Shown here: positions 1-38,071 of the stretch, one piece after another | How the letters are laid out: each line of letters opens with the position of its first letter | How positions within the stretch are numbered: the stretch's first letter is position 1 | Assembly: GCA_001825665.1 (NCBI GenBank) | Contig: MHXZ01000136.1 | Span: 1 to 38,071, forward strand | Source of the DNA: Planctomycetes bacterium GWF2_41_51 | GTDB lineage: Bacteria > Planctomycetota > Phycisphaerae > Sedimentisphaerales > UBA12454 | Direction of reading: 5' to 3' | DNA: 38,071 bases | Made by a program: the position numbers and the translations under genes | Notes under the pieces: generated by a model | Seen by the model: only the letters and a program-made list of their open reading frames with translations | What the model was told of the DNA's origin: nothing | The model's database searches: none

Positions 1-45
1 TCCTTGGTAAGGACGAGGTCACGGGTTCAAATCCCATCAGCAGCT
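1..45 (+). tRNA. tRNA-Thr (GGT), 3' part only
   Basis: The window opens inside a tRNA. An anticodon loop TTGGTAA with anticodon GGT lies at 4-10, flanked by TCC/GGA. A T-arm with TTCAAAT follows at 26-32, then the 3' acceptor strand at 38-44 and a discriminator T at 45. CCA is not encoded. The T stem has one C-A mismatch (22/36). The 5' half is outside the window. A tRNA-Thr directly upstream of tuf matches the gene order of the enterobacterial tufB unit, so co-transcription with tuf is likely. Confidence 0.9.
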
Positions 46-69
46 AAGTTTACATTGTGACAGCTTGCA

Positions 70-112
70 ATCGGCAGTTGGCAAAAGGTTTAAAGCCGAT
101 GAGGCTTTTAAA
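70..112 (+). promoter_or_regulatory. Competing hairpins in the tRNA-Thr/tuf spacer
   Basis: Two stems share the same bases. ATCGGC (70-75) pairs with GCCGAT (95-100), while AAAGCC (92-97) pairs with GGCTTT (103-108), the second extended by T/A pairs. They cannot form together, as in attenuators. There is no long T-run after the second stem, so RNA processing after the tRNA is an equally good reading. Confidence 0.4.
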
Positions 113-169
113 ATAATAAGAATATAAAAATTAATTAGCATAATACTTAACGTTGGAGGTTAGTACAAT

Positions 170-1396
170 ATGGCTAAAGCAGTATTTGAAAGAAAGAAAC
201 CGCACGTGAATGTCGGTACAATCGGACACGTTGACCACGGCAAGACGACTCTTACCGCGGCAATGACAAAGGTAATGGAACTCAAAGGATTCAGTAAATT
301 CAAATCCTATGATGATATTGCCAAGGCATCAGAATCACAGGGCAGAAGAGACCCAACGAAGATTTTGACTATCTCCACCGCTCACGTTGAATACGAATCA
401 GAGACCCGTCACTACGCACACGTTGACTGTCCGGGACACGCTGACTACGTAAAGAACATGATTACCGGAGCCGCCCAGATGGACGGAGCTATCCTGGTTG
501 TAAGTGCTTACGATGGTCCTATGCCGCAGACAAGAGAGCACATCCTTCTTGCTCGTCAGGTAAACGTGCCGAAAATCGTAGTGTTCCTTAATAAGGTCGA
601 TCTTGTCGATGATCCAGAACTTCTGGAACTTGTTGAAATGGAAGTCAGAGACTTGCTCAACAAATATGACTTCCCAGGCGATGAAACGCCGATTATCAGA
701 GGCTCTGCCAATACCGCTATGGCTGCTACAAAGATTGATGATCCTGCTTGTGCACCAATCGTTGCATTGGTCAAGGCTATGGACGAATACATTCCGATTC
801 CAGAGCGTGAAATCGATAAGCCATTCCTTATGCCAATTGAAGACGTGTTCAGTATTAAAGGCCGTGGTACAGTAGGTACCGGTCGTATCGAACGCGGTAT
901 TGTAAAGGTCGGCGAAGAAATCGCAATTATCGGCTTGAACAAAGAGACCCGAAAATCAATCGTTACCGGCGTTGAGATGTTTAACAAAACTCTTGACCAG
1001 GGACAGGCAGGCGATAACGTCGGATTGCTGATGAGAGGCGTTGAAAAGGACGAACTCGAACGCGGCCAGGTTGTTGCTGCTCCGGGTTCTATTACACCGC
1101 ACACTCACTTCGAAGCAGAAGTTTACGTATTGACGAAAGAAGAAGGCGGCCGTCACTCACCGTTCTTCGCAGGATATAAACCACAGTTCTATTTCAGAAC
1201 AACAGACGTAACCGGCGCGGTAAAGGCAATCAAGAGCCGTGAAGGTAAACCTGCTGAAATGTGTATGCCGGGCGACAACATTGCGATGGAAGTAGAAATT
1301 ATATCTCCAATCGCCATGGAAGAGGGCCTGAGGTTTGCTATCCGTGAAGGCGGCAGAACGGTAGGCGCAGGCGTCGTCGTAAAGGTTATTAAATAA
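170..1396 (+). CDS. tuf: Translation elongation factor Tu
   Basis: GTPase that carries aminoacyl-tRNA to the ribosomal A site. The 408-residue protein has the P-loop GHVDHGKT at 19-26, DCPGH at 86-90 (catalytic His90) and NKVD at 141-144, followed by EF-Tu domains 2 and 3 ending in a typical [10 protein letters not shown] segment. Switch I is unusual: the normal ARGITI is replaced by TKILTI at 63-68, preceded by a longer loop (about 46-62). Thr67, equivalent to the Mg-coordinating Thr, is kept. I recall similar switch I sequences in planctomycetes. A good SD (GGAGG, 155-159) supports the start. Unlike the E. coli str operon, tuf does not follow fusA here. Confidence 0.99.
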
Positions 1397-1406
1397 GAAA
1401 TGAAAC

Positions 1407-1440
1407 AAACGGCAGTATCAGAAAAATGGTACTGCCGTTT
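1407..1440 (+). terminator. Perfect 11-bp hairpin after tuf
   Basis: AAACGGCAGTA (1407-1417) and TACTGCCGTTT (1430-1440) form a perfect 11-bp stem with a 12-nt loop. Only a short T-run ends the stem and the sequence continues as ATATAATA. It is therefore a partial terminator or mRNA processing and stability element separating tuf from rpmG. Confidence 0.6.
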
Positions 1441-1461
1441 ATATAATAAAGCAGAGTAAAC

Positions 1462-1629
1462 ATGGCCAAATCTAAAAAAAGAGAATATGCATGGCTCGAG
1501 TGCAAGGAATGCGGACAACGTAATTACCGAACGGAAATAAACGTTGCACAGGGAACCCCGAAACTCGAATTGACGAAGTTCTGCAAACACGAGCGGAAAA
1601 GAACTGTTCACAAGTTAAGACGTAAGTAA
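1462..1629 (+). CDS. rpmG: 50S ribosomal protein bL33
   Basis: A 55-residue basic protein matching bL33 (segment NYRTEINV and a C-terminal KFC...RKRTVHKLRRK-type end). It sits at the large-subunit E-site region. The zinc knuckle is incomplete: Cys14 and Cys17 form CxxC, but the second pair has only Cys41, with His43 and Glu44 where the fourth Cys would be. The position between tuf and tRNA-Trp/secE is a common arrangement for rpmG. No good SD is visible. The gene is short, but the family match and context are clear. Confidence 0.95.
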   Translation: MAKSKKREYAWLECKECGQRNYRTEINVAQGTPKLELTKFCKHERKRTVHKLRRK

Positions 1630-1639
1630 TTGGCTTTAC

Positions 1640-1657
1640 CCGCCGAATTGTTGGCGG
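1640..1657 (+). other. Small GC hairpin between rpmG and tRNA-Trp
   Basis: CCGCCGA (1640-1646) pairs with TTGGCGG (1651-1657), including one G-U pair, around a 4-nt loop. There is no T-run after it. It may help release tRNA-Trp from the rpmG transcript, but nothing in the sequence proves a role. Confidence 0.3.
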
Positions 1658-1681
1658 TCGGGACAATTTCAAGACGAAGTT

Positions 1682-1754
1682 AGGCCAGTAGCTCAATTGG
1701 CAGAGCGGCGGTCTCCAAAACCGCAGGTTAGGGGTTCGATTCCTCTCTGGCCTG
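1682..1754 (+). tRNA. tRNA-Trp (CCA)
   Basis: A complete 73-nt cloverleaf. The acceptor stem AGGCCAG (1682-1688) pairs fully with CTGGCCT (1747-1753), with discriminator G1754. The anticodon stem GCGGT/ACCGC (1708-1712/1720-1724) encloses CTCCAAA with anticodon CCA at 1715-1717. CCA is not encoded. tRNA-Trp next to secE-nusG is a widespread bacterial arrangement. Confidence 0.97.
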
Positions 1755-1817
1755 CTATTCGAAGCCGCTAAAGGCGCGATTAAGGAAATTAGATCGAATT
1801 CGGATTCGAGGTTTTTA

Positions 1818-2216
1818 ATGTTTAAAAAATATAAATGGGGTCAGGGTAAGGATACCAGGCTTTACAGTGCGATAGCAATAGCTCTGATTGCGGCGATAGG
1901 CTGCTGGAGACTTTATGATAAGCTCCATGCATCACTTGATTTAACACAGACACTTGGATTGTGGCTTAGTGTTACAGTACCGCTCGGAGTTTTTGCGATT
2001 ATCGCGGTTTTTCTTTATTGGCTGGTAAACAGGCCGAGTGTTGCTGATTTTCTTATTTCAGCAGAAGGTGAACTGAAAAAAGTCAGTTTCAGCTCGAGAA
2101 GAGAAATCGCAGTATCGACCTTTGTGGTTATTGTGGTTGTAATAGCAATGACAGCACTGCTCGGTGCGGCTGATTTTGTTTTTGATCTGATATTCACATA
2201 CGGTTTAAAAATATAA
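1818..2216 (+). CDS. secE: Preprotein translocase subunit SecE
   Basis: Membrane subunit that clamps the two halves of SecY in the Sec protein-export channel. The 132-residue protein has three predicted membrane segments, about 16-31, 47-70 and 97-127, the form seen in E. coli rather than the single-span form of many bacteria. The conserved SecE region is at about 73-100 (acidic/basic amphipathic helix AEGELKKVSF followed by the last membrane helix). It lies between tRNA-Trp and nusG, the classical place for secE. secY is in the same window at 26337. Confidence 0.95.
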   Translation: MFKKYKWGQGKDTRLYSAIAIALIAAIGCWRLYDKLHASLDLTQTLGLWLSVTVPLGVFAIIAVFLYWLVNRPSVADFLISAEGELKKVSFSSRREIAVSTFVVIVVVIAMTALLGAADFVFDLIFTYGLKI

Positions 2217-2292
2217 TTTTCTACCCCAGATGGGGAGATAATAAACCGTCCGCTGGGCTTGAAGCTGTGGTGGACAAATCTGGATGTAAATT

Positions 2293-2841
2293 ATGCGTTG
2301 GTATGTATTAAGAGTTGCCTCCAATAGAGAGGAACAAGTTAGAGAAGCGCTTGTGCGTAAGGTTACGCTTGAGGGCCTGGAAAATGATATAGGCAGAGTT
2401 GTTGTGCCTGTCGAACAGGTAAAGCGTATTCGCGGCGGAAAACAGAAGGTGCAGAAGCGCAAACTTTATCCTGGCTATGTATTTATGGAAATTGAGCCTG
2501 ATGCCAACGGTAAAATCAGCGAAAAAGCATGGTTTCTTATTAAAGAGACAATGGGTGTCGGCGACTTTGTTGGAACTGAGGGATTGCCTGTTCCGATGAG
2601 CGATACAGATGTTGCCAAGATGCTCAGCGAAGTAGAAAAGGTCAGCGAGCAGACTGCGGCAAATATCAAAGTCGATTTTGCAAAGGGCGATGTAGTGAAA
2701 ATACGCGAAGGCGCTTTCGAAAACTTCGAAGGTGCTGTCGATTCAATCGATACAGAACGCGGCGTAGTACGGGTAATAGTAACAATCTTCGGAAGAAGCA
2801 CTCCGCTTGATATAGAGTATTGGCAAATAGAAAAAGTTTAA
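2293..2841 (+). CDS. nusG: Transcription termination/antitermination protein NusG
   Basis: Elongation factor that binds RNA polymerase and links it to Rho or to the ribosome. The 182-residue protein has an N-terminal NGN domain (about 1-105, starting MRWYVLRV and containing KLYPGYVF) and a C-terminal KOW domain (about 128-182, KGDVVKIREG...FGRSTPLDIEYWQIEKV type). Length and domain order are standard. The start is fixed by the conserved MRWYVLRV beginning; the SD is weak. Confidence 0.98.
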   Translation: MRWYVLRVASNREEQVREALVRKVTLEGLENDIGRVVVPVEQVKRIRGGKQKVQKRKLYPGYVFMEIEPDANGKISEKAWFLIKETMGVGDFVGTEGLPVPMSDTDVAKMLSEVEKVSEQTAANIKVDFAKGDVVKIREGAFENFEGAVDSIDTERGVVRVIVTIFGRSTPLDIEYWQIEKV

Positions 2842-2871
2842 AACTTAAGACTATAAGTTCAAAGGTAAAAA

Positions 2872-3297
2872 ATGGCAAAACAGATTACAGGAAAGATTAA
2901 ATTACAGGCTCCGGGCGGCTCGGCGACACCTGCACCGCCAATTGGTCCGGCACTTGGCCAGCATGGCGTAAATATCGGACAGTTTGTTCAGCAGTTCAAT
3001 GCAAGAACGAAGGAACTTAACGGAATGACAGTTCCGGTTGAAATAACAGTATATGCCGACAGGACATTCGAATTTATAGTGAAAAGTCCGCCTGCTGCGG
3101 TTCTACTTAAAGATGCAGCACAGGTTGCCAAAGGCAGCGGAACTCCGAATAAGGAAAAAATCGGCAAAGTAACGAAAGACCAGGTCAAGAAAATCGCTGA
3201 AAGAAAATTCGAAGACCTGAATGCTTTTGATATCGACCATGCGTGCAGAATCATAGAAGGTACTGCAAGAAGTATGGGAATTGAAATAGAAAAGTAA
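2872..3297 (+). CDS. rplK: 50S ribosomal protein uL11
   Basis: Component of the GTPase-associated centre, binding 23S rRNA helices 43/44. It is 141 residues, the usual length. The proline-rich hallmark [13 protein letters not shown] is near residues 21-33, and a normal C-terminal rRNA-binding domain follows. It begins the rplK-rplA-rplJ-rplL series. AAAGG upstream supports the start. Confidence 0.99.
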
Positions 3298-3343
3298 TTT
3301 AAAATTTTATATTTTAAATTTTAAAAATAAATAGAAATGCTTA

Positions 3344-3394
3344 CCACGGCGAAAAACAGTGGGAGCGAAATTAAAACCTCCCGTCTTTGACGGG
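3344..3394 (+). promoter_or_regulatory. Folded leader in front of rplA
   Basis: Three stems are possible in the 120-nt rplK-rplA gap: CCAC (3344-3347) with GTGG (3359-3362), GGGAG (3361-3365) with CTCCC (about 3378-3382), and CCCGTC (3380-3385) with GACGGG (3389-3394). They overlap and so compete. L1 represses its own operon by binding mRNA in several bacteria, which makes this a reasonable place for such a site. I did not match it to the known L1 target. Confidence 0.35.
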
Positions 3395-3417
3395 TAAAAT
3401 TTTGCGGAGAACCAAAA

Positions 3418-4113
3418 ATGAAAGTCAGAAGAAGCAAACGTTACAAGGCGTCGGCAAAGGAATGGTCGCAAGCACCACTCAAATTGGCCGATGCGGTTAA
3501 AAAACTCAAGACCTACACCCCGACTAAATTCGACCAGAGCATCGATTGCGTAGTTCAGCTTGGAATCGATACAAAACAGGCCGACCAGCTTATCAGAGGC
3601 GCCGTTTCACTTCCTCATGGAATAGGTAAAAGTAAGAAAGTAGTAGCATTTTGCGAAGATTCCGATGTTGAAGGGGCGAAAAAAGCCGGTGCAATTGAAG
3701 CTGGAAATGACGAGCTTATTCAGAAAATAATGGGCGGATGGTTGGATTTCGATGTTGCCGTGGCTTCGCCAAAAGTTATGGGCAAGGCCGGCAAACTCGG
3801 TAAGGTTTTAGGACCGCAGGGAAAGATGCCGTCACCCAAAAATGGTACAGTAACAGCAGATGTTATCACGGCTGTTAGAGAATTTGCGGCTGGAAAAACA
3901 GATTTCAAGAACGATACAGGCGGGAACGTTCATACGATAGTTGGCAGATACAGCTTTGAAGAGAGCAAACTTGTCGAGAATATTCAGTCGTTTATGAATG
4001 TGATAAGAAGGATGAGACCTGTGTCAGCTAAAGGAACTTATATTAAAAAAGTTGCTATTAGTGCGACAATGAGTCCTTCTGTTATCGTGGATGTTTCCGA
4101 GTTTAATCTATAA
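3418..4113 (+). CDS. rplA: 50S ribosomal protein uL1
   Basis: Builds the mobile L1 stalk that contacts deacylated tRNA at the E site. The 231-residue length is typical, and the family segment GKAGKLGKVLGPQGKMPSPK lies near residues 122-141. The SD GGAG is at 3404-3407. Follows uL11 as in most bacteria. L1 often represses its own operon; see the folded leader just upstream. Confidence 0.99.
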   Translation: MKVRRSKRYKASAKEWSQAPLKLADAVKKLKTYTPTKFDQSIDCVVQLGIDTKQADQLIRGAVSLPHGIGKSKKVVAFCEDSDVEGAKKAGAIEAGNDELIQKIMGGWLDFDVAVASPKVMGKAGKLGKVLGPQGKMPSPKNGTVTADVITAVREFAAGKTDFKNDTGGNVHTIVGRYSFEESKLVENIQSFMNVIRRMRPVSAKGTYIKKVAISATMSPSVIVDVSEFNL

Positions 4114-4127
4114 TTCAAAGGTGAAAT

Positions 4128-4661
4128 ATGAGTAAGCAAGTAAAACAGCTGTTAACAAATGAACTTCAAAGCAAGTTTGACGGTATAAAGGAATTCTTAG
4201 TTCTTGATATAACAGGTATCGATGGAATAGCCAACAATCAATTGCGTGAGAAACTTCGTGAAAAGAAAGTAAAAATCACTATGGTTCGCAACGCAATGAT
4301 GCGGCATGCAATGAAATCATTGAATATGACCGCGGCGATGGACCTGTTTGTAGCCGGTTCCTGCACAGTTGCTTCCGGAGGAGACAGCATAGTCGATTTA
4401 GCTAAAGAACTCGACGCGATCTCAAAAGCAATACCAATCAAGTTCAAGGGTGCATACATAGAAGGAACAGCTCTTGACGAAAAAGCGGCCAAGGGCCTTG
4501 TAAATATGAAAAGCAGAGCCGAACTGCAGGGCGATGTCATTATGCTGGCAAATTCACCGGCAAAAAGACTGGCTTCTGCAATCGGTGCGCCTGCAGGGAT
4601 TATCGCAGGCTGCATAAAGACATTGGCAGACAAGGAAGAAACAGCTGCAGCAGCGGCTTAA
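4128..4661 (+). CDS. rplJ: 50S ribosomal protein uL10
   Basis: Base of the L7/L12 stalk: its N-terminal domain binds the L11 region of 23S rRNA and its C-terminal helix carries L7/L12 dimers. The 177 residues fit the family, with VRNAMMRHA near 50-58. The C-terminus is alanine-rich. SD AAAGGTG lies before the ATG. Only 14 nt separate it from rplA, so the separate L10 leader known in E. coli is not present immediately upstream. Confidence 0.98.
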   Translation: MSKQVKQLLTNELQSKFDGIKEFLVLDITGIDGIANNQLREKLREKKVKITMVRNAMMRHAMKSLNMTAAMDLFVAGSCTVASGGDSIVDLAKELDAISKAIPIKFKGAYIEGTALDEKAAKGLVNMKSRAELQGDVIMLANSPAKRLASAIGAPAGIIAGCIKTLADKEETAAAAA

Positions 4662-4759
4662 AAAGTTTATAAATTGCTATATGTGAGTGTCCTTCAGGGG
4701 TTAAACGCGGCGGCGTAGCTGCGGCAGGCACAAAGCGGTAGAAATAGGAGTAATTAAAA

Positions 4760-5161
4760 ATGGCAGACGAAACAAAACAGTGGAGTCCTGAAATAACACA
4801 ACTGGGCGACGCAATCGTAAAACTGACACTTATGCAGGCAAAAGAACTGGGCGATTACCTGAAAGAAGTACATGGAATCGAACCGGCAGCGGGCGGTGCA
4901 GTTATGATGGCAGGGCCAGCGGCGGGACCAGCAGCAGCAGCTGAAGAAAAGACAACATTCGATGTTATCCTGAAATCAGCCGGCGATAAGAAAATCCAGG
5001 TTATCAAAGAAGTACGCGCACTGACAGGTCTGGGTCTCAAAGAAGCAAAAGACCTTGTTGAAGGCGCACCAAAGGCAGTTAAAGAAGGCATCAGCAAAGA
5101 TGAAGCCGAAGCAGCAAGAAAACAGATTGAAGCAGCCGGCGGCATTGTAGAGATTAAATAA
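4760..5161 (+). CDS. rplL: 50S ribosomal protein bL12 (L7/L12)
   Basis: Multi-copy stalk protein that recruits translational GTPases such as EF-Tu and EF-G. It has an N-terminal dimerisation domain (about 1-35), an Ala/Gly-rich hinge (about 45-64), and a C-terminal factor-binding domain with the family motif [20 protein letters not shown]. It is 133 residues, slightly longer than E. coli because of the hinge. SD AGGAG at 4747-4751. The 98-nt gap after rplJ may allow extra translation or transcript processing. Confidence 0.99.
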
Positions 5162-5176
5162 GCAGTGAAAATCAGA

Positions 5177-5201
5177 AGCGCCCGGTAATATGCCGGGCGC
5201 T
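5177..5201 (+). promoter_or_regulatory. GC-rich hairpin in the rplL-rpoB spacer
   Basis: AGCGCCCGG (5177-5185) and CCGGGCGCT (5193-5201) form a perfect 9-bp stem with a 7-nt loop; CAG/CTG pairs extend it across a one-base bulge. It is followed by an A-run, not a T-run, so it is not a standard intrinsic terminator. An attenuator or RNase cleavage site is likely, since the rplL-rpoB gap is known in E. coli for both. Confidence 0.55.
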
Positions 5202-5222
5202 CTGAAAAAAAATAGGTGAAGG

Positions 5223-5305
5223 AAAATTGAAAAACGAGAATTGCAGGTTGAAGATTTATAGAATCAACAGGGGGTTGAGCTCTAAATTTTCAATCTTCAA
5301 TTTTT
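5223..5305 (+). repeat. A/T-rich inverted-repeat spacer before rpoB
   Basis: TTGAAGATT (5248-5256) has its exact complement AATCTTCAA at 5292-5300, and AAAATTGAA (5223-5231) matches TTCAATTTT at 5297-5305. The result is a nested A/T-rich foldback within the rplL-rpoB spacer. Similar spacers occur before rpsL and rpsC in this window. Confidence 0.5.
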
Positions 5306-5336
5306 TATTTTTGGTTTAATTTACGGGAGTCTGTAA

Positions 5337-8300
5337 ATGGGTATAAAAACAATTCGCGATTTTGGTAAGACGCAGGATGCTATTGAAGTTCCAAATCTTA
5401 TCGAAGTTCAGCGGGCAAGTTATGAGAGATTTCTTCAGGCTGATCTAAATTATCAGCGACGAAAGCTGATTGGGTTGGAAGCTCTGTTTCAAGAGATATT
5501 CCCAATCGAAAGCTATGACAAGACAATGAGTCTTGAATACGTCGGCTATGAATTAGATAAGCCTCGCTACAGCCCGAACGAATGCAGGGAATTGAGGCTT
5601 ACATACGGCTATCCATTGAAGATACGCTGCAGATTGAAACGCAAAGACGCAGGAGAAATCGCAGAACAGGTTGTATATCTGGCTGAAATTCCTGTAATGA
5701 TCGGCGGCGGCGAATTCATTATTAACGGTGCTGAAAGAGTTATCGTAAATCAGCTTCACCGTTCACCCGGCGTTGATTTCCTTATCGAAAGCAAAGAAGG
5801 CGACAGAGTACTGCACGGCGGAAGAATTATTCCCGAACGCGGAAGTTGGATTGAAATATCAGTTACACGAAAAGACGTCCTAATTGTTCGTATCGACCAA
5901 TCGAGCAAAATACCTGCTACGATGTTCCTGCGAGCAATGAGTGAGGATTACAGCAAAATAGATGCGATTTTACGGCTGTTTTACGAAACTAAAACTGTTG
6001 CTGTCGATAAACTCGACCCGCTCATGTGGGCAGTCGGACCTGTTGTTGATACCGAATCAGGCGAAATCATCGTCGAAGGCGGAACACAAATCGGCGACAG
6101 AATCGGGCAAATTGAAAGAAGCTCGATAAAGAAACTCGAAGTAATAGCAAAAGCGGCAGATCCACTTGTATTGAATACTCTTGCTGAAGATGATTGCGAA
6201 AGCCACGAAGAAGCATTGCTGAAACTTTACGCAAGGCTCAGGCCGGGCAATCCCCCGAATGTCGAAAAAGCAAAGACGCTGTTTAAAGAAAAATTCTATG
6301 ACAGCGACCGTTATAGACTCGGCAGGGTAGGCAGATTCAGACTTAACCGCAAGTTTAAACAAAATGTTGACGAAAATGAAATGACGCTAAAGCCGGATGA
6401 TTTCCTCAATACAATGAGATATATCATCGGTTTGCGGAATAGCCAGGGTGTTATCGATGATATCGACCACCTGGGCAATAGAAGACTTCGTACGATTGAC
6501 GAATTGGCGGCAGATGAGATTCGCAAAGGTTTACTGAAGTTGCGCAGAACGGTTCAGGAAAGAATGAGTATGAAAGAACCCGGACAGATTGAGCGCATAG
6601 CCGACCTTGTCAATTCCAAGAGTGTATCGAGCAGTATCGAATACTTCTTCGGCAGAGGCGAATTGAGTCAGGTTGTAGACCAGACAAATGCCTTGAGCCA
6701 GCTAACGCATGAAAGAAGATTGTCAGCGTTGGGACCGGGAGGCTTGAATCGTAAGCGTGCGGGCTTCGAAGTTCGCGACGTTCATATCAGCCATTACGGC
6801 AGAATATGTCCGATTGAAACACCTGAAGGCACGAATATCGGTCTTATCGCGTCATTGGCAATTTATTCGAAGATTGATGAATACGGTTTCCTTCTGACCC
6901 CATACCGCAAAGCAGAAAAAGGAAAGCTTACAGGTGAGATAGTATACCTGCGGGCAGATGAAGAAATGGAAGTGACTTTTGCTCCGCCAAGCGCGATTGA
7001 CGGCCATTCAGAAAAACTTCAGAATGGTGTCGTACTTGCTTTGAAGTATGGAGAATTGTCTCAAATTGACAGTAAAGAAATAAATTACGTTGATGTATCG
7101 AGCAGGCAAATCGTCGGTGTATCGGCGGCATTGATACCGTTCCTCGAACATGATGATGCTAACAGAGCGTTGATGGGTTCGAACATGATGAGGCAGGCGG
7201 TACCATTGCTGATGACAGAGCCGCCGCTGGTTCGTACCGGAATGGAAGAGCACGTAGCGGCCAACTCAAGCATGGTTGTTCGCGCTCGTACAGCAGGCAC
7301 TATTACCGCAGTTGATGCTAAAAAGATTGTCATCAACGATACAGATATTTATGAACTTGAGAAATTTGTCGGATTGAACGAAAGAACCTGTTTGAATCAG
7401 ATACCTCTGGTATCACTCGGACAGAAAGTAAAGAAAAATGAAATAATCGCAGACGGCGGCGGAAGCGGCAAAGGCGTTCTTGCTTTGGGCAAAAATGTAC
7501 TTGCGGCGTTTATGACGTTCGACGGATTCAACTTTGAGGACGCTATTTTAATCAGCGAAAAGCTGGTACGAGATGACGTTTTCACAAGCATACATATTGA
7601 TGAGTTCAGCGTTGAAGTACGTGAAACGAAATTGGGACGTGAAGAGTTCACACGTGATATTCCGAATGTCGGCGAAAAGGCACTTAGAAATCTTGATGAA
7701 AGCGGAGTAGTCCGCGAAGGCACACGCGTTGACGCAGGCGATATTCTCGTAGGTAAAGTTTCGCCAAAGAGCAAAACCGAACTTACACCTGAAGAAAAAC
7801 TTCTGCACGCGATATTCGGTAGGGCCGGCGAAGATGTAAAGAATGATTCACTGGAACTTCCGAGCGGTTATAACGGCATTATAATCAAGACAAGCAGGTT
7901 TACCCGCAAAGGCGCCGGCAGCGATGAAATGAAAAAGCTGCAAAAGCAGAAAATGAAAGATTATGAGACAAAGATGAAAGAGCATCAGTCTCTTGTCTTC
8001 AAGCAGATGATCGCGGAGATTAGCGAAAAAGTCGAAGATGTATCGATGATTGATCCGACAACAAGGCAGAAAGTCGGAGCAAGCGAAGATATGGAAGTTA
8101 TCTTCGAACAGATTCAGAACTTCGATGTTGCATGGTGTAAACCAGCCTCGGCAAGACCTGCGGCGCAGCAAATTATAGATAAATATATGCCGAGGATTAA
8201 AGATCTTGCAGAAGAGATAAAGATTAAACTCGAGCGTATGAAACACGGTGACGAGCTTCCGAGCGGCGTTCTTGAAATGGTAAAAATATATGTTGCTACA

Positions 8301-9095
8301 AAACGCACTCTGAGTATCGGCGATAAGATGGCGGGACGTCACGGAAATAAAGGCGTTATCGCAAGAATAATGCCTGTGGAAGATATGCCGTTCCTCCCGG
8401 ACGGGACACCTATAGATATTTGTCTTAATCCGCTGGGCGTGCCGAGCAGAATGAACGTTGGTCAGATTCTTGAAACCCATCTTGGCTGGGCCGCAAAAGT
8501 GCTTGGTTTCGATGGCGTGACTCCGGTGTTTGCCGGTGCGACAGAAGATGAAATCAGACAGGTTTTGGTTGATTCCAATGAGCATGTAAAAAATCGAACC
8601 AAAGAACTTGTTTCCAAGAAGAAAGCTCCGCCTGCCGATGAGATATTTGCTCAAATCGATGAAGATATGAAAGCAAGGCTTTATGACGGAAGAACAGGTG
8701 AGCCTTTCGAACAGACTGCGACTGTCGGATATATATATATGATGAAACTGCATCACCTCGTAGATGACAAGATTCATGCACGTTCGACAGGTCCATACAG
8801 CCTTATTACTCAACAGCCTCTTGGCGGAAAAGCCAGAACAGGCGGCCAGAGATTCGGCGAAATGGAAGTCTGGGCGCTGGAAGCTTACGGCGCTGCTTAT
8901 ACATTACAGGAACTGCTTACAGTCAAGAGCGACGACATCGAAGGCAGAACGAAAATTTATGAATCAATGGTAAAAGGTAAAAATACTCTCGAGGCCGGCA
9001 CACCCATCTCATTCGATGTTCTGTGCAGTGAAATTCGCGGTCTCGGTTTGAATATACAGTTAGAAAAGAAACAGATAGGCAATAAAGGCCTCTAA
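5337..9095 (+). CDS. rpoB: DNA-directed RNA polymerase subunit beta
   Basis: Catalytic-core subunit of RNA polymerase. The 1252-residue protein has the rifampicin-pocket region at about 443-465, which reads [18 protein letters not shown] followed by LSALGPGG. The Asp, His and Ser equivalent to E. coli 516, 526 and 531 are present, while 515, 518 and 520 read V, T and A. Downstream are [24 protein letters not shown] and a C-terminal [19 protein letters not shown] clamp segment. GGGAG upstream supports the start. It is followed closely by rpoC. Confidence 0.99.
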
Positions 9096-9114
9096 TAGTC
9101 AGGAGTAAGCTTAA

Positions 9115-12100
9115 ATGGCTGAAAGTATTTATGACAAAATAAATGATTACGGTTCGGTAAAGATAAGTCTTGCCAGTCCGAATGATATTCGGAGTTGGTC
9201 TTTTGGTGAAGTACGCAAGCCTGAGACAATCAATTATCGAACATACCGGCCGGAAAAAGACGGACTTTTCTGCGAAAGAATATTCGGACCCGAAAGGGAC
9301 TGGGAATGTTCATGCGGAAAGTACAAAGGCACGAAGTTCAAAGGCATTATCTGCGACAGATGCGGTGTAAAAGTAACGCACAGCAGAGTCCGCAGAAAAC
9401 GTATGGGACATATCAACCTTGCTGCGCCGGTAGTGCATATATGGTTCTTCAAAGCCATGCCTTCAAGATTAGGCTCACTGCTGGCGATGAAGACAGTTGA
9501 TCTTGAAAAGGTTATATACTTCCAGGATTATCTGGTAACCGATCCCGGACAAAGCCCGCTGAAATACAGGCAGCTTTTGAACGAAGAAGAATATCGTGAA
9601 GCTGTTGCCAAGTACGGCAACTCATTCAAAGCTACTATGGGCGCTGAAGCTGTCAGGGATCTCCTGACAACTTTGAATCTTGATCAATTGAGCGGCGATT
9701 TGAAAGTCGGAATGAGCAAGACCAGCAGCAAACAAAAAATCAAAGACCTTACAAAAAGGCTTAAAACGGTTAATGCGATTAAAGGCAGTCCGAACAAAGC
9801 TGAATGGATGGTGCTGGATGTAGTGCCTGTGATACCGCCGGATTTGCGGCCGTTGGTTATGCTTGAAAGCGGAAATTTCGCGACAAGCGATTTGAACGAT
9901 TTATACCGAAGAATTATCAATAGAAATAACAGACTTAAAAAACTGATGGATCTCAATGCTCCTGAAGTTATTATCCGCAATGAAAAGCGAATGCTCCAGC
10001 AGGCTGTCGATGCACTGTTCGATAACGGCAGATGCAGAAGACCTGTGTTGGGCAGCAATAACAGACCGCTGAAAAGTTTGACGGATATGATAAAAGGCAA
10101 GCAGGGAAGATTCCGTGAAAACCTGCTCGGCAAACGTGTCGATTATTCAGCACGTTCGGTTATCGTTGTTGGTCCGCACCTTAAATTACATCAATGCGGT
10201 CTGCCGAAGAAAATTGCTTTGGAATTATTCCAGCCGTTTATCATTCGTGAACTGAAAGACAGGGGGTTCGCTGATACAATCAAGAGCGCTAAGAGAATGC
10301 TCGAAAGACGCGATGAGCAGGTATGGGATATTCTTGAAAAGGTAATTCATCAGCATCCTGTATTGCTTAACCGTGCACCAACTCTGCATAGAATGGGTAT
10401 TCAGGCGTTCGAGCCGGTGCTTGTCGAAGGTAATGCCATTATGCTTCATCCGCTTGTATGTAAAGGATTCAATGCGGACTTCGACGGTGACCAGATGGCT
10501 GTTCACCTTCCATTAAGCGTTGAGGCACAAGTAGAAGCTCACACGCTGATAATGGCGACCAATAACGTATTTTCACCAGCGAACGGTTCACCAATGGTTG
10601 GACCTTCACAGGATATCGTTCTTGGTAATTATTATATTACAGTTGCAAGACAAGATGAAAAAGGCGCAGGAATATGCTGCTCATCTCCGGCTGAAGCGAT
10701 TACTGCTTATGAACTGGGAAAGGCAAGTATTCATGCGATATTAAAAGTTGCAATTCCAAAAGGCAAAAAGGTCGTTACCGAAAGCGGAACTATAGAAAGC
10801 AAAGGGGTAATCGAGACTACGCCGGGCAGATGTATTTTTAATGAAGTTCTGCCGGGCGAGATGGCATTTTATAATGTTTTGATGACGCAGAGAATGCTTA
10901 AAAAAGTTATCAACGACTGTTTCGCGGTAACATTGGGTAAATATAGCCTTGACCTTTTGGATAACTTAAAAGAACTCGGTTTCAAATATGCTACACTTGC
11001 GGGATTAAGCTTTGGTCTGACGGACCTGAGAATTCCGCCGGAAAAACAGGGCATTATTGATAAAACGCAAAAGGTTGTAGATCGAATTCATAAAAACTTT
11101 AATGACGGTGTATTGACCGAAGGCGAAAGATATAACCAGGTAATTGATGCCTGGACTCATGCCCGTGTCGCTGTAACAAACGCGATGATGCAGGGTATGA
11201 AAAATGACACACGTAACGGCAAAGCTTATCTTAACCCGATTTACCTGATGAGTGATTCGGGTGCGAGAGGCAGTGTTGACCAGATTCAGCAGCTTGCCGG
11301 TATGCGTGCATTGATGGCTAAGCCGAGCGGTGAGATTATTGAAACTCCAATCAAATCCAACTTCCGTGAAGGTCTTAACGTGCTGGAATATTTCAGTTCG
11401 ACTCACGGTGCAAGAAAAGGTTTGGCAGATACAGCTTTGAAGACTGCTGACTCAGGTTATCTGACAAGGAAGCTTGCCGATGTCGCGCAGAACGTAATCG
11501 TTAATGAAATAGATTGCGGTACGCTTCAGGGCATAACCAAAAGCGCATTGTACAAGGGCGAACAGGTTGAAGTTCCTTTGAAAGAGCTGATTGTGGGCAG
11601 AACGGCACGTGATAATGTCCGTAATCCGATAACAGACGAAATGATAGTTAGAGAAAATGAAGTTATAACCCCGACAGCGGCAGATAAGATTGAAGCCCTC
11701 GGATTAGAATCGATTCGTGTACGAAGTTCCCTGACCTGTGATAGTGCACTGGGCATTTGTGCCAAGTGTTACGGCTGGGATTTGGGAAAATCCAGACTCG
11801 TCGAAGAAGGTATGGCAGTGGGTATCATTGCCGCTCAATCAATTGGTGAGCCTGGTACACAGTTAACAATGCGTACGTTCCATACAGGCGGTGTCGCATC
11901 GCGTGCAATTCTGGAAAATGACCAGAAATCACCGAGAGACGGCTTTGTACAATATCGCGATTTGAATGTTGTTAAAATCAAATCCGAAGACGGCAGCGAA
12001 CAATTTATAGCCCTTAAACGAAACGGTGAAATGGCACTGGTCGATGAAAAGGGAAGGGAATATGATAAGTTCAAAGTACCTTATGGTGCTATAATTGACG

Positions 12101-13386
12101 CACAAGACGGTCAAGAAGTCAAAGCAAGGGAAAAATTGTTTAGTTGGGATCCGCACAGAGTTCCAATTCTGGCTGAAATCGGCGGTATTATTCGCTTTGT
12201 CGATATTATCGAAGGCGAAACAATGCAGGTCGAAGAAGAACGTAAAGGCCAGAAAGGTAAGCCTGTTGTTATCGAACATAAAGGCGATAAACATCCGCAG
12301 GTCATTATTGAAGATGAAAGCGGAAAAATTCTCGACGTTCACTATTTGCCGGCTAAGGCAAGAATTGAAGTTATCGAAGGCCAGAAAGTTCAGGCCGGTC
12401 AGCTTCTTGCAAGACAGCCTCGCGGTCAGGCCGGTACACAGGACATCACCGGCGGTCTGCCTCGTGTAACTGAAATTTTCGAAGCCAGAAAGCCGAAAGA
12501 ACCGGCAGCTATGGCGGAAATCAGCGGACGTATCGAACTCAAAAGTGACAAACGCCGCGGTAAAATGACAATCACTATCCGCAGCGAAAAAATGGAAAAA
12601 GAGCATCACGTTCCAAGAGATAGACACTTGAACGTTCATACAGGCGATATGGTGGAAGCGGGCGATCCGTTGACAGATGGTCCTCTTGTTCCGCATGATA
12701 TCCTGAGAATTAAGGGTGAAGAAGCCCTTCAGAGATATCTGCTTGCGGAAGTTCAAAACGTTTATCGTTCGCAGAATGTAACTATCAACGATAAACATAT
12801 TGAAGTGATAGTATCGCAGATGCTGCAAAAGGTAGAAATCGACACGGTCGGCGACAGTAATTTCCTGCCCGGTGATATTATACCTAAACATACTTTCCGG
12901 AAGTCTAACGAAGAACTGGCACAGAGTTTAAAAATTTCCGATGCCGGCGAAACAGACCTTGTGGTAAACCAGGTTTATACAAAAGCTCAGATTGAACAGG
13001 CCAACGAAAAAGTTGAAAAACTCGGCGGAAATATTGCCAAAGGCAAGAAACCGCGTCCGGCGACTGCTAAAACTCTGCTTATGGGTATAACCAAGGCATC
13101 ACTGCAATCGGAAAGCTTTATCTCAGCAGCAAGTTTCCAGGAGACGACTAAGGTCTTGACGGAAGCTGCTTTGGGTGGTAAAGTAGACGAATTGCTCGGT
13201 TTGAAGGAAAATGTGATACTGGGACATTTGATTCCGGCAGGCACAGCGTTCAGGCCGCACCTTGAGATGAGGGTTAAACATCTTGCCAAGGCTCCGTTGC
13301 CGAAGGAACTGGCAGAGCTTAAGGAAACGCACGAAGCAGAAGCTCAGGCCGAAGCAGCGGCAAGGGCAGCATTGGGACTTGAGTAA
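9115..13386 (+). CDS. rpoC: DNA-directed RNA polymerase subunit beta'
   Basis: Holds the active-site Mg and the clamp of RNA polymerase. The 1423 residues include the N-terminal zinc site (CSCGKYKG...CDRCG, about 63-81), the catalytic [12 protein letters not shown] near 452-463, the second zinc site (C...CAKCYG near 876-884) and the bridge/trigger region [16 protein letters not shown] near 911-926. The intact single-chain form is present with no split. SD AGGAG lies before the ATG, 19 nt after rpoB. Confidence 0.99.
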
Positions 13387-13390
13387 CTTA

Positions 13391-13452
13391 AAAGTTAAAA
13401 CTAAAAACCCGGAACTTTGGTTTTGGGTTTTGGGTTTTGGTTTTAAACTTTG
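13391..13452 (+). repeat. Foldback and G-tract spacer between rpoC and rpsL
   Basis: The left arm (13391-13410, A-rich, ending AAAAACCC) is nearly complementary to the right arm (about 13432-13451, beginning GGGTTTTGG). In addition there are four G-tracts separated by TTTT at 13419-13420, 13425-13427, 13432-13434 and 13439-13440. The transcript could form either an imperfect ~20-bp hairpin or a two-layer G-quadruplex before rpsL. Confidence 0.45.
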
Positions 13453-13477
13453 AATTTTAAATTTTATAAGGAAAAAT

Positions 13478-13843
13478 ATGCCAACGATCAATCAGTTAGT
13501 AAAGAAAGGCAGAGGCCATAAGGGCAAGAAACGCGTGTCCGATATATCCGGTTCGCCGCAAAAACGCGGAGTGTGCCTGATAGTCAGAACCCAAACGCCC
13601 AAGAAACCAAACTCTGCATTAAGAAAAATCGCACGTGTCCGCTTGACTAACGGCAAAGAAGTGACTGCCTACATTCCGGGTATTGACCACAATCTTCAGG
13701 AACACAGTACTGTGCTTATCAGAGGCGGAAGAGTCAGAGATTTGCCCGGTGTTCGTTATCATATAGTTCGCGGGACACTCGATTCGGCAGGCGTTGCCAA
13801 TAGAAAACGCGGCCGAAGTAAATATGGAGCAAAGAAAGGTTAA
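13478..13843 (+). CDS. rpsL: 30S ribosomal protein uS12
   Basis: Decoding-centre protein that controls accuracy. The 121 residues carry [18 protein letters not shown] (with the conserved lysine pair) and [14 protein letters not shown]. Residue 87 is Arg at the place of E. coli Lys87/88. Substitution of this lysine by Arg is a known streptomycin-resistance change in other bacteria. The Asp next to it, the RimO methylthiolation site in E. coli, is present. SD AAGGA is well placed. Confidence 0.99.
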
Positions 13844-13846
13844 TCT

Positions 13847-14320
13847 ATGGCAAAAAAGTTTACAGCTTCCGTAAAGCAATTAAAACCGGATGCTAAGTTT
13901 AATAGCAGGCTGGTATCCAAGTTCATTAATTCAATGATGTGGCAGGGGAAAAAATCTGTTTCAACGCAGATTTTCTATGACGCAATGGATATCGTTTCCG
14001 GTAAAGTAAAAGACGTTGCGCCTCTTGAGATTTTCGAAACAGCGATAAATAATGTAAAGCCTCACCTTGAAGTTCGTTCCAAACGTGTCGGCGGTGCAAG
14101 CTACCAGGTGCCGATGCCTGTTAATCCGAAGCGTCAGCAGTCTCTTGCATTCCGCTGGATACTTGCTTCAGCCAGAAGCAAAAAAGGCAGAGCGATGCAC
14201 GAAAGACTTGCATCAGAGCTGTTGGATGCCTTCAATAAACAGGGCGGCGCGATAACAACGCGTGAGAATATCCATAAAATGGCCGAAGCAAATAAAGCTT
14301 TCGCTCATTTTGCCTGGTAA
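13847..14320 (+). CDS. rpsG: 30S ribosomal protein uS7
   Basis: Primary 16S rRNA binder that nucleates the 30S head and lines the E site. It is 157 residues, with the family segments [16 protein letters not shown] and [11 protein letters not shown]-type sequence ([14 protein letters not shown]). It starts 3 nt after rpsL stops, which indicates translational coupling. AAAGG upstream serves as SD. Confidence 0.99.
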
Positions 14321-14323
14321 ATA

Positions 14324-14387
14324 ACGTAAACAAAAATATGCCACGTTGGACTTTTTTGAAATTTCACCGTGGCATTTCTCTTTACGT
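14324..14387 (+). terminator. Two-part hairpin between rpsG and fusA
   Basis: The outer arms ACGTAAA (14324-14330) and TTTACGT (14381-14387) enclose inner arms ATGCCACG (14338-14345) and CGTGGCAT (14368-14375). No T-run follows directly. It probably slows, attenuates or processes the transcript before fusA. I saw no convincing promoter between it and fusA. Confidence 0.5.
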
Positions 14388-14460
14388 AGCGTATTAAACA
14401 TCTTTAAAGTGAAGAAAACATAAGATACACTTCATTGGAATTTTATTTAAAAGAAAAATT

Positions 14461-16542
14461 ATGCCGGAATCATTAGCAAAAATCAGAAATATCGGAGTAA
14501 TGGCACACATCGATGCAGGTAAGACTACCTTCAGCGAACGAGTTCTATTCTACACAGGTAAAACCTATAAAATGGGTGAAGTGCACGAAGGCACTGCAGT
14601 AATGGACTATCTCGAAGAAGAACAGCAGCGCGGCATCACAATCACAAGCGCAGCTACGACATGTCCATGGAAAAAATGGGTCTTCCATCTTATCGATACA
14701 CCCGGTCACGTGGATTTCACGGCCGAAGTTGAAAGGTCTCTTCGCGTTCTCGACGGTGCTATTGCAGTGTTCGATGCATCAGAAGGCGTACAGGCACAGA
14801 GTGAAACAGTGTGGCGCCAGGGACAAAAATATAATTTGCCGTGTTTATGCTTCATCAATAAGATGGACAAAATTGGCGCAGATTTTGAAATGAGCATAAA
14901 TAGTATCCGCGATAAACTTGGAGCACATCCTGTCTGCCTGCAAATACCTATCGGGGCCGACTCGACTTTCGAAGGCTTGATAGAACTTATCACTATGAAA
15001 GCGGTTTACTTTAAAACTGAAAAACTCGGTGCAAGCATTGAGGAACAAGAAATACCGGATGATTTAAAAGAATCTGCTGAAAAATGGCGGCACGATATGC
15101 TTGAGCATTTGGCGGAGTTCGATGAACAGCTTATGGAAAAATATGTTCATAATGACCCCGTCGAAGAGGAATTAATTCATAAAGCAATCAGAAAAGGTAC
15201 TATCGCAAACAAACTGCATCCGGTATTTGTAGGCTCAGCATTGAGATATATCGGAATACAGAGAGCACTTGACGGAGTAGGAAGGTATCTTCCTTCACCG
15301 CTGGATAGGCCGGAGATAGTCGCACATGTGCCGGGAGATGAAACTGAAAAAATCAGTGTTAAATGCGACACGAAAAAAAGTTTTGTCGGATTGGCTTTTA
15401 AAATTATAGCCGATAAGCATGGCGATTTAACTTTCATCAGAATTTATCAGGGTACGTTAAAGAGCGGCGTAAGAGTTCTTAATGCAACTCGCAACCAAAA
15501 GGAAAACATAACCAGGTTGTTTAAAATGCACGCGGGCAGCAGAGACATCGTTGAAAGCGCAAAAGCAGGCGATATCGTTGCCTGTGTTGGTTTAAAAGAT
15601 ACCCTCACCGGCGATACCCTCTGTGACACTAAACATCCTGTAATGCTTGAAAATATAAAATTCCCGGAAGCGGTTATGAGTATGTCTATCGAGCCTAACA
15701 GCGCTTCCGATAGAGATAAACTGCCGCAGGGACTTGCGGCGCTTAGAAAGGAAGATCCGACTTTCCAATATAAATTTGACCCCGAAACAGGTCAAACGAT
15801 TATCAGGGGAATGGGTGAACTGCATTTGGAAATCCTCCAGCATCGACTTACAAGGGATATGAAGATTAATGTAAAAGTCGGCAGACCGAAAGTTGCTTAT
15901 AGGGAGGCAATCACCCGTAAAGTTGAGCAGGAATCGAAATTTGTTCGTCAGACAGGCGGACGCGGTCAATATGGCCATGTAGTCATAACATTAGAACCGC
16001 TGTTTGATGAATCAGGCAGTTACCAGAAACAAGTAGAATTTGAAAATAAAATTATTGGCGGGGCGATACCGCGAGAATATATACCTGCAGTTGAAAGCGG
16101 CTCAAAAGACGCTCTTACCAGCGGCGAACTTGCCGGTTATCCGGTAGTAGGAGCCAAAGTTACATTAATAGACGGCTCTTTCCACACAGTCGATTCGTCG
16201 GAATTGGCTTTTGAGCAGGCTGCAATAATAGCTGTTCGTGAGGCACTTAAAAAGGCAGGGCCTATTTTACTTGAACCAATTATGAAATTAGAAGTAACAA
16301 TACCTGATTCCGAGTATGGAATTGTACAGGGAAATATCATAAGCAAAAGAGGTATAATTACTGACAGCCGAATTCACGGACAGTTAAGGACCATAGATGC
16401 TAATGTGCCGCTATCTGAGATGTTTGGCTATTCAAGCGAATTACGCAGCGTAACCAGCGGTAGAGGCACTTTTGTGATGGAGCCGCTGACATACGAAAAG
16501 GTGCCGGAACAAATTTCAGAAAAAATTTTAGCAGGGTATTGA
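14461..16542 (+). CDS. fusA: Translation elongation factor G
   Basis: GTPase that drives translocation (and, with RRF, recycling) on the ribosome. It is 693 residues, with P-loop AHIDAGKT at 15-22, an intact RGIT at 57-60, DTPGH and NKMD, followed by domains II-V ending near YEKVPEQISEKI. The normal switch I contrasts with the altered one in EF-Tu. The upstream gap has no clear SD (AAAAGAAAAATT before ATG). The stop codon overlaps the -35 box of the promoter at 16539. Confidence 0.99.
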   Translation: MPESLAKIRNIGVMAHIDAGKTTFSERVLFYTGKTYKMGEVHEGTAVMDYLEEEQQRGITITSAATTCPWKKWVFHLIDTPGHVDFTAEVERSLRVLDGAIAVFDASEGVQAQSETVWRQGQKYNLPCLCFINKMDKIGADFEMSINSIRDKLGAHPVCLQIPIGADSTFEGLIELITMKAVYFKTEKLGASIEEQEIPDDLKESAEKWRHDMLEHLAEFDEQLMEKYVHNDPVEEELIHKAIRKGTIANKLHPVFVGSALRYIGIQRALDGVGRYLPSPLDRPEIVAHVPGDETEKISVKCDTKKSFVGLAFKIIADKHGDLTFIRIYQGTLKSGVRVLNATRNQKENITRLFKMHAGSRDIVESAKAGDIVACVGLKDTLTGDTLCDTKHPVMLENIKFPEAVMSMSIEPNSASDRDKLPQGLAALRKEDPTFQYKFDPETGQTIIRGMGELHLEILQHRLTRDMKINVKVGRPKVAYREAITRKVEQESKFVRQTGGRGQYGHVVITLEPLFDESGSYQKQVEFENKIIGGAIPREYIPAVESGSKDALTSGELAGYPVVGAKVTLIDGSFHTVDSSELAFEQAAIIAVREALKKAGPILLEPIMKLEVTIPDSEYGIVQGNIISKRGIITDSRIHGQLRTIDANVPLSEMFGYSSELRSVTSGRGTFVMEPLTYEKVPEQISEKILAGY

Positions 16543-16567
16543 CGGATTATAAAAGTTCTGGTATAAC
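16539..16567 (+). promoter_or_regulatory. Strong sigma70-type promoter at the end of fusA
   Basis: TTGACG (16539-16544), a 17-nt spacer, then TATAAC (16562-16567), each 5 of 6 to consensus. TGG directly before the -10 gives an extended -10. The -35 overlaps the fusA stop codon. The start would be near 16574, upstream of the structured region that ends in the terminator at 16753. Confidence 0.75.
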
Positions 16568-16573
16568 TTCCCA

Positions 16574-16779
16574 TTCCTTAGCCGCGGCGAGCGTCCCGGA
16601 AAAACAGGATGCGTTTCGAGTTGGGCTGATAATCAATGGTGTATAGCTGTTGGTACGACACATATCAGAGAAACTGCTGACGATTAAACGGCTCTAATGG
16701 CGGTTTAACCGCAAAAAGACTTAAATAGTCTTGAATTTATGGTATAAAGTATGCGATTTGAAGAAAAAATCGCTTTTTT
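16574..16779 (+). ncRNA. Candidate ~200-nt structured leader or small RNA upstream of rpsJ
   Basis: The 344-nt fusA-rpsJ gap has no gene. A good promoter starts it and an intrinsic terminator ends the first two thirds, giving a predicted RNA of about 206 nt. Visible stems: GCGTCC/GGATGC (16591-16611 region, one G-U), TGATA/TATCA around GTGT/ACAC (16627-16667 region), GCGGT/ACCGC (16700-16712) or alternatively TTAAAC/GTTTAA (16684-16708), AAGACT/AGTCTT (16716-16732), and the terminator. I could not match it to 6S, SRP, tmRNA or a known riboswitch. The layout resembles the E. coli S10 leader, where L4 controls attenuation. Confidence 0.5.
16753..16779 (+). terminator. Intrinsic terminator or attenuator upstream of rpsJ
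   Basis: GCGATTT (16753-16759), a 7-nt loop, AAATCGC (16767-16773), then six T (16774-16779). This is a standard rho-independent form. It lies 107 nt before rpsJ, so it either ends a stand-alone RNA or acts as an attenuator for the S10 operon. Confidence 0.8.
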
Positions 16780-16801
16780 CGGTATTATTATAGTTGATTT
16801 T

Positions 16802-16826
16802 ATAAAAAGATACGGTATCCTTTTAT
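16802..16826. promoter_or_regulatory. 25-nt dyad upstream of rpsJ
   Basis: Around a central G (16814), 11 of 12 positions are symmetric: ATAAAA-A-GATAC / GTATC-C-TTTTAT, with one mismatch. It may be a protein operator or a second short terminator hairpin. A weak promoter pair (TTGATT 16794-16799, 16-nt spacer, TATCCT 16816-16821) overlaps it. Confidence 0.45.
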
Positions 16827-16833
16827 GTTTTCA

Positions 16834-16853
16834 CCTCTGGCGCCGTTCAGAGG
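16834..16853 (+). promoter_or_regulatory. Hairpin in the rpsJ 5' leader
   Basis: CCTCTG (16834-16839) pairs with CAGAGG (16848-16853) around an 8-nt loop, 33 nt before the rpsJ start. This could be a translational control element; no known family was recognised. Confidence 0.35.
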
Positions 16854-16886
16854 AAACGAGTTTTGTAGCATAGGATATTATTTTAT

Positions 16887-17201
16887 ATGGCAGTTGAAAC
16901 AGAAAGAATCAGAATAAGAATGGAAGCGTACGACCCGCGTGCGCTGGATACTTCTGCTAAAGAAATAGTAGAGCAGGCACGAAGGACCAATGCCCGTGTA
17001 AGCGGACCGATTCCGCTCCCGACACGGATTGAAAGGTACACTGTTCTAAGAAGTCCGCACGTTGATAAGAAAAGTCGAGAACAGTTTGAGATGCGCACAC
17101 ACAAGCGGTTGATTGACATATATGAAGCAAACGCAAGGACAGTGGAAGCTCTTAATCGTCTTGTCGTACCGGCTGGTGTGTTTGTAAAGATTAAGGCATA
17201 A
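16887..17201 (+). CDS. rpsJ: 30S ribosomal protein uS10
   Basis: Head protein of the 30S subunit; with NusB it also forms part of the antitermination complex. The 104 residues contain family segments [13 protein letters not shown] and [26 protein letters not shown]-type sequence. It begins the S10 cluster but is set apart from the next gene by a strong hairpin. Expression is probably controlled by the promoter and terminator system upstream (16539-16853). Confidence 0.99.
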
Positions 17202-17216
17202 ATAATTATAGATACA

Positions 17217-17248
17217 AAAAACGTAAAGGAAGTAAACTTTACGTTTTT
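17217..17248 (+). terminator. Strong hairpin with T-run between rpsJ and rplC
   Basis: AAAAACGTAAAG (17217-17228) and CTTTACGTTTTT (17237-17248) form a perfect 12-bp stem with an 8-nt loop, followed by C and a further T5. It has the form of an intrinsic terminator, yet no other clear promoter is seen before rplC. Partial readthrough or regulated attenuation is therefore likely. Confidence 0.7.
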
Positions 17249-17277
17249 CTTTTTAAAAGCAAAAAGGTTTTTTAACT

Positions 17278-17922
17278 ATGATGCTTATTGGTAAAAAAGT
17301 AGGAATGACACAGATATATGATGAAACTGGCAAGATATTGCCGGTTACAGTCATATTGGCGGGCCCCTGCACCGTTATGCAGGTAAAGACTGTAGAAACT
17401 GATGGCTATAATGCTGTTCAGATTGGCTTTGATGATGTTAAAGCTTCACGTCTGATCAAAGCCGAAGAAGGCCATGCTAAAAAAGTCAATGCGTCAGCTA
17501 AAAGATGTGTCCGTGAAGATAAATTCGACGGAAAAGAAGCTCCCTATCAAGCCGGCGATACAGTTACGGTGGAAGCTTTTGCTGAAGTTAAATATGTCGA
17601 TGTGACAGGCACAAGCAAAGGCAAAGGATTCGCGGGCGGTATGAAACGCCACGGATTCGGCGGTATGCCTGCGAGCCATGGAACTGAGAGAAAGCACCGT
17701 TCTCCGGGCTCGATAGCTGGTCATGCGGCTAATAGAGGCTGGGGCGGTAAGCCTGCAAAAGGCAAAAGAATGGCCGGTCATATGGGGGATGTAAAAGTCA
17801 CAAGCAAAAATCATGCACTCGTTAGTGTCGATGCTGAAAAGAATATAATAGTCGTAAAAGGCGCAGTACCCGGACCAGCGGGCGGATACGTCATCGTCAA
17901 ACAGAGTAAGGGAAAGAAATAA
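17278..17922 (+). CDS. rplC: 50S ribosomal protein uL3
   Basis: Early-assembling 23S rRNA binder whose extension reaches the peptidyl-transferase centre. It is 214 residues, with N-terminal GKKVGMTQIYDE and the GFAGGMKRHGFGG extension; the Gln methylated in some bacteria falls outside a clear motif here. Two ATG codons in a row are possible starts; the first is better spaced from AAGG (17264-17267). Confidence 0.98.
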   Translation: MMLIGKKVGMTQIYDETGKILPVTVILAGPCTVMQVKTVETDGYNAVQIGFDDVKASRLIKAEEGHAKKVNASAKRCVREDKFDGKEAPYQAGDTVTVEAFAEVKYVDVTGTSKGKGFAGGMKRHGFGGMPASHGTERKHRSPGSIAGHAANRGWGGKPAKGKRMAGHMGDVKVTSKNHALVSVDAEKNIIVVKGAVPGPAGGYVIVKQSKGKK

Positions 17923-17938
17923 TTTTAAATTCAGACTT

Positions 17939-18571
17939 ATGATTACTATACAAGTACAAAACAGAGATGGTAAGGAAATCGAGAGCCTCAAAGTTGATGA
18001 AGCGATTTTTGGCGGACACATAAGATATGCACTGCTTAAGCAGGCTATAGTAATGTATAACGCCAATAAACGTCATGGAACCGCTGCGACAAAAAGCAGA
18101 GGAATGGTTGAAGGTTCTACGAGAAAAATATATCGCCAGAAAGGCACTGGAAACGCTCGTGCGGGTACCGTCAGGACAAATATCCGCAGAGGCGGCGGTG
18201 TCGCTTTTGCCAAGTCGGTAAGAGATTTCGGGAAAGATATGCCCAGAAAACAAAGGCAGCTCGCAAGAGATTCAGCTATTCTCGCGAAACTCAAGGTTGG
18301 CAATATAGTAGTGATTGACGAATTAAAATTCGACAAACCAAAGACCAGAGATTTTGTAAAGGTTCTGGGAAATTTAAAGATCGACAGAAGCTGTCTCGTA
18401 ACAATCGGCCAGCCTGATGATAATATTTATAAATCTGCCAGAAATGTACCAGGTATCGCAATTATGAAGTACACCGACCTGAACGCAGGAGATATCTGTA
18501 ACAGACAAAAAATGCTGTTCACTAAAGAAGCGTTTATGGGTTTGATTGAAAAGGATAAGAATATTAGTTAA
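17939..18571 (+). CDS. rplD: 50S ribosomal protein uL4
   Basis: 23S rRNA binder lining the exit tunnel. In E. coli it also represses the S10 operon. The 210 residues include the tunnel-loop region GMVEGSTRKIYRQKGTGNARAGTVR near 58-82 that meets uL22. It lies 16 nt after rplC, with no clear SD. As uL4 is the autoregulator in E. coli, it is the first candidate ligand for the folded rpsJ leader. Confidence 0.98.
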   Translation: MITIQVQNRDGKEIESLKVDEAIFGGHIRYALLKQAIVMYNANKRHGTAATKSRGMVEGSTRKIYRQKGTGNARAGTVRTNIRRGGGVAFAKSVRDFGKDMPRKQRQLARDSAILAKLKVGNIVVIDELKFDKPKTRDFVKVLGNLKIDRSCLVTIGQPDDNIYKSARNVPGIAIMKYTDLNAGDICNRQKMLFTKEAFMGLIEKDKNIS

Positions 18572-18607
18572 CTCCGCCTCAAGCGGCACGGCTAAACGGA
18601 TAAAAAT

Positions 18608-18886
18608 ATGGACGATCATGAAATAGTAGTAAGACCGTTGATAACTGAGCAGAGCACGCATCTGGCTAACACAAAGAATGCCTATGCTTTCGAAGTGAAT
18701 CCAAAAGCGAATAAACCTCAGATTAAAGCCGCAGTTGAGCGGTTGTATGAAGTAAAAGTTAAAGAAGTCCGCACAGCCAATCGCATTGGCAAAAAACGCC
18801 GCAGAGGCAGATTTTACGGACAAAAATCCGATTGGAAAAAAGCAGTCGTTGTGCTGGATGAGCAGTATCATATAGATTTATTCTAA
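18608..18886 (+). CDS. rplW: 50S ribosomal protein uL23
   Basis: Sits at the exit-tunnel mouth and serves as the docking site for trigger factor and SRP. It is 92 residues, with N-terminal VVRPLITEQST and the rRNA-binding loop RIGKKRRRGRF. Operon position between rplD and rplB is standard. The ATG is preceded by ATAAAAAT with no clear SD. Confidence 0.98.
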   Translation: MDDHEIVVRPLITEQSTHLANTKNAYAFEVNPKANKPQIKAAVERLYEVKVKEVRTANRIGKKRRRGRFYGQKSDWKKAVVVLDEQYHIDLF

Positions 18887-18907
18887 TTAACGAAAAAGAG
18901 TAAAAAC

Positions 18908-19759
18908 ATGGGTATAAGAATATACAGACCAACATCGAACGGACGCCGAAACGCATCTGTAAATGATTACGCCGAGCTGACAGCCACTACTCCGCAGAAA
19001 AGTCTCTGCAAAAGAATAAAGAAGGCTGGCGGCAAAAATAACCATGGCGTAACAACCTGTCGTTTTCGCGGCGGCGGCGCAAGAAAACTCTATAGAATAA
19101 TTGATTTCAAGCGCAACAAAGATAATATGCCGGCGACAGTCGAGACAGTTGAATACGATCCAAACAGAAATTGCTTTATTTGTCTTGTAAATTACGAAGA
19201 CGGTGAGAAAAGATATATTCTTGCTCCGCAGGGGTTGACAGTCGGGCAGAAGATAGAAAGCGGCGCTCAGGTTGAGCCAAAAGTCGGCAATACAATGCCG
19301 CTGTCAGGAATACCGGTCGGTGTGGAAATTCACAATGTTGAAATGATTGCCGGTCAGGGTGGTAAACTTGTCAGAGGCGCTGGTCTTGCTGCAAGATTGA
19401 TGGCTCGAGAAGGTGACTGGGCAACTGTTGTTCTTCCAAGCGGCGAAATGAGAATGCTGCGAGTAGAATGCAGAGCTACAATCGGAACATTGAGCAATCC
19501 TGATTATCAAAACATTAAAATCGGTAAAGCCGGAAGATGGCGTCATACAGGCCGTCGTCCGCACGTCCGCGGTAAAGCACAGAACCCGGTCGCTCATCCG
19601 ATGGGCGGCGGTGAAGGCAGAGCCAACGGCGGAAGACATCCATGCTCACCAACTGGTGTACTTGCTAAAGGCGGTAAAACCAGAAATCCGCGTAAAGTGA
19701 GCGGAAGAAAAATCGTACGTAGAAGAAAAACTAATCGCGGTGAACAATTAGTGCTGTAA
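18908..19759 (+). CDS. rplB: 50S ribosomal protein uL2
   Basis: One of the oldest ribosomal proteins; required for subunit joining and peptidyl-transferase structure. The 283 residues include HPMGGGEGRANGGRHP near 227-242. The His equivalent to E. coli His229 is kept; the residue before it is Ala rather than Asp and the second His of the motif is Met. The length is near the family norm of about 275. Confidence 0.98.
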   Translation: MGIRIYRPTSNGRRNASVNDYAELTATTPQKSLCKRIKKAGGKNNHGVTTCRFRGGGARKLYRIIDFKRNKDNMPATVETVEYDPNRNCFICLVNYEDGEKRYILAPQGLTVGQKIESGAQVEPKVGNTMPLSGIPVGVEIHNVEMIAGQGGKLVRGAGLAARLMAREGDWATVVLPSGEMRMLRVECRATIGTLSNPDYQNIKIGKAGRWRHTGRRPHVRGKAQNPVAHPMGGGEGRANGGRHPCSPTGVLAKGGKTRNPRKVSGRKIVRRRKTNRGEQLVL

Positions 19760-19775
19760 GTAATTTGAGGTAATA

Positions 19776-20054
19776 ATGTCTCGTTCGCTAAAAAAAGGAC
19801 CGTTTGTTGACGCAAAACTTTTACAGAAGGTTTTGAAACAGATAGATTCTGGAATCAAGGAACCTATAAAGACCTGGTCAAGAAGAAGCACGATTGTTCC
19901 TGAGTTTGTAGGTTATACATTCATGGTTCATAACGGGAAAATGTTTCATAAAGTATTTGTAACTGAAGAAATGGTCGGCCATAAGCTGGGTGAGTTTTCA
20001 TTGACTCGTGTTTTCCGAGGACACTCCGGCGTAAAAGCGGCCGCTGCTGAATAA
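19776..20054 (+). CDS. rpsS: 30S ribosomal protein uS19
   Basis: Head protein that forms a complex with uS13 and contacts the large subunit. It is 92 residues, starting [12 protein letters not shown], with the motif [16 protein letters not shown] near the C-terminus. The SD GAGG lies 6 nt before the ATG. Its stop codon overlaps the SD of the following rplV. Confidence 0.99.
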
Positions 20055-20063
20055 GGTGATATA

Positions 20064-20612
20064 ATGTTAAGCGCAAAAAAGCTTGATAACTTGATTAAGA
20101 CAACCGGCACGAATGTGACAGAACTGGCCGAAAAGATGGTTCGGACAGGTATGGAAAAGAAACAGGCGGCGACGGCACTGAAGAATTGGCGTAAAGGTTT
20201 GATGAGCCCCATCCCCAAAAAAGCGGATGTCGAAGCAATCGCAACCGCGATGGGTATTCAGGTAACGGATATTTCTGAATGGCAAACCACAGTAAAATAC
20301 GCACCTTCAGCACCGCGAAAAGCAGGGCTTGTAACGCAGTTGATAGCCGGCAGAAACGCACAGGAAGCTCTCGATTTACTGAAATTCACCCATAAAAGGG
20401 CTGCTTACATTATCGAGAAGGCATTAAAAAGCGCAGTTGCCAACGCAGATGAAGATTCCGCAGATGTCGAAAATCTTTATATCAGTGAAGCAAGAGTTGA
20501 TGGCGCAGGCGTCCGGGCTGGAACCAAAAGATGGATTGCCAAAGACAGGGGCAGGGCGCACAGTCTTAGGAAATTAGCAAGTCACATTCATATTACTGTG
20601 ACTGAAATATAA
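20064..20612 (+). CDS. rplV: 50S ribosomal protein uL22 with an N-terminal HTH-like domain
   Basis: uL22 binds several domains of 23S rRNA and its hairpin lines the exit tunnel. Residues about 77-182 form a complete uL22 (RKAGLVTQLIAGRNAQEALD, KRAAYIIEKALKSAVANA, DRGRAHSLRKLASHI). Residues 1-75 are extra. They read like an XRE/Cro-type helix-turn-helix, with TNVTELAEKM, KKQAATALKNWRKG and ADVEAIATAMGIQVTDISEW in the usual helix order. The start is well supported by AAGGTGA five nt before ATG; internal ATG codons lack an SD. Fusion rather than a wrong start is therefore likely. The function of the extra domain is unknown: it could bind rRNA, regulate the operon or simply decorate the tunnel exit. 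Confidence 0.93.
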   Translation: MLSAKKLDNLIKTTGTNVTELAEKMVRTGMEKKQAATALKNWRKGLMSPIPKKADVEAIATAMGIQVTDISEWQTTVKYAPSAPRKAGLVTQLIAGRNAQEALDLLKFTHKRAAYIIEKALKSAVANADEDSADVENLYISEARVDGAGVRAGTKRWIAKDRGRAHSLRKLASHIHITVTEI

Positions 20613-20619
20613 AAAATAA

Positions 20620-20671
20620 CCAATAACCAAGTTACAAATTCCATGAGTCGGTTATTGGAAATTGGTTATTG
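20620..20671 (+). repeat. Inverted repeats in the rplV-rpsC spacer
   Basis: CCAATAACC (20620-20628) is complementary to GGTTATTGG (20650-20658), and CAATAACCAA (20621-20630) to TTGGTTATTG (20662-20671). The single left arm can pair with either right arm, giving two alternative hairpins just before rpsC. There is no T-run. Confidence 0.5.
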
Positions 20672-20688
20672 ATAATTGAAAGGTCAAT

Positions 20689-21483
20689 ATGGGTCAAAAA
20701 GTACAGCCAATTGGTTTTAGGACAGGCATTAGGTTGCCTTGGCAGAGCACATGGTTTGCTCCTAAAGCTAGTTACGGTCAGATGCTGGTAGAAGATCAGC
20801 GGATACGTAAATATGTTGACGATAAATTCAACAGGCAGCCGCCGTTCGCGGCAGTTTCGAAAGTAGAGATTGCTCGAACTCGTAACGAAGTGAAAGTTAC
20901 GCTGCACACTGCAAGGCCTGGAATGGTTATTGGTCCGCGCGGTGCCGAAGTTGATAAACTCAGACAAGATCTTGAACAGTTAATTGACAGGCAGGTAACT
21001 GTCAATGTTATGGAAATAAAAGAACCAGCTCTTGACGCAAGACTGGCCGGCGAAGCAATAGCCGAACAGATGAAGAAAAGAGTAGCCTTCCGCAGAGCAA
21101 TGAAACAGCAATGTGAACTTTCAATGCAGGCTGGCGCAAAGGGTGTTAAAATTATCTGCTCAGGCAGGCTCGGCGGTGCTGAAATGGCACGCAAAGAGAC
21201 ACAGATGGAAGGCAGTATTCCGCTGCATACTATCGATGCTGATGTAGATTATGCTTCAGTTGGAGCAGTTACCACATACGGTGTAATTGGGATAAAGGTA
21301 TGGATTTACAAAGGTAAATTCGGTGCTCAGGAAGAACAGCAGCAGGATCAGGGAGCAAGAAGAACGCTTCACAAACCGAGAGCTGCAAGAAGAATGGCTC
21401 GAACCGCAGCACCAAGGCAGGAAGCACCAAGGTCGCAGGAAAGGTCAAGTCAAAAACCTGAAACTGAGAATAAACAGTCGTAA
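20689..21483 (+). CDS. rpsC: 30S ribosomal protein uS3
   Basis: Lines the mRNA entry channel and has helicase-related lysines and arginines. It starts MGQKVQPIGFRTG, has a KH-type domain with GMVIGPRGAEVDKL near 78-91, and the C-terminal domain GVKIICSGRLGGAEMAR. At 264 residues it is longer than the usual 210-233, with a Gln/Arg-rich low-complexity tail from about residue 215. GAAAGG upstream acts as SD. Confidence 0.98.
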   Translation: MGQKVQPIGFRTGIRLPWQSTWFAPKASYGQMLVEDQRIRKYVDDKFNRQPPFAAVSKVEIARTRNEVKVTLHTARPGMVIGPRGAEVDKLRQDLEQLIDRQVTVNVMEIKEPALDARLAGEAIAEQMKKRVAFRRAMKQQCELSMQAGAKGVKIICSGRLGGAEMARKETQMEGSIPLHTIDADVDYASVGAVTTYGVIGIKVWIYKGKFGAQEEQQQDQGARRTLHKPRAARRMARTAAPRQEAPRSQERSSQKPETENKQS

Positions 21484-21502
21484 ATAAAATAGGGATACAG
21501 TT

Positions 21503-21922
21503 ATGGCACTAATGCCAAAAAGAGTTAAATATCGTAAAAGCCAGCGCGGCAAGATGAAAGGCAACGCGACGAGACAGAATTACGTTGCGTTTGGTGAATA
21601 CGGGTTGCAGGCTCTGGAACTGAGTTGGATTTCCGCCAAGCAGATAGAAGCTGCACGTGTTGCCGCTACACACTTTCTGCATCGGTCGGGCAAAGTATAT
21701 ATCAGAATATTCCCGAGCAAATCCATAACGAAAAAGCCGCTTGAAGTTAGAATGGGTAAAGGTAAAGCGGAAGTTGAACAATGGGTTGCAGTTGTAAAAC
21801 CGGGAATGGTAATGTTCGAAATCGGCGGAATTGGCGAAGATGTGGCTAAACGTGCTATGGCACGAGTTGCCCATAAGATGCCGATCAAATGCAGATTTAT
21901 TACAAGAAGGCATTCGGTATAA
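21503..21922 (+). CDS. rplP: 50S ribosomal protein uL16
   Basis: Needed for the tRNA-binding region between A and P sites. The 139 residues start [20 protein letters not shown] and include [18 protein letters not shown]. The order rpsC-rplP-rpmC is standard. SD weak (AGGGATA). Confidence 0.99.
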
Positions 21923-21931
21923 GGTGTAATG

Positions 21932-22126
21932 ATGAAAGTGTCGCAAATAAGAGAAATGAGACCTGACGAACGACAGGGCGAACTTGAGAAGCTCGAAAAA
22001 GAACTGTTTACACTTCGTACAAGAGCTGAAACAGAAAAGCTTGAAAATACTCACCTGTTGCGGAATATCAAACGTGATATCGCCAGGTTTAAAACAATAA
22101 TGAGAGAAAGCCAATTAAAGGGCTGA
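21932..22126 (+). CDS. rpmC: 50S ribosomal protein uL29
   Basis: Small helical-hairpin protein at the tunnel exit, next to uL23. It is 64 residues from the chosen start, with family features REMRPDERQGELEKLEKELFTLR and IKRDIARFKTIMRE. Two adjacent ATG codons exist (21929 and 21932). AAGGTG ends at 21926 and favours the second by spacing; the first would add one Met. Confidence 0.96.
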   Translation: MKVSQIREMRPDERQGELEKLEKELFTLRTRAETEKLENTHLLRNIKRDIARFKTIMRESQLKG

Positions 22127-22131
22127 TATAA

Positions 22132-22401
22132 ATGCAAGAACAGAGAAAACAAAGAAAAACGTTACGCGGTACAGTAGTTAGCCGCAGCGGTGATAAAAGT
22201 ATCAGGATTGAAATGACTTTCAAAGTTAAACATCCTGTATACGGAAAACTTGTCAAAAGGACTACCAGACTCGGAGTTCATGACGAAAAGAACGAGGCAG
22301 GTCTTGGAGACCTGGTAGAAATAATTGAATGCAGACCTATGAGCAAGACCAAATCTTGGCGGCTGGTAGAGGTAGTGCAAAAGGCACAGGAAAAAATTTA
22401 A
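22132..22401 (+). CDS. rpsQ: 30S ribosomal protein uS17
   Basis: Primary 16S rRNA binder of the 30S body with an OB fold. The 89 residues include [17 protein letters not shown] and [28 protein letters not shown]. It starts 5 nt after rpmC stops, so the two are coupled. Confidence 0.98.
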
Positions 22402-22424
22402 TTTAGGTATTAAAGGACAGAGCG

Positions 22425-22814
22425 TTGATTCAGCAAAGAACAATGATAGATATAGCCGATAATTCCGGCGTCAGAAGAGCCCAGTGTGTGAATGTGCTCG
22501 GACGAAGCGCTTCGCATTACGGCAAATACAGACGCTGTACCGCGGCAGTTGGAGATATTATCTGCGTAGCATTAAAGAAATATCTTCCGACCTGTCAGCT
22601 CGATAGGAAAAAAGTTTACAGATGCGTTGTGATTCGCACCAAAAGACCGATTCGCAGACCTGATGGCAGTTACGTCAGATTTGACAGCAACGCAGCAGTA
22701 ATTATAGACGCTGACGGCAATCCAATCGGGACAAGAATTTTCGGTGCAGTTGCAAGAGAGCTGAGAGAAAAGAATTATATGAAAATTGTTTCTCTGGCCA
22801 GTGAGGTTGTCTGA
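22425..22814 (+). CDS. rplN: 50S ribosomal protein uL14 (TTG start)
   Basis: Forms intersubunit bridge B8 and is the docking site of the RsfS silencing factor. It is 129 residues. The family N-terminus MIQQRTMIDIADNSGVRR begins at a TTG codon, with AAGGA at 22413-22417 at good spacing, so the TTG start is favoured over the downstream ATG. RPDGSYVRFDSNAAVIID and GTRIFGAVARELREKNYMKIVSLA complete the family match. Its stop overlaps the rplX start (TGATG). Confidence 0.97.
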   Translation: MIQQRTMIDIADNSGVRRAQCVNVLGRSASHYGKYRRCTAAVGDIICVALKKYLPTCQLDRKKVYRCVVIRTKRPIRRPDGSYVRFDSNAAVIIDADGNPIGTRIFGAVARELREKNYMKIVSLASEVV

Positions 22815-23143
22815 TGGCGAAACATATTAAAAAAGGTGATATGGTTGAAGTAATCGCCGGTGCAGGCAAAGGCACCACCGGCAGAGTTATGAAAGTAATG
22901 CCGACAAAAGACAGAGTTGTCGTTGAAGGTATTAATAGACGTTTCAAACACGTAAAGCCGTCGCGAAAATATCCGCAGGGCGGAAGGATTCAGATTGAAG
23001 AACCGGTTCATATCAGCAATATTCTTCCTGTGAATCCGAAAACATCGGCTGGTACCAGAGTCAGATTTGAAACTGATAAAAAAGGCGTCAAAAAAAGAGT
23101 CGCTATCGATGGTTCTGAAATTGGTATTATTAGAAAGGCTTAA
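22814..23143 (+). CDS. rplX: 50S ribosomal protein uL24
   Basis: Assembly initiator that binds the 5' end of 23S rRNA. It is 109 residues with a KOW motif at about 5-35 (KKGDMVEVIAGAGKGTTGRV) and the segment GGRIQIEEPVHISNI. The ATG overlaps the rplN stop by one base, which indicates translational coupling. Confidence 0.98.
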   Translation: MAKHIKKGDMVEVIAGAGKGTTGRVMKVMPTKDRVVVEGINRRFKHVKPSRKYPQGGRIQIEEPVHISNILPVNPKTSAGTRVRFETDKKGVKKRVAIDGSEIGIIRKA

Positions 23144-23176
23144 CCGGACAGAAGACTGTAAGGTTGGAAAAATATT

Positions 23177-23716
23177 ATGGCAAGGTTAAAAGACTTATAT
23201 AAATCAAAAATAGTTTCGGCACTCAAGGAAAAGTATAATTATACAAGTCCTATGGCGGTTCCGAGAATGCAGAAAGTTGTTATTTCGATGGGCGTTGGTA
23301 AAGCTGTACAGGATAAGAAGTTCATCGAAAGCGCAATCGCAGACCTGACATTAATAGCAGGTCAGAAGCCGCTTGTCTGCAAAGCAAAGAAAAGTGTTTC
23401 GAATTTTAAAGTAAGGCAAGGCGATTCGACAGGACTGAAAGTTACACTTAGAGGTCTGCGTATGTTCGAATTTATGGATAGGCTTATAAACCTTGCGATA
23501 CCCCGAGTTAAAGACTTTCGCGGCTTGAATCCAAAAAGTTTCGATGAACGCGGAAATTATTCGATGGGTATGAGCGAACAAACTGTATTCCCTGAGATTG
23601 ACGCAGCTAAAAGCGAAAACGTTCAGGGAATGAATATTACGTTTGTAACAACGGCCAAAACAAATGATGAGGCAAGAGAAATGCTTAAATTGTTTGGAAT
23701 GCCGTTCAGGGAGTAA
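23177..23716 (+). CDS. rplE: 50S ribosomal protein uL5
   Basis: Binds 5S rRNA and contacts the P-site tRNA and the small subunit head. The 179-residue length is exactly typical. Motifs: YNYTSPMAVPRMQKVVISMGVG, KPLVCKAKKSVSNFKVR and YSMGMSEQTVFPEID. Followed 4 nt later by the uS14 gene. Confidence 0.99.
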   Translation: MARLKDLYKSKIVSALKEKYNYTSPMAVPRMQKVVISMGVGKAVQDKKFIESAIADLTLIAGQKPLVCKAKKSVSNFKVRQGDSTGLKVTLRGLRMFEFMDRLINLAIPRVKDFRGLNPKSFDERGNYSMGMSEQTVFPEIDAAKSENVQGMNITFVTTAKTNDEAREMLKLFGMPFRE

Positions 23717-23720
23717 ATGA

Positions 23721-23906
23721 ATGACCACTAAAGCTCTTGTAAATAAGAACAACAAAAAGCCCAAGTTTTCGACAAGGGCATATACCCGATGTCAGATTTG
23801 CGGAAGAGCCAGGGCTGTATATAAAAAATTTAAAATATGCAGACTGTGCTTGAGAAAATTGGCTTCAGAAGGAAAGATACCTGGCCTGAAAAAGGCAAGT
23901 TGGTAA
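23721..23906 (+). CDS. rpsZ: 30S ribosomal protein uS14, zinc-binding type
   Basis: A 61-residue uS14 with two CxxC motifs (CQIC near 24-27 and CRLC near 39-42), the short zinc form (type Z) rather than the ~100-residue zinc-free form. The C-terminus [11 protein letters not shown] matches the family. It sits between rplE and rpsH as usual. Confidence 0.98.
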
Positions 23907-23953
23907 TAAATAAAAGTAACGAACTAAAAGAAAATTAATACAGGATATATCAA

Positions 23954-24352
23954 ATGCACAGTGATCCGATAGCGGATATGCTTACGAGAATACGAAATGC
24001 CGGCAAGGCAAGACTGAATTATGTTAACATAAAGAAGTCTAAAATTTGCATGGGCGTCGCCAAGGTTCTGCAGAACGAAGGATATGTTACAGGCTTTGAG
24101 ACTGTTGATGATGGTACAGGCCAGGGCCTTATAAGGATAGAACTGAAATATACGCTGGATGGAATGCCGGCGATTACCGAAATCAAAAGAGTAAGCAAAA
24201 CAGGCAGAAGACTTTACTGCTCAGTTGATAAACTGCCGTACGTTATGAACGGCATGGGAATAGCGATTGTAACTACGAATAAAGGTGTAATGACCGACGG
24301 ACAATGCCGCAAGGACAAAGTCAGCGGCGAAATACTTTGTACGGTGTGCTGA
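23954..24352 (+). CDS. rpsH: 30S ribosomal protein uS8
   Basis: Central-domain 16S rRNA binder; in E. coli it represses the spc operon. It is 132 residues, starting DPIADMLTRIRNA and ending with GIAIVTTNKGVMTD and GEILCTVC-type sequence. AGGATAT before the ATG may act as SD. Stop overlaps the rplF start (TGATG). Confidence 0.99.
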   Translation: MHSDPIADMLTRIRNAGKARLNYVNIKKSKICMGVAKVLQNEGYVTGFETVDDGTGQGLIRIELKYTLDGMPAITEIKRVSKTGRRLYCSVDKLPYVMNGMGIAIVTTNKGVMTDGQCRKDKVSGEILCTVC

Positions 24353-24933
24353 TGAGTAGAATTGGAAAAAAATCGATAGATATACCAGCCGGAGTTAAGG
24401 TTGAATTTGCAGGCCAGATTGTAAAAGTTAGCGGCCCCAAAGGCACTCTTGAACTCACAAGAAATCCGAATATCAATGTAAAAATTGAAGACGGGAAAAA
24501 AATCGTAGTGGAAAACACTATGCCCGATGGTCGGTTGGAAAAGGCTATGTTTGGAACCACACGTGCTCTGCTGAATAATATGGTGACTGGTGTCAGCAAA
24601 GGTTTCGAAAAGAAAATGGAAATTTACGGAACCGGTTATAACGTTAAAGAGCAGGCTGGAAAGCTGATTTTAACAGTTGGTTATGCCAACCCCGCTCAGG
24701 TTAGTATTCCAAAGACCGTTAAAGTGATAATAGATGTGCCGGCGACAAAAGGAAATGATACTCCTGCCAAGTTTACGATAACTGGTTACAACAAACAGGA
24801 ACTTGGACAGTTCGCGGCTGAAGTAAGAAAAGTTAAACCGCCTGAACCTTATCAGGGCAAAGGTATTCGTTATGGCGGCGAATATGTACGCAGAAAAGCC
24901 GGTAAAGCATTCGCCAGTGGCGCATCAGCGTAA
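24352..24933 (+). CDS. rplF: 50S ribosomal protein uL6
   Basis: Lies near the sarcin-ricin loop and factor-binding site. It is 193 residues from the ATG that overlaps the rpsH stop, giving the family start [16 protein letters not shown] longer in-frame reading from 24304 would lie inside rpsH and is rejected. The C-terminal [17 protein letters not shown] is typical. Slightly longer than the usual ~178 residues. Confidence 0.98.
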
Positions 24934-24959
24934 TTGCTTTTAATTTTTTAGAGATATAT

Positions 24960-25325
24960 ATGCAGATTGATACTATACAAAAGGCAAGAGTTAGAAGGAA
25001 ACTTCGTGTTCGTAAGAAAGTACTTGGAACGCAGGAAAGACCTCGTTTGAGTATCTTCCGTTCGAATAAACATATTTACGCTCAAATTATCGATGATATT
25101 GCGGCTGTTACACTTGCTTCGGCAAGCACAAGAAGCAAATCTGTAAGCGACAGCTTGAAAAGTTGCGGCAATGTCGCAGCAGCTAAAATTGTCGGAACAG
25201 AAGTTGCTAAACAGGCGATACAGGTCGGAATTAAATGCGTAAAGTTTGACAGAAATCAGTACCGTTATCACGGCAGAGTAAAGGCTCTTGCCGATGCGGC
25301 CAGAGAAGCAGGGCTTGTTTTTTAG
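24960..25325 (+). CDS. rplR: 50S ribosomal protein uL18
   Basis: Binds 5S rRNA together with uL5. The 121 residues include [20 protein letters not shown] and the C-terminal [24 protein letters not shown]. The SD is weak (AGAGATATAT). Normal operon position. Confidence 0.98.
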
Positions 25326-25349
25326 CAAGCAGAATTTGGAGATATCGAA

Positions 25350-25862
25350 TTGGCAGAAGACTTAAAAATATCAGTTCAGGAAAATCCTGTTGAAGAGACA
25401 GTAATAAAGGTTTTCCGTTGTGCCAAAGTGGTCAAAGGCGGCAGACGATTCAGTTTTGCGGCAATGGTTGCTGTTGGCGACCGTTCAGGCAGAGTCGGAA
25501 TCGGATACGCCAAAGCGAAAGAAGTACCAATGGCTGTTGATAAAGCGATTAAGGATGCACGCAAGAGTTTGCATCGAGTCGTTTTAAATGGTCAGACTTT
25601 GCCTCACCAGAGTATGGGCAAATTTGGTGCGACTAAAATTACACTGGTTCCGGCAAGTCCGGGAACAGGTGTTATCGCAGGCGCGGGTGCAAGAGCTGTT
25701 TTGGAACTTGCGGGTGTTCATAATGTGCTGACAAAAGTTTACGGCAGTACAAATACTAAGAATGTTGTTAGAGCTACAATGGACGGTTTATTAAAACTTC
25801 GCTCTCCGGAAACAATCGGAGAACTTCGCGGAGTTACAGTAGAACCGGTGAAAAGGTGGTGA
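25350..25862 (+). CDS. rpsE: 30S ribosomal protein uS5 (TTG start)
   Basis: Shoulder protein that affects decoding accuracy and the mRNA channel. It is 170 residues, with GGRRFSFAAMVAVGDRSGRVGIGYAKA and the C-terminal PASPGTGVIAGAGARAVLELAG. It begins with TTG, preceded by TTTGGAG at 25335-25341. The next ATG lies well inside the conserved domain, so TTG is favoured. rplO follows after only 7 nt, so there is no rpmD (uL30) gene. Confidence 0.97.
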   Translation: MAEDLKISVQENPVEETVIKVFRCAKVVKGGRRFSFAAMVAVGDRSGRVGIGYAKAKEVPMAVDKAIKDARKSLHRVVLNGQTLPHQSMGKFGATKITLVPASPGTGVIAGAGARAVLELAGVHNVLTKVYGSTNTKNVVRATMDGLLKLRSPETIGELRGVTVEPVKRW

Positions 25863-25869
25863 TGAAGTT

Positions 25870-26316
25870 ATGCTATCTCATGAAATAACTTCAATAACAG
25901 GCGGAAATAAAAAACGTAAAAGAGTCGGCAGAGGTGTCGGCTCCGGACACGGAAAAACCTGCGGCAGAGGCCATAAGGGCAGTTTGAGCCGCGCCGGTGC
26001 TGGCGGAAAGCTTGGTTATGAAGGCGGATCGATGCCGCTGTTCAGAAGACTTCCCAAACGCGGCTTCAATAATTTTAATTTTGCCTGCAAATATGAAGTG
26101 GTAAACGTTTCTCAACTCGATCGTTTTGACAATGGAGCGTCAATAGACGCAAAAGCGCTCTTCAACGCAGGACTTGTCAATAGCGTTAGAAGCAGAATTA
26201 AGGTTCTCGGAGACGGTGAACTGACAAAGAAATTGTTAGTTACTGTTCATAAATATAGTAAAACCGCACAAGATAAAATTATAAGTTGCGGCGGAGAAGC
26301 CAAAATTGTGGCATAA
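25870..26316 (+). CDS. rplO: 50S ribosomal protein uL15
   Basis: Late-assembly protein that reaches deep into the large subunit. The 148 residues contain RKRVGRGVGSGHGKTCGRGHKG and GGSMPLFRRLPKRGF. It follows rpsE directly because uL30 is missing from the usual place between them. Confidence 0.98.
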   Translation: MLSHEITSITGGNKKRKRVGRGVGSGHGKTCGRGHKGSLSRAGAGGKLGYEGGSMPLFRRLPKRGFNNFNFACKYEVVNVSQLDRFDNGASIDAKALFNAGLVNSVRSRIKVLGDGELTKKLLVTVHKYSKTAQDKIISCGGEAKIVA

Positions 26317-26336
26317 GGGATTGATGGGAATAAAAA

Positions 26337-27704
26337 ATGTTTAATGCTGCAGCAAGTATATTTAAGATTCCTGATTTGCGGAACAAGGTGCTGTTTACTT
26401 TGGCGCTGCTGGTAATCTACCGTGTTGGATTTCATATTTCCATACCCGGTATCGATGTGCAGCGTATGATAGGTGCTTCTCAGCAGAGAGATGAAGACAG
26501 CCCAATCAGCAAGGCCCTTGAACACTTACAGATGCTCAGCGGCGGCGAGTTAAGAAAAAGCAGTCTCTTCGGACTCGGCATTATGCCGTATATTACCGCA
26601 TCGATTATTCTGATGTTGCTTGGCGAGGTTTGGCCGGTTCTCAAAAAATTAAAAGAAGAGGGACAGAGCGGGCATAAAAAAATACAGGAATACACAAGAT
26701 ATCTGACGGTTCCGATATGTTTGGTTCAATCCATGATGTTCGTAAAGTTTATGAAACCTTACGCGTATCAGGGAATGGAAGGAACAACTGTTATTCTTGG
26801 TATTATTGGTATGACAGCCGGTACGATATTTTTGATGTGGCTCGGTGAGCAAATCGATGAATATGGTATTGGAAACGGTATAAGTCTTTTGATTATGGCA
26901 GGTATCATTGCGAGAATGCCCGGCACAATAGCAAGCGTATGGCAGAATACTTCGTTTACTGTCGGCGCGGGCGCATCTGCCGGAACTTATGGACCTGCAA
27001 AAATAATGTTTTTAATTATTGCGTTTGTATTTGTTGTGGCTGGTGCGATATTGATTACTCAGGGACAAAGAAGAATCCCGGTACAGCAGGCAAAACAGAT
27101 GCGTGGTATGAGAATGTATGGCGGACAAAGACATTATCTTCCTTTGCGAATAAATCACGGCGGAGTTATGCCGATTATCTTCGCTTCGAGTTTAATGCAG
27201 TTTCCTCCGGTGCTGTTTGCTCAATTATTAAGTATTCCCAGGTTTAGTAATTCCGTGATTCTTGGTAATATCGCGGCGTCGCTGAATCCGGGAGCGTACA
27301 CATACAATGTTTTATATATTGTGTTGATTGTATTATTCTCTTATTTTTGGACAACTGTTCAGTTTCAGCCTCAGGAAATGGCAAAAAATCTCCGCAACTC
27401 AGGAAGTTTCATACCGGGACTTCGCCCGGGCCACAGAACTGCAGAATATCTTGAAACTGTAATGGCCAGAATTACTTTCTACGGAGCAGCCTTTTTGGCG
27501 ATTATCGCTGTTGTACCGACAGTGATTTCTCAATTACCCGGACTCGATATTGATCCGATGGTTGCGTCTTTCTTTGGCGGCACAGGTTTATTGATCGTTG
27601 TCAGCGTCTCGCTTGATATTGTTCAAAGGATTGAAGCAAACCTGATTATGCGAAATTATGAAGGTTTCAGTTCAAGCAGAATAAAGGGAGCTCGCGGATG
27701 GTAA
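26337..27704 (+). CDS. secY: Preprotein translocase subunit SecY
   Basis: Pore-forming subunit of the Sec channel, with ten membrane spans in the inner membrane. It is 455 residues; VGFHISIPGIDVQRM lies at the N-terminal loop, then LGIMPYITASIILML, GNGISLLI and the C-terminal region YEGFSSSRIKGARGW. Partner SecE is encoded at 1818. The last 7 nt overlap adk. Confidence 0.99.
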   Translation: MFNAAASIFKIPDLRNKVLFTLALLVIYRVGFHISIPGIDVQRMIGASQQRDEDSPISKALEHLQMLSGGELRKSSLFGLGIMPYITASIILMLLGEVWPVLKKLKEEGQSGHKKIQEYTRYLTVPICLVQSMMFVKFMKPYAYQGMEGTTVILGIIGMTAGTIFLMWLGEQIDEYGIGNGISLLIMAGIIARMPGTIASVWQNTSFTVGAGASAGTYGPAKIMFLIIAFVFVVAGAILITQGQRRIPVQQAKQMRGMRMYGGQRHYLPLRINHGGVMPIIFASSLMQFPPVLFAQLLSIPRFSNSVILGNIAASLNPGAYTYNVLYIVLIVLFSYFWTTVQFQPQEMAKNLRNSGSFIPGLRPGHRTAEYLETVMARITFYGAAFLAIIAVVPTVISQLPGLDIDPMVASFFGGTGLLIVVSVSLDIVQRIEANLIMRNYEGFSSSRIKGARGW

Positions 27705-28354
27705 TCGTACTGCTTGGTCCGCCGGGAGCGGGAAAAGGTACACAATGCAAAAGGATTGCAGAAAAATATAAGCTGGTACATTTGTCCAGCGGTGATATTT
27801 TAAGACTTCATCGTGCAAATGGAACTGAATTAGGGAAAAAAGCGGCTGAGTATATGGATTCAGGGAAACTTGTTCCTGACCAGCTGATAATTGAAATGAT
27901 GGCTTGTGCAATAGAATCTGCCAAAGGAAACTGTGTTCTCGATGGTTTCCCTCGCACCGTGGTTCAGGCAAAAGAGCTTGATATTGCATTAGACGCTAAA
28001 AAAAGAAAAATAGACGCTATCGTTGACCTTGTAATTGATGACAGCGTTATTGAAAATAGAATGACCGGCAGACGCAGTTGTCCTGCATGCGGCACAGTTT
28101 ATCATGTTGAAACGTTGAAGCCGAAACTATCGGGTATTTGTGATAGTTGTGGCGTTAAACTTGTTCAAAGAACAGATGATAAGCCCGAAGTTGTAAGGCA
28201 AAGACTTGAAACTTATCATCAGCAAACAGCTGCCGTAACTGGTTATTATGCTGATAAAGGGCATACAATATTAGATATAGATGCCGGGAAATCTGTTGAT
28301 GAAGTTACTGCTAAGATGATTGAGAAACTCGACAGATTGTCAATGGTTCGATAG
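27698..28354 (+). CDS. adk: Adenylate kinase
   Basis: Interconverts AMP and ATP with 2 ADP, keeping adenylate balance. The 218 residues include the P-loop GPPGAGKGT at 7-15, DGFPRT at 82-87, and a LID domain with four cysteines, Cys128, Cys131, Cys148 and Cys151, which marks the zinc-bound LID form. The start overlaps the end of secY by 7 nt, which suggests coupling. Confidence 0.99.
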   Translation: MVIVLLGPPGAGKGTQCKRIAEKYKLVHLSSGDILRLHRANGTELGKKAAEYMDSGKLVPDQLIIEMMACAIESAKGNCVLDGFPRTVVQAKELDIALDAKKRKIDAIVDLVIDDSVIENRMTGRRSCPACGTVYHVETLKPKLSGICDSCGVKLVQRTDDKPEVVRQRLETYHQQTAAVTGYYADKGHTILDIDAGKSVDEVTAKMIEKLDRLSMVR

Positions 28355-28356
28355 AA

Positions 28357-29136
28357 ATGGCGATAATTTTAAGAAGTCGCAGAGAAATTGAAATAATGAA
28401 AAAAGCCGGCGAGATAGTCGCCGATGTTCTTTTAAAACTGAAAGAGTCCGCGGTAGCTGGACAAACAACTGCTCAGTTGAATCGTATAGCTGAAGACATG
28501 ACTGCAAAAGCCGGTGCCGAAGCACTGTTTAAGGGTGTCAGAAATCCTTATGGTTATAAACCTTTCCCGGCTGCGGTTTGTACTTCAATCAATCAGCAGG
28601 TTGTACACGGAATACCGTCGGATAATGTTATACTGCGAGAAGGTGATATTCTCAGTGTCGATTTTGGAGTTAGAATTGACGGGTATTGCGGTGATGCCGC
28701 TTTGTCAGTTGGAATAGGACAAATTGACCCGCGAAAGCAGCTCCTTATGGACGTGACAGCACGAATGCTTGATATCGCTATCGAAAACAGTAAACCAGGC
28801 GAAAAATGGAGCCGAATTGCGAAATTAATGCAAGAGGCCGCCAAATCTGCAGGGTTTTCGGTTGTTACCGAATTTGTTGGTCATGGGATTGGCACACAGA
28901 TGCATGAAGATCCTAAGGTTCCGAATTTTGTAAGCAGGGATCTTTTAAGTCATGACATCCTCTTGCAGGAAGGAATGGTAATGGCAGTTGAGCCTATGGT
29001 TAATATGGGCACTAGCCAGGTAATTACGTTAAAGGATGGCTGGACGGTTGCCACAAAAGACGGCAAGCCTTCAGCTCATTTTGAGCATACAATTGCTATA
29101 ACTAAAAGCGGCTGCGAAGTCTTGACTTTAAAATAA
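28357..29136 (+). CDS. map: Methionine aminopeptidase, type I
   Basis: Removes the initiator Met from new proteins. The 259 residues carry the five metal ligands of the type I enzyme: Asp102, Asp113, His176, Glu212 and Glu243, plus substrate His84. There is no N-terminal zinc or SH3 extension. It starts 2 nt after adk stops, as in many spc operons. Confidence 0.99.
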
Positions 29137-29155
29137 AAGCTTTTTAAATAAAAAT

Positions 29156-29371
29156 ATGCCAAAAAAGGATGCGATAATAGTTGAGGGCAAAATTTTAGAG
29201 GCCCTGCCGAATGCGATGTTCAGAGTCGAACTTGCAAATGGACATTCAATTATGGCGCATGTTTCCGGAAAAATGCGAATGCATTTTATAAGGATTCTTG
29301 CTGGCGATAAGGTAACTATAGAAATGTCGCCGTATGATTTGACCAAAGGAAGAATAATTCTGCGACATTAG
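29156..29371 (+). CDS. infA: Translation initiation factor IF-1
   Basis: Binds the 30S A site during initiation. It is 71 residues with an OB fold and the hallmark [28 protein letters not shown] and [29 protein letters not shown] segments. It precedes rpmJ-rpsM as usual. No strong SD. Confidence 0.99.
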
Positions 29372-29385
29372 CAGAAAGGTGAGTT

Positions 29386-29502
29386 ATGAAAGTAAGAAGT
29401 TCAGTAAAAAGAATTTGCGAAAATTGCAAAATAGTTCGTCGCAAGGGTGTTGTACGGGTAATTTGCTCGGCCGACCCTCGTCACAAACAGAGACAAGGCT
29501 AA
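29386..29502 (+). CDS. rpmJ: 50S ribosomal protein bL36
   Basis: A 38-residue zinc-knuckle protein with ligands Cys11, Cys14, Cys27 and His33, so the C+ zinc form. AAAGGTGAG just upstream is a good SD. It lies between infA and rpsM, its usual place. The start [15 protein letters not shown] is typical of the family. Confidence 0.98.
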
Positions 29503-29515
29503 TTGGAGAACGAAT

Positions 29516-29902
29516 ATGCCGCGTATAGTTGGTGTTGACATACCGAATAATAAAGCGATTTTAATCGCGCTGACCTATATTCATGGAATCGGAAGTTTTA
29601 CCGCTGAGAAAATTCTGAATGAATTAGGCATTAAGTTCAATGTTCCGGCAGGAAAGCTTACTGAAGATGAAGTAAGCAAGATTGCTCAAATTATTGACCG
29701 GGATTTAGCGGTAGAAGGTCAATTAAGAAGACAGGTTTCTCAGGATATCGCCAGACTTAAAGATATCGGCTGCTATCGGGGTCTGAGGCATCGTAAAGGA
29801 TTGCCTGTTAGAGGTCAGCAAACACAAAGTAACGCCAGAACCAGAAAAGGCAAGAGAAAGACTGTTGCTGGCAAAAAAGGCGTGAAAGAAATACGTTCAT
29901 AA
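29516..29902 (+). CDS. rpsM: 30S ribosomal protein uS13
   Basis: Head protein that contacts the P-site tRNA and the large subunit. It is 128 residues, starting [15 protein letters not shown], with YIHGIG and the C-terminal [24 protein letters not shown] at 29504-29507 is the SD. Confidence 0.99.
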
Positions 29903-29923
29903 TATTTGAGGTATTAGTTTTAA

Positions 29924-30295
29924 ATGGCTAAAGGTAAAATAAGAAAGAATGTTTCGAAGGCGATTGTTCATATCAGATCGACCTTTAATAACACTATGAT
30001 AACCATAACCGATACCGATGGTGATACTATCTGCCGGGATTCAGCCGGTACAGTCGGTTTTAAAGGTTCGCGAAAAAGCACACCTTTCGCCGCTCAAAGA
30101 GCAGCTGAAAAATGTGCTAATGCCGCTAAACGGTCTGGTGTTCGTGAAGTTGAAGTGAGGGTAAAAGGTCCGGGCTCAGGCAGAGAATCGGCAGTGTCCG
30201 CTCTCCAGGCCGCCGGTTTGAGAATATCTTCGATTGAAGATGTTACTCCGATTCCTCACAATGGATGTCGTCCGCCGAAACGCAGAAGAGTATAA
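29924..30295 (+). CDS. rpsK: 30S ribosomal protein uS11
   Basis: Platform protein near the E-site mRNA. It is 123 residues, with [43 protein letters not shown] and the C-terminal [19 protein letters not shown] lies upstream of the ATG. Confidence 0.99.
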
Positions 30296-30317
30296 ATGCT
30301 TAGGAGCAGATAAAAAT

Positions 30318-30950
30318 ATGGGTCGTAATTTAGGTTCATCCTGTAAGTTATGCCGCCGCGAAGGCATGAAATTATTTCTTAAAGGCATTCGCTGCGAAAC
30401 AAGCAAGTGCGCTGTTGAAAGACGCCAAAAAAGTTTAGCCCCTGGCATGCACGGCTGGCGCCGTGGTCGGGGAACTGATTATGGTATACGTCTTCGTGAA
30501 AAGCAGAAAGTCAAAAGATATTACGGTGTAGGCGAAGCTCAGTTTATGCAATATTTTGAAAGAGCTGAACATACCATTGGTAATACAGGCGAAGTGTTGC
30601 TTGGTCTGCTCGAGAGAAGACTTGATAATGTTATCTATAAATTGAATTTCGCGCCTTCAAGAAAAGCCGCCAGACAGGTAATTGCACATGGACATGTGTT
30701 CATTAATGGCAAAAAAACCGATGTACCAAGTTTCATGGTGGGCATAGGCGATAAAATAACATTGAAGAAAAACGAAAAAAGCAAGAATAGAGTGAAAGCA
30801 CAATTGGACAGTAATCCGAATTTTAGTGCACAAGGCTGGCTTCAGCTTGATGTAAAAGAACCATCAGCAACGATTGTAGCACTGCCTTCAAGGCAGGATG
30901 TGCAGCTTGCAATCGAAGAGCAGCTGGTTATTGAGTTCTGTTCAAGATAA
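30318..30950 (+). CDS. rpsD: 30S ribosomal protein uS4
   Basis: Primary 16S rRNA binder, translational repressor of the alpha operon in E. coli and an NusA-like antiterminator there. The 210 residues begin MGRNLGSSCKLCRREG and have four cysteines in the N-terminal region (CxxC near 9-12, then Cys26 and Cys31), the zinc form. An S4 RNA-binding domain lies at about 96-160. TAGGAG at 30301-30306 supports this ATG. A longer reading from 30234 would run through the end of rpsK and is rejected. Confidence 0.98.
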   Translation: MGRNLGSSCKLCRREGMKLFLKGIRCETSKCAVERRQKSLAPGMHGWRRGRGTDYGIRLREKQKVKRYYGVGEAQFMQYFERAEHTIGNTGEVLLGLLERRLDNVIYKLNFAPSRKAARQVIAHGHVFINGKKTDVPSFMVGIGDKITLKKNEKSKNRVKAQLDSNPNFSAQGWLQLDVKEPSATIVALPSRQDVQLAIEEQLVIEFCSR

Positions 30951-30982
30951 TTTACTCTAATTAAAAAATTAAATAATAACCG

Positions 30983-31053
30983 GGCGGGTCGCAGATAGCG
31001 TTTCTAAAAAGGAATAGGCCCCTTTCGATTCGCTGAGAACATCTGCCCTTTTT
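30983..31053 (+). promoter_or_regulatory. Folded leader with T-run before rpoA
   Basis: GCAGAT (30991-30996) pairs with ATCTGC (31041-31046), AGCG (30997-31000) with CGCT (31031-31034), and AAAAGG (31007-31012) with CCTTT (31021-31025), forming a long branched hairpin. It ends in CCC and five T (31049-31053), directly before GGAGG and the rpoA ATG. The T-run suggests attenuation. uS4 is encoded just upstream and autoregulates this operon in other bacteria. Confidence 0.5.
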
Positions 31054-31066
31054 ATGGAGGCCAAAA

Positions 31067-32068
31067 ATGAGAATAACCTGGAGAGGAATGGAACTTCCGA
31101 CACGTGTTGAACTTGATAGACAGGTTTCAACAGATAACTATGGTCTTTTCCGAATTGAGCCATTTGAGCACGGTTTTGGAACGACAATTGGAAACAGTCT
31201 CAGACGTGTTTTGCTTTCATCGTTGGAAGGTGCCGCTGTTACTAATGTAAAGATAGCCGGCGCTGACCATGAGTTTGCTACGCTGACAGGCGTTAAAGAG
31301 GATATGACGGAAATTATCCTTAACGTTAAAAAACTTATTATCAAAAAGACCAGTCCGGAACCGAAAGTAATTAAAATTGTTACTGATAAAGCTGGCTTAA
31401 TAACAGCGGATCATATACAAAGCGATTCGACAATCGAAATTGTAAACAAAGACCATGTGATTGCCACATTGACAGAAAATGTGAAATTCACGATGGAAAT
31501 GACGGTTGAAACCGGTCGCGGTTATTCACCCGCAAACGAGAGACTGGCTGCATCCGATAGATTCGAACAGGAAATCGGAAAAGTTGAGATTGATGCAGTA
31601 TATTCGCCGGTTGTTCGCGTCAGATATAAAACTGAAGATACCCGTGTAGGACAAAAGACAAACTACGACAGGCTGCTTCTTGAAATTTGGACCGATGGTT
31701 CGATTAATCCTGAAATGGCTCTTGTCGAAGCGGGCAAGATACTTCGCAAGCACATCAACCCATTTGTGCAGTACTTCGAATTAGGTGCAGAAACTGTTGA
31801 AGAAACAGAAACAGGCAAAGTCGAAGAAGAAACGAAAGTTGATGAGCAGTTAGCAGAAAAATTAAAAATGCCGATTCAGGAACTCGACCTCTCTGTAAGA
31901 GCGAGCAACTGTCTTGAGGCAAGTCATATAGAGTCTGTAGGCCAGTTGGTTAGAATGACTGAAGCGGATTTGTTGAAACTCCGTAGCTTTGGTAAAACCA
32001 GTTTGCGTGAAATCGTCCGAAAGCTTTCAGATATTGGCTTGTCGCTCGGTATGACCGACATCGATTAA
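31067..32068 (+). CDS. rpoA: DNA-directed RNA polymerase subunit alpha
   Basis: Assembles the polymerase core and contacts UP elements and activators. It is 333 residues, with an N-terminal dimerisation domain (FGTTIGNSLRRVLLSS near 38-53) and a C-terminal domain at about 266-326 with VRASNCLEASHI and GKTSLREI; the Arg, Asn and Lys known to contact DNA are kept. GGAGG 10 nt before ATG. Standard place between rpsD and rplQ. Confidence 0.99.
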   Translation: MRITWRGMELPTRVELDRQVSTDNYGLFRIEPFEHGFGTTIGNSLRRVLLSSLEGAAVTNVKIAGADHEFATLTGVKEDMTEIILNVKKLIIKKTSPEPKVIKIVTDKAGLITADHIQSDSTIEIVNKDHVIATLTENVKFTMEMTVETGRGYSPANERLAASDRFEQEIGKVEIDAVYSPVVRVRYKTEDTRVGQKTNYDRLLLEIWTDGSINPEMALVEAGKILRKHINPFVQYFELGAETVEETETGKVEEETKVDEQLAEKLKMPIQELDLSVRASNCLEASHIESVGQLVRMTEADLLKLRSFGKTSLREIVRKLSDIGLSLGMTDID

Positions 32069-32092
32069 ATTTTATTTATGAGGTAAGAAGCT

Positions 32093-32578
32093 ATGCGTCA
32101 TAGAATAGCAGGTGGACAACTTAATAGAACTAGCGCACACAGAGTCGCATTACGAAGAAATCTCGCTGCTTCACTGTTTGAGCATGAAACCATAAGCACA
32201 ACAATGCCCAAGGCAAAGCATGTAAAAAGTTTTGTAGAAAAACTTATAACACTCGCTAAAAAGGGTGACCTTGCTGCAAGGCGTCGTGCTATAGCTTTGC
32301 TTGGCAATCGCAATATCGTTGAAGAAGTTGATGGCGAAATAAAGAAAAAAGGTACCGTCATCGGCAAGCTTTTCAGTGAAATTGGCCCCAGATATCTTGA
32401 CAGGGCGGGTGGATATACAAGAATTATTAAGTTAGCAAAGACTCGGCTCGGGGATAACAGTCCTTTGGTACTGCTTCAGCTTGTAGGCCAGGAAAGCAAA
32501 TCCCAGCCAGCTGAGAAGTCAGGAAAGAAAAAAACATCTAAGAAAAAAACTTCAAAAACTGAAAAGAAAGAAGAATAA
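32093..32578 (+). CDS. rplQ: 50S ribosomal protein bL17
   Basis: Tunnel-exit region protein. It is 161 residues, longer than E. coli (127), owing to a Lys/Ser-rich tail from about 140. The start MRHRIAGGQLNRTSAHR and RLGDNSPLVLLQLV match the family. GAGG lies before the ATG. Ends the alpha operon part of the cluster. Confidence 0.98.
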   Translation: MRHRIAGGQLNRTSAHRVALRRNLAASLFEHETISTTMPKAKHVKSFVEKLITLAKKGDLAARRRAIALLGNRNIVEEVDGEIKKKGTVIGKLFSEIGPRYLDRAGGYTRIIKLAKTRLGDNSPLVLLQLVGQESKSQPAEKSGKKKTSKKKTSKTEKKEE

Positions 32579-32608
32579 CAGCGTTAATTTAAAAGGCTGA
32601 TTTTTTAG

Positions 32609-33016
32609 ATGGATTGTATTTTTTGCAAAATCGCTGCCGGTCAGATTCCATGCGAAAAAATCTATGAGGATGAAAATGTTTTGGCTTTCCTCGATATAGG
32701 TCCTTTAAGCGAAGGTCATACACTTGTAATACCAAAACAGCATTTTACAAAGATTCATGAGTGCCCGGCCCAGCTTTTGGCTCAGATAGGATCGGTTTTG
32801 CCGAAAGTAGCCGGAGCGGTTTTTAAAGGTATGACATCAGATGGATATAATGTTTTGTGTAATAATGGCAAAGCGGCAGGACAGCTTGTCGAGCACATAC
32901 ATTTCCATATAATACCGAGAATTGCCGGCGATGGAGTTTTTACGCAATGGCCTGCGAAAAAATATCAGCCGGGAAAAGTTGAAAAGATTAGTGAAAAGAT
33001 TCGTGCCAAACTATGA
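32609..33016 (+). CDS. HIT-family nucleotide hydrolase (HinT-like)
   Basis: Small hydrolase of nucleotide phosphoramidates or dinucleotides. The 135 residues have the histidine triad His96, His98 and His100 in VEHIHFHII, and a CxxC near the N-terminus (Cys3, Cys6) as in zinc-binding HIT proteins. Exact substrate cannot be told from sequence. It follows rplQ after 30 nt and may share its transcript. Its stop overlaps the tRNA promoter region. Confidence 0.93.
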   Translation: MDCIFCKIAAGQIPCEKIYEDENVLAFLDIGPLSEGHTLVIPKQHFTKIHECPAQLLAQIGSVLPKVAGAVFKGMTSDGYNVLCNNGKAAGQLVEHIHFHIIPRIAGDGVFTQWPAKKYQPGKVEKISEKIRAKL

Positions 33017-33045
33017 TTGAAGTTTTCAATCTGTTATGGTATTAT
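33017..33045 (+). promoter_or_regulatory. Sigma70-type promoter of the initiator tRNA
   Basis: TTGAAG (33017-33022), a 17-nt spacer, then TATTAT (33040-33045), with TGG just before the -10 (extended -10). The predicted start is near 33052, about 12 nt before the tRNA. It has the same layout as the promoter at 16539. Confidence 0.65.
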
Positions 33046-33063
33046 AAAAATAGATTAATTGAT

Positions 33064-33137
<74 letters not shown>

Positions 33138-33142
33138 TTTCC

Positions 33143-33174
33143 TAAGGCCTTGTTAATCAAGGCCTTATGTTTTT
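33143..33174 (+). terminator. Intrinsic terminator after tRNA-fMet
   Basis: TAAGGCCTTG (33143-33152) and CAAGGCCTTA (33158-33167) form a perfect 10-bp stem with a 5-nt loop, followed by TGTTTTT. It ends the tRNA transcript and closes the housekeeping block. Confidence 0.85.
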
Positions 33175-33300
33175 AGCAATTCAAGACCTCTAATACATCT
33201 GTACCTAAATTGTACTTGTCATTTGCATCACGCATAAATCATTAAGACGAAATCGTCCAACATACAGCTTCTGATAAACTATGTTTGATCGGAGTCTGTT

Positions 33301-34539
33301 ATGGCGAGCCTTTACAAGCGTGGAAAAAAATATTGGGCGACCTATTATATCAACGGCGACCAGATAAAAAAATCTCTTGAGACCGCTGATGAAAGGGTTG
33401 CCAAAAGCAAATTCAAAAAAATAGAATATGAAATTGCTATAGGTGAACTTGAGTTGGCAAGCAAATTGCCATTGCCCATGATTCTTGAATCCTTCTGCCA
33501 GGAACTGAAGGCAAACCGCACATTCAAATCGTACAAAAATGATTTCAGCAGGCTGAGAATATTTTTCGGGCCAATTTGCGAGTCATTGAAAGTCGGTGTT
33601 GCCGGAACCAAATTAGGGGATAGCAAAAAACAGGGCTATGACAAATTTGCCGGAAAGCACATCAAGGCGGATTTGCTTGAGGATATTACCCCTCAGATGA
33701 TTTATCGCTTTATATCAGAGCGAAAGCAAAATGACAAATGGTCGCCAAAAACCGTTAACTTGCTTCGCCAGACACTGCACAAATTATTTTCATTTGCAAC
33801 CAAGCATTATAATTTCAAAAGCAGGGACAGAAAGGTTGCAAATCCTGCCGCTGCGGTGACAAAGGAAAAAGAATCCGCTCCCAATATCAAATTTCTTACA
33901 AGTGATGACATTACAAAACAGCTTGAAATCCTCAAGGAAGAAAAAGCAATCCATGCAATGGTGGCAACGTATATTTATGCCGGCCTAAGAAGGGAAGAAG
34001 CGTTATGGCTTACCTATAATGATATTGACCTGGATAAAAAACTTATCAAGGTTCAGGCTAAAGAAATTGATGGTGAATACTGGCAGCCTAAGACAAAGAA
34101 AAACAGGGTTGTGCCTATCAGTTCTGATTTGTTTGAGATTCTCAAAAATTATCATCCGCCTTTTAATTGCGTATGGTTCTTTCCTTCGCCAATGGGGAAA
34201 AGATGGGATACGGATAATTTTTCGCAAGACCTTCGGGAGATTAACAAAAAGCAGAGCCTTGACTGGTCATGCCTTGATTTTCGTCATACATTCGGAAGCC
34301 ACCTTGCACAAAACGGTGTATCGCTTTATAAAATCTCAACGCTTATGGGCAATTCGCCTGAAATATGCCGCAGGCATTACGCTGCGTTGATTCCGGAAGA
34401 AATGGCGGATGTTGTTGAATTCAATAATTCGGCAGTTGAAGAAGATAGTGAAGCCAAAGAACTGCTCAAGGAAATACTTGATGAAATGAGGGGCAGAAAA
34501 GGTGGTGGTTTTAAATCTAAAATAAAACTTGTACGATGA
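33301..34539 (+). CDS. Tyrosine recombinase (site-specific integrase)
   Basis: Cuts and rejoins DNA at att sites to integrate or excise a mobile element. The 412 residues comprise an N-terminal AP2-like/SAM-like binding region (about 1-180) and a C-terminal catalytic domain. Visible are Arg230 (GLRREE), a Lys near 267, Arg328 (DFRHT) and nucleophile Tyr360 (RRHY). The His of HxxR is Leu325, and the usual GHS/GHK His is Asn351. I recall similar MGNSPEICRRHYAAL sequences in planctomycete integrases, so these changes are probably lineage-typical rather than inactivating. GGAG upstream. Located just after tRNA-fMet, a common integration site. Confidence 0.93.
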   Translation: MASLYKRGKKYWATYYINGDQIKKSLETADERVAKSKFKKIEYEIAIGELELASKLPLPMILESFCQELKANRTFKSYKNDFSRLRIFFGPICESLKVGVAGTKLGDSKKQGYDKFAGKHIKADLLEDITPQMIYRFISERKQNDKWSPKTVNLLRQTLHKLFSFATKHYNFKSRDRKVANPAAAVTKEKESAPNIKFLTSDDITKQLEILKEEKAIHAMVATYIYAGLRREEALWLTYNDIDLDKKLIKVQAKEIDGEYWQPKTKKNRVVPISSDLFEILKNYHPPFNCVWFFPSPMGKRWDTDNFSQDLREINKKQSLDWSCLDFRHTFGSHLAQNGVSLYKISTLMGNSPEICRRHYAALIPEEMADVVEFNNSAVEEDSEAKELLKEILDEMRGRKGGGFKSKIKLVR

Positions 34540-34543
34540 TTGC

Positions 34544-34744
34544 TTATTCAATGTGTTCCATGGAATCAAGCCAGCCTTTTACTTCCTCCCATTTGTAGCG
34601 TATTGCTCCATTTTTTCCTCTACCAATACTTACAGGTTTTATTCCGGCCTGTGTAAGCCATCTGCGGACAGATGTTCTGTGCGCATCCAACATTGTAGCA
34701 AGAGATTTTAAGCTGACAGCTAATCTTTGTGTTTCTTCCATCAT
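34544..34744 (-). CDS. Small HTH protein, excisionase/AlpA-like
   Basis: A 66-residue protein with one MerR/AlpA-type helix-turn-helix: LKSLATMLDAHRTSVRRWL followed by a wing-like IGRGKNGAIRYKWEEVKGWLDS. Such proteins act as excisionases or as regulators of an adjacent integrase. The gene is convergent with the integrase (4-nt gap) and its ATG overlaps the stop of the upstream zinc-ribbon gene (TGATG). In-frame GTG and ATG neighbours make the exact start uncertain by one or two codons. Its start region is duplicated at 34911-35009. Confidence 0.8.
   Translation of the reverse strand: MMEETQRLAVSLKSLATMLDAHRTSVRRWLTQAGIKPVSIGRGKNGAIRYKWEEVKGWLDSMEHIE
34704..34730. repeat. 27-nt direct repeat, copy 1
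   Basis: This stretch, inside the 5' part of the HTH gene, is identical to 34972-34998, 268 nt away. It begins GATTTTAAGCTGACAGC and ends AATCTTTGT. It marks the tandem duplication of the zinc-ribbon/HTH gene pair. Confidence 0.85.
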
Positions 34745-34914
34745 CACTCAGGGTGGGAAAGGCGAAACTGATAGCCGCAGTTGCCGCATAAACCGTTTAC
34801 GTTTTCGTCAATAACCACATGGCTGCATCTTAAGCAGAACATAAACCACTGGTAAGGGTCTGCTTTTTTCTGCCGCTTTTTATTTTTTTTAAATTGTTTC
34901 ATGTATACTTTCAT
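34744..34914 (-). CDS. Small zinc-ribbon protein, copy B
   Basis: A 56-residue protein with two CxxC motifs, FCLRC and LCGNC, 12 residues apart, forming a zinc ribbon after a Lys-rich N-terminus. It is clearly paralogous to the protein at 35018-35185: both share FMFC.RC.H.VI.EN.NG.CGNCGY. Its ATG at 34914 overlaps the stop of the decayed HTH copy (ATGA); a second in-frame ATG is at 34902. The function is not known; DNA, RNA or protein binding is possible. Confidence 0.7.
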   Translation of the reverse strand: MKVYMKQFKKNKKRQKKADPYQWFMFCLRCSHVVIDENVNGLCGNCGYQFRLSHPE

Positions 34915-35009
34915 GCACACATTCTACTAAATATTCTTTTGCGGCAGAAGACTTGACGATTACAGGCTGCTGATTTTAAGCTGACAGCTAATCTTTGTTC
35001 TTTTTCCAT
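34911..35009 (-). pseudogene. Truncated copy of the HTH gene
   Basis: The first 13 codons (MEKEQRLAVSLKS) match the start of the HTH gene at 34744, including a 27-nt identical stretch. The reading frame then diverges to an unrelated short tail ending in TGA at 34911, 32 residues in all. The HTH itself is lost, so it cannot work as a DNA-binding protein. It lies 8 nt after the stop of zinc-ribbon copy A, the same order as the intact pair. Confidence 0.7.
34972..34998. repeat. 27-nt direct repeat, copy 2
   Basis: Identical to 34704-34730. It lies in the truncated HTH copy and ends where similarity to the intact gene stops. Confidence 0.85.
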
Positions 35010-35017
35010 ATAGAAAA

Positions 35018-35185
35018 TTACTCAGAGCAGGAAGGGCAGAAGCGATAACCGCAGTTACCGCAAAAACCATTCATGTTTTCACCAATGACAGTATGGCCAC
35101 ATCTGGGGCAGAACATAAAATTCTGTAGTTCTGCCTTTACCTGCAAATTATTTTGGTGCGAATTTTTTATTATTTTTTCTTCCAT
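35018..35185 (-). CDS. Small zinc-ribbon protein, copy A
   Basis: A 55-residue paralogue of the copy at 34744-34914. It has three CxxC motifs, FCPRC, FCGNC and FCPSC, the last missing from copy B. The start ATG at 35185 gives nearly the same length as copy B (56). A GTG nine codons upstream would give 64 residues, but neither has a good SD. No function recognised. Confidence 0.65.
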   Translation of the reverse strand: MEEKIIKNSHQNNLQVKAELQNFMFCPRCGHTVIGENMNGFCGNCGYRFCPSCSE

Positions 35186-35234
35186 ATCGAACCGATAACT
35201 TTTAATCAACACGATTCATGGATATTTCGAAAAC

Positions 35235-35564
35235 TCACCTATCAAGTGGAGTAAAGCATCGAAGACATCTTTTCATTAGATGACGGACACTTTCCGGGAT
35301 GACCATATTGCATTTTGGGCAGTTAAAAGTAAGGCAAAAACCTCTCATTTTTTCTGAAATTTCAATCTCCCAACTGAATTCTTCGCTGGGCTTTTGCAAT
35401 ACTCGGGTTCCACATTCGATGCAAAATTCAGGAGCGTATTTCTTAATCCATATTATGCCGCATTCAGGGCAGCGACATAAGAATCCATCAGAATGTTCTT
35501 CTTTAAAATGTGATGCAGACATTCTATATATTCCACTCATTTCATATTCATTCTGTGCATTCAT
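35235..35564 (-). CDS. Double zinc-ribbon protein
   Basis: A 109-residue hypothetical protein with two ribbons: CPEC...CIEC in the first half and CPKC...CLRC in the second, each pair about 15 residues apart. The ATG at 35564 is chosen because AAGGA lies 7 nt before it; a longer reading from 35633 has no SD. It is not clearly homologous to the 55-residue ribbons outside the cysteines. Function unknown. Confidence 0.65.
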   Translation of the reverse strand: MNAQNEYEMSGIYRMSASHFKEEHSDGFLCRCPECGIIWIKKYAPEFCIECGTRVLQKPSEEFSWEIEISEKMRGFCLTFNCPKCNMVIPESVRHLMKRCLRCFTPLDR

Positions 35565-35692
35565 AGCGTTTTCCTTAAAAAAATATGAGTAAATTAGCGA
35601 TACCAATAGATTACCATAAGAACATACCATCAATGTTATTTAAGGGTTACATATCGATGATTATTGACTAATCACAGGGTTTTTCTTCGGTG

Positions 35693-35728
35693 AAATTTGG
35701 TTTTTCGAAGAGCAGAAAAACCAAATTT
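35693..35728 (+). promoter_or_regulatory. Perfect 14-bp inverted repeat before a small gene
   Basis: AAATTTGGTTTTTC (35693-35706) and GAAAAACCAAATTT (35715-35728) are exact complements separated by 8 nt. The right arm ends directly at GGAGGG (35729-35734), the probable SD of the next gene. An RNA hairpin here could limit ribosome access, or the DNA could be an operator. Confidence 0.6.
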
Positions 35729-35735
35729 GGAGGGT

Positions 35736-35960
35736 ATGAAAATCATTATGAGAATAAGAAACAGGAAAATAAACCGAAAGAAGCTTATCGCAAAGCTCGA
35801 ATCCTGGAACTCCACCTTTGATAACATAGATGAAGATGGAGAGCAGGAAAGCAGCAGCCTGGATAAGATACTTCCCAGACTAAGGCAAAATAATCGACTT
35901 ACCAAAAAAGATGAAGAAGAGATATTGTTTCATCTGAAACAGATGGAGGCAGGAGAATGA
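35736..35960 (+). CDS. Small hypothetical protein
   Basis: A 74-residue protein with a very basic N-terminal part (MRIRNRKINRKKLIAK) and an acidic, charged second half ending in a helix-forming segment LTKKDEEEILFHLKQMEAGE. GGAGGG lies just upstream; the first ATG is only 1 nt from it, and the in-frame ATG at 35748 is 13 nt away, so the start is uncertain. The end overlaps the next gene by ATGA. No family recognised. Confidence 0.55.
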   Translation: MKIIMRIRNRKINRKKLIAKLESWNSTFDNIDEDGEQESSSLDKILPRLRQNNRLTKKDEEEILFHLKQMEAGE

Positions 35961-36067
35961 AAAGATGTAAATTGTGCGGAAGGGAAAAAGAAGAATCTGA
36001 ATTAATGGGTAATTTGTGTACCCGGTGTGATTCAATAGCAGGGGATGTAATGGTGGGGGAGCTATAA
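35957..36067 (+). CDS. 36-residue zinc-ribbon peptide
   Basis: A short reading frame, MKRCKLCGRE...LCTRCD..., with CxxC at Cys4/Cys7 and Cys21/Cys24. The ATG overlaps the stop of the preceding gene (ATGA) and GGAGGCAGGAG lies just upstream, so translation is plausible. It is too short for confident family assignment. Confidence 0.5.
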   Translation: MKRCKLCGREKEESELMGNLCTRCDSIAGDVMVGEL

Positions 36068-36143
36068 AAAGTCCTGAGATTACAAACCGTTAGTATACAG
36101 GATTATATAAACGTTGTACTTTGACATCGCGTAGATGAGATAC

Positions 36144-37016
36144 TTACTGCTTGAAAATATCATTTAATGCATTAATCGCTTTACGGATATCAAACGTGTT
36201 CTTTTCTTCAAGCGTTAGGACATCAAGCAATTCTACCTCAATCCGCGATAGCATATCTCGGATTTCATCGTCAGATCGTCCCATATTTACACAATATCGC
36301 TTAAGGTCAGTAGCAAATTTATCTTCCGCCAATTTTTTCTGGAATAAGGACAGAAGTTTTCTATCTCTAAAATTAAATCCTGTTCGACGCAGATAGTCGA
36401 GATCATAAAAGTCCCTCGGCGCTATTACAGACCGTGTAGCTGCAGCCCTCATCTTTTCTGCAACGAGTTCTTTCAGTGTGAGGCATTTCACACTGCCACC
36501 CTCAAAAAGCGGTTCATTTGTAAAAGGATGAAGAAATAGATGCTTAATATTTTGCTTTGTTGTAGGCAATAAAGGATTGAATCTTAATCCAATCTCTATT
36601 TTTAAAGATTGCTGCTTATCTACAACAGCCGAATCATAATTGACGTAATAAATGTACTGTGTGGACTCACGGTGTCCGGCAGTTTCAATGGTTTCAACGT
36701 TCAAACCGTAACCTTTGGCAAATGTTTGAATTTTATCTTTAATGGGCTTGATGATATTTCGCCGGATTGAACGGGTGACCACACTATCAGGGAGTTCTAA
36801 TGAAAAATCCATATCTTCACTGAGGCGATAATATGAATAATACGCCTTGCTTAAACACGTTCCCCCTTTAAATATCAATTTTTCGCTTAGGACATTAATG
36901 CCGGAGAGAAGAAGGGTGATGTAGTAATCTTTTTCAAGCAGCGTAAGCGGAAAACCTGTCTGGGCTGATGTCCGCTCCAGTATTTTTATAAACTCATTTC
37001 GATTTGTATGTATCAT
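36144..37016 (-). CDS. AbiEii-family nucleotidyltransferase toxin
   Basis: Toxin component of the AbiE type IV toxin-antitoxin/abortive phage resistance family (DUF1814-type nucleotidyltransferase). The 290 residues show FKGGTCLSKAYY at 49-60 followed by RLSEDMDFS (Asp68, Asp70 as metal ligands), then KELVAEKMRAA and RDFYDLDYL. The ATG at 37016 overlaps the end of the abiEi gene by 23 nt, typical for these pairs, with GGAAAG upstream. An upstream in-frame start at 37070 would add 18 residues with no SD. Confidence 0.88.
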   Translation of the reverse strand: MIHTNRNEFIKILERTSAQTGFPLTLLEKDYYITLLLSGINVLSEKLIFKGGTCLSKAYYSYYRLSEDMDFSLELPDSVVTRSIRRNIIKPIKDKIQTFAKGYGLNVETIETAGHRESTQYIYYVNYDSAVVDKQQSLKIEIGLRFNPLLPTTKQNIKHLFLHPFTNEPLFEGGSVKCLTLKELVAEKMRAAATRSVIAPRDFYDLDYLRRTGFNFRDRKLLSLFQKKLAEDKFATDLKRYCVNMGRSDDEIRDMLSRIEVELLDVLTLEEKNTFDIRKAINALNDIFKQ

Positions 37017-37809
37017 CGAGAATAACTTTCCATGTTGGGTTAATTGGACCTTTACGGGATTTGGAACCATATAGTGTGGTCAATGCATTTGTCTTGATGC
37101 TTTTTTTCAAGGGCATAAGCAAAGCATTTGATATGCCGCATTGCTCAAGAATAAATCCGATACGTTTGCGAGTTGAGATACTCGGGAAAATCATTGCATA
37201 CCTGATAAGTTTTTTGACATCAGTCTTTCCATTCTTTAACTGCGATTTAAGAATATGAAAAGCATTGCGAAATCCGCCGATTGGGTCTGGAAAATATATC
37301 AAATCGATAAGAGTGCGTTCACGATCACTGACAGTAGCTTTTATATCGCGGATATCTATTTTTTCAAGGCCATACATGCGATTCGGCGATATTTTTACAA
37401 GTTTGAATAGAGTTCCACAAATAATTCGCTCACGCTGACGTGATGTATTGAGAATGTAGAAGGTTTGAAAGAGTTGGTCGGTAAAGCCATAATAGTTGTA
37501 CATCGTTGAATAACCGATATAGTAATTACCCCTGGGAAAAAGCAATGAGGGTATCAAATATTCGTTTATTCGGCTTCCCGCAGGGCCAGATTCGAGCGGT
37601 GAAAAGAAGTACACTCCCTTGGTAATCGGTGTCAGGATGCGTTTTTTCCTGAGACGATAAATGATTTGTTTTCGGGTATTTGTATTGAAATTAAAAAACT
37701 CGTCGAACTGTTTTACGGTAATTACAAAAAGTCTCTCATAGGTCAAACGTGCAATGACCTGGGTTTCATTAGGTCCAAGAAATCTTTTTAATTGACTATT
37801 CTTAATCAT
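36994..37809 (-). CDS. AbiEi-family antitoxin/regulator
   Basis: Antitoxin partner and likely autorepressor of the AbiE system. The 271 residues start with a winged-helix-like region (about 35-70: FFNFNTNTRKQIIYRLRKKRILTPITKGVYFF), followed by the AbiEi C-terminal domain that normally blocks the toxin. Gene order and overlap with abiEii are typical. An inverted repeat lies directly before the start (37812-37828). Assignment rests on domain architecture and partner gene. Confidence 0.82.
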   Translation of the reverse strand: MIKNSQLKRFLGPNETQVIARLTYERLFVITVKQFDEFFNFNTNTRKQIIYRLRKKRILTPITKGVYFFSPLESGPAGSRINEYLIPSLLFPRGNYYIGYSTMYNYYGFTDQLFQTFYILNTSRQRERIICGTLFKLVKISPNRMYGLEKIDIRDIKATVSDRERTLIDLIYFPDPIGGFRNAFHILKSQLKNGKTDVKKLIRYAMIFPSISTRKRIGFILEQCGISNALLMPLKKSIKTNALTTLYGSKSRKGPINPTWKVILDDTYKSK

Positions 37810-37811
37810 AG

Positions 37812-37828
37812 GTTATTTAGTAAATAAC
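37812..37828 (-). promoter_or_regulatory. Operator-like palindrome before abiEi
   Basis: GTTATTT (37812-37818) and AAATAAC (37822-37828) form a 7-bp inverted repeat with a 3-nt spacer, 3 nt upstream of the abiEi ATG on the minus strand. AbiEi proteins are known to bind inverted repeats in their own promoter. Confidence 0.6.
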
Positions 37829-37839
37829 TATCGTAAAAT

Positions 37840-37845
37840 ATTATA
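37840..37845 (-). promoter_or_regulatory. -10 element of the abiE promoter
   Basis: On the minus strand the bases read TATAAT, a perfect -10, placing the start near 37833, just upstream of the palindrome. I see no convincing -35 at 16-18 nt. Confidence 0.5.
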
Positions 37846-37985
37846 CAATAGATTTTAACCAATAAAAGAGCGTAGTCAAGACAAAAATCAGAGCTTTCCG
37901 TTGTTATGGAATCGACAAATTGAGTAATTTTACCCATCGTGTAAAACAGTTCAAAGCTTATAAAGCTTGATGAAAATAAAAAAAG

Positions 37986-38071
37986 ATGAATAAAAAATAT
38001 GATCCACAAGAAATTATCTTATCAAAATTGGATGGTTTAATGCAAATCGCTCAGGAAATAGAAAAATATTC
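37986..38071 (+). CDS. Start of a gene cut by the window end
   Basis: An open frame of 28 codons runs to the end: MNKKYDPQEIILSKLDGLMQ and so on. The composition looks coding, with alternating charged and hydrophobic residues, but no family is visible in this short piece. An A-rich stretch precedes the ATG, with no clear SD. Confidence 0.45.
   Translation, partial: MNKKYDPQEIILSKLDGLMQIAQEIEKY

Follow-up and report, generated by a model that had tools for sequence, protein, structure and literature searches.

A predicted XRE/Cro-C1-type domain at the N-terminus of ribosomal protein uL22 in two clades of planctomycetes

The window analysed here is a whole contig of 38,071 nucleotides (38 kb) which carries a ribosomal gene cluster and comes from a planctomycete genome of 4.83 Mb. 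The rplV gene for ribosomal protein uL22 (20064-20612, forward strand) begins with ATG and its open reading frame translates to 182 amino acids; in the list of open reading frames it lies between rpsS (uS19; 19776..20054, forward strand) upstream and rpsC (uS3; 20689..21483, forward strand) downstream in an S10-type operon, the usual place for a bacterial uL22. This universal protein of the ribosome exit is mostly about 110 residues long in bacteria. In the window protein PF00237 (Ribosomal_L22) from Pfam spans residues 77-179 (E 6.8e-26, 90.9 bits with a cut-off of 28) and TIGR01044 from NCBIfam spans residues 78-179 (85 bits with a cut-off of 73.65), and residues 1-75 are therefore extra. 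The uL22 body (residues 76-182; 20289..20609, forward strand) is complete, with its tunnel beta-hairpin region, and Foldseek matched it to uL22 chains of bacteria, with E-values as low as 6e-12. The protein thus shares with other bacterial uL22 proteins a complete body of about 105 residues scoring above both cut-offs, and the rpsS-rpsC position, but differs from them in about 75 additional N-terminal residues (20064..20288, forward strand) which are predicted to form a folded domain. The same ribosomal cluster holds a gene recognised by eye as that for methionine aminopeptidase (28357-29136), an enzyme that works close to uL22 at the exit site. Beyond the cluster lies a putative mobile island (33301-38009), whose genes were named from reading the sequence only: an integrase-like open reading frame (33301-34539), a small helix-turn-helix or excisionase-like one (34544-34747, reverse strand) and one resembling an AbiEii-type nucleotidyltransferase (36144-37070, reverse strand).

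The original prediction had argued from a Shine-Dalgarno sequence that translation starts at the upstream ATG, and in this genome such a sequence (AAGGTGA; 20053..20059, forward strand) does lie 4 nt upstream of the rplV ATG, overlapping the rpsS stop codon. As a general argument this did not hold, as only 33 of the 81 genes compared (the window's, which is one of the 33, and those of 80 relatives from its order) have a Shine-Dalgarno-like sequence ahead of the main start. The upstream start itself was upheld by other evidence: it is ATG in all 81 sequences (the corresponding start being mostly GTG in f5, a distant family of the same class), the internal ATGs of the window gene are codons 25, 30, 47 and 63 with none at the uL22 boundary, and in 80 of the 81 sequences codons 66-80 include no ATG preceded by a Shine-Dalgarno-like sequence. 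Comparison of residues 1-75 with those of six close relatives gave dN values of 0.08-0.22 and dS values of 1.3-2.1, with dN below dS wherever dS was measurable, and the extension is under purifying selection. An annotation artefact or wrong start was ruled out by this conservation, by the codon changes and by the lack of an alternative start. A related alternative is that the extension is absent from mature uL22, through an internal translation start or cleavage of the domain; the low count of Shine-Dalgarno-like sequences at the main start speaks for it, as do GTG or TTG codons found near codons 63-76 in many sequences, but near the boundary no ATG with such a sequence is conserved, no linker is available to cut, and selection has acted upon the 75 codons of a domain which is kept in two clades, so that we consider this alternative highly improbable. 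A promoter and terminator scan around rplV yielded chance-level matches only.

A whole-protein search of 392 genomes of the phylum found the extension in genomes of the window's order, Sedimentisphaerales, and in two families of the same class, f5 and the small family f9; in other families the alignment was to the uL22 body only. A profile (A1) built from 16 sequences of the extension matched 139 of 397 genomes of the class (E down to 2e-32), nearly all in open reading frames of uL22-fusion size; two weak partial matches in longer reading frames (G231, 1.8e-4, and a second match in G695, 3.8e-4) were regarded as spurious. Within the order, the A1 profile table shows the extension in 91 of the 95 genomes sampled, and a full-protein search of the four exceptions found three without any rplV match and one with only a 34-codon C-terminal piece. 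In f5, 114 of 120 genomes have the extension, including 91/91 of those with completeness of 90% or more and contamination of 5% or less, and five of the six exceptions were checked, all five being without an rplV match. Named relatives with the extension include Sedimentisphaerales, Anaerohalosphaeraceae and several MAGs labelled only as Phycisphaerae or Planctomycetota, and all 80 relatives listed align from residue 1. This clade-wide occurrence rules out a quirk of one MAG; the extension is real and old, and the N-terminal fusion originally predicted is found throughout two separate clades, a broader distribution than was first thought. The other class and phylum families examined have an ordinary uL22 of about 110-125 amino acids, agreeing with the earlier statement that the domain is missing from ordinary bacterial uL22. 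A different elaboration was seen in another planctomycete family, f27 (L025, L027, L029), whose uL22 continues into a C-terminal tail, some 20-40 residues long, in which A, E and K are abundant.

The original prediction read the extension as a helix-turn-helix domain from motifs which we located at residues 18-25, 38-45 and 54-70. AlphaFold2, with an input of 81 sequences from the window and the related loci, gave the whole protein a mean pLDDT of 89.9. The domain by itself scored 89.7 and had five confident helices (residues 4-14, 18-24, 32-43, 53-63 and 67-70). In Foldseek and VIA-align searches with the domain-alone structure, nearly all matches were to Cro/C1-type proteins, including CylR2, C.Csp231I, SinR, DdrO and P22 c2, and in VIA-align the Z score was 9.5 for CylR2 and C.Csp231I, with 65-70 residues aligned, and 299 chains had a Z of at least 5. 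The Foldseek E-values of the domain were modest (at least 0.03), so the fold is argued from how uniform the list is, from the Z of about 9.5 and from independent sequence matches. The latter were weak but consistent: HTH_31 matched 12 and HTH_3 matched 7 of the 16 sequences, the best values were 4.4e-6 for HTH_19 and 4.7e-8 for a PHROG transcriptional regulator, and there were further matches to HTH_26 and phage repressor families. The window protein scored below the Pfam gathering score (HTH_26, 19.0 bits with a cut-off of 22) and the other single sequences checked also gave weak matches below Pfam cut-offs. The best sequence-profile match of the domain in the PDB was the helix-turn-helix region of the transposon protein TniQ (0.005-0.01), and a Homeobox_KN match, partial and below its own cut-off, was set aside. 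The predicted structure, its comparison with known structures and the helix-turn-helix family matches support an XRE/Cro-C1 (lambda-repressor-like) five-helix fold for residues 1-75, in keeping with the helix-turn-helix reading. In the AlphaFold2 model helix 5 runs directly into the first uL22 strand without a linker, and in non-carrier relatives uL22 begins about 7 residues ahead of the body, so the domain was joined at the natural N-terminus.

Compared with XRE/Cro-C1 proteins (HTH_3, HTH_26, HTH_31; SinR, CylR2, C.Csp231I, P22 c2), the uL22 domain has the same five helices, with an LA motif in helix 2, a W closing helix 3, a loop rich in P and LA..LGV in helix 4, but it differs in being fused to a ribosomal protein, in that its single sequences for which cut-offs were shown fall under the Pfam gathering scores, and in the features used for reading DNA. 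From A22 in helix 2 to W42 at the end of helix 3 there are 20 residues, against a matching distance of 13 residues in the 434 repressor. Judged by this spacing and the helix limits, the turn (residues 25-31; 20136..20156, forward strand) is about 7 residues longer than in canonical XRE proteins, the extra residues lying in the turn and at the start of helix 3. In our own motif alignment to the 434 sequence, the positions aligned with base-reading residues are small or hydrophobic, being mostly V, A or I at position 36 and A or S at position 37, with an invariant N at position 41 (81 sequences); the domain has neither the short turn of canonical DNA-binding regulators nor their polar residues at the base-contacting positions of helix 3. 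The extension evolves faster than the uL22 body (mean column entropy 1.52 versus 0.79), and within it variability peaks in the first half of helix 3 (2.14 versus the domain mean) and conservation in the second half (0.82), at the end of which stand N41-W42 (20184..20189, forward strand), which are invariant in 81/81 sequences of the order alignment and 16/16 of the diverse alignment.

The domain is basic, with a mean pI of 9.2 and a net charge of +3.7, and K or R occupies positions 6, 27, 40, 44 and 48 in 79-100% of the order sequences (consensus K6, R27, K40, K44 and K48); in f5 these residues are only partly conserved, K44 often being A or S. As far as sequence can indicate, the variability of helix 3 and the placement of the basic residues speak against a conserved DNA site, and the basic pattern would be compatible with non-specific contact to a nucleic acid backbone; alternatively, the variable recognition positions could reflect co-evolving DNA sites. 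uL4 and other ribosomal proteins are autoregulators in other bacteria, and this precedent, together with the fold shared with repressors, would speak for an explanation in which free uL22 uses its helix-turn-helix to bind S10 operon DNA or mRNA, repressing the operon whenever ribosomal proteins are made in surplus. Such a regulator is an unlikely explanation given the residues at the base-reading positions, the lengthened turn and an N-terminal half of helix 3 that is the least conserved part of the domain, and the regulatory, DNA-binding role suggested in the original prediction has so far found no support. Small, hydrophobic and variable reading positions, a longer turn and basic residues placed elsewhere instead favour a module contacting rRNA or other factors over a DNA-binding regulator, and a regulatory role is therefore less likely than one in the ribosome.

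The history of the domain was followed in a tree of the uL22 body and in one built for 48 genomes on 11 ribosomal proteins. In the 11-protein tree the order and f5 with f9 are apart, with non-carriers between them and the non-carrier family f8 placed beside f9, a single carrier clade was rejected (AU p 7e-59), and by parsimony the carrier label needs 3 changes; the uL22-body tree gave the same picture (AU p 0.0145). As both trees reject one carrier clade, the body appears to be vertically inherited, and the AU tests rule out that the fused gene passed in its entirety from one clade to the other. A profile built from the order only found the domains of f5 and f9 at 1e-10 to 1e-19, the next best match in 20 genomes being at 0.06, which rules out unrelated domains in the two clades and indicates, at the level of sequence, that their domains are homologous. 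With a homologous domain and a body that follows the species, the domain would either have been gained early and then lost repeatedly or have moved by transfer of the gene's 5' part.

On the ribosome, the tunnel exit is surrounded by uL22 together with uL23, uL24 and uL29 (PMC5071890), and peptide deformylase binds uL22 next to the exit (PMC8712518). We consider it somewhat more probable than otherwise, at about 0.55, that the extension is a ribosome-anchored module, a permanent part of the large subunit which no longer reads DNA, is held by rRNA and has a structural or docking role. An XRE/Cro-C1-type domain would have been fused onto the N-terminus of uL22 within Phycisphaerae and retained as a permanent large-subunit part in Sedimentisphaerales, f5 and f9, probably losing its ability to read DNA. 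It would sit beside the uL22 body on the exterior of the large subunit, close to the tunnel exit, where K6, R27, K40, K44 and K48 may hold it to the rRNA backbone, and as a structural or docking module it may alter the platform for 23S rRNA or for nascent-chain factors such as peptide deformylase. The domain might otherwise serve mainly to dock a factor that handles nascent chains or targets them to the membrane (deformylase, methionine aminopeptidase, trigger factor or SRP), with little rRNA contact, as the known deformylase site on uL22 (PMC8712518) and the linkerless attachment would allow, but its basic character fits rRNA at least equally well, and we regard this as a secondary and rather doubtful reading, if a better one than the regulator.

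The 23S rRNA genes were located by DNA searches with the E. coli 23S sequence and aligned to E. coli numbering in 11 carriers and 12 non-carriers, the assembly of the window's genome being without 23S. No length difference over 20-nt E. coli intervals separated the 11 carriers from the 12 non-carriers, and among them no rRNA insertion or deletion tracked the domain. Single genomes have about 300 extra nt, possibly intervening sequences, near E. coli positions 541-560 (L250, G372) and 1861-1880 (L245, G127), and f5, f8 and f9 have shortened 23S helices at about 1461-1540, regardless of the uL22 domain (L246-L255, L264).

Other enlarged forms of uL22 are known. Chloroplast uL22c is likewise enlarged at the tunnel exit by terminal extensions, the spinach protein having 89 extra residues, but chloroplast extensions are mostly extended and poorly resolved (PMC5071890) whereas the planctomycete one is predicted to be a compact fold of DNA-binding type. 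The "L22/unknown domain fusion protein" NF008917/PRK12279 also joins uL22 to another domain; NF008917 (311 positions) matches the uL22 body only, at its positions 13-108 (42.9 bits with a cut-off of 526), so its extra part is C-terminal, in contrast to the N-terminal extension here. XRE-fold domains occur on non-transcription-factor proteins in enzymes of the HppE/PhpD type (structure matches 1zz7 and 3gbf), but these are metabolic enzymes and not ribosomal proteins. As in the original prediction, which knew of no such case, no published helix-turn-helix fusion to uL22 was found in the part of the literature that is searchable, and novelty is claimed provisionally.

Across two broad clades, every well-assembled genome examined has kept the domain, which implies that it does have a role in translation or nascent-chain handling. 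The fusion would clearly exemplify the recruitment of a DNA-binding fold by a ribosomal protein, and the uL22 domain may serve as a marker for the evolution of Phycisphaerae. We suggest, more tentatively and at rather less than even odds, that a repressor-type domain has become a permanent, clade-defining part of the large subunit beside the exit, where it would alter the processing or targeting of nascent proteins in these bacteria.
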